A stretch of 64,000 bases of DNA from Hyaloraphidium curvatum. Its lineage: Eukaryota; Monoblepharomycota; Hyaloraphidiomycetes; Hyaloraphidiales; Hyaloraphidiaceae. The DNA lies in assembly GCA_025558095.1 (NCBI GenBank), contig JAIVFI010000042.1:1-64000 (forward strand). The letters are read 5' to 3'. The first letter of the stretch is position 1; each line of letters begins with the position of its first letter. The position numbers were made by a program, and so were the translations under genes. Shown here one piece after another: positions 1-64,000 of the stretch. The notes under the pieces were generated by a model. That model was not told where the DNA came from. It searched no databases and saw only the letters and a list, made by a program, of their open reading frames with translations.

Positions 1-533
1 GTGCGCCCGAGTACGGGCTCGGGCGCAGGCTCCTCGCCAACGGCTACTCGATCGTCCTTACAAAGGCCGCGTTCTTGCACGCGGACTATCTGTGGCTCGC
101 TTCGTGCGCGTTGCCGCACTCCGTGACCACGATCGTCGGGGAGGAGGGGGGTTGCGAGGACATTGCCGCTGCCTTCCTGGCCTCGGGCACGTCGGGCAAG
201 CCGCCGCTTCTGGTGCATCCGGGGTCCGGCACCGTCCAATGCGGGGAGAGAGTGCCCCACGAGCTGGGCAGTGGGGACTCTGCCGTGGCGCGCGGGGAGG
301 GATGGGCATGCTGGCGCGCGCACGCGATCGAGGACTACGGGTACCACAGCGGGCTGTCTGGGCGGGCCAAGCACGCGCCTGGGAGGTCCCGGTGCCTCGC
401 GGCGTTCGAGGGAATCTTTGGGGACGTGCTCAAGGTTTCGACAGAGGCGGTCACCGGGCACGGGGGGTGGCCGCCGTTTTTGGGGCGCCGTGACGCGGGC
501 GACCTCGCAAATAGTGCTCTCCTGCGGGGATGA
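1..533 (+). CDS. Exostosin-like GT64 glycosyltransferase, 3' end (5' partial)
   Basis: The reading frame is open from base 3 to the stop at 531-533, so the start lies outside the window. The translation carries hallmarks of the C-terminal glycosyltransferase family 64 domain of EXT/EXTL proteins: an LTKAAFLHADYLW segment, then GCEDIAAAFLASGTSGKPP (EXT proteins have NCEDIAMNFL there), then GLSGRAKH...RCLAAFEGIFG before the C-terminus. In animals the family adds GlcNAc or related sugars to glycans in the Golgi; the substrate here is unknown. The gene ends 7 bp from the convergent gene at 541-1722, whose C-terminus is a close paralogue of residues encoded at about 340-470, so the two 3' ends form an imperfect inverted repeat. 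Confidence 0.7.
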   Translation, partial: APEYGLGRRLLANGYSIVLTKAAFLHADYLWLASCALPHSVTTIVGEEGGCEDIAAAFLASGTSGKPPLLVHPGSGTVQCGERVPHELGSGDSAVARGEGWACWRAHAIEDYGYHSGLSGRAKHAPGRSRCLAAFEGIFGDVLKVSTEAVTGHGGWPPFLGRRDAGDLANSALLRG

Positions 534-540
534 GTATGTT

Positions 541-1722
541 CTACTGGGTGATCGTCGAATGGGCTGCCAATAGGAGTAATGGCGTGATTGGGCTAAGATC
601 GCGCCCCTCTGCGTCTCGTCGCCCCCGCGATCCACGCCGCACACGCTGGTTCAATAACAAGTCACGCCTCAGCCCACCCACCGCATGCAAACCCCTCTGC
701 AGGCTATCCACGCAGCACGCTGGCACTCCACCGCGCAGTAGCGGGCCGCCGGGCACCCCGCGCACAACCCGCATCGCAAAAGTCACTGCTGTTGGCCATC
801 TGGCCTCTTTGCAGACTTCACGCAGCGCAGTTCCGGGAAACCGACCGGCGGACAGTCCTTGATTCAAGTCGCTACACCGCCGTCCGCTCTCCCCCCGCGC
901 AATAGCTTGCTCCCTGCCATAAACCTCGCCGTCCCCGCCGCGCATGACGGGCGGCCACCCCCTGTACTCCGCCACGGCCTCGGTCGACACCCTGAGCACG
1001 TCCCCAAAGATCCCCTCGAACGCCGCCAGGCACCTCGACCTCCCCGGCAGGTGCTTGGCCCGCGACGAGAGCCCCCGGTCTTGCCCGTAGTCCAGGATGC
1101 CGAGCTCCCTCCTCGTGGCAAAGGAGCGCATCTTCCAAAGCCACCACGCCGAGAGATCGAGAGCTGCGCGCCACGGCATCGACCCCCGCGACCCGCGACG
1201 GTGGAAGTTCCACGGCTTCGTCTCGGAGGTGAAGTGCAGCACCACCGCTTGGGGAGCGAGCACGTTCCAGGCATGCCGCTCGTGCGCGGTGGTGGGCACG
1301 TTGTAGCGTTGCGGAAGCTTCAGCCACGTGCGTCCGGGTTCGGGCGGTTTCCCAAGTCCCTCAGGGTTGAAGAATGCGTTCAGCAGGCCCTGATCCCCGC
1401 GGTTGTAGGAGCGCGTGGCTGGCTGGGCGGCGAGCAGGGCACCGTGGGTGCCCGCGTCGGGGCGGAGCAGCATCACGCCGGCGTTGAACAGCTCCGAGTC
1501 CGCGACCTCCGGAGCCACCGCGATGGCGTGCCCGGGCGGCCAGTCCCGGCGGAGCGGAAGAATCAAGGAGAGGAGCTCGTCCAGCCGGGCGGGGTCGACC
1601 GCGAGCGTGTCCGCGTCGGGGAAGGGCGGACGAGGAGTGATTTCCGCCGAGGGGTGTTCTTGAGGTGATGCATCCCTAGTACGGCGCGTACCGCCCGGGT
1701 CCGCATGCAGTCGCGTCGACAA
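541..1722 (-). pseudogene. Truncated glycogenin-like GT8 domain joined to a GT64 C-terminal tail
   Basis: The minus-strand frame begins (no ATG near 1722) almost directly at the metal-binding DxD of a glycogenin-type GT8 domain (PDADTLAVDPARL). It continues with FNAGVMLLRPD, SYNRGDQGLLNAFF and VLHFTSETKPWNF, all typical of the GT8 C-terminal half. The N-terminal nucleotide-binding ~100 residues are missing, because the divergent SDR gene starts just upstream. After the GT8 core the frame runs into GLSSRAKHLPGRSRCLAAFE, the GT64 tail shared with the gene ending at 533. The catalytic NCEDIA-like part of GT64 is absent. I read this as a 5'-truncated chimera, probably non-functional; an unseen upstream exon would change that view. 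Confidence 0.55.
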
Positions 1723-1877
1723 TTAATTCTTTCTTTGATGGGTTGCCTGCTCGCCGATTCGAATCGACGGGAAGCATGTCGTTGCTTTGGGGGACAGTTC
1801 CGCGGAAAGATCCATCGTCGCCCCCGCCGTCCGACTATTTACCGTCCCGGCTCCATCTCGTTTGCTCGACACTCGCA

Positions 1878-2666
1878 ATGTCCCTCGCCAACACCGTCGC
1901 CGTCATTACCGGCTCCGCGAGCGGGATCGGTCTCGCCAGCGCCCGCGAGTTCGCCCGGCTCGGGGCCGACCTGGTGCTCGGGGACTTGGACGCCGCCGCG
2001 CTCTCGGCCGCCAAGGACTCTCTGCTGTCCTCGTTTCCGTACCGGAGGGTCCAGGCGGTCGTCTGCGACGTGTCTTCCGACGCGGGCAACGCGGCGCTGG
2101 CCGCCGCCGCCGTCGAGCTCGGCGGAAAGGTGTCAATATTGATGCTCAACGCCGGCGTGGGCGTCGCCGGCCGTCTGGAGCTCATCCCCGCCGCCGAATG
2201 GGAACGGACTTTTGCCGTCAACGTGCTCGGCACGGTGCGCGGGCTGGCGGCGTTCATGCCGCTCCTCTCCGAGGGCTCGCGTGTGGTTGTCACGGGCAGC
2301 TCGGCGTCGTTCACCGCGGGGCAAGACGGGTCGGACGCGCCGTACACGGCAAGCAAGCATGCGCTGCTGGGCCTGGTGAAGAGCTACGCCAACTACCTTG
2401 GGAGGAAGGGGGTTTCGGTGCAGCTGCTGGCGCCCAAGCTGACCGACACGGGGTTCCTGACCAAGGGGGCCGTTTGGACGTCGGACGGGCGCAAGAACAC
2501 CCGTGTCGCAGTTCCCGAGGGCACGGACACCGCGGAGCAGGTAGCCAGGATGATGGTTCGGAACTTGGGGAACGGGAAGCTCGTGATCAGCGCCGACCCG
2601 GGGCTGCCCGAGGCGGTGGCCCGGTTCGCGAGGGAGCAGATCGCGGCCGTGGACCCGAAGCTATAA
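1878..2666 (+). CDS. Short-chain dehydrogenase/reductase (classical SDR)
   Basis: 262 residues, one exon. The start is the ATG at 1878 (MSLANTVAV), because the Rossmann fold begins at once; an in-frame upstream ATG at 1776 would add a low-complexity leader. Motifs are TGSASGIG (11-18) for nucleotide binding, the acidic GDLD at 36-39 suggesting NAD preference, NAG at 91-93, Ser around 141-142 and the catalytic YTASK (Y156, K160). Length is normal for a classical SDR. It should be a cytosolic NAD(P)-dependent oxidoreductase; the substrate cannot be inferred. It is divergent from the broken GT8/GT64 locus. Confidence 0.88.
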   Translation: MSLANTVAVITGSASGIGLASAREFARLGADLVLGDLDAAALSAAKDSLLSSFPYRRVQAVVCDVSSDAGNAALAAAAVELGGKVSILMLNAGVGVAGRLELIPAAEWERTFAVNVLGTVRGLAAFMPLLSEGSRVVVTGSSASFTAGQDGSDAPYTASKHALLGLVKSYANYLGRKGVSVQLLAPKLTDTGFLTKGAVWTSDGRKNTRVAVPEGTDTAEQVARMMVRNLGNGKLVISADPGLPEAVARFAREQIAAVDPKL

Positions 2667-3147
2667 CGGACGACAAAGATAGATGCTTTCTCGGAAGGGG
2701 GTGCGGTACGTCGAACGGCGCTGGTTGCGTTCCCGCGGAGAGCGGCATCGGTCGCGCACGCGGCCCGGCATCCCCTGGAGAGACCCGAGCCAGACGGAAG
2801 AAACGTATCCGTTTCCGAGAGTTTTTGGAGTTGTTCTCTGTAATGGACGTCGGAACTGTGCTGCAGTGGCATAAGGTATGCGTTGCCGCTTCTTCGTTCG
2901 AGAGAGAGAGACTCCCATCCCCCAGCCCAGAGCGAGCCAAGCGGCACAATCCAGTCATGGAGATTTCCCACTTGGTCGCCGTTGATCCACGAGCCATGAA
3001 TTTCGCCGCCAGGACGGGTGGTTGCGGTTGCTGACCGCTTTGCCTTTCCCGGGACCCTCGGGCTGGTGGCCGCTCGGGCGCCTTTCGTTTTGGCGCGCTA
3101 CGGCACCGGGCCCCTTCCGCGGCCAGCGACCGCAATCGAGCCGGTAA
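2667..3147. other. Intergenic, no gene seen
   Basis: 481 bp between the SDR stop and the alginate-lyase-like gene. Frames on both strands are short or lack coding character. It presumably holds the SDR 3' end and the promoter of the next gene; no clear TATA or repeat was recognised. Confidence 0.4.
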
Positions 3148-4899
3148 ATGCCTGCGATGCCTTTCGCCGCGCGGACACTTCTCGCCCTGGCGGCGGCCGC
3201 GGTGCTGGCGGGCTCTGCGGCGGGGCAGCCGCTGCCGCGGACGTTCCTCGCGGCGCCGGCGGACCTGCGGGCCAACGCCGCGCTGCTTGCCGCCGGCGAC
3301 CCCGCGATTGGGCTTGTCGTCGACCGGCTGGCCTCGTCGCGGGACCTCTCCGACGCCCTGGCGCTGTCGCCCGCCGAGCTGCCCTCCGTCTACAAGGGCC
3401 ACGGCACGGCGCGGCTGCCGCCCGGCGCCGCCAACGGCACGTACATCTCCTTCGCGCCGTACTGGTGGCCCGACCCGAAGCACGGCGGCGGGCTGCCGCA
3501 GACCCGCGTGGACGGCTGCGTCAACCCGCGCTCCACCCGCGAGCCCTCGACGCGCGAGCAGTGGCGGGACTTTGTGCGCTACACCGAGGCGCTCTCGCTC
3601 GCCGCGTACTACGCCCTCGCCGCCCCCGCAAGGTTCCCCCAGCCCGCCACGGCCTACGCCGCCCGCGCGGCCGAGATGGCCCGCGCCTTCCTCGTCGACC
3701 CCCGCACGCGCATGGACCCCGACCTCGCCTTTGCCCAGCTCTCCCTCTCGGGCGCCCCCCGCGCCGCATTCGACTGGGGCGTCGACGTCGTCTCGGCGCC
3801 CGAGCTGGCCGACGCGCTGGGCATCCTCGAGCTGTTCCCGGAGCAGTTCCCGGCCGCGCTCAGGGACGCCTGCACAAACTGGTTCGCCCGCCTCCGGTCG
3901 TGGCTCGAGGCCCGCGTCGCGGAGCTCGACCCGACGAGGCCGCCGCCCTCGACGAGGAACAACCTCCGCACCGTGTACGAGGTCTTCGTCTCCTCGGCCC
4001 GGCTGTATTCGGGCGACCCGTCCTACACTGCCGCGGCCGCGGCGGCGACCTGCGCCCGCCTCCACGCGGACCAGATCCGTCCCTCGGGCGAGCAGCACCT
4101 CGAGACCGCGCGCGCGGACTCGTTCCTCTACTCGGCCGCCAACCTGGACCAGCTCGTGCGCCTGGCGAGGCTGGCGGACCGCGTGCCGGGTTCCGCAGGG
4201 GAGTGCTGGTCGCCTTCTCTGACGACCGCGGCGGAGTACCTCCTCCCCTCGCTCCTCCTTGGCGACGGATGCTGGCCGCACGGCACCCGCGCCGCGCGCG
4301 ACGGCAAGTCCGCCGCGGAGCAGGCCATGTACCTGATGTGGGAGCGCACCGCCAACGCGAGCTACCTCCACGCCTTCGCCAACTCCGCGGGGACGACGCC
4401 GCCGCGGTGGAACGAGAGGGACAGGCTGTGGCTGCCCAATGCGGCGGCCGATTCGGACCGGGGCCGCGCAGAGGCCGAGGTGCGGCAGGGCGAATGGTGG
4501 CCCGCTTCTTCGCCGCGCCCGGCGTGCCCCGCCGCCCGCCGCCCGCAACGGCAGCGGAGGCAGACGACGGCTTCCTGCGCTGACACCCTGGCGGCGCTGT
4601 ACCGCGGCACCCCCTGGGAAGACGAGTTCCTCCGCGGGGGCGCGGCGCCCGCCGACGGCGGCTACGGCTCGGGCGTCCAGGCGATCGGGGGCACGGCGAC
4701 GGACGTGGTCGGGCCCGTGGGAGGGAGCGGGTCGGGGGGATCGAACGGGAGCGGGGCCGCGGGCGGGAACGGGACCTCGGGGTCGGGATCGGGATCGGAG
4801 TCGGGGACAGGGACGGGGAGCAAGGAGTCCGGGGCGGCGAGGACGGCGGCGGCGCTCTTGGGGGCCCTGGCGGCCGTGGCGGCGGCGCTGGCGGTGTGA
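3148..4899 (+). CDS. Secreted, GPI-anchored alginate-lyase-domain protein
   Basis: 583 codons. Starts with a signal peptide (MPAMPFAARTLLALAAAAVL, cleavage near AAG-QP). The mature N-terminus and the segment YISFAPYWWPDP followed by GCVNPRSTREPS and WRDFVRYTEALSLAAYY match the alginate lyase family (PF05426; alpha/alpha toroid). The C-terminal 90 residues are a Gly/Ser/Thr-rich spacer ending in a small-residue omega region and a hydrophobic tail (AALLGALAAVAAALAV), a GPI-anchor signal. The protein should sit on the outer cell surface and act on an uronate-containing polysaccharide. The stretch encoded at about 4480-4565 is basic and unlike the family; it may be an unspliced intron of about 84 nt, which would shorten the product. 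Confidence 0.75.
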   Translation: MPAMPFAARTLLALAAAAVLAGSAAGQPLPRTFLAAPADLRANAALLAAGDPAIGLVVDRLASSRDLSDALALSPAELPSVYKGHGTARLPPGAANGTYISFAPYWWPDPKHGGGLPQTRVDGCVNPRSTREPSTREQWRDFVRYTEALSLAAYYALAAPARFPQPATAYAARAAEMARAFLVDPRTRMDPDLAFAQLSLSGAPRAAFDWGVDVVSAPELADALGILELFPEQFPAALRDACTNWFARLRSWLEARVAELDPTRPPPSTRNNLRTVYEVFVSSARLYSGDPSYTAAAAAATCARLHADQIRPSGEQHLETARADSFLYSAANLDQLVRLARLADRVPGSAGECWSPSLTTAAEYLLPSLLLGDGCWPHGTRAARDGKSAAEQAMYLMWERTANASYLHAFANSAGTTPPRWNERDRLWLPNAAADSDRGRAEAEVRQGEWWPASSPRPACPAARRPQRQRRQTTASCADTLAALYRGTPWEDEFLRGGAAPADGGYGSGVQAIGGTATDVVGPVGGSGSGGSNGSGAAGGNGTSGSGSGSESGTGTGSKESGAARTAAALLGALAAVAAALAV

Positions 4900-5055
4900 T
4901 CGATATCATATTTTGCTATTTCGTCGGAGAGTGAATACCCATTGTATTCGGATGCGTGAGAAGGGACATATGATTGGTGCCAGAAGTCTCCGCGCACGAG
5001 TCCGAGACCGTCGCATCGTACCCGCCAGCGAGTGACCGGCCCGTGGCGCCGGGCC

Positions 5056-6090
5056 ATGGACGCGCCGAGACGCAAGCGGCGTCGTTTGGAGGGCGAGCAG
5101 GCACGGGATCCCGCGCCGGAGCCCGGGACGGACGCGCGATCCGAGGTCGCCGCCCCGACTTCTCCGGAGATGCCGCCCGCGCGCTTCTCGCCGTACCGCC
5201 TGGAGCTGTACTTCAAAACACCGGCGGACCTGAAAGCGCGCGTGGTGCCGTTCCTGAATGCGCATCGCGTCGCCGCAGACGCGTGGCCTGTCCCGTGCGA
5301 GGATGCGACCGGACAGGTTCCCCGATGGAGGCTCAACGTGCCCAACAAGCACCCCTCGGACGACCTGCTCGGCGCGCTGGAGCTGCTCCTGTCCTCGGTG
5401 GTGCCGCCGCCGGACGTGTGCGTGCACTACTCGATGAAGATGCACGGACGGGGCGACGGGGCGGTGCGCGAGCTCCGATCCTTCCTGGAACGCATCGCGG
5501 ACGTCGCGGATGGGAACAAGCACGCGCCCAAGCCCTCGGTGCTCCTCGTTTCCGGTGGCGGTGACCCCTCCAAGCGGCCCAAATCCTTGGTCGACGCCGC
5601 CCGCGCGCTGTCCTCCCTCGCTTCCCTGCGCCCCGACCCCGCCTCCCGCGCCCGCCTCCCCGCCATCTGGGTCGCCTACAATCCACACCTTCCCGACCGC
5701 ACGGGGGAGCTCGCCCGGCTGCGGACCAAGCTCGCGAGCGGGATGGTGGCGGGGATCGCGTTGCAGATCGGCGCGGACGCGGGGGTACTGAGGCAGGGAC
5801 TGGACGCGCTCGATCGGCTTGTGGATGAGCTGGGCGTGCCGACGCCCGGGGTGTGGGGATCGGTGCTCGTGCCGAGCAGGGCGATGCTGGCGCGGATGCG
5901 GTTCCGCCCCTGGTCGGGGGTGGCGCTGCCCGAAGAATACCTGGGGAGCGTGGAGGGGGCCGAGCTGCTGACGGGAAAGGTGCTGAGGGTGTACGCTGAA
6001 AGAGGGGTGATGCCGATCGTGGAGACGGCGGTGGAGGACGGGGAGGGGCTCCGGAGGGCGGAGGCGATTTTCCGAGGCGCGGCCCCCTGA
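5056..6090 (+). CDS. MTHFR-like TIM-barrel protein, function unknown
   Basis: 344 residues from the ATG at 5056. The N-terminal 40 residues are charged and disordered with a basic RRKRRRL patch. The core looks like the methylenetetrahydrofolate reductase/FAD-oxidoreductase barrel: PSVLLVSGGGDPSKRPKSL resembles the beta-strand/loop of MTHFR, followed by IWVAYNPHLPDRTGELARL and KLASGMVAGIALQIGAD, where MTHFR has the strand with Gln that contacts FAD and folate. The family link rests on this pattern only. I cannot identify a clear NADH or folate pocket, so catalysis is uncertain. Confidence 0.5.
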   Translation: MDAPRRKRRRLEGEQARDPAPEPGTDARSEVAAPTSPEMPPARFSPYRLELYFKTPADLKARVVPFLNAHRVAADAWPVPCEDATGQVPRWRLNVPNKHPSDDLLGALELLLSSVVPPPDVCVHYSMKMHGRGDGAVRELRSFLERIADVADGNKHAPKPSVLLVSGGGDPSKRPKSLVDAARALSSLASLRPDPASRARLPAIWVAYNPHLPDRTGELARLRTKLASGMVAGIALQIGADAGVLRQGLDALDRLVDELGVPTPGVWGSVLVPSRAMLARMRFRPWSGVALPEEYLGSVEGAELLTGKVLRVYAERGVMPIVETAVEDGEGLRRAEAIFRGAAP

Positions 6091-6454
6091 TGGCTTCGGT
6101 TTCGATGCCGACATCCGGGACGGTGCCGCGAGCCGGCGCTGTTGAGCAACCTCCTGGACTCCTGCTCGCGTATTTCAAAGCTTATGGCAGGGGGATTGGC
6201 CCACGCAGCATCCTTTTCGACACGAGGCCTCCGACCGACGGCAGCGGCGACGCGCAATCGCGCACCCATGCCGCCCGGCTTGAGTCCGCATGAAGTAGAC
6301 GCAGGGGTTCTGCGGGGTTCTTTCCGGAGGCCTGCGAATTACGGTATGGAGCGCCGACCGGCCAACAGTGCTCCCCCAAACACCACCGGTCACTCGCCCC
6401 GCCGCCGCCTCCGACGGTCATCCCCTTCCACCGCACGACCCACCGCACGCTGCC
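6091..6454. other. Intergenic, promoter side of small secreted gene 1
   Basis: 364 bp. No coding frame of note. It contains the CCCCAAACACC element at 6373-6383 shared with the next two paralogues. Confidence 0.4.
6373..6383 (+). promoter_or_regulatory. Conserved CCCCAAACACC element, copy 1
   Basis: The same 11-mer lies 67-79 bp upstream of the ATG of each of the three tandem small secreted genes (copies at 6373, 7166 and 8086). Conservation of sequence and spacing suggests an activator site or core promoter element. Function is inferred. Confidence 0.4.
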
Positions 6455-6800
6455 ATGCCCCGCCTCGCCCTCCTCCTCGCGGTGCTCCTCGCGCTCGCCG
6501 TGCAGGCCCTCGCCGCGTGCGTCCCACCCGCTCCGGCGTCGTCCCCCTCCTCACCTACCCTCCGTACCGGCACGCAGCCCCGGCGCCACCCGCGCCATTT
6601 TCAAGCGCGCCTGCGGCGAGTGCTCCGCCGCCGAGTTCTGTGCGTCCCGTTTGCCGCCCCGCCGGAAGATGACCCGCTGACAAACACCGCTCCCCCGCGC
6701 GGCAGGCGAGGCGACCTACCCCGGCACGCCCGAGGGACGTGTCGCGTGCGTCAGCTTCGTCGGAAGCGAGGCCAAGAAGGAGCTGCAGAAGAGGTACTGA
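6455..6800 (+). CDS. Small secreted four-cysteine protein, copy 1
   Basis: Three exons: 6455-6516, 6578-6639, 6706-6800, giving 72 residues. Intron 1 has a GTGCGT donor and ends CAG. Intron 2 also has a GTGCGT donor, with a CGCTGAC branch site. Splicing is needed to bring the downstream half into frame. Exon 1 encodes a signal peptide (MPRLALLLAVLLALAVQALA). The mature peptide is about 50 residues with the family core AIFKRACGEC...EFC, then YPGTPEG and VACV, and a basic C-terminus ending KRY. The fixed cysteines suggest two disulfides. No known family recognised; an extracellular role is inferred from the signal peptide only. Confidence 0.72.
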
Positions 6801-7242
6801 TCGGGGTTGGAGACTGGCAGGGAGGCGAAGGTGGCGAACCGGCCGAGAGCCCGATGGATGAGCGGAACGGGCGATGTTTGGAGTACAATGGGAACTCCAG
6901 CACGAGGTTCACGGGTCACCATGTCCGGCGGGTGCGAAATGTCCAAGGTCGGATATTCCGCCCGCGAACGGGCTTCCTTTGCCCTTTGGGACCAAGAAGG
7001 GGAACCGCCCGGCCATCCGCAAAGGCGCACCGCCGTACCGACCATCGCCGTTTCCAGACTCTGCGCACTGTTGCCGCCCCGCTCGTGCGCCGGACAGCGG
7101 CCACCTCTTTTGTGGGGTCAGGCCTTGTCCCCCGATCCCGACGGCAGATCGCGTGACCCCTCGTCCCCCAAACACCGCCCGCGCCGCCCCTTCGTCCCCA
7201 TCCCCCTAGTCGCACGACCGTCCGCCCGCCGCAATCCGCACG
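6801..7242. other. Intergenic between small secreted genes 1 and 2
   Basis: 442 bp. Frames here are shadows without family similarity. It carries the second CCCCAAACACC element (7166-7176). Confidence 0.4.
7166..7176 (+). promoter_or_regulatory. Conserved CCCCAAACACC element, copy 2
   Basis: Same 11-mer as at 6373 and 8086, 67 bp upstream of the ATG at 7243. Confidence 0.4.
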
Positions 7243-7588
7243 ATGCTCCGCCTTGCCCTACTCCTCGTGCTGCTCCTCGCCCTCCTCGCCCAAGCCCTCG
7301 CCGCGTGCGTCCCCACCCGCGGCAGCCGCACCGTCCCCCGCTCACCCCCCGCCTCCCCCGCGCCGCAGGCCCGCGGCGACCAAGGCCGTGTTCAAGCGCG
7401 CGTGCGGCGACTGCGCCCCCCAGGAATTCTGTTCGTCCCGCGCACCGCCGTCTCTCGATGCGGCGCTGACGGCCCCGTCCCCTCTCCCCCGGCCCCGTGC
7501 AGGCGAGGCGGCGTACCCCGGCACCCCCGAGGGCAGCATCGCCTGCGTGGCTTTGTCCGAGGAGGTGGAGCTGGTCAAGCGGTACTGA
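7243..7588 (+). CDS. Small secreted four-cysteine protein, copy 2
   Basis: Exons 7243-7304, 7369-7430 and 7503-7588 give 69 residues. Exons 1 and 2 are each 62 nt, exactly as in copy 1, with introns at the same codon phases. Intron 1 uses GTGCGT; intron 2 uses GTTCGT with branch GCGCTGAC. Signal peptide MLRLALLLVLLLALLAQALA; mature core AVFKRACGDC...EFC, AAYPGTPEGSIACV, ending VKRY. An unspliced reading would shift frame and lose the core, which supports the intron model. Function unknown. Confidence 0.75.
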
Positions 7589-8164
7589 TCCCGGAAGGAA
7601 GCCGCGAAAAGGGGTGGCGGTGTGAATTGTGGAGGACCGAGGAAGAGGGCGGAGCGGGGACGAACAGGCAAAGTGTGGACCGCGATTGAAGTAGCGTTTA
7701 GTAATGTAACAAGAATGGCCCGGTGCGATGCGATGCGGTGCCGGGACCCGGGACTCCACGTCGCGCTCCTTGGGTCCGCCCCCGAATCTGACCCCAGTGG
7801 GTCGAATCCGATCCGGAGCACCCATTGGCACAATCTGCCAGCGCGAACGGCCCTTTGACGCCCGATTTTGGACCGATCGAGCTTCGATGGGCCGTTCGGA
7901 TGCCTCGGCTCCCCGACCTTGAGCGGGATGACAGGCCACCCGCAAACACGCACCCCGTACTGGTTGAGGTCTGCATCACGCTTGCAACAATATTCGCGTG
8001 GCCCCTTTCGCGGGAGCGCGAGCCGCTTATGGGACTCGCGGGGCACGCCCAGACCCCCCCAATAAAAGCCGCACCTGTCCGCGGTCCCCAAACACCACCT
8101 TCGCCGCCCTTTACCCCCCTCATCCTCCGCCTCCGCCGCCCTCCGACCGGCCGCTCCCCACCGC
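7589..8164. other. Intergenic between small secreted genes 2 and 3
   Basis: 576 bp with no convincing gene. AATAAAAG at about 8061 and the third CCCCAAACACC element at 8086-8096 probably belong to the promoter of copy 3. Confidence 0.4.
8086..8096 (+). promoter_or_regulatory. Conserved CCCCAAACACC element, copy 3
   Basis: Third copy of the 11-mer, 69 bp before the second possible ATG region at 8165-8168, about 25 bp downstream of a TATA-like AATAAAAG. Confidence 0.4.
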
Positions 8165-8503
8165 ATGATGTCCCGCCTCGTGCTCCTTCTCGCCCTGCTC
8201 CTCGCGCTCCTCCTCGGGGCCTCGGCCGCGTGCGTCCCCACCGCCGCCCGCCACACGCCGCGCCGGCCGCTCACCCGCCCCTCCAGCCCTCCCGCCACCC
8301 GCGCGATCTTCAAGCGCTCCTGCGGCGAATGCGGCGCCGATGAGTACTGTGCGTCCCGCCCCGCCGTCCGCTCCCCGGCCGGCGCTGACCCGTCCCGCCC
8401 GCCAGGCGAGGCGACCTACCCCGGCACGCCCGAGGGCAGCATCGCCTGCGTGGCGTACGTGGGAAGCGGCGCCAACAGGGCCCTGCTCAGGAGGTACGAC
8501 TGA
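8165..8503 (+). CDS. Small secreted four-cysteine protein, copy 3
   Basis: Exons 8165-8229 (or from the second ATG, 8168, making 62 nt), 8287-8348 (62 nt) and 8406-8503; 73-74 residues. Both introns are 57 nt with GTGCGTCCC donors and CTCAC/CTGAC branch sites. Both introns are multiples of three and lack stops, so the unspliced frame is also open; the paralogues decide for splicing. Signal peptide is leucine-rich. Core: AIFKRSCGEC...EYC, ATYPGTPEGSIACV, ending LRRYD. Confidence 0.75.
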   Translation: MMSRLVLLLALLLALLLGASAACVPTAARHTPRRPLTRPSSPPATRAIFKRSCGECGADEYCASRPAVRSPAGADPSRPPGEATYPGTPEGSIACVAYVGSGANRALLRRYD

Positions 8504-8653
8504 AGACCGGCCGGCGGGGACGGGTGGACGGCCAGTCGGGGAGCCCTGGCCGACCACGTCGGGGATGCGCAGGGGACGAGCAGGTCGATCATGTGCATTG
8601 CACCGGCACGACAAACCATCCGCATCCCCCCGCGCACATGCTCCCGACGTCCA

Positions 8654-8960
8654 TCAGAGCGGGCAGTACGACGCCTGCGCCCTGAACACCCCCCACGCCG
8701 CAAACACCAGCGTCAGCAGCGTCACGACCATCGTCTTGGCGGTGCCGTAGGTGACGGCGAACCCGAAGAACCGCGCGGGCTGGGCGGCGCCGAGGAACGC
8801 ACCCAGACAATCCGGGCGAGGTCCCCTGAGTGGGCGCGGTCTCCTCGGCGAGCGCGACGGCTGCGAGCGTCTCCGCGTCCGGCTCGGCGGGGAGCCCGGG
8901 CAACGATGGCCGGAGCACGGAGTTGCGCGGGAGCACGGCGAGGAGCTCCTGCGGCGTCAT
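8654..8960 (-). pseudogene. Membrane-protein family member with large internal deletion
   Basis: Starts like the full-length gene at 59665-61230 (MTPQELLAVLP against MALTAAELLAVLP). About 50 codons later it jumps in another frame to the family's C-terminal membrane segment: ARFFGFAVTYGTAKTMVVTL then AWGVFRAQASYCPL and a stop at 8654-8656. Some 400 residues containing most membrane segments are missing, and the frame changes near 8810. Interpreted as a deleted, dead paralogue. Confidence 0.65.
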
Positions 8961-9369
8961 TGTGGCCGCGGTGCTGTCGGTCCGTCGATGCTTTGGGCGA
9001 GAAGTCGCGTCGACGGATTCCCGCGGCCAGCCAACGCATGCACCGCACATGAGCAATCGGAACCGAGGATCAAGGGTCTTCGTTACTTGCCGTCATGTTC
9101 CACCTGAACTGCTAACTCCTGTCGGACCTTCCTGCCACGCCGTGCACCTCTGGTAGGACAAGAAGAAGCTGAAGAGGGACGAACAGAGAGGGCAAAATGC
9201 CGCTGCCCGAACCGGATCGACGCCATCCGCGAGATGCTTTGCGATGATTGGGACGCATCGAGCTAGATGGGGACCGCCTGGGACGCCAATGCCGATGCGG
9301 CGGCGGCGGGGATCTGTGGCGGCCCAAACATCGGCCCGCCGAACCGTCCCCCACTCCATATTCCCCGCC
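8961..9369. other. Intergenic
   Basis: 409 bp upstream of the hydroxy-acid oxidase. No gene seen. A CCCAAACATCGGCCC sequence (9323-9337) resembles the element upstream of the small secreted genes. Confidence 0.35.
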
Positions 9370-10584
9370 ATGGCTCCGCCCGTTCCCGACGCGGTCGCCA
9401 AGTCGCCGTGGCTTGCGCACGCCGTCGCCTCCCCGGAAGCGCGCGACCGGTTCGCGGTGCAGCACGAGTTCGTCCCCGCGGCACGATCGGCGCTCGACGA
9501 CCGCACGTGGAACTACCTCCGCGGCGGCTCCGAGACGGAGACGGCGCTGCGGCGGAACCGCGCCGCGCTGGACTCGCTCGCCTTCTCGGCGCGCGTGCTC
9601 GTCGACGTCTCGGAGACGGACGCGTCGGCCGACTTTTTCGGGCGGAGGATCAGGCTGCCCGTCGCGCTGGCGCCGGTGGGCGCGCTGCAGAGCTTCCACT
9701 CAAAAGGAGGGGCAGCCGCCGCAGAGGGTGCCGGCGCGTTCGGCGTGCCGATGATCCAGTCGAGCGTGTCGGCGCCGTCGCTGGAAAAGGTCGCCGCCGC
9801 CGGGCCCGGGCCCAAGGTGTTCCAGCTCTACGTCCGCGGCGGGGACGACTTCATCGATCAGCACGTGGAGCGGGCCATCACGGCCGGCTACGACGCCTTT
9901 GCCATCACCGTCGACACGGCCGTCATCTCCCGGCGCGAGCGGGACCTCGAGGCGCGCTGGGTCAAGGCCTGGGCCGACCCCAACACGGCGCCGATGAAGT
10001 TCCAGGCCGCGCTCACCTGGGCGCAGATCGAGCGCGTGCGCCGCAAGTACCCCGGCGTGAAGCTGATCCTCAAGGGCATCCAGCGCGCCGACGACGCCGT
10101 GCGCGCCGCCGAGATGGGGATCGACGTCGTCTACGTGTCCAACCACGGCGGCAGGCAGCTCGACCACGCGAGGGGGAGCATCGAGGTGCTGCCCGAGGTC
10201 GTGCGCGCGGTGCGGGGGAGGGCCAAGGTGTGGGTCGACGGCGGGTTCGCGAGGGGGTCGGACGTGGTCAAGGCGATCGCGCTGGGCGCCGACCTCGTCG
10301 TCGTCGGGTGCGTCCGGCCTTGTCCTGTGCTTGCTTGTTCTAACCCTGAAGTACTCCGTGACCACAGCCGGCTGTACCTCTACGCCCTCTCCGCCGACGG
10401 CCCCCGCGGCATCACCCGCATGCTCGAGCTCCTCGAGGACGAGGTCCACCAGATCCTCGCGCTGATCGGCGCACCGACGCTCGCGCACCTGGACCCGTCG
10501 ATGGTGGTCCGCACGGACGGGCCGGTCGTGCAGCCGGGGGTGCTGAGCGCGTTCCCGCTGCTGGAGGGCAAGGAGAAGCTCTAG
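9370..10584 (+). CDS. FMN-dependent alpha-hydroxy-acid oxidase/dehydrogenase
   Basis: Exons 9370-10307 and 10368-10584; 384 residues. The 60-nt intron (GTGCGT donor, TTCTAAC branch) is in frame but inserts a non-family sequence between VVVG and RLYLYALSADG. Family features (PF01070, lactate/glycolate oxidase): the N-terminal WNYLRGGSETE, PVALAPVGALQSFHSKGG for FMN binding, QLYVRGG, the catalytic VSNHGGRQLD (His as base, Arg for carboxylate), VWVDGGFARGSDVVKAIALGA for FMN phosphate, and the G-R-LYLYAL strand. It oxidises 2-hydroxy acids to 2-keto acids. No PTS1-like C-terminus (ends KEKL), so compartment is open. Confidence 0.92.
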   Translation: MAPPVPDAVAKSPWLAHAVASPEARDRFAVQHEFVPAARSALDDRTWNYLRGGSETETALRRNRAALDSLAFSARVLVDVSETDASADFFGRRIRLPVALAPVGALQSFHSKGGAAAAEGAGAFGVPMIQSSVSAPSLEKVAAAGPGPKVFQLYVRGGDDFIDQHVERAITAGYDAFAITVDTAVISRRERDLEARWVKAWADPNTAPMKFQAALTWAQIERVRRKYPGVKLILKGIQRADDAVRAAEMGIDVVYVSNHGGRQLDHARGSIEVLPEVVRAVRGRAKVWVDGGFARGSDVVKAIALGADLVVVGCVRPCPVLACSNPEVLRDHSRLYLYALSADGPRGITRMLELLEDEVHQILALIGAPTLAHLDPSMVVRTDGPVVQPGVLSAFPLLEGKEKL

Positions 10585-10871
10585 ACGTTGTGGGCTGGGG
10601 TAGGACCGGGAGAGCGATCCATCGGGACTCTAGGTGCATCAGGCACGAAACCAGCCCGCTCGCTAGTGTAAATGTGTGTGTAACGCGCGGACGAATGCCG
10701 ACCGGTGCAAGCCTCCGGCGAGATCCGAGGTCAGGGTCTCCGCCAAGCGAGATCCCGCGAACAGACCAAGCACACCCCGCTCCCGCGCCCGACACCCCCG
10801 CCGACGCGTCCCCTCCTTCCCCCTCCCTGCCCCCCGCTCGCCGCGCCCGGGGCGCCCCGCACCGCCCCGCG

Positions 10872-13800
10872 ATGGCGCACACCCGCACGGCGTCCGAGTC
10901 GTCGCGCGACGCGCCGCCGCCCGCGCCCGCCGCGCCCGGCCGCCGGCCGAAGCCGCGCACGGGCACCGAGATCCGCGCGGCGCTCGAGGACCACTACCGC
11001 GTGGTCAGCTCGGTGATTCTGGCAAAGATGAACCCGCTCACGGGGCTGCTGCCCGCGAGCACGGCGGTGACCATCCACGGCGGTGGGCGGGCCTGATCCC
11101 TCCCCGGCACACGGCAACTGATGTGGGAACGCGCGGCAGACTACACGGACGCGTGGGTCCGCGACAACAGTGGGCTGACGTGTCGCCTCGCCCCGCCGGA
11201 CGCCCCTCTGACCGGCACCGTCCCATCCGTCTGCCCGCAGTCAACTCGATCTTTGCCGTCTTTGCCCTCGCGCTCGCGTACCGCCGGATCGACGACAGCC
11301 AGGGGCGGTACTACGAGCTGCAGCACTGCGTGGTCAAGAACATGAGGGGGATGATGGGCTGCATGATGAAGCAGGCGCCGAAGGGTGGGTCTTGGCGGGT
11401 TGCGACACCCTTGTGGTTCTGGCTGACTCGCAGCCGGCAGTGGAGAAGTTCAAGCACACCCAGGTGACCCCCCCTTTCCGAGTCCCGCCCCCCTCCCCTC
11501 CCACAACTGATCTCCTCCCCGCCCGCCCAGGCACCCATGGACGCCCTCCACGCCAAGTACTCCACCACCACCGGCGACGTCGTCGTCGGCGACGCCGAAT
11601 GGGGCCACCTCCAGATCGACGCCACCTCGCTGTTCCTGATCGCGCTGGCCCAGATGACCCTCGCCGGGTTGGAGATCGTGTGGACCATGGATGAGGTGGA
11701 TTTCGTCCAAAACCTGACGTACTACATCGAGAGGGCGTACCGGACGCCGGATTTCGGGCACTGGGAGCGGGGCGACAAGGTGCGGCGCTCGAGCCCCCCT
11801 CAGCGGCCATCGTGGCTGATTCGCGTCCCGCAGATCAACCACGGCCGCCCCGAGCTCAACTCGTCGTCGATCGGCATGGCGCTCGCCGCGCTCGAGTCGA
11901 TCAACGGGGTCAACCTGTTCGGCGCGCGCGGCGGACCGGCGAGCGTGGTCAGGGTCCTCGAGGACGAGGTGGCGAGGAACAGGGTGACGATCGAGGCGGC
12001 GCTGCCGAGGGAGAGCGCGAGCAAGGTCGGGATGCTGGGCCGTCGTCTGCCGCACTGCTGTTGACGAGTGCGTTCTCCCGACAGGAAGTCGACGCGGCCG
12101 TGCTCGCCGCCATCTCCTTCCCCTCATTCGCCGTGCGCGACCCCGAGCTCGTCGAGCTGACCAAGCGCGAGATCATCACCAAGCTGCAGGGCAACTACGG
12201 CCTGAAGCGGTTCCTCCGCGACGGCCACCAGTGCGGTGGGCCTCCTCGCTCCCCGTCCCCTGCCCACGGCCGCTGACTTCCCGCCCCGTGGCAGCCCTCG
12301 AGGACATCAGCAGGATCTACTACGACCCGCACGAGCTGCAGATCTTCGAGAAGATCGAGAGCGAGTGGCCGCTGTTCTACACGTACCTGCTGCTGGACGG
12401 CATCTTCAACGGGGACGCGGCGCAGGTCGAGGAGTACAGGGAGAGGATCGAGAACATTCTCGGTTGGTCGACCGCGACGCTGATTTACTCACCTGTTCTG
12501 ATCGGATCCGGTTCGCGGCGGCCAACAGTCGACTCGACGACCGTCTCGGGCTTCGACCCGCACTCCTTCGTCGACCTCAACGTGCACTTCCCCGCCCTCC
12601 ACGGCACCGCCGGCGCCGACATGCCCCTCAAGTCCCCCCTCCCCCCCGACTCGATCGCCCTTCTCCCCGAGCTCTACTTCGTCCCCAAGCAGCTCATCGA
12701 GGCCGAGCGCGCCGAGCCCCGCAGCCAGAAGCGCCTGCCCGGCGAAAACGTCCCCCTGGTGTGGGCGCAGAGCCTGTGGATCACGGCGCAGCTGCTCATG
12801 GACGGGCTGATCGAGCCCGCGGACATGGACCCCCTGGGGCGGCGGTTCAACGCCCGCAGGCCGAAGAAGGACACGGTGGTGCAGGTGGTCCTGGTCGCCG
12901 AGAGCCCGGCGCTGCAGGCGCGGCTGCGGAACCTGGGGATGGAGACGCAGACCATGGACGAGCTCGGGACGGTCGCGGTGCGGGGGCCCAACGGGCTCAG
13001 GGACGCGCTCTCGGTGCTGGGGATGAACCAGAAGCTCGGGCTGACGGGGCGACCGCAGCGTGCCGTGGGCATCCTGTCGACGAGCAAGCTGTGGCGCGTC
13101 GAGGGGAGCTTGTACTCGTTCCTGCCCATCTTCCTGGACCGCGACGAGTTCTACGGGGCGTCGGACCCGGACTACATGGTGAGGGCGCGGCCGCGAGCTT
13201 GAGGGTCCTATCGCGCTGAAGCTCGCGTTCTGAAAAGGTCGACCTATTCGTCACGCACCTCAACTTCCTCAAGAACCACTGTGGGTGGCGGGTGGGAGCG
13301 GCCGTCAACATGCGCTGACGACCCTGCTCTTGCTTCTCATAACCCGCAGGGAACTCGCCTGGCCGCCCGACGATGACCATCCTCATCACCGAGCAGCTCA
13401 TGCGCCCCTTCCGCCACGTCTCGCGGGTCCAGCCCGGCCGCCGCACCTTCCTCCAGCTCGTCAACGAGGCCAAGGCCGGGCAGGTCGGCGACGTCCGCGT
13501 GCGCCTCGGGCGGATGCAGGAGATGGTCCCCACGTCGTGCATCGAGTCGCTCGACTTCCTCACCCGGAGGGTGGGGACGGCCGAGGACTGGAAGCGGATC
13601 CTGAGCGGCAAGGCATCGTTCGACGCCAGCGTGCCGATGGACAAGCTGACGCTCGACCGTACGATCCGGACTCGGAAGCAGAGCGGCGGGCTGTCGCGGA
13701 GGGATTCGGGTGGGTTCGACCGCGAACAGGCGGTACGGGACTTCCTGACGCCAGGGCCACCGCACTCCGAACCCACAGCGATGTTCAAGTCGTTCAAGCT

Positions 13801-16043
13801 CCCCATCGAGGAGATCGCCACCACCGACGCGGTCCTGGGCACGACCGCCTTCGAGTTCCCCTCGCCGACCAACCCCCCGTCTGCACTCCCCACCTCGTAC
13901 ATCAGCTCCAAGGCCGACAAGGCCGGCTCCTACTTCGCCGCCGAGCCCGAGCGCGAGGACCCCCCCGCCGACGGCTCCTGGCGGCTTAAGAAGCACGTCG
14001 GCGGCACCGTCGAGATCGAGCCCATCAACGAGTCCCTGGCGCTGGACGTGTCCGACCCGAGCAAGGTGCCCGACGCCGTGGCGGCGCTACGCGAGTCGAG
14101 CAGCCTGTTCGACCAGGCCGACATCCTCGAGTACCTCAAGGCGGTCAAGGGCGGGGACTTTGACGTGCAGGGCGCGGGCAAGGTGGACGACCTGCTCGAA
14201 GAGATCTACCAGAAGGCGTCCAATTTGGCGTGGGTTGCGCGCGCCCCTCATCGCGATCCAGCTGAGCCCCACCCTCCCCCAGCCTGTGGAACGTGGTCCG
14301 CCAGACCGCCGCCCTCCTCCGCAAGACCCCCAGCGGCCTCTCGCAGCACCTCCTGGACCTTCTCGTCCGCCGCATCCCCCTCTCGGTCGGCCACGGCCCC
14401 GGCGAGTTCCTCATCACCACCACCGGCCGCCCCATGGGGGACATGAACGCGCCCTCGGTCCTGAACCCCAAGGAGATCGCGTCGCTCATGTACGACCACG
14501 TCGGGGACTCGCGCGACGGCGCGATGCTGATCGAGGTGGTGATGGCGCTCTCGGACGCCTCCAAGGCCGACCCGCACCTCCTCGCCGGCGTCGCCCGGCT
14601 GCGCATCTCCAAGATCCTCGGGGCGCTGGTGGACGAGCTCAGCCGGACGTACAGCGAGGGGTACGAGGCCGCGCACGAGCGGCTGATGGCGCTCAGCCCG
14701 ACCGAGGTGCGGACGCTCGTGAGGAAGCTGCTCGAGGCGCACGACACGGCGGTGCAGAGGGGCCCGCAGAGGACGGCGACGCCCATCAGCGGCGGGGGGT
14801 TGCTCAAGGGGGATGTGGAGGCGGAAAAGGCGCCGGCCAGGGTGGCGAGGCTGCCGAAGGTGCTGGAGCTGCGGGCGCAGTCGGCGGGGGAGAGCGCGGG
14901 CAACTTCGCGACCGTGGACGTGCTCGTGGACGGCCAGCCCGTCGCGCTGCCCGACAGCCTCGCCCTCGGCCCCGCCTCGCGCGGCCTCGTGGTCGTGGTC
15001 GTCGACACCACCCTCGGCATCGTCACCTTTGCCGCCTCGTTCGACACCCACGCCGCGGACGAGGAGGCCGCGGACCTCGCTGGGTTCGTCGAGGAGCTCA
15101 AGGACGGCGAGGCGGTCGCGGTGGCGTGCAAGGACGACAGCTCGGAGCACCTCGCCGAGCCGGCGCTGGCGGCGATCGAGGCCAAGCTGGGGTCCAAGCT
15201 CGTCAGGAAGATCGGGTTCAGGGACTCGTGGGCGCTGGTCGCGGTCGCCGGGGACCCCTCCACGACGCGGGAATCGCTCGTCCCCGCGTCCGAGGCCCGC
15301 CCCTCGGACCGCGTGGAGCTGCGCGTAGACATGGCCGCCGCGCGGGAGCGGATCAACTTCATGCAGCTCGCAGAGAACGAGGCGTTCGCGACGTCGGCGT
15401 CCCTGGCGATGCTGGCGCCGAGCCTGGGGGAGTGGTACCGCCGCCGCGCCGTGGACGGGGCGCTGAACCGCGTGCCGGAGGGGTTCTACAAGAAGGTGGG
15501 TGGGGCGCGGGCCATCGGCGGACGCGGATTGCTGACGACGATTCTTGGCGGCGGTGACACCCACAGGTCTGGGACCTCCTCTCCCACTCCAAAGGTCTCT
15601 CCCTCTCCCCCGCCCCCAGCGACGGCTCCAAGACCCTGCACAGCCAACCGCTGGTCTCGGAAAAGACCGCCGAGGAGTTCAACTTCGCCATGGCCGTCGA
15701 GACGTGGCTGGACGCGGTGGAGGACGCGGCGAGCAGGGAGGTGGTGTGCGAGCTGGTGGACTGCATGGGGGTCAAGGAGCGGGACGGGGTGGTTAACCTC
15801 GTCGAGGTCGTGAGGTGGGTCCCCTGCGGCTCGGCGCTGCCCCCCGTGCGCCGTTGCCCTTGTTGACTTGGGACCCACAGGGACGCCATCTCGGCGCACT
15901 GGACCGCCTGGGCCTCGTCCTACGTCGCCGACGGCGGCTCGGCCGACATCGCGGAGCACACGCGGCTGGCGACGCGGATCTTCGAGGACCTGTCGGAGGA
16001 GGAGGCGCGGAGGTACCTCACCGCCGCGCTGGGGGACAGGTAG
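10872..16043 (+). CDS. Phosphorylase b kinase regulatory (alpha/beta) subunit with inserted ILEI/FAM3-like domain
   Basis: Fourteen exons, all phases consistent: 10872-11082, 11140-11169, 11241-11384, 11441-11463, 11531-11779, 11834-12025, 12085-12235, 12295-12462, 12529-13178, 13238-13280, 13350-14229, 14283-15495, 15567-15814, 15881-16043; 1,454 residues, against about 1,100-1,240 in animals. Exons 2 and 4 are micro-exons (30 and 23 nt). PhK signatures: [103 protein letters not shown], and the C-terminal [20 protein letters not shown] calmodulin-binding region. Residues ~1117-1240 match ILEI/PANDER (FAM3) domains ([39 protein letters not shown]). The insert sits where animal alpha/beta subunits have their phosphorylated regulatory loop. 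No CaaX box at the C-terminus. Confidence 0.9.
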
Positions 16044-16226
16044 ACGCGGGGCGGGTCGCGCAGTCGGGTCGCGGGACGGAAAAAAGAGCCGAGAAAGAGA
16101 GACGCACGGGAGAGGATCTAAATGTGTACCATCGATAAGCTTGGTATCCTACAATTCCAGCCGCCCCCCAAACGCCTCCGCCCCGAAGCTCCCCACCCTC
16201 GACCCGCTTCGCGCCACCCCCCGCAA

Positions 16227-17797
16227 TCACAGCCACTGCTTGTACATGCACTTTGGCACGATCCGCCCGCACCGCGCGTAGTACTTCCCCTTGTTCGGCC
16301 CCTCCTCCTTGCTCTGCCGGACCGGACCGCATCAGCCGGCCGCCCGCGGACGAGCAACCGCACCGCAGGGGAACCCACCATCCCGACGTACACCAGCAGC
16401 CCGCAGTCGCACTTTGGTTTGGTGTCCAGGAACTCCTCCGCCGTCATGGTCTTTGGCTTCTTGCTCCCTTTCTGCTCGCCCGGGGTGCCGGCCTCGCTCG
16501 GGGCGCGTTTGGCGCGGCGGGGCTCGCGGTCCTCGGAGGACGTCTCGGCCGAGCGCCACAGGCCGGGGAGCAGGCGGCGGACCTCGGCGACGAAGGGCTC
16601 GACGTCGGGGGCGAGGATGAGGTACGAGCCGGAGCGGTCGGGGTTGTTCCTGCGGCATCGGGGCGCGGGGTCGTCAGCCGGGCGCACGTCGGTGAAGCGG
16701 GCGGACGGAACGCACCTGCGGTTGAACTCCTGCGCGATACTGACGATGCGCCCGTGCAGCTCCGTGCCCCACTTTGTCCTGCTGAGCACGCGGGAGAGGG
16801 TGGCGGGGTCGTCCTTGAAGTGCTCCCTGAAGTTGGCGTTCAGCCGCTCGAAGGGCGAGTTGGGGTCGCGCTTCTTCTTGCTCGGGCCCTTGGGGCGCGG
16901 GAGCTGCCCGGGCAGGTCGTCCCCGGGGGCATCCGAGAACGGCGAAGGCGGGTCGTCGTCGAGCATCGAGAGGTCGATGGTCTGTGCCGCGGGTCGGGAG
17001 CGGGGTGCCGAGGCGGGGTCGAGCGAGATCGAGTCCGGGGAGTCGGCGGCGTCGGCACTTTCGGCCTTGACTTCCGAGACGGCGGGGGGCGCGGGGGCGG
17101 GCAGGCTGCGCACGGCGCGCTTGACCTCCCTTCCGATCTCGCCGGCGAGCTCCGCGCGGATCTCCGCCTTCAACTGTGAAGCCAGCTCGGCGGCCAGCTC
17201 GGCCTTGAGCTCGGCGCGCAGCTCGGCCTTGAGCTCCGCGCGCATCTGCGCGGTGGCTGCTGCGCGTGCCTCTGCGTGCAGCTCGCCGCGCACCTCCATC
17301 AGCAGCTTGGCGAGGTCGTGCTCGAGGGCCGCGCGCACGGCGCCCCGCAGGTCCTCGTCCGCGAAGGCGGGCATCGGGGGAGCGGGGGCCGGTGCCGCCA
17401 CCGCCTTGGGCGCCACGGCGGCCGCGGCATCCATCGCCACCAGCCGCACGTGCGGCTCGAGCAGATCGCGCACGGTGCTGTACAGGTGCGCCTCGAAGTA
17501 CTTTCTGGTGAATGCGCCGAGGAAGCCGACGATGTCGCCGCCGTCGCCGCCCGCCGGCCCCGCCGCCACCGCCGCCTTGAGCGCGCGCCGCAGCTCCGTG
17601 CGCGCCACGTGGCGCAGCCGCTCCTCCGTGCGCGACGCGCCCTTTGCCGGCGAGCCGCCCTCGCCCGCCGGCTTGCCCGCACCCTCGCCGCCGCCCTCCG
17701 CGCCCCCCGCCGCCGCGCCGCCCGCCGGCTCGTTGTGCAGCGTCTTGTCCGTCGGCGTGGCCTCGGGCGGCGCGGCCTCCATGGCGTCGGTCTGCAT
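16227..17797 (-). CDS. GRF zinc-finger protein with Lys/Ala/Glu helical repeat
   Basis: Two exons on the minus strand: 17797-16379 and 16313-16227 (65-nt intron, GTGGGT donor), 501 residues. Order: disordered Pro/Gly/Ala N-terminus; a predicted helix with heptad-like AELKAELRAELKAELAAEL; an acidic, Ser-rich linker with TIDLSMLDDD; a basic PKGPSKKKRDPNSPF patch; a globular segment; and at the C-terminus CDCGLLVYVG joined by splicing to GPNKGKYYARCG and CMYKQWL. That last part is a GRF-type zinc finger (PF06839, CxCG...GPNxGRxFYxC...C), known to bind single-stranded nucleic acid in topoisomerase III and APE2. A nuclear DNA- or RNA-related role is inferred. The read-through version without splicing destroys the finger, which supports the intron. 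Confidence 0.7.
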
Positions 17798-18433
17798 CGC
17801 GGCAGAGTCAGAAAGGAATGCGTGGCCTTGCGGCGCCGGCCAAGCCGCCGGGGCCCGGAATCGGGGTCCCTGGCCGGTCCAGAGGTAAACCGGCCCACGC
17901 GCCCACGGCGTTGCGTGAGCACCGGGGCAAAGGTCACGATCGATGGCAGGCCCAGCTGGTCGTCGGCAGCGCGGGGTCTCGAACAGTTGAGAGGCACGGG
18001 GACCCCGGCATCGCCATGCCGGCGCTCCGAGCCCCATCCCTACGCCCTCCGAAAATCCGCAAACATGTAGATCAATTCCCGCAAACCGTTCCGATCCGTT
18101 CTCGGGGACCTCGTTTCATCGTCGGGCGGTGGATTCGGGCTTAACTCGCGCGATTCTCGCCAGCGCACGCGGCCGATCCATCTTTGCCTCTTTTCCGCGC
18201 CTCGGAAGCCCTCCACAACCCTGGACATGGTCGGAAAAATCCCCGATCCGACTCCAATCGCATTGTTTGCATTGGTGTCGTCGATGCCGGCCGTGATCAG
18301 GCCCGACGTTGGCCCTCCGCGGCGGCGATCCGCCCCAGCCGATTACCCAGTCGAGACACGAAGCCGGCCGCCCCTCGGACCGTGAAACTGCGCACTTTCG
18401 CCACCGGAACGGTAAGCTCGGCTCGACCAAGGC
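17798..18433. other. Intergenic
   Basis: 636 bp. No open frame with family features; contains the promoter of the GRF gene and the eroded 5' side of the fragment that follows. Confidence 0.35.
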
Positions 18434-18643
18434 TTCCTGAGGCTCTACGATGCCGGTGCGCGCGAGCCGTCCCCCGCGGAGGCCGTGGCGCTGCTGCGCG
18501 ACCCGGGCGCGCGGCACATCGACGGCTGGGAGGGCGATCTGCACCGCTTCGCGGGGCGGTTCCTGGTGGGCAGGATCGCGGAGCCCGCACAGGGGTTCGG
18601 GGCCAGGATGACGATCGAGACCGTGTGCCCGGACGTGCAGTAG
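18434..18643 (+). pseudogene. C-terminal fragment of the unknown protein family encoded at 19011-19580
   Basis: A 69-codon frame beginning FLRLYDAGAREPSPAEAV and continuing PGARHIDGWEGDLHRFAGRF to a TAG at 18641-18643. It is near-identical over about 50 residues to the intact paralogue on the opposite strand at 19011-19580. Its N-terminal half is missing, and a possible intron border (AAG) directly precedes it. The last 15 residues differ from the paralogue. Confidence 0.5.
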
Positions 18644-19010
18644 GGAGACGACTGTAGGGGCTGGCGCGTTTCCCGGTCTTCGGAGTATTTTGCGTCGCAC
18701 ACGCCGATCGGCGGGTTGATGAGCGCCGCCGCACCCCGCGGGTGCCTCACGTCCTCGTTCGCAAGCGGCAGAACATCTCGATCGCGTCCTTCTTCAGCCC
18801 TAGGCACGCCTCCAACTGGCCCAGCCCACCGGTTCGCCGTGTCCCTCGCAAAACCAGGCGACGAACGCGCCGGAGACCGGGAATCCAGCGGGCTGTCCAT
18901 GTAGGCTGGGCGCCAGTCGTACATGTAGGAAGAGCGCCGAGCCCGTGGAAGTATCGTCCCGACGCGTCACGAGGAACCGGCGAGCACCGTCTCGCGATTG
19001 CACTGGCCCA
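18644..19010. other. Intergenic with possible eroded coding remnants
   Basis: On the minus strand around 18750-18920 pieces such as QLEACLGLKKDAIEMF occur in broken frames, suggesting a decayed exon. No gene could be assembled. Confidence 0.25.
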
Positions 19011-19580
19011 TCAGTCCCGCTTGTCGTGCACGCCCACCATCGACCTCACCCTTGCGGGGGCCTTGAACGCGCGCAACGCGGCGGCGCTCATCGGCCCGTC
19101 CCGCGTCCAGTCGGCCTCGGCGCGGAACGCCTCCTCCTGCCGTGCCATGTAATCCCGTATCCCCTCTGCGGGCTCCGCGATCCTGCCCACAAGGAATCGC
19201 CCCGCGAAGCGCTCCAGATCGCCCTCCCAACCGTCGATGTGCCGCGCGCCCGGGTCGCCCAGCAGCGCCGCGGCCTCCGCGGGGGACGGCTCCCGCGGGC
19301 CGGCGTCGTAGAGCCGCAGGCACGCGCGCTCCAGCGGGGACAGCCCGAACGCGGCCGCGGTGTCCCAGATGACGGCGTAGAGCTGCTGCGTGGGGCCGAA
19401 CCGGTCCAGCGCGACCGGCAGGAAGACGGGCGCGCGCGAGGGGATCCCGACAAGCGCGAAAAGCGTGGGCACCGTGGGCGGCCGGCGGCCCTCCGCGTCG
19501 TCGGCTTCGGCGTTCTCGCCTTCTGCGGCGCCGACGGCCGCTGCCTCCGCTGCCGCACTGTCGGGGAGCCGCGGGAGCAT
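19011..19580 (-). CDS. Unknown protein, intact member of a locally duplicated family
   Basis: 189 residues from the ATG at 19580-19578 to the stop at 19011. The N-terminal 40 residues are Ala/Glu-rich and probably disordered. The rest is compact and mixed: FALVGIPSRAPVFLPVALDR, QLYAVIWDTAAAFGLSPLER, LRLYDAGPREPSPAEAAAL, DGWEGDLERFAGRFLVGRIA. No signal peptide or membrane segment. The fragment at 18434-18643 on the opposite strand matches residues ~90-150. Family not recognised; conservation between the two copies supports it being a real gene. Confidence 0.5.
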   Translation of the reverse strand: MLPRLPDSAAAEAAAVGAAEGENAEADDAEGRRPPTVPTLFALVGIPSRAPVFLPVALDRFGPTQQLYAVIWDTAAAFGLSPLERACLRLYDAGPREPSPAEAAALLGDPGARHIDGWEGDLERFAGRFLVGRIAEPAEGIRDYMARQEEAFRAEADWTRDGPMSAAALRAFKAPARVRSMVGVHDKRD

Positions 19581-20029
19581 GGTGGTGTTGTCCTTTTCCG
19601 ACGCTACGAGGTCTACGGCGTGGCTCGTGACGAGCCACGACTGCCTTTCCCCGTCTTGTCACCACCACTGAATGGTGCTAGGTAGAGGACTGTGATGCCT
19701 TTCAAAGGGCGCTTTTGGAGGTCCACCGAAGAAGATGAAGATGCATTTGGAACTTTTGACTAAGCAAAGAAAAACTTGATCGCAGCGTCGAAGAGATGAA
19801 CGACAGCCCGACGGTCATGGCTGCGCCTCCCATCGCGAAGGCAACCTCGAGCACGCTGGCCGTCGCGAGCATGAAACGAAGCCCGGTGACGACCAAGCCG
19901 GCGCCGATGCCGAGCTCGAAAGCCACCTTGGGGGGCCTCTGGTTCGGACGCCGGATTGCGGGAACGTTTCCTGCGCATTGCAGGCGGCGGTTAGCTGTGA
20001 CCGCTGTAGAGCGTTTGCTTTCTCCTACC
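19581..20029. other. Gap with a short minus-strand membrane-like frame
   Basis: 449 bp. A minus-strand frame (19926-19702) encodes GLVVTGLRFMLATASVLEVA and AMGGAAMTVGLSFI, two probable membrane segments without a clear start. It follows a good donor (GTAGGA near 20026) and an acceptor ending GCGCAG, so it could be a 3' exon of the gene at 20030-20344, but the stop before the donor argues against it. Confidence 0.3.
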
Positions 20030-20344
20030 TCATTCGGCGGAGCCGAGGCTCAATACGAAAATGTAGAATCTGTCCCCCACGCAGGCCTGTTCGAGAGTGG
20101 TGTAGGGTTCCGGATGGTTGCCGAAAGCTTGACGTGCTTCTTCGTAAGTCGCCGGACGGTTTTGGGTCCAGAAAAGGGCACAGGCAGGCTCCGACGCCTG
20201 CGGGATCTGGAGCAGCGGGGCGGCGGCCCTGAAGACGTCGCGGCCGGTCGAGGACGCCCGGAGCCGTACGGGGACGTATGAAACGTCGCCGACGGAGGAA
20301 TGCACGCCGGGAAAGACCGCCACGTTGAGGTTGAGCTCGGCCAT
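20030..20344 (-). CDS. Hypothetical protein
   Basis: 104 residues from the ATG at 20344-20342 (MAELNLNVAVFPG). Composition is balanced and unlike random frames in this GC-rich DNA: VSYVPVRLRASSTGRDVF, LFWTQNRPATYEEARQAFG, GDRFYIFVLSLG. It reads like a small alpha/beta domain with alternating hydrophobics at both ends. No family recognised. A downstream exon on the same strand is possible. Confidence 0.4.
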   Translation of the reverse strand: MAELNLNVAVFPGVHSSVGDVSYVPVRLRASSTGRDVFRAAAPLLQIPQASEPACALFWTQNRPATYEEARQAFGNHPEPYTTLEQACVGDRFYIFVLSLGSAE

Positions 20345-20944
20345 GGTAGGTGAGCGATGACGGTGCGTGCGGCTGAGCAGAGAACAACAAGCTTCGGTCA
20401 CAGCAAGCGCAGCAACGGGAGCGGAACGGAAGCGGACGTGACAGTCCAGGGCGTGGCGCGCCGAAGCACATCTTGCTTTCCAAGATTGGCACGGGATCTG
20501 ATGTATACATCGCAAAGCTGGTTGGAGTCGGACTGTCGAGTTCACGCGACCGTCTACACTCGGCGGCCGCCGGAAATCGGCACAATGCTGGTTGGTTCTA
20601 CTCTCCTCGGTCGATGCAATGCAGATCGCGCCGGTGATGAAGAACTCAGCGGTGAAGCAGACGACGAAGAGGCGGCGTGAGGCGCTGGCACAAGCCATGC
20701 GGGAACGCCGGACGCTGCAATCTCCCTCGACGGACCGGAGGAGAGTTCGATTGCAATCACCGGCGCCGTAGAGCATCCACGCTGTCTCCATCAACTATCG
20801 GATTGGTTTATGTTGGCCTCGAGAAGCAAGACGCCGGCCGATCGGGGAGTCGGGAAGGCGGTGCGGGGATTCCGCACGGTTGCAGGGCCCTGGCCGAACA
20901 ACAAAGGGGCTATTGTGGCGGGCACTGGGCGTCGGAGGCCCGCC
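20345..20944. other. Intergenic, divergent promoter region
   Basis: 600 bp between the divergent genes at 20344 (minus) and 20945 (plus). Lower GC than its surroundings. No gene seen. Confidence 0.35.
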
Positions 20945-23527
20945 ATGGAGCCGTCGCCGGTGCATTCGCTCTTCACGACGTGCGACGACGTGCCGCCGGT
21001 GCCGCTGCGGGTGGAACGCCCTGCGGGCGCTGCCAAGGAGAAGCGGCGCCGCGCGCTGCCGCCGCTGCACGGCACGCTCGCGTTCGCTGCGCCGGGCGGC
21101 TTCGAGGTCGGGCGACCGGGCGGGCGGCGGGTGCTCTTCAACCACTTTTTGGACGGCGCGGCGAAGGTGGCGCGGCTCGAGTTCCTCGGCGACACCGCGG
21201 TGTTCTCGCTGGAGAAGGGCGGTTCCGCGCTCGAAAGGGCGATCGCCGACGGCGCTTCGTGGCCGGCCGAGCAGCACTTCACTTTCGGCACGGTGGACGT
21301 GAGCGAGAGCGCGTCGCGGGCGAGCATCGCCGTCGACCGCCCGATGCCAACCGCGGACGGACCGGCCACCAGGGGACCGGCCACCAGGGGACCACCCGAG
21401 CGATCCTACACGGCGCCCCCATCCGCCCCTCCGCCGCGGACCGTGTCAGTCGGCGCCGCCGACCCGAGCCCGCCGCCCGCCGCCAACGGCAAGCTGGTGA
21501 TCCAGACGCGCCCGCTGGCCGGCCTGCCCCGCTCGACCTCGACGCCCACCCTGACGACCCCCGCCGCCTCGCGCTCGCTCGCCTCGTACTTCTGGGGCGC
21601 GCCCTCGGCACCGAGCTCCCCGCCGCCCGCGGCGCAGAAGCAGGAGCCCTCGCCCTCGGTCGCCGGGCGCCACCCCTCGGCCTTCCACTGCTCCCACGCG
21701 GCCTTGGCGGCCCCGCTGCAGCCCTTCCTCCGCTCGTCGCCCGTCAGCCTGCTGCTGTTCGGCACCGGCGGCTTCGCCCAGGCGTGGGACGCCGAGCGCG
21801 CCTTTGCCGCCATCCCGCTCGACCCCAACCCCCCCGACGCGCGGTACCACGCGCTGCCGTGCCCCGAACCGCAGCTCGACGCGCGCGCGCGGACGCTGTA
21901 CCACGTCACGTTGCTGCTCCCGTCGGGCACCTCGTGGACCCCCCTGGGTGCCCGCTCCCGCGCGCGGATCACGCGGCTGGACCTCGCCGACGACATGGCC
22001 CCGGCCGTCGTTGCGGAATTCGACCACCCGGCGAGCTACCCGTGGTGCTTTGCGCTCACCCCCAACTACATCGTGCTCTTCTCGGGCCCCTCGACGTGCC
22101 GCCTCGACACTCCTACGGCCCCGCGGCGCTCGTTCTCCTTCTCGCGCGCCTCGGCCCCGCCGCCCGAGGGCTTCAAACCCCCTCCCGTGCTGCAATTCGC
22201 CTTCTCCCCCGCTCCAAATACGTACACCGTCGTCTCCCGGCACACGGGCCAGCTCCTCGGCCGCTTCCCCTCCCCCCTCCCTTACGGCGGCCTGGTCCGC
22301 GAGGTCGTCCGCGCCGGCGAGCGCGCCGGCCTGCTCACCCTCGACCTCCTGGTGCACGACGACCTCTCTGCCCAGGAGTGCCTCTCCCTCTCCTCGCTCA
22401 GGGGCCAGGACGGGTACGCCCGGCCCTCGCCCACCCGCGTGCTCCGCACCACCATCCACCCCGCCCTCGGCACAGTGCTCGAGACCCCGCTGACCGCCGT
22501 CCCGCTGTCGCACTTCCTCTCCCGCGGCGGCGGGACCTACGCCGTGCTGCACCCGCCGTGGCTCTCCCCCGGCCCGCACGCGTGGGAGGCGTCCTCCCTT
22601 GTCGCCCTGGACCCGGAATACGAGCCCCGCGCGCGGCTCCGCCCGCGCAGGGAGAGCACGGGGGAGCGGTGCGTGCCCGCGGGCAGGCCCGTGTGGATCC
22701 CCCACGCCGCGCGGCCGTGCGTCGCGCAGCCGGTGCTGCTTGTCCCCCCCCGCGCCGAGGCGGAGGACGCGGCGCCGCCCCGCCCGCGCGCCGCGGCGGT
22801 GCTGCTCCTGGACCCCGACACGCTGGACGAGCTCGCGAGGGTGGTGCTCCCCGAGCTGCCGTCGTGGTGGTGGGCGGGGTGCTGGGTGCCCGGCGGGGAG
22901 GACGGGGAGAGGTCGCCCGCCGGGGAGAGCGGGGAGTGGGGGGGGTTGGTCAAGGCGCACAGCCCGAGGGAGGAGATGGCGAGGGCGTTCGAGGAGGAGG
23001 AGAGGAGGAGGGGGTCGAGGGGGTTCGATGGGGAGGAAGATGAGGGGGAGGATGGGAAAGGGGAGGGTGGTGGGGAGGGGGACGGGAAGGGCGTCGAGGG
23101 CGCGGGGACGGTGGGTGCGGCCCCGGCGCCCGCCGAGCCGCACCCCGCGCAGGACCCGCCCGCGGACGCCACGCCGGGGTCCGGGGATTCCAGCTCCGCC
23201 GCGGACCACGACGCCCCCGAGGCACCCGACGCCGGCACCCCCCCTCCCGCAAGCAACTGGACCTCGGAGCAGCCCTCGGGCGCCACCACGCCCCCTTCCC
23301 GGTCGAGCTCGCCGGACGGCAACTGGACGTCGGAGGGGAGCACCCCCGTGACGGCGATCAACGCGCAGCCGACCGCGCAGAGGGACGAGCTGAGCGAGGG
23401 GTTCAGGACGCCGGATTCGGAGGCGGCGGAGAACGCGGCGGGGACGGGGGACAACGGGGCGGAGACGGTGGAGGAGGAGAGCCCGGTTACGGGCGGTAGC
23501 GTGCCGCAGCCGCCCGGGGCGGTGTAG
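20945..23527 (+). CDS. Divergent carotenoid-oxygenase-like protein with disordered acidic tail
   Basis: 860 residues from the ATG at 20945 (an in-frame upstream ATG at 20810 would add 45). The N-terminal FAAPGGFEVGR then VLFNHFLDGAAKVARLEF resembles the start of carotenoid cleavage oxygenases (RPE65/BCO family), where a propeller blade precedes HxFDG. Later segments TRLDLADDMAPAVVAEFDHP, NYIVLFSGPS, LDLLVHDDLSAQECLSL and RTTIHPALGTVLET also fit strands of a seven-blade propeller. A Pro/Ser-rich insert splits the domain at about residues 130-230, and I cannot place all four iron-binding histidines. The last ~200 residues are acidic and low-complexity, with two NWTSE motifs. The family call is tentative. 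Confidence 0.45.
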   Translation: MEPSPVHSLFTTCDDVPPVPLRVERPAGAAKEKRRRALPPLHGTLAFAAPGGFEVGRPGGRRVLFNHFLDGAAKVARLEFLGDTAVFSLEKGGSALERAIADGASWPAEQHFTFGTVDVSESASRASIAVDRPMPTADGPATRGPATRGPPERSYTAPPSAPPPRTVSVGAADPSPPPAANGKLVIQTRPLAGLPRSTSTPTLTTPAASRSLASYFWGAPSAPSSPPPAAQKQEPSPSVAGRHPSAFHCSHAALAAPLQPFLRSSPVSLLLFGTGGFAQAWDAERAFAAIPLDPNPPDARYHALPCPEPQLDARARTLYHVTLLLPSGTSWTPLGARSRARITRLDLADDMAPAVVAEFDHPASYPWCFALTPNYIVLFSGPSTCRLDTPTAPRRSFSFSRASAPPPEGFKPPPVLQFAFSPAPNTYTVVSRHTGQLLGRFPSPLPYGGLVREVVRAGERAGLLTLDLLVHDDLSAQECLSLSSLRGQDGYARPSPTRVLRTTIHPALGTVLETPLTAVPLSHFLSRGGGTYAVLHPPWLSPGPHAWEASSLVALDPEYEPRARLRPRRESTGERCVPAGRPVWIPHAARPCVAQPVLLVPPRAEAEDAAPPRPRAAAVLLLDPDTLDELARVVLPELPSWWWAGCWVPGGEDGERSPAGESGEWGGLVKAHSPREEMARAFEEEERRRGSRGFDGEEDEGEDGKGEGGGEGDGKGVEGAGTVGAAPAPAEPHPAQDPPADATPGSGDSSSAADHDAPEAPDAGTPPPASNWTSEQPSGATTPPSRSSSPDGNWTSEGSTPVTAINAQPTAQRDELSEGFRTPDSEAAENAAGTGDNGAETVEEESPVTGGSVPQPPGAV

Positions 23528-23616
23528 GCACGCCGCGCCTCGGACGAGTCCAGCACCGGTTTCGACTCCATGTCTTAAGCACGCCCGGAACACGACCCGG
23601 CGAACAAAGCCGCACA

Positions 23617-24122
23617 TCAGTACCCCACGCGCACCTCGCATCCCTCCGGCAGCACCACCCAGGGCATCTTGCTCCCCGTCCACACGTGTCTGTTGACCTC
23701 GAACCACTGCCCGTCGTCGAACGTCCCGCCCATTACAGCGATCCCCGGGTACCGTTGCGCGCGCATGGCGACGGGGGACCCGCATTCGGTGCAGAAGGTT
23801 GTTTCGAGCCAGCGGCCCGATGCGGCGGTGTGGCGGTGGGTTTTGGAGGGGCCGGTTAGAGTGACGGCGTCGGGGGGGAAGAAGACGGCGACGGAGAAGG
23901 CCGAGCCGGTTCTGGGCGGAGCACAAGCTGCTCAGTGGGAAAGTCGCATGGATCGGGAGCGGGAGTCGGGTACCGTTTCTGGCAGTCGGCGCAGTGGCAG
24001 ACGGACGTGCGGGTCGGGTCCCCTTCGGTCTCGTAGCGCACGGCGCCGCAGAGGCACCCGCCGCGATGGAACTCCTCGCCGTCGGATTCGGAGCCCGAGG
24101 CATCGCGTGCGGGTGAGGCCAT
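23617..24122 (-). CDS. GFA/CENP-V-type zinc-binding protein
   Basis: Two exons, 24122-23974 and 23911-23617, joined over a 62-nt intron (GTACCC donor, CAG acceptor); 147 residues. After a 20-residue acidic leader comes GGCLCGAVRYETEG, then SVCHCADCQKR, TGSAFSVAVFFPPDAV and FCTECGSPVAMRA. These are the CxCG, CxxC and CxxC zinc ligands of the glutathione-dependent formaldehyde-activating (GFA) family (PF04828), which includes S-(hydroxymethyl)glutathione synthases and many proteins of unknown substrate. The last part, GGTFDDGQWFEVNRHVW, is also typical. Length matches the family. Confidence 0.88.
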
Positions 24123-24453
24123 GGGAGCGCCGGGAGAGGGTGGCGGGGGGCGGCCACTGTTGACGATTGTTGAGGAGGGACGACATCCAAGGATCCCGGG
24201 AACGAATGAATCTTGAGCAATGCGTTCATTTCGGGTAGATCGCAATACCCGCCGTGGCTGGGGATGACCGCGGAGGAGATGTTCGAGGAGTACGTGTGGA
24301 CGTGTGGAAGGTGGGCGTGCATCGGACCCGCACGAGAGGGCGACGCCGGTAGAGGGTGGAAGGTGCGCATCAATGAGATTTCTCCTGAACGGATCGCCCG
24401 CAACATTGGCTCCAAGAATCCAAGTAAACTGTTTTCCCTCCCGGGTCCCTCCC
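24123..24453. other. Intergenic
   Basis: 331 bp between the GFA start and the stop of the membrane-family gene. Nothing recognised beyond the expected promoter and 3' region. Confidence 0.35.
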
Positions 24454-25442
24454 TCAGACGGTTGGGCACGCCGATTCGACCGTCAGGAACACGCCCGCAC
24501 CGCGCCGGATGCTCCAGATCCCGAACCCGACGGTGAACCCCGTGATGCACAGCGTCCTCACGGCCCCGAACGACACCGGGAACCCCAGGAACCGCACCCT
24601 CCTCTCGCCGATCCCCGCGAACGAGCCCAGCACGTCCGCGTGCCGCGCGAGGGCCGCCGACAGCGCCGCCATGCGCGCATCGCCGCGGGCCGCGCGCGCG
24701 GCGGCGGCGGCCGCGAGCTCCCGGGCCTCGCGCCGGGCCTGGAGGTAGAGGTCCGCGGCCGCCGTGACATGCGTGTTCCCGGTTGCGACGATGACGAGCT
24801 CCACGATGAGGTGGAACATCAGCATTAGCAGGCCAAGGAGGAAGCACAGAGGGATGCAGGACCCCGTCGCCTTGCGGGCGGGACGGTTAGAAGGGTAACA
24901 AACCAAAGCAAGGAGAACCGACAATGAAGACGGCGATGTACACAATCCAGCTTACTATGGTCGATGAGTACCACATTTGGGCCGAGCCGAGCTGCCTAAG
25001 AACGCGTTCATCAAAGGCCGCACCGATCCATGGGTGAAGTGCCTGGTAAGGTTCGGCATCCGGGAGTGAGTCCAAAGTCGCGCGCACGTCGTCCACGGAC
25101 GCCTCGAGGGCGTCCCGGTAACGTCGAATAAACGCTGCGAGGTGCAGCCTGAGGGCCCGGTGCGTCAGACGGGCATTCAAATTCAACGCAGAGCTACTGG
25201 GACTGAAGACACTCAAACCCCCCAAGATCTGATAGTCACATTGAAAGATAACTGCGGCAAGATCCAATCAGACGCAACGATGTCAACGTTAGACAACGGG
25301 GCGACATCCACTTACGGGCCAGCGAGGCCATGGCACAAGTCCACGGCGTTCCCCAAGTTGCATCTCCAAAGGTGAACAGCAGCGTCCAGAGTCCGGAGAA
25401 GTAGGTGATGAAGAGGTAAATGAATCGAGGTATAGTTTGCAA
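24454..25442 (-). pseudogene. Membrane-protein family member, 5' truncated
   Basis: Readable exons on the minus strand: 25442-25316, 25251-24923 and 24870-24454. Intron 1 has a GTAAGT donor and intron 2 GTCGGT with a CTAAC branch and an AAG acceptor. They encode the last ~290 residues of the family: FIYLFITYFSGLWTLLFTFG (membrane), LTHRALRLHLAAFIRRY, EPYQALHPW, a membrane segment into GSCIPLCFLLGLLMLMFHLI, a helical arm, FLGFPVSFGAVRTLCITGF and the terminal VESACPTV. The first ~230 residues are absent: an in-frame stop lies just before 25442 and the OYE gene starts at 25487. The intact introns suggest recent truncation, or that an upstream exon escaped notice. Confidence 0.55.
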
Positions 25443-25486
25443 TCCATTTCAGCCCCAGGGCGCATCGCGGTCGGGTTTGAGCCGCG

Positions 25487-26785
25487 ATGGGCTCGAGCGC
25501 GGCGTTCCCCACCCTCTTCTCGCCGGCCGCGCTGGGCGGCGACGGCGCTGCGCTGGAGCTCCGCCACCGCGTGGTGCTCGCGCCGCTGACCCGCTGCCGC
25601 GCGTCCGACGCCACGCAGACGCCCGACCCGCGGCTGTTCGCCGCGTACTACGCGCAGCGCGCGACGCCGGGCGGCCTGCTCATCTCCGAGGCGACCAACG
25701 TGTCGTGGCGCGCAAAGGGCGACTACGGCTCGCCAGGCATCTTCGAGCCCGCGCACGTGGCCGCGTGGCGCACAGTTACCGCCGCCGTCGCTGCCCGCGC
25801 CCCCGGATGCGTCTTTTTCTGCCAGCTTTGGCACACCGGGCGGCAGGCGCACTCGCGCCTCACGCGCGGCGCACGGCCCGTCGCACCATCGGCAATCGCC
25901 CGTCCGGGCTCACTCACGCTGCCCTCGGGAGAGACCGTGCCCTTCGAGGTGCCGCACGAGCTCCGCGACGATGAGATCCCGGGCATCGTCGCCGAGTACC
26001 TCCACGCCGCGCGCTGCGCCCTCGACGCGGGCTTCGACGGCGTCGAAATCCACGCTGCAAACTCGTACCTTCTCGACCAGTTCCTCCAGGACGGCTCTAA
26101 CCGCCGGCCGCCCCCATACGGTGGCCCCGCCGCGAACCGCAGCCGCCTGCTCGCCGACATCCTCGATGCCATGCTCGCCTCCGACATCCCCTCCGCCCGG
26201 ATTGCCGTCCGCCTTTCGCCCTACGGCACCTGGGCCGGCGTCTCCACCTCGGACCCGGAAACCATCTGGCCGCTCGCGGTGTACGAATGCGGCCGCCGCA
26301 ACCTCGCCTACGTGCACTGCACCGAGCCCCCAAACCGCCGTCACACCGCGCACCTGGACCTCTCGGGCCCGTCGCTCGCACCCTGCGTAGCCGCCCTGCG
26401 CCGTGCAAACTCCGAGACGGAGTCGCAGGGCAAGCAGGGCTTCCGGCCGACCCTGTTCATGGCCTGCGGTCGGTACCTCGCGGCATCCGCGGACCTCGCC
26501 CTGCGCCCCGAGGACGAGGGAGGCGCGGGGTACGACCTCGTCGCGTTCGGCCGCCTCTTCATTTCGAACCCGGACCTCGTCGATCGGTTCCGCCGGAACC
26601 TGGAGCTGACCCGGTACGACACAAAGACGTTCTACACGCAGGGCGCCGAGGGGTACCTGGACTATCCTGCCTACGGGGATCCCGACGGGCCGTTCGGGAG
26701 GTGGGGCAGGTTCCGCGGGTATTTGGCGAGCCACGAGTGGGAGCCCGAGGTGGCTGCGGAGGCGGGCGACGAGGAGGAGGGCTAG
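25487..26785 (+). CDS. Old yellow enzyme-type NADH:flavin oxidoreductase
   Basis: 432 residues, single exon, ATG at 25487. OYE family (PF00724): VVLAPLTRCRASDATQTPDP at the N-terminus, LISEATNVS, FCQLWHTGRQAHS (substrate-side Gln-His), GFDGVEIHAANSYLLDQFLQ (His and Asn that bind the substrate carbonyl), the phosphate-loop GRYLAASADLAL and AFGRLFISNPDLVDRF (FMN phosphate). The usual YGGS is YGGP. Such enzymes reduce activated C=C bonds (enones) with NAD(P)H. Slightly longer than the usual 370-400 residues because of an acidic C-terminus. Soluble, no targeting signal. Confidence 0.93.
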   Translation: MGSSAAFPTLFSPAALGGDGAALELRHRVVLAPLTRCRASDATQTPDPRLFAAYYAQRATPGGLLISEATNVSWRAKGDYGSPGIFEPAHVAAWRTVTAAVAARAPGCVFFCQLWHTGRQAHSRLTRGARPVAPSAIARPGSLTLPSGETVPFEVPHELRDDEIPGIVAEYLHAARCALDAGFDGVEIHAANSYLLDQFLQDGSNRRPPPYGGPAANRSRLLADILDAMLASDIPSARIAVRLSPYGTWAGVSTSDPETIWPLAVYECGRRNLAYVHCTEPPNRRHTAHLDLSGPSLAPCVAALRRANSETESQGKQGFRPTLFMACGRYLAASADLALRPEDEGGAGYDLVAFGRLFISNPDLVDRFRRNLELTRYDTKTFYTQGAEGYLDYPAYGDPDGPFGRWGRFRGYLASHEWEPEVAAEAGDEEEG

Positions 26786-26799
26786 ACCGCCTTGGAGCT

Positions 26800-27400
26800 C
26801 CTTGGACGCCGAACCCCTAAGAAATAGAGATGAAGGACATTGCGCAGCGGTCCATCGCGCTCGAACTTTTGGAAGCGGGGCGCCTTCATGTGAGGACTCC
26901 GAGGCGTGACCGTGACGCCTGTCCCCGACTTCGTCGTCGCGTTTGGAATCCAGCATGAGCATGATGAACGAACGTCGCCCCGATAGAACGGACTTCGGAT
27001 TCTGCACCTGGTCGACGATGGCAGCCAGATCGTTGGAATTCGCCGCTTCCACCCCCGTGGTCGCCGAGGCCGGCCGAGAATGAGGCGGAGCGACAGGCAA
27101 AAGTCAAGGAGACCGTCGAAGCCTGCGGAATGGACGTATTCTACCTCCTGCCAGCTGAGATCGAGGCACGCGGAGAGGAGAGCCGGGCCAGGGCGGATCA
27201 CTTCCAGATCGAGGAGCATGCGCAAGACGTGCGGGTTCCTCCATTCCTCGAGAGCCTGGTCGCGGACCCAGCGCGCGATCTCCAGCTTCACAGCCGACTT
27301 GCGAAAAGTCGTTGAGCATCCGGAGAAAAAAGCGCGGCGACGCAAACGAGTCGTTCAGACAAGAGGCCTCGAAGAAGGGAAGCAAGTGGCCTCCGTCGGA
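26800..27400 (-). pseudogene. Decayed unknown gene with frameshifts
   Basis: Minus-strand pieces read in order but in three frames: FFEASCLNDSFASPRFFLRM, then after a one-base shift near 27310 KSAVKLEIARWVRDQALEEW and NPHVLRMLLDLEVIRPGP, then after another shift near 27060 SNDLAAIVDQVQNPKSVLSG. No GT...AG pair explains the shifts. The LLxxA/DLE pattern hints at ankyrin-like helical repeats, but this is weak. Best read as an eroded gene. Confidence 0.35.
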
Positions 27401-27504
27401 TCATGTCCGTAGCGCTGCAGTTCCCCATACGACGTGATGCATTCCGCCCTCAAGAGGAGAGGCTCATCCCCACTGATAGGTACAACGAACGTGGTGGGCG
27501 CCGA

Positions 27505-29238
27505 CTAGTTGGTGAGCACTTTGCTGGCGGCCCCCTTCTCCCCGCGCTCCTTGTCCAACCTCTCCTGGATCCTCTTCCTCCACTCCTTCGGCCCCTCCTG
27601 GTGCACGCTCGTCCCCTGCGCGTCCACCGCCACGATCACCGGCATGTCCGTGACCCCGAACTCGTAGACCGCCTCCATCCCCAGGTCCTCGAACGCGACC
27701 ACCCTGGCCGACCTGATCGCCTTGGAGACGAGGTACGCGGCCCCGCCAACGGCGGCGAGGTACGCCCTGCCCCCCTCCTTGATCGCCGCGATCGCCTCGG
27801 GCCCGCGCTCGGCCTTGCCCACCATCGCCAGCAGCCCCTGCCCGAGCATCGTCCGTGTGAACTTGTCCATCCGCGTCGCCGTGGTCGGCCCGGCAGGCCC
27901 GACCACCTCGTCTCCCACGGGGTCCACCGGGCCGACGTAGTAGATGACCCTGTTGGCGAACGACACGGGGAGCTGCTCGCCGCGGGCGAGCATGTCCTGG
28001 ATCCGCTTGTGCGCCGCGTCGCGACCCGTGAGCATCCTCCCGTTGAGCAGCAGCGTCTGCCCCGGCTTCCACGACTGGACCTGCTCGGCAGTCAGCGTGT
28101 CCAGGTCCACCCGCATGGACTTGAGCGGGTCGGCGTGCCACGCCACGTCGGGCCAGAGGTCCAGGCTCGGGGGATCGAGGTAGGCCGGGCCCGAGCCGTC
28201 CAGGACGAGCTTGGCGTGCCGAGTGGCGGCGCAGTTGGGGATCATGGCCACGGGTTTGCTCGCCGCATGGGTGGGGTACAGGGAGAGCTTGACGTCGAGC
28301 ACGGTGGTGAGACCGCCGAGGCCCTGCGCGCCGATGCCGAGGCCGTTGATCCGGTCGAACAGCTCCAGGCGAAGCTCCTCGCCGCGGTTGCTCGGGCCGC
28401 GCTCGCGGAGCTCGTGGATGTCGATCGGGTCCATCAGCGATTCCTTGGCCATCATGGCCGCCTTTTCAGCGGTGCCGCCGACGCCGATGCCCAGCATCCC
28501 CGGTGGGCACCACCCGGCTCCCATCTTGGGGACCTGCTCCAGGACCCAGTCGACGAGCGAATCCGACGGGTTGAGCATGGCGAACTTGGTCTTGTTCTCG
28601 CTGCCGAAGCCCTTGGCCGCGATCTCGATGGTCAGCTTGTCGCCCGGGACGAGGTCGACGTGAACGACGGCGGGCGTGTTGTCCCGCGTGTTCTTGCGCT
28701 CGAACAGGAGCGGGCTGGCGACGACCGAGGCACGCAACCGGTTCGCGGGGTCCGAGTAGCCCAACCGCACGCCCTCGTTGACGGCGTCGTGGACCGTTCC
28801 CGTCGAGCCGAATCCTTCGAGGCGGCAGTTCATTCCGACCTTGACGAAGGCATTCACGATGCCCGTATCCTGACAGATGGGACGCTTGCCCATGGCACAC
28901 ATCCGCGAGTTGGTCAGAATCTGTGCCATGGCGTCCTTGGCGGCCGGGCTCTCTTCCCGGTGATAGGCCTCGGACATGGCCTTGACAAAGTCCTCCGGGT
29001 GGTAGTACGAGATCATCTGCAGCGCCGCTCGAACGGACTCGACGATGTCCGCGCGGCGGATCCGCGTCGGCTCCGTCGGCGGCTCGTCCGGTTGCGCCGA
29101 GGGCGGCGGCGCACGGATGGGCACAGCGAGCTCGCCGTCGGGGTCGGCCGCAGTTGCGAACGCCCGCCGCAGCGGCTCACGCTGGGACGGCAGGAGGGAG
29201 CGCAAGCCGCGCTGCAGGGAGGCAGAGCGGGGCAACAT
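27505..29238 (-). CDS. Class I (iron-sulfur) fumarate hydratase, probably mitochondrial
   Basis: 577 residues from the ATG at 29238-29236. The first ~35 residues (MLPRSASLQRGLRSLLPSQ...) are Arg/Ser-rich without acids, a good mitochondrial presequence. The body is the oxygen-sensitive class I type, unrelated to the class II fumarase typical of fungi and animals. PICQDTGIV supplies the first cluster cysteine, GAGWCPPGMLGIGVGG the second and IPNCAATRHAKLVLDG the third. The C-terminal beta domain follows with AGPTTATRMDKFT and GKAERGPEAIAAI. It interconverts fumarate and L-malate in the TCA cycle. A CCAAACAC motif lies about 25 bp upstream of the ATG. Confidence 0.93.
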   Translation of the reverse strand: MLPRSASLQRGLRSLLPSQREPLRRAFATAADPDGELAVPIRAPPPSAQPDEPPTEPTRIRRADIVESVRAALQMISYYHPEDFVKAMSEAYHREESPAAKDAMAQILTNSRMCAMGKRPICQDTGIVNAFVKVGMNCRLEGFGSTGTVHDAVNEGVRLGYSDPANRLRASVVASPLLFERKNTRDNTPAVVHVDLVPGDKLTIEIAAKGFGSENKTKFAMLNPSDSLVDWVLEQVPKMGAGWCPPGMLGIGVGGTAEKAAMMAKESLMDPIDIHELRERGPSNRGEELRLELFDRINGLGIGAQGLGGLTTVLDVKLSLYPTHAASKPVAMIPNCAATRHAKLVLDGSGPAYLDPPSLDLWPDVAWHADPLKSMRVDLDTLTAEQVQSWKPGQTLLLNGRMLTGRDAAHKRIQDMLARGEQLPVSFANRVIYYVGPVDPVGDEVVGPAGPTTATRMDKFTRTMLGQGLLAMVGKAERGPEAIAAIKEGGRAYLAAVGGAAYLVSKAIRSARVVAFEDLGMEAVYEFGVTDMPVIVAVDAQGTSVHQEGPKEWRKRIQERLDKERGEKGAASKVLTN

Positions 29239-29672
29239 GGCGGCCGAGGAACTGGGTCGTGTTTGGAGAAACGGCCGTTTGCCACCGCCGGCCGAACTCG
29301 ACGCCACCAGCGGTTCGCACACAGCGCTCCCACTGATTGACTGATTGACATGTCGAAGACGCCATGTCGGCAGCTTTCGATGCCGACCTCTTCGAAGCCC
29401 GGGATCGAGCGGGTAGCGGAGCAGCCAACGTAGTGAAGGCCGAGAGCCCCAAGACGGTTGCTTTGTCGACTTTGCATCGTTCGCTGGCATTGCGTTCTTC
29501 CAATAGCAGAATCAATGAGATGGTCGACGACTATTGGCAACGCCATGAGCGCCGGGTTCGTGGCAACGCTGGTCTCCCGGCGGCCGTCTCCCATCCGACT
29601 CTCCGGCCGCCAACCACCGCTGCCGGAACTTCGCCGCGCCTCTGAAGCAGCACCAGTACCACAACCACAACC
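29239..29672. other. Divergent promoter region
   Basis: 434 bp between the divergent fumarase and HSL-type hydrolase genes. No gene seen. The CCAAACAC motif (reverse strand, about 29256-29266) is the only recognisable element. Confidence 0.35.
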
Positions 29673-30906
29673 ATGTCCGCCGTCTCCTCCTCCGCCCTGC
29701 ACAGCCGCGTGGACCGCGAGGCCCTTCCCGGGCTGCAGGCCATGCTCGCGATGGTCGGCCCCAAGGGCTTCAACGGCATCGCGGATCTCCAAGAGCGCCG
29801 CAAGGCGATCGGGCAGGTTTTCTCCGCGATTGGGGTGGACGAGAGCAAGGTCAAGGTGGACGTGCACCGCGCTCCGGGCTTCGAGAAGGGAGACCCCGAA
29901 GTCGAGGTGCGCGTGCTGAGGCCCACGCGGCTGCCCGCGGAGGGGAACGCGGGGATTCTGTTCTTCCACGGTGCGTTGCTACGTGGAGGGTCTGCGTTCT
30001 GCCTCCTGATGACAATCACCAGGGGGAGGCATGGTGCTCGGCACCGCCAAGGAAACCGACGGAGGCGCCGCCGCTCTTGCGGACTCTGTTGGGGCCGTCG
30101 TCTTCAACGTCGAATAGTGAGCTCCGAACAGCATTGATTCCGGACCTCACCTGACGCCGAACCCGCCCAGCCGCCTCGCGCCCGAGCACCCCGCCCCCGC
30201 GCTGGTCAACGACTGCTTCGCCGGCCTCAAGTGGGCCTCGGCCAACGCCTCCAAGTTCGGCGTTGACAACAAGCGCCTGGCCGTGTACGGCGGCTCGGCC
30301 GGCGGCGGTCTGGCGGCGGGCACAGCGCTCATGGCGCGCGACCAGAAGCTCGACCCCCCGCTGGCGTTCCAGTGCCTCGTCTACCCGATGATCGACGACC
30401 GCCACGTATCGCCGGCGTCGCAGCAGATCGTCGACATCGGGATCTGGGACAGGGAGGGCAACATCGAAGGTTTGCATGGCCTGATCAACCCGTTCCTGTC
30501 CCTCGTTGCTCACTCTTTGCCTCCCCCGGCATCCGACTCTTTCCCTCGTCACCTACCCGATCCCTAACCTTTTCGTCCAGCTTGGAACTGGTACCTCGGT
30601 CGCGACGCATCTGTCGACCCCCTCATCCAGAAGGTCTCGATCTACGCTGCCCCCGCCAGGGCCTCGGTCGAAGACCTCAAAGGCCTCCCCCCCGCGTACA
30701 TCGACGTCGGCGACCTTGACGCCTTCAGGGACGAGGACATCGAGTACGCCATGAAGTTGCACGCAGCAGAGATCCCGACGGAGCTGCACGTCTGGCCCGG
30801 GGCATACCACGCGTGGGAGGTGTTTGCGCCCAACAGCAAGTCGGGGTCGACGACCATCAGGCTGCGGGCGGATGCGCTGCAGAGGGCGCTCGGCATTTCG
30901 GCTTGA
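29673..30906 (+). CDS. Alpha/beta hydrolase of the hormone-sensitive lipase type
   Basis: Four exons: 29673-29970, 30023-30116, 30171-30469, 30581-30906; 338 residues. Splicing rebuilds the oxyanion-hole motif FFHGGGMVLGTAKE across intron 1, and VEYRLAPEHPAPA across intron 2. Catalytic serine is in YGGSAGGGLAAGTAL; the acid is in IDVGDLDAFRDED; the histidine is in PGAYHAWE. This is the HSL/abhydrolase-3 group (PF07859), esterases on small acyl or acetyl esters. No signal peptide. Intron 3 is longer (111 nt) than its neighbours. Confidence 0.92.
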
Positions 30907-31421
30907 GTGCCCGCTCCATGATTCGGTTTCGGTCGTAGTCTGCACCGGCATCAATAGCAGATGAATGTTCCCGTTCCCGATTAAGGACTTCTCTGTAACT
31001 GTACCAGGCCGGAGGGCGTGGCCGGACTGTTCGCCGAAGACGAGGAGCCCGTCTGCGGGTCCGACGTCTCCCATGCACGGTCGCCGGACTCATCCCCACT
31101 CTAGCCCATCCCGGATCGGATCTAAAGCATCGTTCACTCTTTTCTAGTCTCAAGTTGGCCCTCGCCAACGCTGCTCCCGGTGTTCGCCACGAACCCCGCC
31201 CGCACCGAGCCTCCGCAGGACGGGACCGGACCTCACCGGGCTTCATTTCCTCGCTTCGACCACCGTGTTCCCACCGCACCTCGCTATCATACACGTCCAC
31301 AATATAGGGGTCAATTCGCCCGGGGAATACTTGTGATATGGTACTCGTGAGGTGTCCTCGGCACCGGTCGTGCCGGCACGCCGTCCGCCGCCCGTTTCCG
31401 GGCCGCGGAAGGCACCGCCGC
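30907..31421. other. Intergenic between convergent genes
   Basis: 515 bp between the hydrolase stop and the 3' end of small secreted gene 4. No gene seen; some AT-rich stretches typical of 3' regions. Confidence 0.35.
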
Positions 31422-31753
31422 TCATCGCCCGATCCCCAGGTCGACGCAGGCGACCCTGCCGGGCGGGCTGCCGGGGTATCCGTACTCGCCTGGGGTTTTC
31501 GCGGGTCAGGCGGTGGCCCGAGCACCGGTGCGCCCGGAGCGACTCACAGTACTCCGATGCGGCGCACTCGTAGCACGTGCGCTTGAAAACGGCGTGCGGT
31601 TGGCGTTCCAATGGGACGGGACTGCCGGGGGGAGGCGAGTCAGGCGCCGCGGGGGACGGCGAGGAAGGGTGCTCACGAGGCGAGGGCCGGGGCCGCGGGC
31701 AGCAGGAGGAGCGCGAGGAGCGCGAGCAGGAGGAACAGAGCGCGCGGCGCCAT
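31422..31753 (-). CDS. Small secreted four-cysteine protein, copy 4
   Basis: Minus-strand exons 31753-31677, 31621-31548 and 31489-31422; 72 residues. Introns are at the same phases as in the three copies at 6.4-8.5 kb, with GTGAGC and GTGAGT donors and CTGAC branch sites. Signal peptide MAPRALFLLLALLALLLLPA; mature core AVFKRTCYECAASEYC, then GYPGSPPGRVACV and a short tail ending IGR. Exons are slightly longer (77 and 74 nt) and the sequence more divergent, so this is an older, dispersed paralogue about 23 kb away. It lacks the CCCCAAACACC promoter element. Confidence 0.72.
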
Positions 31754-32430
31754 CGTGGAGCGGGATCCCGTGCGGGCGCGGGCGGTGGTAGAGGTGGGGA
31801 CTTGAAAAGGAGAACTCCTCCCGAAAAGGTGGCGCGGGCTGGTTGCTTGAGGAGTGCCCTTCCGCAGCAAGCGGGCGGCAATCGGCGGCGGCCTCCCTCG
31901 CCCTCTCCGGCAATGGGGATTGTCGTGGGACCTTCGTCCAAAAAAAATGAAACGGAGATGGCTGGCGTGGAATCGCGGAATTTCAGCAGCGTGGAGGTCA
32001 GGCCGTAAGGCCAGAACGGCGCCTGGGTCGGGGCTTGGCTTTGCGCCACCCCCAGCATTGCGCACCGGTGAACTGCAAAAAGGCACTGGCACTTCATTCA
32101 CAAGCTCAGTATTCTGTCGCAAGATGTGCCCGGTTCATTTGCCTGGGATTTGGGTGGGCGGTCGACGCGTCCCCGTCGACACCCGAGCACCGCCTCCTGC
32201 GGCCGCTGACCAATATTCCCGAACTACCGAGGGCATCTGAAAGTCTTCTCTCGCACACGCTGTCAACCTCATCGTGATGGCTTAGCTGCATAGGTGTGGG
32301 CATCAGCTAGTTTCGGGAGCGCGATGCCCTGATGCTGTCCGCCAACGAACCGCCACGTCATCATCGCACGAGAGGACGGAAACCCCGCGTACCGCCGAAG
32401 ATCCGCTCCACGAGCACGTTCTCATACGAA
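31754..32430. other. Divergent intergenic region
   Basis: 677 bp between the copy-4 secreted gene (minus) and the NTF2-like gene (plus). No gene seen. Confidence 0.35.
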
Positions 32431-32955
32431 ATGGCTGCCGATTCTTCCGTTCCCGTCTCCCCCACCTCTCTGACCACGCCCACCGGCGGCTCTCCCGGGC
32501 AGGCGTGCCCTCCCGTTCTCGCTACCCTCTCCGCCCTAGAAACCGAAGCCTGGCACCGCACCTCGCTCAACGACGAAACATGGCTCCGCACCGTCTACCT
32601 CTACCCCGATCCCGCCGGCCACGCCGGAGAGCCCGTCGGGGCAGCGGTTTTCCCCCGCCGCGGGATCTTGCCCTTCTCCGACGCCCTACAGGCGCTCGAG
32701 ACGCGTCCCCGGGGGCCGGACGACGCAGATAGGACGCGGCATCACGAATTTTTGGGGTGGAAGGTGGTGTGCTCGCCGGGGAAAGAGGGGGCGGTGCTCG
32801 CCTACTCGGTCGAGTGGGAATGGAAGGATGCGGGAGGAAATCCGGTGGGAGGGAAGGGGAAGGCCGACTGCTCGACCGTGTTTGTGGACAGGGGAGGGGC
32901 TGGGCCGCACCACGAGTGGAGATGCGTCCTGCACCAGAGGACGGACAGGGAGTGA
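32431..32955 (+). CDS. NTF2/SnoaL-like small protein
   Basis: 174 residues from the ATG at 32431. After a Ser/Thr/Pro leader the sequence has LATLSALETEAWHRTSLNDE, EFLGWKVVCSPGKEGAVLAY, SVEWEWKDAGGNPVGGKGK, STVFVDRGGAG and a final EWRCVLHQRTD. The pattern of a helix followed by curved strands with a closing W..xxHQ is usual for DUF4440/SnoaL-like NTF2 folds, which bind small ligands or act as isomerases. Family level only; no catalytic residues assigned. Confidence 0.55.
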   Translation: MAADSSVPVSPTSLTTPTGGSPGQACPPVLATLSALETEAWHRTSLNDETWLRTVYLYPDPAGHAGEPVGAAVFPRRGILPFSDALQALETRPRGPDDADRTRHHEFLGWKVVCSPGKEGAVLAYSVEWEWKDAGGNPVGGKGKADCSTVFVDRGGAGPHHEWRCVLHQRTDRE

Positions 32956-33154
32956 TCGTCGACTTTGCGGAACAGCGTCTCCTGGCAATCTTGTGCTAGC
33001 TAAGGCAATTTCACTTGGATTTGCGGTCGAAATAGAGATCGGTAGCAATGCTTTGATGGGCTGCGACGAATGGCTTGGGCCCGCAGCTGTGCGTGGCGGA
33101 GTGAGTCGGGCCTTAGCCATCGTCGGACATTCACGACATATAAGGCGCAGAGCA

Positions 33155-35323
33155 ATGGATCCCGGCTCCATTCCTTCCGAAGCCGACGTTCCAATTCATT
33201 CCTCTGCGTCCGTACCCGCGGCGCCCGCGATGCCTATCTCCCGGTCCAACCCCGTTACGGCGCCACCCAGCCCGCAGCGCGCGCCATCCTGCCCGGAATC
33301 CGGCCCCGATGGGCGCGATGCCGGCAGAGCACCATCTCTTGATGTCGATGCGCTCGTCACGGGGCTCGGAGCCGTGCAGGTCGCCGACGACGCTCCCGAG
33401 CCCGCGCACGACGACCGCGCCGCTCAGGAGCGCACTCCTCCGACGACCCCGCTCAAGAAATCGACATCAAGCTATAGTGTATTGACCAGATCCAAGAGCA
33501 AGCTGCTGTCCGGCACTCTGTCTTCGGTCAGCACTACTGCCTCGTCGGACATTGGCGTCATGGATTACGGCGAGAACTTGACCGAGGAGTCGTGGAAGGC
33601 CGCTGCGGCCGAAGCCACGAAGGCTGCTGCGACCGATGTCGCACGAAACGTCGACATCGAGATCAGGAGCTGGGCCAGGCGGGAGCTCGCGGTCCGCATA
33701 GGGACGCGCGCCCTTCGGATCAAGTTCGATTCAGACAGGCGCCTTGGAACGTCCGAGGGCCAGAAGGTGGAGCCGCTCGTCGAGACCGTGATCGAGAGCA
33801 ACGAGGACACGGATCATACCCTCGCTTATGCCTGGCTGGCCTGGGGTATTCTGAACGTGCTCACGGATCGCCGGCCAATCTCGCTCCTCGACAAGCTGCG
33901 CGAGCGGTGCACCTACAGGCGCCAAATCTTCGAGCTCGTCGGAGGGGAGATCGAGTCGCGAGTGGAGGTTTGGAGCTCCGAGGCGGTCCAGAGTGCCGCC
34001 GAGAAGCTGGAGCTCACGATCAAGGACCTTTGGGACACGCACAAGCCGTACGAGGAGCGCGTCCTCGGGGTTCTGACCTATTGCTACGCCCACCTGTACG
34101 AGCACTGTTTTATGTGCTGCCGTCACCTGCCGAAGCTCCACGAAGCCGACCTCGATCGCCCAGAGACAATTCTTCCGACGACGTGCGGGGCGACGCGCTG
34201 CGCCAAGAAGGCGAGCGAGGACCTGCGCAACGTCGACCTCGGCAGCTACCTGAAGCATGACCACGTGCTGAACCTGCTCTCCTTTGTGATCGAGTCGGTG
34301 CACCGGACGATGGAGCACCCTCTCGGCGACCGTCTCCTGCCATTCGTGCCCAAGCGGTTCGAGAAGTCCATCGAGGCGGATGCCGCAGCCGACAAGGCGG
34401 CCGCCAGCAGGGCTGCAGACGCAGTCGTGGGAAGCGATGCTGCGCCGCCAGCGGCCGCGACCAGCGGGTCTACTTCGGAAGGGCCATCGCCGACACCAAC
34501 GATCCCGCCCATAGGGCCCATGATCAACCCTTTGGCGGCGCTGATCAAAAGCCAGTTGGCGGGCGGTTATGGTCTCATGTCGCGGCTGCGCCCCGTTGCC
34601 AACCAAGACTCGGATTCGGAGGCTCGGTACGACCGCGATGCCCTTCGCAAGGACCTGGACCGCCTCCGCGCCCTGGATGCGGACGGGCTGCGAGCGCTCG
34701 GCAGCGATAGGGCGCCGGCAGCGGAGAAACGACCCCTGCACATGCTTGCATGGTGGATGTTGTGCATGACCGCCCCCCGCGTGCGGCCGGTGGACATTGC
34801 AAAGGTTCTGGAAGACGGACGCGCGCACAAGCTCGACTACTCGGAGCTCGAAAGGGAAGATATGGACCGGCTGGTCGTGGCGCTGGAGCTTCGCCACCCT
34901 GCCGACAAGGAGCGCGACTTTGCCGAGGCCGCGGCGAGGCACGGGAAAGTGCAGTGTGTTCACGGCTCGGACGTGGAGCGATTCTGGTCTATCCTGCTCA
35001 ACGGGTTCCGGGTCCTCTCGGACACCAAGATAATGGCAAACGCGGCGTTCTTCGGCTCGGGTCTGTACATGGGGACCAGCTTCGCGACGAGCAAGCCGTA
35101 CTCGACTCGGAAAACCAAGGCGCACCTGCCGACGGGCAAGCCTGGGCTGGGCAAGTTCTGGGCTATGGCGGTGCTCGACGTGGCGGACCACTCCACCAGC
35201 TCGATGGAAGATGCCGATGCGGCGCTGTACCGCCCGCCGGATGCCCCGGATGTGGTCGTCGCGCGGCGGACGGAGGGGGTCTTGCTGTTCCGGTACCTCC
35301 TCATCTTCAAGGGCGACGAGTAG
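33155..35323 (+). CDS. Mono-ADP-ribosyltransferase of the PARP6/8/16 type
   Basis: 722 residues, one exon. Residues 1-130 are Pro/Ser/Ala-rich and disordered. A helical middle includes LAYAWLAWGILNVL, TYCYAHLYEHCFMCCRHLPK and YLKHDHVLNLLSFVIESVH. The C-terminal catalytic fold begins at about residue 602 with the NAD-binding HGSDVERFWSILLNGFRVLS, then AAFFGSGLYMGTSFATSKPY, as in PARP16 and PARP6/8. Histidine and tyrosine of the H-Y-x triad are present; the third residue is not glutamate as far as I can see, so mono-ADP-ribosylation is expected. A TATA-like CATATAAG lies only about 10 bp before the chosen ATG, which raises the possibility of a start further in. Confidence 0.8.
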   Translation: MDPGSIPSEADVPIHSSASVPAAPAMPISRSNPVTAPPSPQRAPSCPESGPDGRDAGRAPSLDVDALVTGLGAVQVADDAPEPAHDDRAAQERTPPTTPLKKSTSSYSVLTRSKSKLLSGTLSSVSTTASSDIGVMDYGENLTEESWKAAAAEATKAAATDVARNVDIEIRSWARRELAVRIGTRALRIKFDSDRRLGTSEGQKVEPLVETVIESNEDTDHTLAYAWLAWGILNVLTDRRPISLLDKLRERCTYRRQIFELVGGEIESRVEVWSSEAVQSAAEKLELTIKDLWDTHKPYEERVLGVLTYCYAHLYEHCFMCCRHLPKLHEADLDRPETILPTTCGATRCAKKASEDLRNVDLGSYLKHDHVLNLLSFVIESVHRTMEHPLGDRLLPFVPKRFEKSIEADAAADKAAASRAADAVVGSDAAPPAAATSGSTSEGPSPTPTIPPIGPMINPLAALIKSQLAGGYGLMSRLRPVANQDSDSEARYDRDALRKDLDRLRALDADGLRALGSDRAPAAEKRPLHMLAWWMLCMTAPRVRPVDIAKVLEDGRAHKLDYSELEREDMDRLVVALELRHPADKERDFAEAAARHGKVQCVHGSDVERFWSILLNGFRVLSDTKIMANAAFFGSGLYMGTSFATSKPYSTRKTKAHLPTGKPGLGKFWAMAVLDVADHSTSSMEDADAALYRPPDAPDVVVARRTEGVLLFRYLLIFKGDE

Positions 35324-35531
35324 CTTCGGAAGCTTAGCGTTTCAAACGTACTACGAATCTCTGTGGTAGATCAATATCCGTCCAGAGCGCTTTGCCTAGA
35401 GTCCCTTTTCCGTGCTAGCCCCTCGACAGGTTCGACGGAGTTTCCTGGCGGCGGCCGCTCCCTCGCCACCATCCTCCACCCAACCTCCACCAACCCCACC
35501 TTCACCTGCGTCCCCCCCAAACGCGTCGAAA

Positions 35532-36651
35532 ATGACATACGACGTCCGCGACAAGATCGTCCTCGTCACCGGCTCCGTAGGTCTCCCTCCATTCCCCCTC
35601 CTCCGCGCTCTGACGCCGTGTCTCCCACCACCTCTTTCCCCGACAGGCCCAGGGCATCGGCAAAGCCACCGCCCTCCTCTTCGCCTCCCGCGGCTCCCGC
35701 GTGGTCATGGTAGACCGCAACGCCCCGCTGCTCGCTTCCGCGGCCGCCGACGTCGCGCGGGCGAACCCGGGCGCACGGGTCGCCTCCTACGCGTACGATT
35801 TGGCCGACCTCGCAAACGTCAAGGCGATGATCGACCGCACCATCTCCGAGCAAGGCGGGCTGGACGTCTTGCTGAACGTGGCTGCGATCACCATCGGCGA
35901 CGCCGAGTACGTCGTGGAGCTCGACAACGCCGGCGCCGCGTTCCAGAAGTGGAAGCTGATGCACGACGTCAACACCACCTCCCTTGCCTATGCCTGCCAG
36001 CTGGCGGTGGGCTACTGGAAGGCCAAGGGACGGAAGGGCGCCATCGTGAACGTGGGCAGCACGGCGGGGATATACCCCAACACGAGCATGCCCATCTACT
36101 CGGCCGACAAGGCGTTCGTGATCCATTTCTCGAGGTGCATGGCGAACTTGGCGCCGCAAATCAGGGTGAACGCGGGTGGGTTCCCGTCCGCGGTCCGGTT
36201 GGCTTCTGGGCGGGCGTTCGTCGCTGACCGACCTTCCCGCGGGCCAGTCTGCCCGGGACCCACGATGACGGAGGGTTTCGCGTTGCAGATGGACATGCCG
36301 GAGGCCGGGATCGGGAAGCAGCTCAGGGCGGACACACTAGACGGGAACCGTGGGTCTCATCTACGGTGCCCATCCGGCGCGCGGGGCTGACTGATCTCGG
36401 CCCTGTTTCGCCGGCGCAGGATCCCAGCCGCCGAGCCGGTTGGCCGAGGGGATCATGGTCGCCGTCGAGAACGAGAACATCTTCGGTCTGTCGCCCCCAT
36501 CGCCGTCTTGCAGTGGAAACTGATGCGGTCACCTCCCCCGGCGCCAGGACAGTGTCTCCGGGTGACCCCGCAGCGCGGCATCGACATCTACAACTACCGC
36601 GCGGGCAAGGCGATGGCCATCGACGCGCTGACGTCCAGCGCCAAGATCTAG
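35532..36651 (+). CDS. Short-chain dehydrogenase/reductase, five exons
   Basis: Exons 35532-35576, 35647-36175, 36248-36349, 36420-36485 and 36548-36651; 281 residues. Splicing restores VTGSAQGIGKATALLFASRG across intron 1 (TGxxxGIG). VVMVDRNAP has the NAD-type aspartate, LNVAAITIG stands for NNAG, VNVGSTAGIYP has the serine and YSADK the catalytic Tyr/Lys. Exons 3-5 give VCPGPTMTEGFALQM, LAEGIMVAVENENIFG and QCLRVTPQRGIDIYN, the last typical of 15-hydroxyprostaglandin-dehydrogenase-like SDRs. Introns 3 and 4 are supported only by frame and this similarity. Soluble, NAD-dependent. Confidence 0.82.
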
Positions 36652-36680
36652 ACGTAGTCGGCATGTTGCGTCCCCTGGAG

Positions 36681-37385
36681 CTAGTACACGGAAGCGCCGC
36701 CGGACGGTTTGGAGCCCCTGGCGGCCCACAGGGCGGCGAGTTTGTCGCAACGGCCCTTGAAGCGAGCGCGCATGTCGTCCCAGGTCTTGCTGCCCCGGGG
36801 AGTGGCGTCAGGGTAGCGCGCGGCGACGCCGTCCAGGGTGGCCAGGGTTGCCGCCTCGCACTGCAACCGAACTCAAGTCAGCGTCCGATTCCACCCCGAG
36901 TCCAGGTCGACGCAACCTACTTCCTTGCACCGCTCGAGCGAGAACCCGCCCTCGGCCGCCTTGAGCAGCGGGCCCGGACCGCAGCTTCCCCCATCGGCGT
37001 CCTTGGCGCAGAGCATCGCTCGCGTGAGCTCGGCCCCCGCCGCCGCATCGGCCACCGTCACCCGAGGGGCCGTGTTGCTACGGGAGGGGAGTTCCTCGTC
37101 CCCGCAGGCCGCGACAACTTTGTCCCAGTACTTCTCGACCGCGGAGGCGCAGGAGTCTCGGCACGCACCCGCCCGCACGCCTTCGAGATATATGCGCTTC
37201 GAAAGGGCAGGGGCAGGCACTTTAGCCGGGGGTGCGCACGCGGCTGCGACCGCTTCGGTAGCGTCTGCAGCGGGCGCGCAGGAATCCGGGAGGCCCGGCG
37301 GCGGCGCGAGCGTGAACGGCACGCGGGCGGCGAGCGCGGCGGGCGCCAGAAGAAGGAGAACGAGCAGAATGGGTGGCCGCGCCAT
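36681..37385 (-). CDS. Secreted cysteine-containing protein
   Basis: Minus-strand exons 37385-36921 and 36860-36681 (60-nt intron, GTAGGT donor); 214 residues. Signal peptide MARPPILLVLLLLAPAALA. The mature part has regularly spaced cysteines (DSCAPAAD, AAACAPP, GACRDSCAS, VAACGDEE, AMLCAKDADGGSCG, LERCKE joined to CEAA, KGRCDKLAALW). A two-helix bundle stabilised by disulfides is likely. No family recognised. Its gene is divergent from the menin-like gene and convergent with the SDR. Confidence 0.65.
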
Positions 37386-37486
37386 CGCTGCAGAGAGAGG
37401 AAGTGGGAGGCGAGTCAGAAGAGAGGACCCCGACTCGAAGGGCAATGGGCGACGCGTAAACAACAATCACTTGCTAGCCGCGCCCC

Positions 37487-38971
37487 ATGGCCCCGGCAGA
37501 GGACTCAGGAGCCGAAAAAGTGGCTAATTACATCGACCAGCTGCTGCGGGATGTGCTGGCTGCGCCGCTGGAGCGGTCGAACCTCGCCCGGCTCTCGGTT
37601 GCCCTCGGCCTCGCCGAGACCGCGCTCACCGGGAAGGACCCGAGCTGGCCCGCCGACGTCACCCAAAATGCCGGCCAACTCACCGATTCTTTCAATGCAT
37701 TCGTCGATGGCCTGGCCCCGGCCGTCACCGGCCTCGCCGGCGCCCGGGATCGCGTCCGCCACGTCGCCGACGCCCTGTGGTCGCGCCTGTCCCCCTCCCC
37801 CGGCGAAGCCCTCCACGCGCAGCACCTCTCCTCCCTCTGCACCACGCTCCTCACCGGCCCCAAGGCCAAGGCGCGCCTCGACTGCGCCGGCATCGGCACC
37901 GCCGCCTTCCTTGCCTGCCGCCGCCTCGCGGCCGAGCACGGCCTTCCGGAACTGGCCCAGGTCTCGCTCTGCGTGACGGAAGACCACTGCTTCCTCTCGC
38001 TGGACGGCACCGCCGCCCGCGAATCCTCGTGCGAGGTCGCCACGGACTCGAAACCCAAGCGCGGCCTGGCCGTCGCCGAGGACGCGTGGGCGGGATGGCT
38101 CTACCAGGGCGGCAGGGCACGCGTATGCACCCCCGCCGAGGCCGCCTGCGCGGCGGTGGTGAGCACCAACCCCTCCCTGGGCAAAAACAAGGGCGTCTCG
38201 TGGGAGCTCCGCCGCCTGCAGATCCGCCTGCTCCGCACCGTCCGCGAACACGCGCCCGACGCGCTGTACCCCGGTGCCGCCGCTGTGCTCGCCTCTCTGG
38301 AAGCCGACAACGCCAACTGGCGCCTTGGTCGTGCCCTCGACGAGGGCGACCCCGCCGCCATCTCCGCCGCCGCCGACCCCGGCCCGGACTCCCCCTTCGC
38401 CCGCCTCCTCACCCTCTCCGAATACCCCGCGCTGTGCTACCCGCTCGTCTTTGCCGCCAAGCAGTTCGCCTGGCGCGCCGAGCTCCTCCTCGACGCCCCC
38501 TCCCTTCCCCACCTTTCGACGGAAGCCCTAGACTCTTGCCTCGCCGCCGCACGGCACCTCGCAGTACGGCTGGCCTCTTACCCCATGCAGCCGTACATGG
38601 ACGCACTTCTGCTCCGCGCGGCCGCGTCGGCGTGCGAGGAGGTGGGCTGGGCGGCGGAGGAGCTGGCGCGAAGGGAGCCGACGCGGGACAGGGCGGCGGC
38701 TCTCCTGGAACTACTCGACGGGGCGTGCGGGTATGCCGGGTCGAGGGTGCCGCCGGTGGAGTGGACCGCACCGCTGCTGCGCGCGTTTCTGCTCTTTCCC
38801 GCGGAGATCAGGGAGGAGGCGGCAAAGGGGGACGAGTGGAAGACCTCGTCCGCCCGGACGGCGGCGGGGTTGCTTGCCAAGGGGGAGGGAAAGAGGGCGA
38901 GGGAGGTGCTGGAGGCGGGTGGGGAGGCCGGGGACGGGGAGGGGAGGGGGAAGAGGGCGAGGAGGGGGTGA
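37487..38971 (+). CDS. Menin homologue
   Basis: 494 residues, single exon. The central core aligns with metazoan menin: LDCAGIGTAAFLA, VSLCVTEDHCFLSLDG (menin: VCVSEDHAWV), then WLYQGG where menin has SWLYLKGS, AACAAVVSTNPSL (menin: CAINPSI), ELRRLQIRLLRTVREHAPDA and ALYPGAAAVLASLEADN. YPMQPYMDALLLRAA matches the transglutaminase-to-TPR transition in menin (IYPYMYLAGYH). In animals menin is a scaffold linking MLL/KMT2 methyltransferases, JunD and LEDGF on chromatin. The C-terminus here is Lys/Arg-rich (GKRARRG), suitable for nuclear localisation. About 120 residues shorter than human menin. Confidence 0.8.
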   Translation: MAPAEDSGAEKVANYIDQLLRDVLAAPLERSNLARLSVALGLAETALTGKDPSWPADVTQNAGQLTDSFNAFVDGLAPAVTGLAGARDRVRHVADALWSRLSPSPGEALHAQHLSSLCTTLLTGPKAKARLDCAGIGTAAFLACRRLAAEHGLPELAQVSLCVTEDHCFLSLDGTAARESSCEVATDSKPKRGLAVAEDAWAGWLYQGGRARVCTPAEAACAAVVSTNPSLGKNKGVSWELRRLQIRLLRTVREHAPDALYPGAAAVLASLEADNANWRLGRALDEGDPAAISAAADPGPDSPFARLLTLSEYPALCYPLVFAAKQFAWRAELLLDAPSLPHLSTEALDSCLAAARHLAVRLASYPMQPYMDALLLRAAASACEEVGWAAEELARREPTRDRAAALLELLDGACGYAGSRVPPVEWTAPLLRAFLLFPAEIREEAAKGDEWKTSSARTAAGLLAKGEGKRAREVLEAGGEAGDGEGRGKRARRG

Positions 38972-39035
38972 TGGGGCGTTGACGGTGGGCAAGTGCAATA
39001 CGGTTCGGGAACGTGACCTCGACTTCGAGCGATCG

Positions 39036-40210
39036 CTACTCCGGGCCCAACCGCTCGAGCTCTGCCTCGGCCTCGGCCAGCTCCCGCGCCAACGCCACCG
39101 CTCTTGCTTGCGCCGCGGCCCTCTGCTCCGCCACCGATTGCCCTCCGCCCTGTGCACTCGCTCCCGGCGGCCCCGGTGCCGCGCCGCCCGCCCCGGCGGA
39201 GAAGACCTCGATCACGCGCGAGACGGAGTCCCAGTTGCTCACAACCGCGCGCCTCCTTTCCCCCTCCACCTCGACTTCGATCTCGCCGCGCACCTCCGCC
39301 GCCGGTTCGTACCCCGCCATCCCCGACGATTCGTGCATCATACCCCCGCGAAGCCGAAGCACGAGGTGCAGCACGCTCCCATCCGTGACGCCGTAATCGC
39401 AGACCCGGATGCCGTCCTCGAACTGCATCCCTGCGAAGACGAGCCTCTGCTGGTCCGGTGGGATGCCCTCGGCGTCCTGGATGCGGATCTGCACCGGGGC
39501 ATGGCCGGGTCAGCGGTCGGTTGTTCCGCAGCGGGCCGTTCCGGGCAGCGGACCTTGAGCGTGTACACGAGGTCGTCCTCCCGGATCGCGATCGGGATCG
39601 TCTTGCCCGTCAGTGTCTTGATTTCGACTCCGATCCGCTTGCCCGTGCCCTCCCTCACCTCCCCCGGGGGGATGTCGGGCGTGTGTATGGTCATCCGCAG
39701 CGGATGTTCGCCGCCGCGCTGCAGGGCTTTGGCGACCTGCAGGGTGCGCTTGTCGAGCTCGGCCGGGCGCCGAGCCTCGAACTGGTTGCAGTAGATGGCC
39801 ACGAGGTGCTTTGTCCCCCCCGGCGTGGAAACAACCTGCCCGGCTTCTCAGCCCGCGTCGCACGCGACAACGCCCGGGGGACCAACCTTGAAGTAATCGT
39901 TGTCGCAGAGACAGTTCACCACCATTCTTCCCAAATCTCCCCGGGGGTACTCGCAGTAGTCCCGGAGAGGCTTCTGCGGGTGGAGCACCATGAAATCGCA
40001 CTCGAGGAACGAGTTGCTACCGTCGATGTAGCCGTCAAAGTCGGGGTTTGCTTCCATCCAGGCCACGACTGCCCTGGTCCGGAGGTCGTCGAGCGAAACG
40101 GCCCTGTCGACCTCGATGTGCGTTTCCAAGCCTTTCTCGCGCTGCGGGCCCGAGTTGCGCGCTCCTGCGTGGCCGAGCACCTCCGCAGCGCGTACGAGGA
40201 TAGCGACCAT
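39036..40210 (-). CDS. Ubiquitin-fold protein with unknown N-terminal domain
   Basis: Minus-strand exons 40210-39887, 39835-39554 and 39488-39036; 352 residues. The introns are 51 and 65 nt. Splicing across intron 2 rebuilds a ubiquitin domain: [25 protein letters not shown] joined to [20 protein letters not shown], then [13 protein letters not shown]. That is close to ubiquitin itself up to the LRLRGG end, but the chain continues for another ~100 residues (Met-Met-His next), so RGG cleavage is possible but not certain. The N-terminal 200 residues contain [35 protein letters not shown] and no recognised domain. The C-terminus is a Glu/Ala/Arg helix. Probably a ubiquitin-like modifier or a scaffold. 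Confidence 0.72.
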
Positions 40211-40513
40211 GATCCTGGAGCCCCGAAGGCGCGTGCGGAAGGAGAGGCAACGAAGTTCGTCAGGCACGAAAGTCAGTCAGTCAGTCAAACGGGTCCCTGA
40301 CACCCAGCCACCACGGATCTCAATCGCCGTTCCCGCGAATCGGACGGGGTTCCGTTCTTCTGCGGGCTGACAGGGCCTTCCGCACTCCGTGGTCTTACTG
40401 CATCGGGCGCCGCTGTGGCCTTGCGAAGCGCGGCGACCACCTGCTTCGACACCCCTCGGACTCGAACTCTCTCGGAGACGCCACCGGCCCCATCTTCCCT
40501 TTCCGGAATTGCG

Positions 40514-41728
40514 ATGGTCTTCGAGAGCGCCCAGCGGTGCTTCGAAAAGGGCCGCATGCGCGAGACGGGCGTCGGGAAGGACTACGACCCCGCGAGGGCC
40601 TTCCGCTGGTACCAGAAGGCGGCGGCCAAGGGCAGCGCGGACGGGCTGAACGCGCTCGGTCGCTGCCTGCTGATTGGCTTCGGGTGCGCTCAGGACGAGG
40701 AGGGCGCGGTCAAGGCATTCTTGCAGGCGGCGCTGTCGGGGCTGCCGGAGGCACTGCACCACCTCGGGGTCTGCCTCATGCACGGCATTGGCCTCGAGCC
40801 GGACGCCGAGAACGCGTTCGAGTGCTTCAAGCTCGCTGGCAGGGGCACCCCGGGAAAGCCTGGCATCGTCGAGGCGGCGGTCGAGGCAGGCCGGTGCCTC
40901 CACGAGGGCATCGGCGTGTCGCGCGACGATGCAGCCGCGCGCACGTGGTTCGAGGCAGCCGCGGCCGAGGGCAACGAAGAAGCCCGCCGCGAGCTCGAGC
41001 GGATGGGGGACGTGGGACGCTTTGGCGGCCTCAACTCCAGGGTCCTCGACGGCGATGCGGTCGCCGTGCTCAACGAGCTGTTGCGGCGCCTGCGTGCCGG
41101 CGGGGATTCCTTGTCCGAAAACCCGGCCTCGCTGGGGGGGGCCAGCGGGCAGGCCTTGGGTCAACACACCCCGCCCGTTGTGGTGCACCCCGTGAGCGTC
41201 ATCGGCTGCAGCGCTGAGGTCGTCGACGACTGGACGGGCCAGGAAGACGAGGGCGAACTCTCTCTGGCGGCGGGCGAAATGATCGAGATCGTGAATGATT
41301 TCGGTGATCCACAGGGCACCGGGATGTGGTACGGCAAGGATCCAGATGGCGGCGAAGGCACGTTCCCGGCTTCGCACGTCAGGGTGGTACACGACACCCC
41401 GCCGGCCCCACAGCGCACCCCACCGCCGCCCCCGGGGCCCATCCACCGCGCCGAATCCCTGGGGGCGTATTCCCTCTCCCGCCCGGGCTCGGCTATGTCC
41501 GACAGCTCGGCTTCTTCGGCCGGGTCCCGCGGGCCGGCGCAAGAGAGGCCCAAGTGCGTCATCTGCCTGGCGGAGGACTCGGAGCCCAACCCCGTGGCGG
41601 TCGCCATGGTGCCTTGCGGCCACCAAATCCTGTGTGAGGAATGCCACAGGGACGGCGCACTTCGGGCTGGGATGACGTGCCCTACGTGCAGGCGCAATAT
41701 CGCGTCGATGATCAGGGTTTATGTGTGA
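40514..41728 (+). CDS. SEL1-repeat, SH3 and RING-finger protein
   Basis: 404 residues from the ATG at 40514. Residues ~1-170 are SEL1-like repeats: ARAFRWYQKAAAKGSADGLN, EEGAVKAFLQAALSGLPEAL, ENAFECFKLAGRG, DAAARTWFEAAAAEGNEEAR. Residues ~225-295 form an SH3 domain: ELSLAAGEMIEIVNDFGDPQ, GMWYGKDPDGGEGTFPASHV. A proline-rich linker (APQRTPPPPPGP) could bind that SH3. The C-terminus is a RING finger: CVICLAED, MVPCGHQILCEEC, CPTCRRNIASMI. Predicted E3 ubiquitin ligase with scaffold modules; partners unknown. Confidence 0.85.
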   Translation: MVFESAQRCFEKGRMRETGVGKDYDPARAFRWYQKAAAKGSADGLNALGRCLLIGFGCAQDEEGAVKAFLQAALSGLPEALHHLGVCLMHGIGLEPDAENAFECFKLAGRGTPGKPGIVEAAVEAGRCLHEGIGVSRDDAAARTWFEAAAAEGNEEARRELERMGDVGRFGGLNSRVLDGDAVAVLNELLRRLRAGGDSLSENPASLGGASGQALGQHTPPVVVHPVSVIGCSAEVVDDWTGQEDEGELSLAAGEMIEIVNDFGDPQGTGMWYGKDPDGGEGTFPASHVRVVHDTPPAPQRTPPPPPGPIHRAESLGAYSLSRPGSAMSDSSASSAGSRGPAQERPKCVICLAEDSEPNPVAVAMVPCGHQILCEECHRDGALRAGMTCPTCRRNIASMIRVYV

Positions 41729-41790
41729 CAAAGTTGGGTATTGCCAGACATGACAAAGGGCAGCTATGCAGATTCCAGATGGATCCCAGC
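41718..41790 (+). repeat. Direct repeat, copy 1 (3' end of RING gene)
   Basis: About 70 bp covering the end and stop of the SEL1-SH3-RING gene, including TTGGGTATTGCCAGACATGA. A second copy lies at 43800-43872 with roughly 80-85% identity. The two bracket the membrane-family gene at 42178-43618. Confidence 0.65.
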
Positions 41791-42177
41791 TGGTCCAACG
41801 GCGGGCTACGTTGTGGCCAGTGGAGCTGGAACGCGCAGCACGCCAGCTAGACTCCTCCCGTACCGCGAAGGCGTCGTGTCGATCCACCCTACACAAGGAA
41901 CGGCGGTCAGCCGGCCTCGCCGCCGCCGCTGGAGGCCATCAGAAGGCGGGGCGTCGTCCGTGCTCGTACCGTGCCGCAGTCGTCGGCGCCACCGCGCGCC
42001 AGCCTTGACACCGCGCCGCAGAACGAAGCTCAACTGAGAAGGCGGATTCCCCGCAGGAGGACCGAAGCCGTCAGTATGCCCGCCGAAAGGGCCGTTGCCG
42101 ACGGGATTCATGATGCAAGGAAGGCCCCAAATACCGCCGGCCCTCACAACAGACCAAGAACCGCGAGAACCCACAGC
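41791..42177. other. Intergenic
   Basis: 387 bp between the repeat and the membrane-family gene. No gene seen. Confidence 0.35.
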
Positions 42178-43618
42178 ATGGAGGCCCTGTTCGACACCTC
42201 CGAGGTCCTGGCTCTCTTTCCTGCGCCGGCGCTGCCGCCGCCGCGCCTGTTCCCCGTGCCGGGCGGGAATGCTCCCGCCGACGCGGCGGGTCCGCTGGGC
42301 AAGGACGCGCTACTTCGCGGTCTCGGCTCGCCCCTCCTCCACACGCTCGTCGCACTGCAGCTTCGTCTATCACCTGTTTTCGTCGGCTACATCTACCCGG
42401 CCAGCATGACATCCTTCGCCATCGCGTGGGCGGTCACCGCCGCGTACATTCCGCGCTCGGGAATCGCTCTCTTCGCCCAGACTCAGTTTGCCGTCGGCGT
42501 CACCTTTTACACCTTCTACCTCGCCTGGATCGTATGGGGATCGCTGTCTGGGCTCATGGCTCGCGGCCGTTACCCTCGCGAAGAGCGACTCGGACTTGAG
42601 CCGGCATCCCCACGCGGTGCTGGCTCGTTGGGCCGAGCTTGTGAAACAGGAAAAGGGGGCCGACGGCGGCCACTTGGGTTTGCTCCGACACCTCGATGGC
42701 GACGACGCCTGCCCCTGCGGCCGAAACAGCTGCGCGGGTCGCATCGCCGGTCGCTCCGGTCTGCTGCGGCTTGTGGATGTTGTCGTCCGCATGGCTCTGG
42801 TTGCCTCTGTCGCACTTTTCGGGGGCTACACGCAGATAATCACCCTGCGCTTGTTCACGTGGTTCACGGCGGTTCCGGCAACCTTTGCGTCCCTCTTTGT
42901 GCTCGCGTCGCTTGCCATGGTCCTGTTTTCCGGCGTGTCGTTGGTGTCTGCCTCGCTGCCTGCCCTGGAACTTTCGCGGCGCCTCCACGTGCGGGCCGTT
43001 TCGGATGCGGTGTCTGCGGTGCTCGCGCGCCATTATGCCGCCCTATGGGGCCCGGAGAGGGATGCCGCGGAAGCCACTCTCCGTGGGTCAGAGCCGTACC
43101 AGGAACTCTGCGACCGCCTATCGGCGTACCGCGCAAGCCGTTTTACGGTACTGGGCGTGTCCTGGTACAGTTTCGTTGGACTCGTCGTCAGCCCGGTGCT
43201 CGCCATGATCGCCAACATTGTCGCCGGATCGTGCATCCCGGCGGTACACCCCGCAACGCTCTGCTACTTTGGTTACTTTTTCGTCCGCGAGCTCCTGGCG
43301 GTGGCCGCCGCCAACGCCCAGGTCTCGGGCACCGCCACAGTGCTCCGCCGCGCGGCACGCGAAGCCAACGCCCTCCTCGCGCGTGCCGCCGCGGAGGGGC
43401 TCTCGGACACGCGTGCGGCAAGGAGCCTGGACTACCACATGGGCCTGCTGGAAAAGTACGCCTGCGACCAGTCGGGAGCAAAAGTGCTGTCGGTCGAGGC
43501 CGACTGGGGATCTGCCAGGGCCATACTCATTGCCGTTTTCACGGTGCTTGTGGGGCTATGGTCGGTGCTGCGGTCGTCTGGGGTCTACCTGACACCGGAG
43601 CTGGCGTGCCCGTTGTGA
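42178..43618 (+). CDS. Multi-pass membrane protein, lineage family member (frame change inside)
   Basis: The first frame runs from the ATG at 42178 (MEALFDTSEVLALFPAP); the second continues to the stop at 43616-43618. The switch near 42550 is either a one-base frameshift or a 52-nt intron (42532-42583, GTATGG donor, AAG acceptor); similarity to the paralogue at 59665-61230 (AAVT...HAV) favours a frameshift. Features: several hydrophobic segments, a loop with GDDACPCGRNSCAG (the paralogue has GDDDCTCPAQTCAG), ELSRRLHVRA, SEPYQELCDRL, MIANIVAGSCIP, AAANAQVSGTATVLRRAARE, and the terminal membrane segment SARAILIAVFTVLVGLWSVL followed by YLTPELACPL. Function unknown. Confidence 0.55.
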
Positions 43619-43799
43619 GTGGAACAAGGTGGGGTATCGGACTAGCAGGGCGCATCATTCGGCTTTGCCGAGCTTTGCCTCTGTATGCCCAACAAGTGAT
43701 TGCTTTGCCGCAGTGACCCGGTTCCGTTCTTTCCCTCCGCTGCGCTTCCAGTGGGGGGCCGTTGCGTTTGAGTTGGGGCGTTTCTGCGGACGCGCTGAC

Positions 43800-43872
43800 G
43801 TTTATGTGTGACAGCGTTGGGTATTGCCAGACATGACACAGGGCGGCTATGTGAACTGCACATGGATCCTAT
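43800..43872 (+). repeat. Direct repeat, copy 2 (relic of RING gene 3' end)
   Basis: Repeats the stop region of the RING gene (TTTATGTGTGACA, then TTGGGTATTGCCAGACATGA) about 2.08 kb downstream, without the rest of that gene. Lies next to the 3' end of the convergent giant gene. Confidence 0.65.
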
Positions 43873-43877
43873 TGTAG

Positions 43878-46800
43878 CTAAAAGGGTGTCGTCGAACTTG
43901 AGGGCGTCCGAGTGGTCGTGGCCTTCCAGCCCGGACCAAAGACGTCCGGCACTGGCACCGTGTACCTTCCCGAGACGGGATCGAACCCCCAGACGACCAC
44001 GGTTCCGTTGGCCAGCTGCACCATGCCGTGCTTGGGGCTCCCTCCGATCGCTAGGAAGGGCGGCACCAGGCCCGGCGGCGGCCCGCTGGCCTTGCCGGGC
44101 ATGATGAAGCCGTCCATCTTGCCCCCGCCCGTGAGCGCCAGGCCGAGCCCGTAGGCAGTGGCGACCTGGGCGACGTTGGGATCCGAACCCACAGGCTGGT
44201 TCCAGACGTACCGGTTCCACGGCCCGTTGTAGTTGCAGTTGTAGCCGTAGCTCGGCGTGTTTCGAACGCCGTAGATGAGGCAGCCCCCGACTGCAGCGGC
44301 AATGACGGACTTGTCGTACCCGACGCCCACGTTGCAGTGGTACGGCGAGCAAAGCCGTCCGTCCTGGAGGAGGTAGTACGTGGTCGCACCATCGGTAGCC
44401 AACTGCGCGAGAGGGTAGAAGTAAGCTTCGAGAGGGGGGCCCTGGTCCGGCAGGGCGTTGAAGAAGCGGCCGTCGTCGAAAGCATAGACGGTGTTGTTGC
44501 CCCCCGCCCCGATCAGCGCCACCTCCTGGGCGTCGGATCCCACCCCTCCAAACACCCTGACCGACCGGTCGTCGAGCAGCACAACGGTGTGGTTGTCGCC
44601 CGCAGCGATGGCAGTCGCCGGGCGGGGCACCGAGATGTCGGAGCGCAGGTTGCCGGAGCGGTCCCAGGCCACCACGGATCCGTCCTCGACGAGGGCGACA
44701 AAGTGGTCCAGGCCGCCCGTCATGGTGAGGATCTTGCGGACGGTCGCGGGCGTTGTCGTCGTGGTGGGCGTGATCGTCGAGGACGAGGACGCAGAGACGG
44801 TCCAAGTGACGCCTGCGTCCGAGGGCTGCTGGGGCAGATCAGAGGGGCGTGCCAAAAGACGGCGAGGCCATCGTGTCACCCACCAAAGCCGCCCTGCTCG
44901 CGGTCCTCGTCCTCGTCCTCGAATTGACGGCGGAGGGGACCGGCACGAGGTGTCCAGTTGTCCTGTTCCAGACGACCAACGAGCCGTCGTCCAGCTGCGC
45001 GATGCCGTGATCCTTGCCAGCCCCGATCGCAACCACGAAGCCGTCCGACACGGCCGCGGGCACTACGACGTTCTCGAACCCATACACGGTGCCGTTCTCG
45101 GCCAGCGCGAGGCCAAAGTGGTCCCCCGCCGCCAAGTCCACGATGCCCTCGGCCGAGAGTGAGTCGTTGAAGAACCACACGATGTCTTGGTACCAGTAGA
45201 GCAGCCGGCCCGTGTTCAGGATCCCCATTCCCGACCGCCAGCCGATGGCCATCTCACGCACGCTGTACGGCACCAGGTCGGTGAGGTAGTTGACGAAGAG
45301 GGTGCCGTTGCGCATGAGGTAGTACGAGGCTCCCCACGCGGCGCCGAGCGCGGCCACGTCGGCGCCGCGCAAACCCGGCGGGGGATGCTGACTGTCATCC
45401 CGCCAAGCGAGCGACCCGTCTTTCCGCATGATGATGGTCTGGTACACGCCGGCCCCGATCTTGGAGACGTTGGCGGCGCCGTTGAACTCACCCAGGTAGC
45501 CGAACGCACGCACGGTGCCGTCGTCCTCCAGCAGCACGGTGTGCTCGAAGCCGGCCGCGATCTCGACGACCGGACGGTATCCGCCGATGGAGCCAAGGAG
45601 GTTGCCCGAGGTGTCCCAGGCAACGACGGTGCCGTCGACACGCAGAGCGACAAAATGCGATGCCCCGCCCGTCATCGTCTTGAAGCTGCGCGCGGCGTGG
45701 GTGGTGCGTGTCCGCGATGTCGTGCTTATCCGCGACGCCGTCGTGGTCGCCGACAGGCTGGCCGTCCGCTGCTGGGTCATCGAATCAGTGCTCGAGTGCG
45801 ATACGAACAACCAGGAACGCACCGTAAAGGTCGCGGAAGAAGTGCGGGATGTCGGCGTGACCGTCGACGACGTCCTCGCGATCCGCGCGGTGACCGCCTC
45901 CGGCACCACCCCCAGGCTCCCCGTCGACACGTCCCACACCACCACCCTCCCGTCCTCCAGCTGCGCCATCCCGTTCCCGATCGCCGCCCCCACGCTCACC
46001 ACCCCTTCCTGCAGCACGGCCGGCATCACCGCGTCGCCAAACCCGTACACGGAGCCGTTGGCGGCCAGCGCGAGCGCGAACCGGAACCCGGCGGCCAACT
46101 GCACGATCCCCTCCGCCGACGCGCCGTCGTCGGCGTGGACCTCCCAGTACCCCTGCGTGGTGATGTTGTAGATGTCCTCGTACCAGTGCAGCAGCCTTCC
46201 TGAGGCGAGCACCGCCAGACCCGACCGCAGGCCGACGGACATGGAGAGGAAGCTGCGACCGGGGCCGAGGGTCGGGTTGGCCTCGTATAGGAGGGTGCCG
46301 TTGGCCAGGCGCACGTAGGCGGTGCCCCAGGTGGCATCGAGCTGGGCGAGTTCGCCGGGGGGGAGGTACGAGACCGGGGTCGGTTGGCCGGCAAAGGACC
46401 AGGCGATGGTGCCGTTGGCGTAGCCGACGAGGGTCAGGAATGCCCCCGCGCCGATGTGCGTCACCCCCGTCGCGCCGTGGAACGACCGCGCCCCGAAATT
46501 GTCCGGCCCGGGCTCGTCGAAGGCCGCGACGGTGCCGTCGTCCTGGAGCAGCACCGCGTGCAGCATCCCCGCCGCGATCTGGACCACCGGCCGGTCGGCC
46601 CTGACGTGGCCCCGCACGGCGCCCAGGTGGTCCCAGGCGACCACGGTGCCGTCGTCCCGGAGCGCGAGGTAGTGCCCGTCGCCGCCCGCCATGGTGACGA
46701 TCGAGGCGCCCGCGGGGGTGCGTCGGGTGCGGGTGGAGGTCAGCGTCCGGGATTGGGACGAGGTGGTCCGGCTCGAGGTCGACGTCGAGGGGGTGCGGCT

Positions 46801-48829
46801 CGCCGAGGCCGTCGAGCTCGTCGCCGTGCAGCTGGTCGTGGAGGGCGTCTGCAGGGGGCCTCGTGAGCACCGGGGACGGATTCGAACTTGGCCGACGCAC
46901 CAAAGTCGTGGAGCTCTCCGAGGCGGAGGTGCTGGTCCGGCTCTCCGAGGTCGTCGTGCGCGTGTCGCTTCTCGAGGCCGTCGAGCTGGTCCCGGTCAGG
47001 GAGCTGGAGGTCGGCGTGAACGAGGCCGTCGCCGTCAGGGAGCTGGAGCTCGGGGTGAAGGAGGTCGTCGCCGTCGGCGATCTGCTGGTCCGGGTCCGCG
47101 ACGAGGTGGCGGTGTCGGAGGTCGTCGAGCTCGTCCTGCTCTCTTTTGTGGTTGAGGACGTCCGGCTCGCCGAAGTCGAGGACCTGGTCCGGCTGTCCGA
47201 AGTCGTTCCGCTCTTCGAGGTGTTCGACCTGGTGCGGCTCAGCGAGGCCGTCGAGCTCGTCAAGCTCTGCGAGTCCGTCGATGACGTTCTGGTCCCCGAG
47301 GTGGTTGAGGACGTCCGGCTGGGCGACCTGGTCGAGCTCGTACGGGTCTCCGAGGCCGTCGAGCTGGTCCTGCTTTCCGAGGCGGTCGACGAAGTCGCCG
47401 TCCGGCTCGCGGTCGAGGAGGTGGCGGTGAAGCTGGTGCTCGATAGCGTGGAGGTCGAGGGCGTGAATGTAAGGCTCGACGAGGTGGCAGTCCGACTCGC
47501 GGTCGAGGAGGTGGCTGACAAGCTCGTGCTCGACAGGGTGGAGGTCGAGGGCGTGAATGTGAGGCTAGACGAGGTGGCGGTCCGGCTCGCGGTCGAGGAG
47601 GTGGCACTCAAGCTGGTGCTCGAAAGAGTCGAGGTGGAAGGTGTGAAGGTGAGGGTCGATGAGGTCGCCGTTTGGGTAATGGTCGTGGTCGTCGTCGGCG
47701 GAGGAGGCGGCGGAGGTGGAGGCGGCGGGGGAGGTGGAGGCGGCGGTGGAGGTGGCGCAGGAGGAGAGGTCGTCATGGGCGGAGGCGGCACCGGCCTAGC
47801 CGTGGTCAAACGGGCCGTCGTCGCCCTCGCCGTCGTCGGCCGCCTCACCACCGCCTTGGTGGTGACCACCCTCGCACACACGACCCCCGTTCCCGCGAAC
47901 CCGAACCTGCAAACACAGCTCCTCGCGGTCCCGTCCCCGATGCACACCGCGTTGGCCGAACACCGCGCGCACGGGTCCCCCGGGAGGGCCTGCACGCGCC
48001 GGATGAAGCTCTCGCCCCACAGCCCAGGGCTGACGACGGTCCCCCCCGGGCGGGGCTCGAAGGACCAGATGCCGACGATGGAGGCGGCGAGCCCCGTCCC
48101 GCGGAAGGCGGGGGCTCCCGACTGCCCCGCCGATCCGTCGCAGGCCACGGCGACCGCGGCGAGACCCGTCCGGAAGGGGCAGGTGGCGAAGCTCGGCGCC
48201 GTCCCGCCCAATCTGGAAGCGGGGTACCCCGCCACGGTCACCGCCCCCGCGTAGGGCGCCGGCCAGCGTCCCATCGATCCCGCGGCGACGGGCGCCGCGA
48301 GCTTGACCACGCCCCAGTCGTAGGCCGCCGCCGCCGGGTAGCCTCCCACCACGGCATTGCGGAACTCGGGCGGCACGTGCAGCTCCCTCCCCGCCACGCG
48401 GCCGTACGGCAGCCTCGCGCCCGCGCGGCCGACGGTGACCGCGACGGACTCGACCCATCCCGCCGGCCGGCCCCGCGCGGGATCCGGCGGGCGGAAGAGG
48501 CACGACGCCGCGGTGAGCACGAAGCGCGGGGCGATCAGCGCGCCGGAGCAGCTGAACGACCCGTAGCGGTCGCGGATCTCGAGGCGCGCGAGCGTGCGGA
48601 AGGGGAACGCGGCCGCGTCGGCCACGGCGCGGCGGCCGTCGGCGCCGGTCACGCCGCGCCGCACAACCTCGGGGCGGCTGAGATTGCGTCCGATGGAGGA
48701 GTTCCGGCCCGACGCCACCGCTGATCCGGCGAGGGAGAGCACGGCGAGCAGCACGAGGCCGGCCACCCCCCGGAGAGCGCCCCCGCCCCGCTGCCGGCGA
48801 ATCCCGCCCGTCCGCCCGGTTCCCTTCAT
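43878..48829 (-). CDS. Giant secreted protein: inactive trypsin fold, EGF, Ser/Thr stalk, three RCC1-like propellers
   Basis: Minus-strand exons 48829-46901, 46848-44884 and 44828-43878 (introns 52 and 55 nt); 1,614 residues. Signal sequence at ~17-40. Trypsin-like domain ~60-285: SCSGALIAPRFVLTAASC has serine (109) where the catalytic histidine belongs. Asp171 (YDWGVVKL) and Ser237 (GQSGAP) are present, so it is probably a pseudoprotease. EGF-like cysteines at 287-318 (CARCSANAVC...CVCRFGFAG). Then a run of more than 20 prolines, and a Ser/Thr-rich stalk of ~300 residues with internal ~33-residue repeats. Both introns lie in Ser/Thr-rich linkers and restore frame there. Three related propeller units follow with HFVALRVDGTVVAWD, HTVLLEDDGTVRAFG and similar RCC1-like blades. 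Expected at the cell surface or matrix. Confidence 0.75.
47395..47690 (-). repeat. Coding tandem repeats in the Ser/Thr stalk
   Basis: Three near-identical ~99-bp units encode blocks around FTPSTSTLSSTS and ATSSTASRTATSS. Directly upstream in the coding direction (about 47695-47770) GGAGGC/GGTGGA repeats encode the polyproline run. Length is likely polymorphic. Confidence 0.7.
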
Positions 48830-49219
48830 CTCGGCGCTCCTTTCTCTCGATTCCGTCGGCAGCGGACCTTGCACGCTGGCATCGCGTGGCCGGTCGAGAA
48901 ATGACCGAGCCCGCCTAAACCGAACTGAGGGCTATGTGGCGGAGCATCCCGGGACAAAGCAGACGGCCAAGTGCTGGCGGTCGACGGGATGCGACTTGTA
49001 ACCTCGGCAGCGATCCTTTTTTCTTCTCTTCCTCTCGATTAGCTTGGGGCAGGATTGGGCCGGAGGCAGGAGGCGAGTTATCCTCAGGATGCGGCACGGG
49101 TACGCCAGAGTCACCTCATCTTGCGAACGGCAACGGCAGGATGTCCCGACGGAGCTGGAGCGGGAGCTACACTACGGGACCAGGATGTGGGGACCATGGT
49201 CAGGGTGGGAGTGGGACTT

Positions 49220-49582
49220 CTATCGTACGCCGATCCGCCCCACGGCCAGTCCGTCCGACCGAAATACAATTGAACCGCGATCTAGGAAGAGATCCGCCCG
49301 CAACAGCCATTTGGGGTCGTCCGGCGGGAAATACGTGCGGACCCAGGTCACTGAACAAATGAAGCACGTCGCTACGCGAGCGCAACGTCGGGCGCGGCCA
49401 TCGCCGCACGTCGCGCTGAAATGCCAAGCTAGCGCCTGATCCTCGATGATGGCCACACCTTGGCCGTAGGCAACATGCCTGGTTTGGCTCGTGTTGACGG
49501 GTCGGCGGGAGAACATTCCCTGGTTCGCAGACCTCCTTTCCAGGACCGCCTGAGCCGTGTCCCGCTTGTACCGGGGCCCCAT
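49220..49582 (-). CDS. Doubtful hypothetical protein
   Basis: 120 residues from an ATG at 49582-49580. The C-terminal VRTYFPPDDPKWLLRADLFL and SIVFRSDGLAVGRIGVR has protein-like composition, while the N-terminal half does not. It could be a decayed 3' exon. No family. Confidence 0.22.
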   Translation of the reverse strand: MGPRYKRDTAQAVLERRSANQGMFSRRPVNTSQTRHVAYGQGVAIIEDQALAWHFSATCGDGRARRCARVATCFICSVTWVRTYFPPDDPKWLLRADLFLDRGSIVFRSDGLAVGRIGVR

Positions 49583-49669
49583 TTCGCGCTGCGACGCGGC
49601 CGAGAATTGAGCGGAGGCGCCCCCGCGGCCCCGAACGGCGCGGCGCCGGTCCCGTCGCACTGTGGTTCG

Positions 49670-49815
49670 ATCGGCGGCCGCGGCGTTCGGGCTCACCGCG
49701 CTCTGTCGACAGGCTGGCGACGGCCATCACGCTGCTCGTCGCGGCGTTCACGGTGCTCCGCGGCTCGGGCGTGTTTGTCACGCCCGAGACGGCGCGTCCG
49801 TACAGCGGTGACCGC
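49670..49815 (+). pseudogene. C-terminal relic of the membrane-protein family
   Basis: From about 49711 the frame reads RLATAITLLVAAFTVLRGSG then VFVTPETARP. It matches the last membrane segment and tail of the family (gene at 42178-43618: ILIAVFTVLVGLWSVL...YLTPELACPL). The usual stop after CPL is lost and the upstream part is in another frame. Nothing else of the gene remains. Confidence 0.55.
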
Positions 49816-50883
49816 AGACCAGGCCATGCGCAATGCACCCTCGGGGTCCGAAGCACACCAAACCCTCACCGCGCCACGATCTGGCCCGTCCGCCCGTGAT
49901 GAAGCTTCTCCTTTAGGGGCGTTTCCCCGGCCTGCCGAGCAGTACGGCGCCGCCTGCGGGGAGCGGCGGGCGGAAGCGCGGGGTCGAAGGGGCCTGCTCA
50001 GCGCTCCCCCCGTTCGCGAGGCAGAAACGGTGGCGGGGACTCCGCTCGCGGGCGGGTGGTGGCGGGGCGCACGCAGTTGCATGAGAACGCGGCTGCCGCT
50101 GGGAGCCGGCGGGAGACGCCGGACCGGGGCGGTCCTCGACAGTGCAGCGCCGTGCATGCAGCGGACGATTCTCTTGCCCTCCTGAACGAGACGCTACGTC
50201 ATAGAACCACTCGCGCGGCGCCCGCAATCGCGGGCCCCATTCCCCATCCCGCCACCCAGCCCGCCCGGCGCGACGTCCCAACCCCGCCCGCCGCAACCCC
50301 GCTCCCTTGCCACACCCCATTCGTCACCGCCGCCGGAAGCCACCCCTCCGTAGGCTCGCCCTGCAGATCCCACTCCGATCCCGGGCCCGGGACCGCGGGC
50401 TGGTTCCCGGCCCGGGCGAACCCAATTGTCTGACCGCGTCGCCGACCGCCCTGCCGCGGCGCACGCCGACCCGCCCCGCCCGGCGCTTTCCTTCCTTCCC
50501 CTACCGACAAATGCAGACCCAGGTCGGCCCGGTGGCCGGCGTGCCGAGGCCAGTGAGTGCCGTTGCGTCGCCGAGCGCCCCCTCCCTCCCCAGCCAAGCT
50601 GTGGCAATTCGAGGGTCGCCGCCGCGGTGGGTCCGTGCCGCCCGGAGCAGCACGCGGGCAGCTGGTGCACCGCGCGAGGGCGCAAGAGTCGTGGAAGATG
50701 TATCGTGTGCCGGGGCGGGTGTGCCGCTGGCGGGGCGTGCGTTCGTGGGGGCGCGGGGCGGGGCCGAATGTTTGGAGCGGATAACGGGACGTTCGACGCG
50801 GGAGTGAGGGGGCGCTTCTCGAAACCGCCCCGACAATGGTGCCGCCGTTTCATTCTCCCCATTCCCACAGCAACGGCGGCGCG

Positions 50884-51990
50884 ATGAAGCAGAAGCAGCG
50901 CGGCCGGCCCCGCGAGTACGAGACGCTGGCGCACGTGCGGCCGGGGGTGCGCGTCGCGCGGCACACGCCGACCGGCGAGATCCGCTGCGTGCGGTCGTTC
51001 CCCAAGCCGCCGCCCGGCAGCTGCGCGGCCGCCGTCGACGCGGCGCGCAGGGAGGCCGAGGGCGCCGCGCGGCTGCTGCGCGACGACGCCGCAGGCCACC
51101 CCGGCGTGCCCGCCTTCAAGGACTTCAAGGAGACCGACCGCGGGTGGCACCTCGTCACAGAACACGTAAACGGGCCGGTGGGCACCGCGGGGGGTCGCCT
51201 GCATGAGCATGCTGACGCCTTCCTCTTCCCCCTTCCCTCCTTCCCCTCCCCGGCCCCCTCCCCTGTCCAGGACCTGCCGGCCCTGCTCGCCGCGCACCGC
51301 GGCCCCCCGCCCGAGCCCTTCGCCGCGGCGCTGGTCGCCGCCATCCTCCGCTCGCTCGCCTTCCTCCTCGCAAAGGGCCACGCACTGCCCCCGCTGCACC
51401 CGCACGCAATCGCCCTCCGCTCCCCGCACGACCCCTCCTCCGCCGTGCTCGTCGGCATCGCCTGCCCCGCCTCACCCGCGCCCTGCGCCCGCCGCGCCTC
51501 CACCGGCGGCCCCGACGCCCCGGCACACGACTCGGCATTCCTCCCTCCCGCCAACCTGCCCCCGGCCCGATCAGCGGTGCTCCTCGCCGCCCGCCTGGCG
51601 TACTATCTCCTCACCTCCCAGCCCCCGCTGCCGATCGCCCACCCGCCCTTCCCCAAGGGCCCCACCCCCGAGGCCCGCGCCTTTGTCCGCTTCCTCCTTC
51701 ACCCCGACCCGCCCTCCCTCGGCGAGGCCCTCGCGCACCCGTGGCTCGCGCCCTTCGGCGCCTCCGACGAGGGCACGGCGGTCGAGTTCGACGCGCGCCG
51801 CGGGCTCCGCCCCGCATCCGCCGAGCCGGCGCCGGGGTGGGACGACTCGGCGTGCGACCTGTCGGCGGACGCGATGCGGGAGATGCCGGCCGCGCCGTCG
51901 CCGACGGTGGGCGCGTGGAGGGGGGACGAGGCGCCGGAGCTGCCGGGGTTGATGGCGTTCCTGCGGGTCAGGCTGCATTCGGCGTCGTGA
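50884..51990 (+). CDS. Protein-kinase-fold pseudokinase
   Basis: Exons 50884-51165 and 51271-51990 with a 105-nt in-frame intron (GTAAAC donor, CAG acceptor) that encodes only Pro/Phe/Ser filler; 333 residues. The order suggests a kinase fold: VRPGVRVARHTPTGEIRCVR in the place of the glycine loop, HPGVPAFKDFKETDRGWHLV in the hinge region, AAILRSLAFLLAKGHALPPL for helix E, and RAFVRFLLHPDPPSLGEALA then HPWLAPF, typical of the last kinase helix. The VAIK lysine, HRD and DFG motifs cannot be found, so it should not phosphorylate. Likely an adaptor or regulator. The family call rests on overall pattern. Confidence 0.5.
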   Translation: MKQKQRGRPREYETLAHVRPGVRVARHTPTGEIRCVRSFPKPPPGSCAAAVDAARREAEGAARLLRDDAAGHPGVPAFKDFKETDRGWHLVTEHVNGPVGTAGGRLHEHADAFLFPLPSFPSPAPSPVQDLPALLAAHRGPPPEPFAAALVAAILRSLAFLLAKGHALPPLHPHAIALRSPHDPSSAVLVGIACPASPAPCARRASTGGPDAPAHDSAFLPPANLPPARSAVLLAARLAYYLLTSQPPLPIAHPPFPKGPTPEARAFVRFLLHPDPPSLGEALAHPWLAPFGASDEGTAVEFDARRGLRPASAEPAPGWDDSACDLSADAMREMPAAPSPTVGAWRGDEAPELPGLMAFLRVRLHSAS

Positions 51991-52438
51991 GGGTCGGGGG
52001 GGGGGGCGGGGCGGGGGACCGCGGGCACGGTCTGCGGGCTGCAAGGGGGAGAGCGAGGCGCCCTGGTGGCGCCCGCATGATGTAGAACATGGAAGTCGTG
52101 TATCGACGCCGTTCTCTTGTTGATTGACCTGGGTGTGCATGTCACTCGTCTTACCCGCGCACCGTTGCATTTTGCAGCGCGAGACATCGCCAAGCCCGCC
52201 CGCCTTCCCTGGCCACCGTCCAATCCCCGCAACAGTACAGGGAAACTGTCCAAGCAGAGAAAAAGAGGCTACCGCAGTACAGAACCCACCGTTGATTGGC
52301 TCCGGTGCGAAAGCCGCGACCGGCGTCCCATTCCCCGACGCCCCCGATCCATCGCCAGGCCATCGCCCGGGCCGCGCATCCGAGGCACCCAATCGCAGCC
52401 AACGAGGAGAAAATGGACACATCACGGTAGGGACCCCG
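51991..52438. other. Intergenic
   Basis: 448 bp between the pseudokinase stop and the left arm of the inverted repeat. No gene seen. Confidence 0.35.
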
Positions 52439-52554
52439 TCCCCGACGCGGTCCAGCGGGTAGCGCACGACCGAGGGCGACGGGGAGGTTGCGGACGGGTG
52501 GGGATGGCGGGAGGAGCACGGGAGGGAGTAGTCCGCGTTCAGGAGGGGATCCAT
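52439..52554 (-). pseudogene. 5' fragment of the cupin gene in the left arm
   Basis: Minus-strand copy of the first 38 codons of the gene at 54832-55680 (MDPLLNADYSLPCSS...). The similarity stops at 52439 in the middle of the leader before the cupin domain, so it cannot make a cupin. Confidence 0.8.
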
Positions 52555-52768
52555 TGCAGCGGGAAGACGGGCGGTGGTGGTGACGGTGCGCGGTCGGCGG
52601 GAACCGCAGGGGATGCTGCCCGCTCGGGTCCCGTGAGCGCTTTCGAGGGCCAGCAGGTGCAGACAAGCGACCGTTGCGGGTCCGTGGGCCGAGGGAAGGA
52701 AGGTGCGGAGGGCAGCTACGGCGTCGCGGACGTCCCGCCCGTAATCTGCTGTCGCCGGTAGCCCTTAC

Positions 52769-52776
52769 AATATAGG
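52769..52776 (+). promoter_or_regulatory. TATA box of the left U6 copy
   Basis: AATATAGG lies about 30-35 bp before the U6 5' end, the spacing used by RNA polymerase III type 3 and yeast-type U6 promoters. Confidence 0.55.
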
Positions 52777-52804
52777 TGGCAACCTTTGCTACATTTCCTT
52801 GACA

Positions 52805-52908
52805 TCTCCTTCGGGAGCTCTGTCTATACAAAATTGGAAACGATACAGAGAAGATTAGCATGGCTCCCTGTGCAAGGATGACACGCAGCGACGAGTGGAT
52901 AGCCCCTC
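52805..52908 (+). ncRNA. U6: U6 spliceosomal RNA, left copy
   Basis: A 5' hairpin CTCC-TTCG-GGAG (52806-52817) leads into AAAATTGGAAACGATACAGA, with the invariant ACAGAGA box at 52845-52851 followed by AGATTAGCATGG and GCAAGGATGACACGCA, the U4/U6 and internal stem-loop region. Compared with known U6 there is an extra A in TTGGAAACG and a CTCCCTGTGC in place of CCCCTGCGC. The usual oligo-T terminator is not found within 140 bp. Either the 3' end is unusual or both copies are defective. The 3' border given is approximate. Confidence 0.88.
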
Positions 52909-53066
52909 GGGGCAACGATTATGCTGCGCGTGGATACGAATAGACCGCCTCGCTCGAAATGCGATCCTCCGGAACGTCCCTCGCCTCTCGCGTCCCGATG
53001 ACGGAGAAACGTCAACGCCCACCTCGTAAGCGCCGCCTCTGACTGCGGCACGCCACTCGATGGTAG

Positions 53067-53294
53067 ATGCCTCTCGCTACTCGAACCCGTGGCTGCGCGT
53101 CGCTGCTATGGTTGCTGCGCAGATGTGCCGACGCGGTGCCGCCGCACGCAGTAAACCCAGCCGTCCGCCGCTGCACTCGCCGGTTCCGGCACAGAACGTC
53201 CGAAACAGAACGTCCGGCCCTGCCGTCGGCTGCAATCGCCCAGGCGCATGCCCTCGATCGCGTCGCGCTCCTGGACCCATGGCCGCCTCCGACG
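53067..53294 (+). pseudogene. 5' fragment of the LRR-type frame in the left arm
   Basis: Identical for 76 codons to the frame that starts at 54319 on the minus strand (MPLATRTRGCASLLWLLRRC). Beyond the arm edge the frame runs on without similarity. Whether this shared leader is translated at all is uncertain. Confidence 0.4.
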
Positions 53295-53648
53295 CCTCTC
53301 CACCCAAAATCCTCCTGGCCCCGCACTGTGCCTCGCCCACCGGCGCAGGCAGTCTACAATTGCTTGCGCCGCGAGCGCGTCCACGGCGGAGCCCACGAGA
53401 GCCAACAGGCGGGAAATCTCCTCCGGAACCGTGGACGCGCCATCTCGTTGTCCTGACGGGAGCAAGACAGCCATTGCGAAGTTGAGGGTGTTTCCAGTCA
53501 CGTTACTCGAGAGCGCCTCGTTGCCAACAACGATCAATGAGGTCAGCGCTGGCGTACCCAGTCTGATTTGCAACGGCGCGCTTTCGACAACAGAGAATCT
53601 ACTCAGAAGCATCCTGGCAAACGAGCTTGTGCGACGCCCAGTCCGCAA
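53295..53648 (-). pseudogene. Second, diverged 3' end of the LRR-type gene in the spacer
   Basis: Minus-strand frame with LQIRLGTPALTSLIVVGNEA, NTLNFAMAVLLPSGQRDG, VPEEISRLLALVGSAVDALA and QAIVDCLRRWARHS. It parallels the end of the neighbouring frame at 53675-54319 (TAEEASDMLALIAMLESLGW), suggesting a tandem duplicate. It has no 5' part and runs into the repeat arm. Confidence 0.35.
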
Positions 53649-53674
53649 CTACATCATCCAACGCCCTCCGTCAC

Positions 53675-54319
53675 CTACGGCTCCCATGTGCCCTCCACGA
53701 TCGCCTTCAGCTTCTCGACCTGTTCCAAATTCCACGAGTTGAGTCGCCATCCCAGCGATTCCAGCATGGCGATCAGAGCAAGCATGTCCGAGGCCTCCTC
53801 CGCGGTCGGCGGTTCACCCACAACCCATTTGTCCACCCCGGGCAGGAGCATGGCCACTTGCTCCACCCGTACGGTCAGCAGAGGAGTTCCGCCACAGATC
53901 CGCCGCACCGTGTCGGCTTCGCGATGGGGGAGAGGCCACAGGCGGAGCTGCCGGATGGTCAGCTGCCGCAAAGTGTCGCCAGGGGTGCGGGCGGCCAGGA
54001 CATCCGCGTCGAGGCCCCCAACCTCGAGGCTCACGAGCGAGGGGAGCTCCGCAAGGGCCGACCAGGTGTCTCCGTCCGTGTGGTCCGGATCCGTCGGAGG
54101 CGGCCATGGGTCCAGGAGCGCGACGCGATCGAGGGCATGCGCCTGGGCGATTGCAGCCGACGGCAGGGCCGGACGTTCTGTTTCGGACGTTCTGTGCCGG
54201 AACCGGCGAGTGCAGCGGCGGACGGCTGGGTTTACTGCGTGCGGCGGCACCGCGTCGGCACATCTGCGCAGCAACCATAGCAGCGACGCGCAGCCACGGG
54301 TTCGAGTAGCGAGAGGCAT
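53675..54319 (-). CDS. LRR/F-box-like protein, possibly a 3' fragment
   Basis: 214 residues on the minus strand, starting inside the right repeat arm. The first ~76 residues are Arg/Pro-rich and may be non-coding leader. The rest has leucine-rich character: LAELPSLVSLEVGGLDADVL, DTLRQLTIRQLRLWPLPHRE, GGTPLLTVRVEQVAMLLPGV, LALIAMLESLGWRLNSWNLE, ending VEGTWEP. Such leucine spacing is seen in fungal F-box/LRR proteins. The F-box itself is not visible. Confidence 0.4.
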   Translation of the reverse strand: MPLATRTRGCASLLWLLRRCADAVPPHAVNPAVRRCTRRFRHRTSETERPALPSAAIAQAHALDRVALLDPWPPPTDPDHTDGDTWSALAELPSLVSLEVGGLDADVLAARTPGDTLRQLTIRQLRLWPLPHREADTVRRICGGTPLLTVRVEQVAMLLPGVDKWVVGEPPTAEEASDMLALIAMLESLGWRLNSWNLEQVEKLKAIVEGTWEP

Positions 54320-54477
54320 CTACCATCGAGTGGCGTGCCGCAGTCAGAGGCGGCGCTTACGAGGTGGGCGTTGACGTTTCTCCGTCATCGGGACGCGAGA
54401 GGCGAGGGACGTTCCGGAGGATCGCATTTCGAGCGAGGCGGTCTATTCGTATCCACGCGCAGCATAATCGTTGCCCC

Positions 54478-54581
54478 GAGGGGCTATCCACTCGTCGCTG
54501 CGTGTCATCCTTGCACAGGGAGCCATGCTAATCTTCTCTGTATCGTTTCCAATTTTGTATAGACAGAGCTCCCGAAGGAGA
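54478..54581 (-). ncRNA. U6: U6 spliceosomal RNA, right copy
   Basis: Exact mirror of the left copy: hairpin at 54580-54569, ACAGAGA at 54541-54535, the same two deviations from canonical U6 and the same lack of an oligo-T terminator. The two U6 genes point toward each other across the repeat centre. Confidence 0.88.
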
Positions 54582-54609
54582 TGTCAAGGAAATGTAGCAA
54601 AGGTTGCCA

Positions 54610-54617
54610 CCTATATT
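54610..54617 (-). promoter_or_regulatory. TATA box of the right U6 copy
   Basis: Mirror of 52769-52776, about 30-35 bp upstream of the right U6 start. The cupin ATG is about 215 bp further out, in the opposite direction, so the U6 and cupin promoters are divergent. Confidence 0.55.
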
Positions 54618-54831
54618 GTAAGGGCTACCGGCGACAGCAGATTACGGGCGGGACGTCCGCGACGCCGTAGCTGCCCTCCGCACCTTCCTTCCCTCGGCCC
54701 ACGGACCCGCAACGGTCGCTTGTCTGCACCTGCTGGCCCTCGAAAGCGCTCACGGGACCCGAGCGGGCAGCATCCCCTGCGGTTCCCGCCGACCGCGCAC
54801 CGTCACCACCACCGCCCGTCTTCCCGCTGCA

Positions 54832-55680
54832 ATGGATCCCCTCCTGAACGCGGACTACTCCCTCCCGTGCTCCTCCCGCCATCCCCACCCGTCCGCAACC
54901 TCCCCGTCGCCCTCGGTCGTCCGCTACCCGCTGGACCGCGTCGGGGATGAGGTGGCGCGGGCGACCTCGCTGGTGCGCTACCTCCCCGGCGGCTCCTTCC
55001 CGCCCCACACCCACGGCGGCGGCGAGGAGTTCCTCGTCCTCGAGGGCGAGTTCGGCGACGAGCACGGGCTCTACCCGTCGGGAAGCTATGTTCGGAACCC
55101 CGTGGGCTCGCGGCACAACCCCCGCGTCGGCCCCTCGGGCTGCCTCATCCTCGTCAAGCTGCGGTGGATGCGCGGGGACGAGCCTTACGTTTCGTGGTCC
55201 GCGGACACCCGGGAGCTGAGGACCGAGTCGCCGTACCCGGCGGTGGGGGGCAGCTGGCCGCCCGTGGACCTGCCGCCCGGGACTCCCGAGGAGAAGGGGG
55301 CGACGACGGTGTACTACTCCCCGAAGTCGAAGAGCGGGACGGAGAGGGTGAGGATCGTGGAGCTGGGCACGGGGCCGGGGCAGGTGCGGGCGTTCGACGT
55401 GCCCAGGAAGGAGATCGACAGCGGTGGGCATTCCTTTCCGTTACCTGCTATCCGCAGCTTGCTGACACGACCTGCTGCTCGGCCCCCATGCCTGATAGGG
55501 GGCATCGAGATCCTCGTGCTCGACGGCTCGGTGTCGTTCGACGGCGAGGCGTGGGGACGGTGGGACTGGGTCCGGCGGCCCGCGACGAGCAAGGCGGGGC
55601 GGATCGCGCTGGCGTGGGAGGAGGACGCGAAGGTGTTTGTCAAGACGGGGTACCAGGAGGGTTGGACGGCCGAGGTGTGA
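54832..55680 (+). CDS. ChrR-type double-cupin protein
   Basis: Exons 54832-55423 and 55499-55680 (75-nt intron, GTGGGC donor); 257 residues. The first cupin has YLPGGSFPPHTHGGGEEFLV followed by LEGEFGDEHGLYPSGSYVRN and GSRHNPRVGPSGC: the H-x-H...E and late histidine of cupin motifs 1 and 2, as in ChrR-like zinc cupins. The second half (GIEILVLDGSVSFDGEAWG, RWDWVRRPA) repeats the fold with weaker metal ligands. ChrR-like cupins in bacteria bind anti-sigma factors; a stand-alone eukaryotic version is more likely a small-molecule dioxygenase or sensor. Its first 38 codons lie in the inverted repeat. Confidence 0.82.
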   Translation: MDPLLNADYSLPCSSRHPHPSATSPSPSVVRYPLDRVGDEVARATSLVRYLPGGSFPPHTHGGGEEFLVLEGEFGDEHGLYPSGSYVRNPVGSRHNPRVGPSGCLILVKLRWMRGDEPYVSWSADTRELRTESPYPAVGGSWPPVDLPPGTPEEKGATTVYYSPKSKSGTERVRIVELGTGPGQVRAFDVPRKEIDSGGHSFPLPAIRSLLTRPAARPPCLIGGIEILVLDGSVSFDGEAWGRWDWVRRPATSKAGRIALAWEEDAKVFVKTGYQEGWTAEV

Positions 55681-56041
55681 TTGCCGGATGGTTCCTTGAG
55701 ACAGGCAGGGTCGGTAGTCGGTGCGAGCGGGTTCTTGGACACGGCATGGGTATCTTGATTGTTTGCTCCTCTTGCGCAATTCAGACGCCGTCGATCGCGG
55801 TCCAGGGCGGTGCTGGACGGTCGTGCGCAGGCCGCACGCCGAGTGGCCGGTCTTGCGTGTCCCGGCATCCAACCCAGCATCAGGGACCGCGCAAAGGCTC
55901 TGCATTCTCTACGATCCTTCCTGCCGAATATCCATCTCCAACTTCTGCTGGCGCTCGTCTCGAAAGGTTATTGAGCCTGATTTGTCTCCACCTCCGGTCG
56001 GCCTCAGCCACAGACCGAGCTCCCGCCGTCAGCAAAGCGCG
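55681..56041. other. Intergenic
   Basis: 361 bp between the cupin and the DOMON gene. No gene seen. Confidence 0.35.
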
Positions 56042-57995
56042 ATGGCTCTCCGCGCGGCGGCCGCCGCCGCCTCGGCGCTCCTGGCCTTTGCGGCCCTCGC
56101 GCCCGCCGCCTCCGCCGCGGTGCCGCCGTCGTCCGCGCCCTTTGCGCCGCCCTTCCCCGTGTCCGATTTCTCGGCGACCGAATCGCTCTCGCCGACGATG
56201 CAGCTCTTCTGGAAGGTCGACGCCGCCGCGGGCACGATCACCGTCGGCGTCGCGTCGCTGCAGGCGCCCGGCTGGGCCGGCGTCGGCTTCTCGGACAACG
56301 GCGGCATGACCGGCGCGGACATCGTGACCGGCAGGCTGGCCGCGGCCTCGGGCGCGGCGATCTCGGCCGGGTCGACGCCGGGCTTCGTGGTCGAGGACCG
56401 CTACGCGACGACGTTCGCGGAGCCCAAGGTCGACAGCTCGCCGTCGGCCACCGCCCTGTTCGGCTTCCAGAACGCCACCATGACCGCCTTTGTCTTCCGC
56501 CGCCCGCTGACGGCCCGCTGCAACGGCGAAAGCACCTCCGTCTCGGCGACCCGCGCGCAATGGGTCATCTTCGCCCACGGGGAGTCGAATGAGTTGGCGT
56601 ACCACGGCGACAACCGCGGGCAGAAGCACATCTTCCTCCAGCAGCCCGTGCTCACCTTCCCGGACCTGCCCGCGGACGTGCTCAACGTGACCATCGCGAC
56701 GCCGCCGGTCGTGGTGCCCCGCAACAAGACCACCATGTGGGTTGCCGACGGCGTCGGACTGATGGCGAACACGATCCTGACTTCTTTGCCTGAAGGTACT
56801 GCTACTCGCTCCACCAGCTCCCCTCGGACCGCCCCTACCACGTCATCCGCGAGGAGCCCGTCATAACCTCCAAGCGCGCGCACCACATGATCCTCTACTC
56901 GTGCACCGCCGCCCAGGTCGAGACCGCCCGCTCGCGGCTCAACGGCTCCGACGTGGCGTGCAACTCGTACGGAGCGCAGAGGGAGCGCAAGTTTGCCAAC
57001 CCGTGCACGGCTTTCTTCACCGGTTGGGCTCTGGGGGGCAAGGAGGTGGTGCTGCCGGAGGGGGTCGGGAGGCCGATGGGGGGCGACAAGGGGCCGTCAT
57101 TCGTTCTTCTGGAGATGCATTTGGACAACGTCGCCGGGGAGCCTGGTGGGTGTCGATGCCGGCAACCAATCCGCGTTCCCGGCTCATTCCTCCCCGCTCC
57201 CGTTGCCAGACACCACCGACTCCTCCGGCATGCGCCTCAGCTACACCCCCAACCTCCGCGCGCAAGACATGGGCGTCCTCACCCTCGGCGTCTTCACCCA
57301 GCAGATCGTCATCCCTCCCCAGACCTCCAACTACACCATCCGCTCCATCTGCCCCTCGGACTGCACCTCCCAGCTCTCCCAGAAGAGCACCATCTTCGGC
57401 GCCGTCCTGCACATGCACACCGCCGGGCGCAGTATGCGCACCAGGATCATCCGCAACGGCACGGAGCTCGAGCCGCTGGCCCAAGCGCACTACGACAATG
57501 CGTACCAGGGTTACATCCTCTCGGACGGGAGGGAGGAGCTGAGACCAGGGGATACGGTGGTGACCGAGTGCACGTGGAACACCGTTGGGAGGAGCGAGAA
57601 CGTGACGGGCGGGGAGGAGACGAGCCAGGAGGTGGGTTGCCTCTCGCGCGCGGGATTCCCGCACTTCAGCTGACCCGCCCCCCCCCCCCCCCCCCGCGCT
57701 GCAGATGTGCTTCTCCTTCCTCAACGTGTTCCCGGCCCCTTCGATCGACGTGTGCATGACCACCGCGACCGACCCCAAGGTCGCCTTCTGCCCGCCCGCC
57801 GACGCGCAGGTGGACCAGGTCAACTTCCGCAACTTCCTGCGGCTGCAGACCATGCCGCAGGGCGTGCAGGAGTGGCCCGTGACGGGGAACCAGTGCGGGC
57901 CGGTGATAGTGTCGAGGCCGTCGGCGGCGGCGAGGTGGGGCGCCGGGTTGGTTGGAGCGGTGGGGGCCGCGGTGCTGGCCCTGGCGGTCTTGTGA
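56042..57995 (+). CDS. Secreted DOMON and copper type II monooxygenase protein (DBH/MOXD-like)
   Basis: Exons 56042-56736, 56796-57145, 57210-57631 and 57705-57995; 585 residues. Signal peptide, then a DOMON domain (LFWKVDAAAGTITVGVASLQ, WAGVGFSDNGGMTGADIVTG, WVIFAHGE). Exon 2 opens the copper monooxygenase fold: YCYSLHQLPSDRPYHVIREE, KRAHHMILYSC, ANPCTAFFTGWALGG, EMHLDN. The second copper domain has AVLHMHTAGRSMR and, across intron 3, the methionine ligand of EMCFSFLNVFP. The C-terminus is hydrophobic (AGLVGAVGAAVLALAVL), a GPI or membrane anchor. Intron 1 uses an AAG acceptor; intron 3 has an 18-C polypyrimidine tract. In animals this architecture hydroxylates dopamine or related amines with ascorbate. 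Confidence 0.87.
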
Positions 57996-58166
57996 GCGCG
58001 GGAAGGGTGTAAATTGTTGTTTATCGTAGCGATATCAGTGCAATCAGGAACATCTGCGGGCCGCCGAGCACAGGATCTCAACGACGCCCCCGGCCCGCTC
58101 ACCTCTCAACCGGTGCAGACCCTTCTTCCGGACTGCTTTCGAACTCTTGCGCTCCCCTCCGAAGCG

Positions 58167-59330
58167 ATGAAGCACCTCCCCGATCAGAATTCCATGCCCG
58201 CTCCTGCCTCGGAGAGGCCTGCCGAGGACGGGCGGCGCCTGCCCCCGGAGCTCCTCGGTCGCGTCGCGAAGCTCGGCTACTGCGAACCGGGCTTGGTCTC
58301 GATGGGCGCTGCCAAAGACAAAGACTCTTGGACCTGCCAGGACCTCGTGACGTTCATGCTCGCCTGCCGGGATTGCTACTACCTCGGCCTGCCGCTCCTG
58401 ATGAGGCACCTCGACCTCGGGTCGGCCGACGAGAACGACGATGTCGTCGTCTCGCAAGATCAGTGGCGCGCTTGCCTCGGCGACTGCGTCGGAGCGGACA
58501 AGTTTGCGCTGGTTCGATCCGTGCATTTCGTTTCCTTCGAGGACGACGGATCCGACTGCGCAGCACAGCTCTCGGTGCTGCGGCGGTGCATTCCGAACGT
58601 GGTCGACCTGAAATTTTCTGCTTACTTTACGCCCGAAGTTGCGGAGAGCTTTTGGTCGCTCTTCCAGGATGCGCGAAGTTTGGAGGAGGTCGAGATCACT
58701 GCCTTCGGCCCCTTCCACCGGCCGCTCGAGGCGGGTTTCAGGCTTCCGCGACACCTCCGCAGCTTCCGCATTTACTTTGACGAAACGTTACTGGACGACG
58801 TTGTTCCCTTTCTTGACGATCTCGGACGGCAGGCCCATTTGCTGGATGATTTCAAGCTCGGTGGACCTTTGTTGCCTGATATGGGGCTTGGGACTGCTTT
58901 GATTGCCAAAATGACGTCGGCATCGGTCTATTGCGACGATTTGGACTGGCTTTCATCGTTCCCGGGTTTGGCCATACGCGACCTGCGGATCGAGGAGGCG
59001 GAGGAGGTGACCGAGGACGCTTGGTCCGGGCCACCGCTGCACTCCGTCCGGAAGGTCACGATGCGACTTGCCAGGGCGTACGCGATCCAACCTGTGTTGG
59101 CTCATTTCCCTTCGCTCACGGAGATCACGATCTACGACGCCGTTCCTTGGTCCGAGGGAAACGCGGAGGATTTCGAGGTCATCGCGGCCAAGATTCGCCA
59201 ATCGAAGCTCGTGCAACTCCGAGCCCTGAACTGCGACAGAAAGAAATGGGAGGACTCGGATCGGGAGAGCGAAATGTGGCTTTCCCTTCCAAAGATCGAG
59301 TGGAAGTGGCGGGGCGAGCGGTGGCGCTAG
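58167..59330 (+). CDS. F-box/LRR-like protein
   Basis: 387 residues, single exon, ATG at 58167. N-terminal RRLPPELLGRVAKLGYCEPG and LVTFMLACRDCYYLGLPLLM resemble a fungal F-box with the following CRxxxxLGxPLL helix. The rest is leucine-rich: LSVLRRCIPNVVDLKFSAYF, LEEVEITAFGPFHRPL, LRSFRIYFDETLLDDVVPFL, LHSVRKVTMRLARAYAI, HFPSLTEITIYDAVPWSEGN. It ends WLSLPKIEWKWRGERWR. Predicted substrate adaptor of an SCF ubiquitin ligase. Degenerate paralogues follow at 61277 and 61740. Confidence 0.65.
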   Translation: MKHLPDQNSMPAPASERPAEDGRRLPPELLGRVAKLGYCEPGLVSMGAAKDKDSWTCQDLVTFMLACRDCYYLGLPLLMRHLDLGSADENDDVVVSQDQWRACLGDCVGADKFALVRSVHFVSFEDDGSDCAAQLSVLRRCIPNVVDLKFSAYFTPEVAESFWSLFQDARSLEEVEITAFGPFHRPLEAGFRLPRHLRSFRIYFDETLLDDVVPFLDDLGRQAHLLDDFKLGGPLLPDMGLGTALIAKMTSASVYCDDLDWLSSFPGLAIRDLRIEEAEEVTEDAWSGPPLHSVRKVTMRLARAYAIQPVLAHFPSLTEITIYDAVPWSEGNAEDFEVIAAKIRQSKLVQLRALNCDRKKWEDSDRESEMWLSLPKIEWKWRGERWR

Positions 59331-59490
59331 CCGGGGAGAGCAGATAGAGATTCGTTGGTCGTGCTACGTTGTGTCTGTCGGCGCTCCTCGGTTAGCGTTT
59401 GGTCCCCGGGAGGCAGGCTTTTCAAATGGCCAGCTGTCCGACGCTTGGCCTCTCCTCCCTGCTCCTCCTCCGCAGCTTTCTTGCTCACGA
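59331..59490 (+). repeat. Duplicated 3' flank of the F-box gene, copy 1
   Basis: Starts with CAGATAGAGATTC at 59341 and includes GGCAGGCTTTTCAAATGGCC. The same order of blocks recurs after the F-box relic at 61738 (61761 onward). A further short copy of the start (CAGATAG-TAGAGATTC) is at 59614, and another is at 62081. Confidence 0.6.
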
Positions 59491-59664
59491 GAAAAGAGCA
59501 GGCATTAAAAGTTGAAGCTGGCAATGGGACGTTGAAGTCGGATCGGAAGGACGCCGATGCTGAAGGTGAGATTTGGCTCTCTTTTCGGACAGCGTGGCAC
59601 TAGGTCAACAAAGACAGATAGTAGAGATTCATCAACTTCTGCAACAGGCCTGAAAGCGACCGCC
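59491..59664 (+). pseudogene. Short F-box/LRR 3' remnant
   Basis: A plus-strand frame ends LKSDRKDADAEGEIWLSF, similar to CDRKKWEDSDRESEMWLSL of the intact F-box protein, then CAGATAG-TAGAGATTC at 59614-59629. Only the last ~25 codons remain. Confidence 0.4.
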
Positions 59665-61230
59665 TCACGCCCCGCAGTAGCTCTCCAGCACCACCCTGAC
59701 CCCCAGCCCCCTCAGCAGCCCGTACACCGTGAACCCGACTGTCAGCGAGGTCACCAGGAACGCCCTCGCGGTGCCGAAGCTCGCCTCGAACCCGAGGAAC
59801 TTGGCGGGATCGCCTGCCGTGGAAAACGTGCGTATGCGGTCCGCGTGGCACGCAAGCGCCGCGCGGATCGCCATCCGCTGCGGTGAGGGAGAGTGCAGGG
59901 CGTCGGATTCGGCGGCTGCGACGAGCAGCGCCTCGGCCCGAATGCGGGCCTGCAGTAGCAGCCCGCGCACGCTCGCGATGCGGGCGTTGGCGGCGGCGAG
60001 CGAGGTGATGTACACCATGTGGTAAACGATCCACCAGGCGATGTAGGCGATTTGCCACGCCGGGATGCAGGACCCGACGACGATGTTGGCGATCCCGCCA
60101 GCGATGCATCCGGCGAGGGAGAGCGTGATGATGCTGGATATAATGCGCCAGGCGCGGGTCTGTCGGTGCTGCGACCAGTCCGCGGCGAGATGCAAGTACA
60201 GCCGCGCGTAGGGTTCGGAGTCAAGCAGGTCTGAGGTCGACTTGCCGGGGTCGCCGTCGCCCTCGGCGGAGAACGTAGGTCCTTCTGCTGCGCCGCCCTT
60301 AGCCGCGTCCGCGTCCGCGTCCGTCACCGTTCCGCAAGCAACCAGCAGCCCCCTGTAGCGATCGAGAAGGGCCGTCAACGCCCTGCCCATGGCTCGGCGC
60401 TGAAGCCTTCGCGACAGCTCGACCACGGGGGGGTTTGGGTTGCGGAATAGCGCGCCGCATGTCGCGACCCACGCCGTGGCGCTGCCCGCGATCGCCAGGG
60501 CCCCCACGAGGGCCGACCACCAGGTGGAGAACCAGACTGCACCGTAGGTCACTATCGGGGTCCAGCACGAGAAGAGTGGGCATATGAGGACGAGAAGAGC
60601 GACTCGGATGCCGCTTTCGGCTAGGAAATATGCGGCGGCGCGCCCGGGCAGGGACCCAGCGCACGTTTGCGCGGGGCACGTGCAGTCGTCGTCGCCGGTG
60701 ACGTGGACGACGAGCGACGGCGGGTGCCGCGGGCCGCATCCGTCCGTTTCCAGCCGGCAGAGGTCAATCCAGCGGGAAACAGCGTGCAGCATGTGGTTCG
60801 ATGGGTCCGTCACGGCAGCCCAGCCGCGGAAGGTCAAGGCGGCGACTCCTAGAGTGACCAGGCCAAGCGAGGCGGCGAGGGCGGCGGTGCCCACGGCTAT
60901 TTGGGCCGCCGAGAAGGGCACATCGACGACGGCGGGTAGGGCGGCCATCGACGCGAGCGCGGCCACCGTCGAGACAATCGCCGGAAGCGGATAGAGCGGG
61001 CGGCTCCTCGGCCCGAGCGCCGCGAGAGCCACACGGGCGCAGAAACCCAGCAGCGGCGATGCCCGGGCGGCTGCGGCGGCCAGTGACGCGTTGGTCGGTC
61101 GCGTTGCCGCACGAAGCGCGCAAGCGCTTTCGGCCGCATCGTCGGGCGGCGCAGGCTCGCCCGGCCACGGTGGCGCGGGAGCAGAAACGGCCGGCAGCAC
61201 CGCAAGCAGCTCGGCGGCAGTCAGCGCCAT
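59665..61230 (-). CDS. Multi-pass membrane protein, intact lineage family member
   Basis: 521 residues from the ATG at 61230-61228, single exon. N-terminal MALTAAELLAVLP leader, then hydrophobic segments near STVAALASMAALPAVV, VGTAALAASLGLVTLGVAAL, GIRVALLVLICPLFSCW, LVGALAIAGSATAWVATCGA, IISSIITLSLAGCIAGGIAN and YIAWWIVYHMVYITSLAAA. A loop has GDDDCTCPAQTCAG, a CxCx4C pattern shared with the gene at 42178. C-terminal signature: FLGFEASFGTARAFLVTSLT, then VVLESYCGA. Five loci of this family occur in the window. No known transporter or receptor family recognised. Convergent with the F-box gene. Confidence 0.72.
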   Translation of the reverse strand: MALTAAELLAVLPAVSAPAPPWPGEPAPPDDAAESACALRAATRPTNASLAAAAARASPLLGFCARVALAALGPRSRPLYPLPAIVSTVAALASMAALPAVVDVPFSAAQIAVGTAALAASLGLVTLGVAALTFRGWAAVTDPSNHMLHAVSRWIDLCRLETDGCGPRHPPSLVVHVTGDDDCTCPAQTCAGSLPGRAAAYFLAESGIRVALLVLICPLFSCWTPIVTYGAVWFSTWWSALVGALAIAGSATAWVATCGALFRNPNPPVVELSRRLQRRAMGRALTALLDRYRGLLVACGTVTDADADAAKGGAAEGPTFSAEGDGDPGKSTSDLLDSEPYARLYLHLAADWSQHRQTRAWRIISSIITLSLAGCIAGGIANIVVGSCIPAWQIAYIAWWIVYHMVYITSLAAANARIASVRGLLLQARIRAEALLVAAAESDALHSPSPQRMAIRAALACHADRIRTFSTAGDPAKFLGFEASFGTARAFLVTSLTVGFTVYGLLRGLGVRVVLESYCGA

Positions 61231-61276
61231 TCTGTCCACGGATCCGGGGTGAGCAAGCGGGGACGTTGAGCGATCT

Positions 61277-61738
61277 TTGCTCCTTCCAAACAGAAGGACG
61301 CGGTGCTCCTCACACGTCAAATGGAGGCAGGCCCATTTGCTGGAGGAGTTCAAGATCGGAGCATCTTTGTCGCCCGATCTCGAAATCGGACCGGGCTTGG
61401 TGTCCAAAATGGCGTCTGCGTCAGTTTCGTGCGAACATGTGGACTGGATTTCTACAATTCCCGGGTTCGCCGCGCGCGAGCTTCGAATTGAAGACGGCGA
61501 GCAGGTGTCCGACGGCACTTGGTCTGAGCTGCCTCTACACTCGGTCCGGAGGATCACAATGTGGCGTGCGCACTCATTCGTGATCCACCCTCTTCTGGTC
61601 AAGTTCCCGTCGCTCACGAACATCGTGATAATCTCGCCTATTCCTTGGAGCGCGGGGGCCGCCGGGTATTTCGAGAAGATCGCGACCAAGATCCGCCAGT
61701 CGGGGCCTTCCCAAGATCGAGTGGAAGTGGAGCGATGA
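61277..61738 (+). pseudogene. F-box/LRR paralogue, 5' truncated with internal deletion
   Basis: Reads AHLLEEFKIGASLSPDLEIG, MASASVSCEHVDWISTIPGF, LPLHSVRRITMWRAHSFVIH and FPSLTNIVIISPIPWS, parallel to the 3' half of the gene at 58167-59330. After IRQSG about 80 bp are missing relative to that gene, and the frame shifts, so the expected PKIEWKWSDERWR is read out of frame. The first half is absent. Confidence 0.65.
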
Positions 61739-61739
61739 G

Positions 61740-62070
61740 CGGTGGCGTTAGCAAGGAGCGCAGATAGAGATTCTTTTCATCGTACTGTGTTGTCTCTCCG
61801 TGGTCTTGGCGTGGGTGCAAATGAAACTTTAGCTAGGTCTCTCTCCCGGGGCGGCAGGCTTTTCAGATGGCCATCTGTGCCCGCACCTCGCACCGCCTCC
61901 CTGCGTGGCCCCTTCCTCCTCCTATTTCCCACCAAGATCCTACAATCCAGGCTCACGCACGTCAGAGCCTTGTTCTGCGACAGAACTGCATGGGAGGGAT
62001 CGGATTCTGAACGCATTTTGTGGCTCTCTCTCCCCAAGATTGAGTGGTCGTGGTCTTGAGAACCGCCGTA
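61740..62070 (+). pseudogene. Third F-box/LRR 3' remnant with duplicated flank
   Basis: 61761-61935 repeats the 3' flank seen at 59341 (CAGATAGAGATTC ... GGCAGGCTTTTCAGATGGCC). It is followed by a coding scrap LTHVRALFCDRTAWEGSDSE and LWLSLPKIEWSWS to a stop at 62057-62059, and another CAGATAGAGA at 62081. Together these are decayed tandem copies of the F-box gene end. Confidence 0.5.
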
Positions 62071-62183
62071 GCAAGGAGCGCAGATAGAGATCTATCAAAT
62101 TCAGCAGGCTGCCTTTCTCGCAGTGCATAATACAAAATGCGGTTTCGGTTCGAGAGTCCAGTAACCCCGTGTCCAGGAGCCGC

Positions 62184-64000
62184 CTACGCCCCGACGAGGA
62201 ACGAAGCAACGACGGCCAGCACCGCCGCCAGCCATCCCGCCGCAAGCACGCCCGCCGACGACGGCCTCGACGTGGGCGCGACCACCGTGAGCGTCGCCGA
62301 TGCCGTCGGCGATACCACCCCGCCCGTGACGGTGGGCGTGGCCCTGTACCTCGGCGGGCACGCCGCGCCCAGGTCGCCGGTCCCGTTGGGCAGCCTGTTG
62401 GGCCCCGTGTTGAACATGTCGAGCCACCACGTGCGGTCGCACCACGTCGACTCCCCTCCCCCAAACGCCATCCGGTTGGTCGGGATCTCGTCGAGCCAGG
62501 CGTCCATGATCCCACTCTCGTTCTTCCCCTGCCCGATCACCAGGCGGAAGTCGCGGTCGTCGCCCCACTCCTCCTTGCGGATCTCGAACCACACGATGGC
62601 CCGGGTGAGGTTGTACCTGTCGAACGTGGACTCGTTGTAGAGCTGCCGCCACCAGGACTGCTTGATCTCGATGGCGGTGGGGCCGGTCTTGCCGACGTGC
62701 CACGCCGCGGCGGTCTCGGAGAAGAAGAAGGGCTTGTCCCGGCCGACGGCGAGGCGGCGGTAGTGGTTGCAGATGGGGAAGTTGCCGTACTTGTTGACGC
62801 CGTCGAGCCAGTTCCAGAGCGTGTTGTCGGGGACGATCTCGTTGATCGTCTGCCGAAAACGTCAGCCGCAACAAAACACCGCCCATCCGCCGCAACCCAC
62901 GTGGTCCTCGGTGCCGTAGAAGTAGATGCTCATGCCGACGATGTCCACGTAGTCGTCCCCGGGCCAGAAGGGCAGGTACGGGTCGTAGTCTGCGGGCCGC
63001 CACTCGCAGTCGGGGACGGCGTTGGGCGCCCACTCCATCTTGACGGCGGCACGTGTGGCGGGCCGCATGGCGTCGACGAACTCGCGCCAGATGCGGACGA
63101 AGAGGTCCTGCTGGTCGCCCCACGGGTACCTGGGGAAGCGGAGTTGGGTGAGAACCAGGGTCGGGGCGGCAGGCCTTCGAGGTAGAAACCGACCAGTTGC
63201 CGTTCATCTCGTGGCCCCAGCGGATGATAATCGGGAGGCCAAGGTCGACAAGCTCGTCGATAAGCTTGAGGAATCTGAGGATACGGAGAAAGAGTCAGAG
63301 CGACGTCGGAAAGGCGACCCGCTAGGCCCGATGCTATCCCGCTCAAGTGGATCGGGCTCAGGCGACCGGTGTCAGTCGCCTGAATGGCAGCCGAGGGCCG
63401 CGCATAGTGCCAGGCCTCGGGATCACAGGGCCCCGTTCTCCCGGATCAGGATCCGACACCCACGGCTCCGTGTAGCCACCCGGGTACATCGGGTCGCCCA
63501 TGGTGCAGTTGAGCACAATGTCGTTGCAGTCGCCTGCCTGGCCCTGCTTGGTGCAGTTCTTGTAGATGTAGGTGCCCGACGAGCAGTTGGACGTGCCCCA
63601 GTACTGCAGGCCCTCCCACGGCATGACGGCGATCGAGTAGGCTGCGCCGTAGCCGAGGTTGAGGACCTGCTTTGCGTGCCGCATCATGCGCTCCTCGCAG
63701 AAGGAGAAGTTGTACTTCTGGTCGCGGAGCGGCGAGGAGCCGACGTCGAAGAAGTCGCCGAAGATTGTGGCGTTGCGGCCCAGCAGCGCGTTGTACTCGG
63801 CGGCGCCGATGCCGTCGTCCCACGCGAGGTGCGCGCCGTGCGCGACGGGCGCGCGCGTCGACTGCGCGGACGGCGCGGCGGGGAGGCGGGTGGCCGTCGG
63901 CGCCTGCCGGGCGAGCAGCTCCACGGGGCCGGCCGCCGCGGGGGCGCACGCCGCGAGCAGCGCCGCAGCGCCGAACACCGCGAGGGCTCTGCGCAGCGCG
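62184..64000 (-). CDS. GPI-anchored GH26 beta-mannanase-like enzyme (5' end outside window)
   Basis: Minus-strand exons >64000-63464, 63274-63194, 63129-62901 and 62849-62184; introns 189, 64 and 51 nt. The first exon reads a signal-peptide core (VFGAAALLAACAPAAAG) whose start codon lies beyond 64000. Then AHLAWDDGIGAAEYNALLGR. Splicing gives GLPIIIRWGHEMNGNWYPWG, the GH26 acid/base glutamate motif, and later PFFFSETAAAWH with the nucleophile glutamate. DDYVDIVGMSIYFYG is also typical. The C-terminus is Ser/Thr-rich, then LAAGWLAAVLAVVASFLVGA, a GPI signal. Expected to cleave beta-1,4-mannan or a related beta-glycan outside the cell. Confidence 0.85.

Follow-up and report, generated by a model that had tools for sequence, protein, structure and literature searches.

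Reversible protein phosphorylation was discovered through phosphorylase kinase (PhK) and glycogen phosphorylase, and we know of no PhK from bacteria. CEMIP (KIAA1199) is a close relative of TMEM2 and carries a secretion signal. Its C-terminal region with the second GG domain, GG2 (1201-1361), pulled down and co-immunoprecipitated the PhK subunit PHKB, and CEMIP increased phosphorylase phosphorylation (PMC4196182; PMC9600181 Table 1). The role of the glucoamylase-like subunits of PhK is unexplained (PMC10978961). The same source describes the Glu185/Glu371 pair of PHKA1, the CaaX motif of the human subunits and a GH15 site in human PhK alpha that is apparently intact, yet without detectable activity (PMC10978961). 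Among the proteins with ILEI (GG, PANDER/FAM3-type) domains, POMGnT1 contacts GlcNAc through R129, D179 and R207 (PMC9802357), and mutation of R265, D273 and D286 abolishes the hyaluronan-degrading activity of TMEM2 (PMC10276149). Here, we describe a gene of the fungus Hyaloraphidium curvatum that encodes a 1454-residue PhK alpha/beta-family protein with an ILEI insertion (10872-16043, forward strand). Positions refer to the window, which is the whole stretch of 64,000 nucleotides that was analysed.

Results

The original prediction had proposed a 14-exon gene with all landmarks of PhK alpha/beta, and a spliceable gene model bears this proposal out. The introns of the 14-exon model are 53-71 nt long, all follow the GT..AG rule, most donors read GTGGGT or GTGGGC and there is no internal stop (Table 1). 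An alternative 15-exon model involves an optional in-frame intron of 69 nt (13710-13778). When the protein was compared with Pfam, PF00723 (GH15; 248.8 bits, E 1.3e-73, cut-off 22) was followed by PF19292 (KPBB_C; two pieces, 79.4 bits, E 2.9e-22, cut-off 27), which is the order expected for this family. In a PDB search, PHKA1 (E 4e-205) and PHKB (E 5.6e-171) were matched over the full length in four collinear stretches. At the sequence level, membership of the PhK alpha/beta family (GH15 plus KPBB_C) is confirmed. The GH15-type glutamate pair is conserved in an alpha-like manner (E215 and E437). Since human PhK has an intact-looking GH15 site and no detectable activity, this pair is no proof of catalysis.

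Table 1. Features of the Hyaloraphidium curvatum gene and its predicted protein
Feature	Position	Strand	Basis
PhK alpha/beta-family gene with ILEI, exons 1-7	10872-11082, 11140-11169, 11241-11384, 11441-11463, 11531-11779, 11834-12025, 12085-12235	+	splice model
Same gene, exons 8-14	12295-12462, 12529-13178, 13238-13280, 13350-14229, 14283-15495, 15567-15814, 15881-16043	+	splice model
GH15 glucoamylase-like core, approx. residues 37-470, exons 1-9	10980-12770	+	PF00723 E 1.3e-73; PHKA1 8jfk 37-391, 436 bits
Glu215, equivalent of PHKA1 catalytic-type Glu185	11765-11767	+	alignment columns
Glu437, equivalent of PHKA1 Glu371 (Lys in PHKB)	12669-12671	+	alignment columns
Helical region preceding the insertion, matching PHKA1 766-955 / PHKB 726-917; contains intron 14230-14282	14075-14739	+	PDB match; AF2 exon model resembles PhK alpha
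Exon 12: PhK sequence, ILEI domain, PhK sequence again; uninterrupted, ~1.2 kb	14283-15495	+	splice model, Pfam
Expanded linker harbouring the ILEI domain, residues 1067-1294; far shorter in bacterial homologues and PHKB	14740-15423	+	PDB match, homologue alignment
ILEI domain, residues 1147-1237	14980-15252	+	PF15711; TMEM2, POMGnT1, FAM3 structures; Foldseek
Arg1147, equivalent of POMGnT1 Arg129 and TMEM2 Arg265	14980-14982	+	alignment
Asp1198, equivalent of POMGnT1 Asp179	15133-15135	+	alignment
Arg1227, equivalent of POMGnT1 Arg207	15220-15222	+	alignment
KPBB_C, larger piece, residues 1291-1451, downstream of the insertion; protein terminus GDR	15412-16031	+	Pfam

An ILEI domain had been predicted at residues ~1117-1240. 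The profile search located a true ILEI domain there, with slightly narrower Pfam limits (1147-1237, 14980-15252). In the spliced protein PF15711 covers profile positions 1-89 of 90 (E 1.6e-17, 64 bits, cut-off 27), and the remainder of the chain matches PF00723 and PF19292; the insert reads as ILEI and not as an ordinary PhK segment. A six-frame genome scan gave the same DNA interval at 70 bits without splicing and without stops. At the DNA level the domain is part of one continuous exon, and it is very unlikely to be an intron or part of another gene. It shares one reading frame with the flanking PhK-family sequence, and GC3 amounts to 0.985 before, 0.978 within and 0.966 after the domain.

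PDB matches of the insert comprised TMEM2 (8c6i, the best), POMGnT1 (5ggj) and FAM3A/B/C. The predicted likeness to FAM3C therefore holds in so far as the FAM3 proteins are among these matches, but the TMEM2 and POMGnT1-stem domains are the nearest relatives, ahead of FAM3C. As regards a beta-beta-alpha fold, the predicted structural models are of low confidence; Foldseek nonetheless matches the flanking region to PhK alpha, and the insert to FAM3B, TMEM2 and POMGnT1. In addition to the POMGnT1-type contact residues (Table 1), R1147, D1155 and D1168 align with R265, D273 and D286 of TMEM2. The R/D/R contact residues are largely common to the whole ILEI family, so that having them does not fix the ligand of the fungal domain. 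Because they are kept, a role as glycan sensor stays plausible. The statement that such domains are otherwise confined to secreted or Golgi proteins and some glycosyltransferases was too strong, since a second ILEI gene of this genome encodes a protein without evident signal peptide and POMGnT1-stem-like domains also occur in phage adhesion proteins (PMC9437275).

The insertion point lies inside the KPBB_C region, just ahead of the last helical domain. The insert had been thought to replace the phosphorylated loop of the animal subunits. Its predicted position was confirmed. The equivalent linker comprises 25-33 residues in bacterial homologues, and human alpha has a ~70-residue loop there; judged from these lengths, ILEI was inserted into a linker that had been variable ancestrally, and it does not strictly replace the phospho-loop.

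GH15-KPBB_C homologues lacking ILEI were found at 28 bacterial loci (one only a fragment) in cyanobacteria, Methylococcaceae and Anaerolineae, with lengths of 1005-1118 residues. Among 292 cyanobacterial genomes, 72 carried a homologue, none with an open frame longer than 1234 aa. The fungal core is closer to the ~1080-residue cyanobacterial homologues, which are without ILEI, than to the animal subunits; core identity was 55% for the fungus-cyanobacterial pair, 55% for PHKA1-cyanobacterial and 48% for fungus-PHKA1. Our tree, in which the fungal and human branches are long, did not discriminate between a recent acquisition of the PhK part from bacteria and a common descent with its animal counterparts. 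Inheritance of ILEI from bacterial PhK-like proteins was rejected: the domain is absent from the 28 homologues, from nine of their whole genomes and, judged by length, from the 72 cyanobacterial genomes. A PF15711 scan of 398 Pseudomonadota genomes was empty, which shows little since the control genomes gave no match either. As for a phage source, the domain had no tblastn match among 50,697 phage records.

The original prediction had called the protein a PhK subunit, and this assignment is not supported. With a query verified as PHKG1 (exon-by-exon matching against the assembly, no positive control), PhK-gamma was not detected in the H. curvatum genome, and a CRD-only query, likewise without positive control, was empty. 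PHKG1 matched ~90 kinase fragments; the best (43% over the kinase domain) was CaMK1-like in the PDB search. None of the inspected fragments carried the PhK-gamma activation segment and a pattern search was also empty. This locus is the only alpha/beta-type gene of the genome, without separate alpha and beta paralogues, and KPBB_C is absent from the other GH15 matches (on C38 and C14). K588 and Y593, with which human alpha touches gamma, correspond to E and Q, and the C-terminus (...AALGDR) shows no CaaX farnesylation motif. Glycogen phosphorylase genes are present; the N-terminus aligns with the yeast enzyme (yeast-type), and no animal PhK-type phosphorylation site was seen in it. Moreover, the family also occurs in bacteria. 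We read the protein as a PhK alpha/beta-family member, not proven to be a PhK subunit, that may be glucan-binding or glucoamylase-like and whose added module would serve glycan binding or docking.

Discussion

In the open-licence literature we found no paper that combines 'phosphorylase kinase' with 'ILEI domain' or with 'chytrid'. On the sequence evidence, the combination of ILEI with a PhK-family protein is confirmed as real, and we found no description of it in that literature.

We consider it somewhat better than an even bet that this is a fungal GH15-plus-KPBB_C family member with an ILEI/GG domain in the linker of the KPBB_C region, glucan-related, with a sugar-binding or docking module and probably without a canonical PhK-gamma. 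Such a protein would be cytosolic and work on or near glycogen. Its GH15 core would bind alpha-glucan ends and perhaps hydrolyse them slowly, and the ILEI domain would serve as second module for carbohydrate binding or protein docking. It would probably function without a canonical PhK-gamma, by itself or with a different partner; its bacterial relatives presumably do likewise.

The ILEI domain might instead be a pure protein-protein docking module that binds no sugar, an in-cis counterpart of the contact between CEMIP GG2 and PHKB. The capture of PHKB and the raised phosphorylase phosphorylation (PMC4196182; PMC9600181 Table 1) are in line with this scenario, as is the best PDB match, TMEM2. 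We consider it unlikely, since all sugar-contact residues are kept in the fungal domain and the PDB matches include no CEMIP chain for a direct comparison with GG2; moreover, the CEMIP-PHKB data come from one laboratory and from a lysate pull-down of a protein with a secretion signal.

Quite unlikely in our view is a true PhK regulatory subunit, in which ILEI would act as a glycan sensor and govern a divergent gamma-like kinase with glycogen phosphorylase as its substrate. Full-length homology to PHKA1/PHKB, the ~90 kinase fragments matched by the gamma query and the presence of phosphorylase genes would suit such a system, but the best kinase is CaMK1-like, the searches for the activation segment and the CRD were empty, the gamma-touching residues and CaaX are missing and the phosphorylase N-terminus is yeast-like without a visible animal PhK-type site. 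An assembly or gene-model artefact (two joined genes or an intronic ILEI stretch) could invoke the many open frames of this GC-rich DNA and a gene structure read from DNA alone, but is very unlikely and was rejected because the domain, which shows homology without a stop, lies in a single 1.2-kb exon between conserved PhK-family sequences with which it shares frame and codon bias.

Returning to the favoured GH15-plus-KPBB_C protein with its linker module, one may speculate, with little confidence, that a PhK alpha/beta-type glycogen protein has here been joined in cis with a module that reads glycans, that the reported contact of CEMIP GG2 with PHKB is the same partnership in trans and that ILEI is a general control input to this family, in the fungus without PhK-gamma. 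The fusion lends some independent evolutionary weight to a report that has drawn little attention, according to which PHKB is bound by a human ILEI/GG domain that promotes the breakdown of glycogen. In this fungus, in which PhK-gamma was not detected, the fusion offers a tractable single-chain case for the scaffold's own role.

Comparison with known systems

Animal PHKA1/PHKB (8jfk) share with the fungal protein the GH15-like core (48% identity to alpha, 43% to beta), the helical domains and KPBB_C. The fungal protein differs by its ILEI insertion, the lack of CaaX and of gamma-contact residues, its single gene and the undetected gamma. The bacterial GH15-KPBB_C proteins resemble it in full-length architecture, core identity (44-55%), the Glu pair and the lack of CaaX, but they are shorter (1005-1118 residues), have a linker of 25-33 residues and lack ILEI. 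With the ILEI/GG domains of TMEM2, the POMGnT1 stem and FAM3A-C it has in common the whole domain, the R/D/R residues and, as predicted, the beta-beta-alpha order of elements; those hosts are secreted, membrane or Golgi proteins, whereas the fungal host is a PhK-family protein. As in CEMIP, whose second GG domain is the relevant one, an ILEI-type domain is tied to a PhK beta-family protein: in human as a reported contact between two proteins, in the fungus as a single fused chain.

Gene structure and domain content

When the gene was rebuilt from the DNA, its 14 exons yielded a single frame of 1454 residues without internal stops, and all introns were of the GT..AG type (53-71 nt). A candidate in-frame 69-nt intron would, if spliced, increase the exon number to 15. 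Pfam searches of the protein detected GH15 (PF00723, E 1.3e-73), KPBB_C split into two stretches (PF19292, E 2.9e-22) and ILEI (PF15711, E 1.6e-17, residues 1147-1237), and a six-frame scan of the whole genome recovered the ILEI domain without splicing (70 bits) and also hit a second ILEI gene on another contig. Against solved structures, the protein matched the human phosphorylase kinase (PhK) subunits PHKA1 (E 4e-205) and PHKB (E 6e-171), each in four collinear stretches. These profile and structure searches confirm the original prediction of an ILEI domain embedded between PhK-like sequences. The insert had also been called FAM3C-like; FAM3C was indeed matched by the insert alone, but it ranked behind TMEM2, the POMGnT1 stem, FAM3A and FAM3B, in this order.

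Since the DNA has 68% G+C, open frames alone carry little weight; homology and phase count for more. The ILEI domain lies wholly within exon 12, the start of which aligns to PHKA1 and PHKB and the end of which is conserved PhK-family sequence. G+C at the third codon position was 0.985 upstream of ILEI, 0.978 inside and 0.966 downstream, in an unchanged frame. The exon 12 structure model was of low confidence across the insert; with this model Foldseek retrieved PhK alpha and beta for the whole and, at lower ranks, FAM3B, TMEM2 and POMGnT1, which were also retrieved with the insert alone.

Coordinates of the gene and of other features in the window and the genome
Feature	Contig	Position	Remarks
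PhK alpha/beta-family gene	window	10872-16043 (+)	
Candidate intron	window	13710-13778	
Exon 12	window	14283-15495	
ILEI, unspliced match	window	14980-15252	
FMN-dependent alpha-hydroxy-acid oxidase-like ORF	window	9244-10584 (+)	directly upstream of the gene; YVSNHGGRQLD motif (by eye)
Tandem repeat	window	47386-47665	90-base unit, 3.1 copies, 85% match
Shorter repeats around it	window	46913-47766	27 and 39 bases
Second ILEI gene	C26	ILEI exon at 1474-1797	start near 306; 478-residue model; PF15711 44.7 bits
Second glycogen-phosphorylase-like gene	C31	near 187472-190416	diverged further than the C9 copy
Kinase gene cluster	C46	496-39775	near contig start; closely similar genes; VGTPYFLAPELVSGKDYG motif

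The 90-base repeat is perhaps a coding repeat, its unit being a multiple of three. Zn2Cys6 cluster matches numbered 96 in the genome; together with the yeast-like glycogen phosphorylase, they make a fungal source very likely.

Insertion site

In the alignment to solved structures, PHKA1 residues ~981 and ~1051 flank the insert, and the corresponding PHKB gap spans 917 to 924. Opposite the 157 residues of the ILEI region, 27 bacterial homologues have 25-33 residues. These gap positions and short linkers indicate that the insertion went into a linker of old and variable character; the long loop of animal alpha appears to have arisen from this linker. The loop is described as phosphorylated, and the insert had been predicted to replace it; its linker is the insertion site, but a short variable linker is already present in bacteria. 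The larger KPBB_C stretch lies C-terminal to the insert, and we infer that the insert stands immediately ahead of the last helical domain, at a domain boundary corresponding to that of the human subunits. This domain holds gamma in human alpha and makes dimers in beta (PMC10978961).

Sugar-contact residues

The POMGnT1 stem contacts GlcNAc via R129, D179 and R207; FAM3C and one worm domain retaining the equivalents bind carbohydrates, and a worm domain without two of the three does not (PMC9802357). In TMEM2, mutation of R265, D273 and D286 abolishes hyaluronan degradation (PMC10276149). Both triads are completely kept in the fungal protein, as R1147/D1198/R1227 (alignment to 5ggj) and R1147/D1155/D1168, respectively. 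Numbering offsets (86 for the 5ggj chain, 82 for TMEM2) were hand-counted on the alignments, and each fits all three residues of its triad. The kept residues are compatible with sugar binding; being common across the ILEI family, they do not tell which sugar would be bound. In the second ILEI gene the domain is intron-split and has lost the first sugar-contact arginine; its protein has a polar, not signal-like N-terminus and no further significant Pfam domain.

Phosphorylase kinase subunit or family member

The genome contains one alpha/beta-type gene. The gamma query was confirmed as human PHKG1 by an end-to-end PDB match. Its matches in the genome were confined to the kinase domain, and the best one (43%) was nearest to CaMK1D in a PDB search. 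No glutamate-type activation segment of PhK-gamma was present among the kinase fragments inspected, a degenerate pattern for this segment had zero matches in the genome, and so did the PhK-gamma CRD alone, searched without positive control. The C46 cluster contains several PHKG-query matches (34-40% identity). In humans, alpha K588 and Y593 contact gamma, and a CaaX motif is farnesylated in both alpha and beta (PMC10978961); the fungal protein aligns Glu and Gln at the two positions and lacks a CaaX motif. Both glutamates of the GH15-type pair are kept, like in alpha and unlike in beta (alignment; PMC10978961).

These search and residue results leave room for a divergent kinase partner, but nothing in them supports one. 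Of the predicted PhK regulatory subunit, family membership stands but the kinase-subunit role is not supported, and the milder name PhK alpha/beta-family protein is to be preferred. The C9 glycogen phosphorylase aligns with the yeast enzyme, including the N-terminal RRLTGFLP-like segment, the threonine of which is the regulatory site in yeast. Judged by the usual appearance of an animal PhK-type site, none was seen in the C9 enzyme.

Possible function and relatives

Architecture, exon continuity and conserved residues are direct observations on the fungal protein. It may be cytosolic and glycogen-associated, with the GH15 core contacting alpha-glucan and the ILEI domain adding a second contact, to carbohydrate or protein, beside the last helical domain. 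Where two domains meet in trans in one lineage and are fused in another, this classically suggests that they are functionally linked. Outside support for an added contact comes from human CEMIP, a C-terminal fragment of which pulled down and co-immunoprecipitated PHKB; CEMIP also led to more phosphorylation of phosphorylase and to more breakdown of glycogen (PMC4196182). A review assigned the contact to the second GG (ILEI-type) domain, 1201-1361 (PMC9600181). As one human study is behind it, and CEMIP carries a secretion signal, this parallel to the fusion is only a hint that ILEI and the PhK scaffold are functionally tied.

The predicted combination of GH15-KPBB_C with ILEI is real, and no description of it was found in the literature searched; as far as this literature shows, the novelty is the combination, both component families being known. 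GH15-KPBB_C proteins of ~1000-1120 residues and the same architecture occur in cyanobacteria (72 of 292 sampled genomes), Methylococcaceae and others, and by length none of the bacterial proteins has room for the insert on top of its normal length. These cyanobacteria, about a quarter of those sampled, keep a single such protein each, and it scores very high against KPBB_C (289-374 bits), higher than the fungal protein does; the one compared with NCBIfam matched no specific model and only trehalase below threshold. The fungal core shares 54-55% identity with cyanobacterial proteins, 48% with PHKA1 and 43% with PHKB, PHKA1 itself shares 55% with the cyanobacterial proteins, and a tree of fungal, human and cyanobacterial cores did not resolve the branching order. 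Because the architecture is the same in bacteria and neither identities nor tree give a clear order, the family name phosphorylase kinase is borrowed from the animal members.
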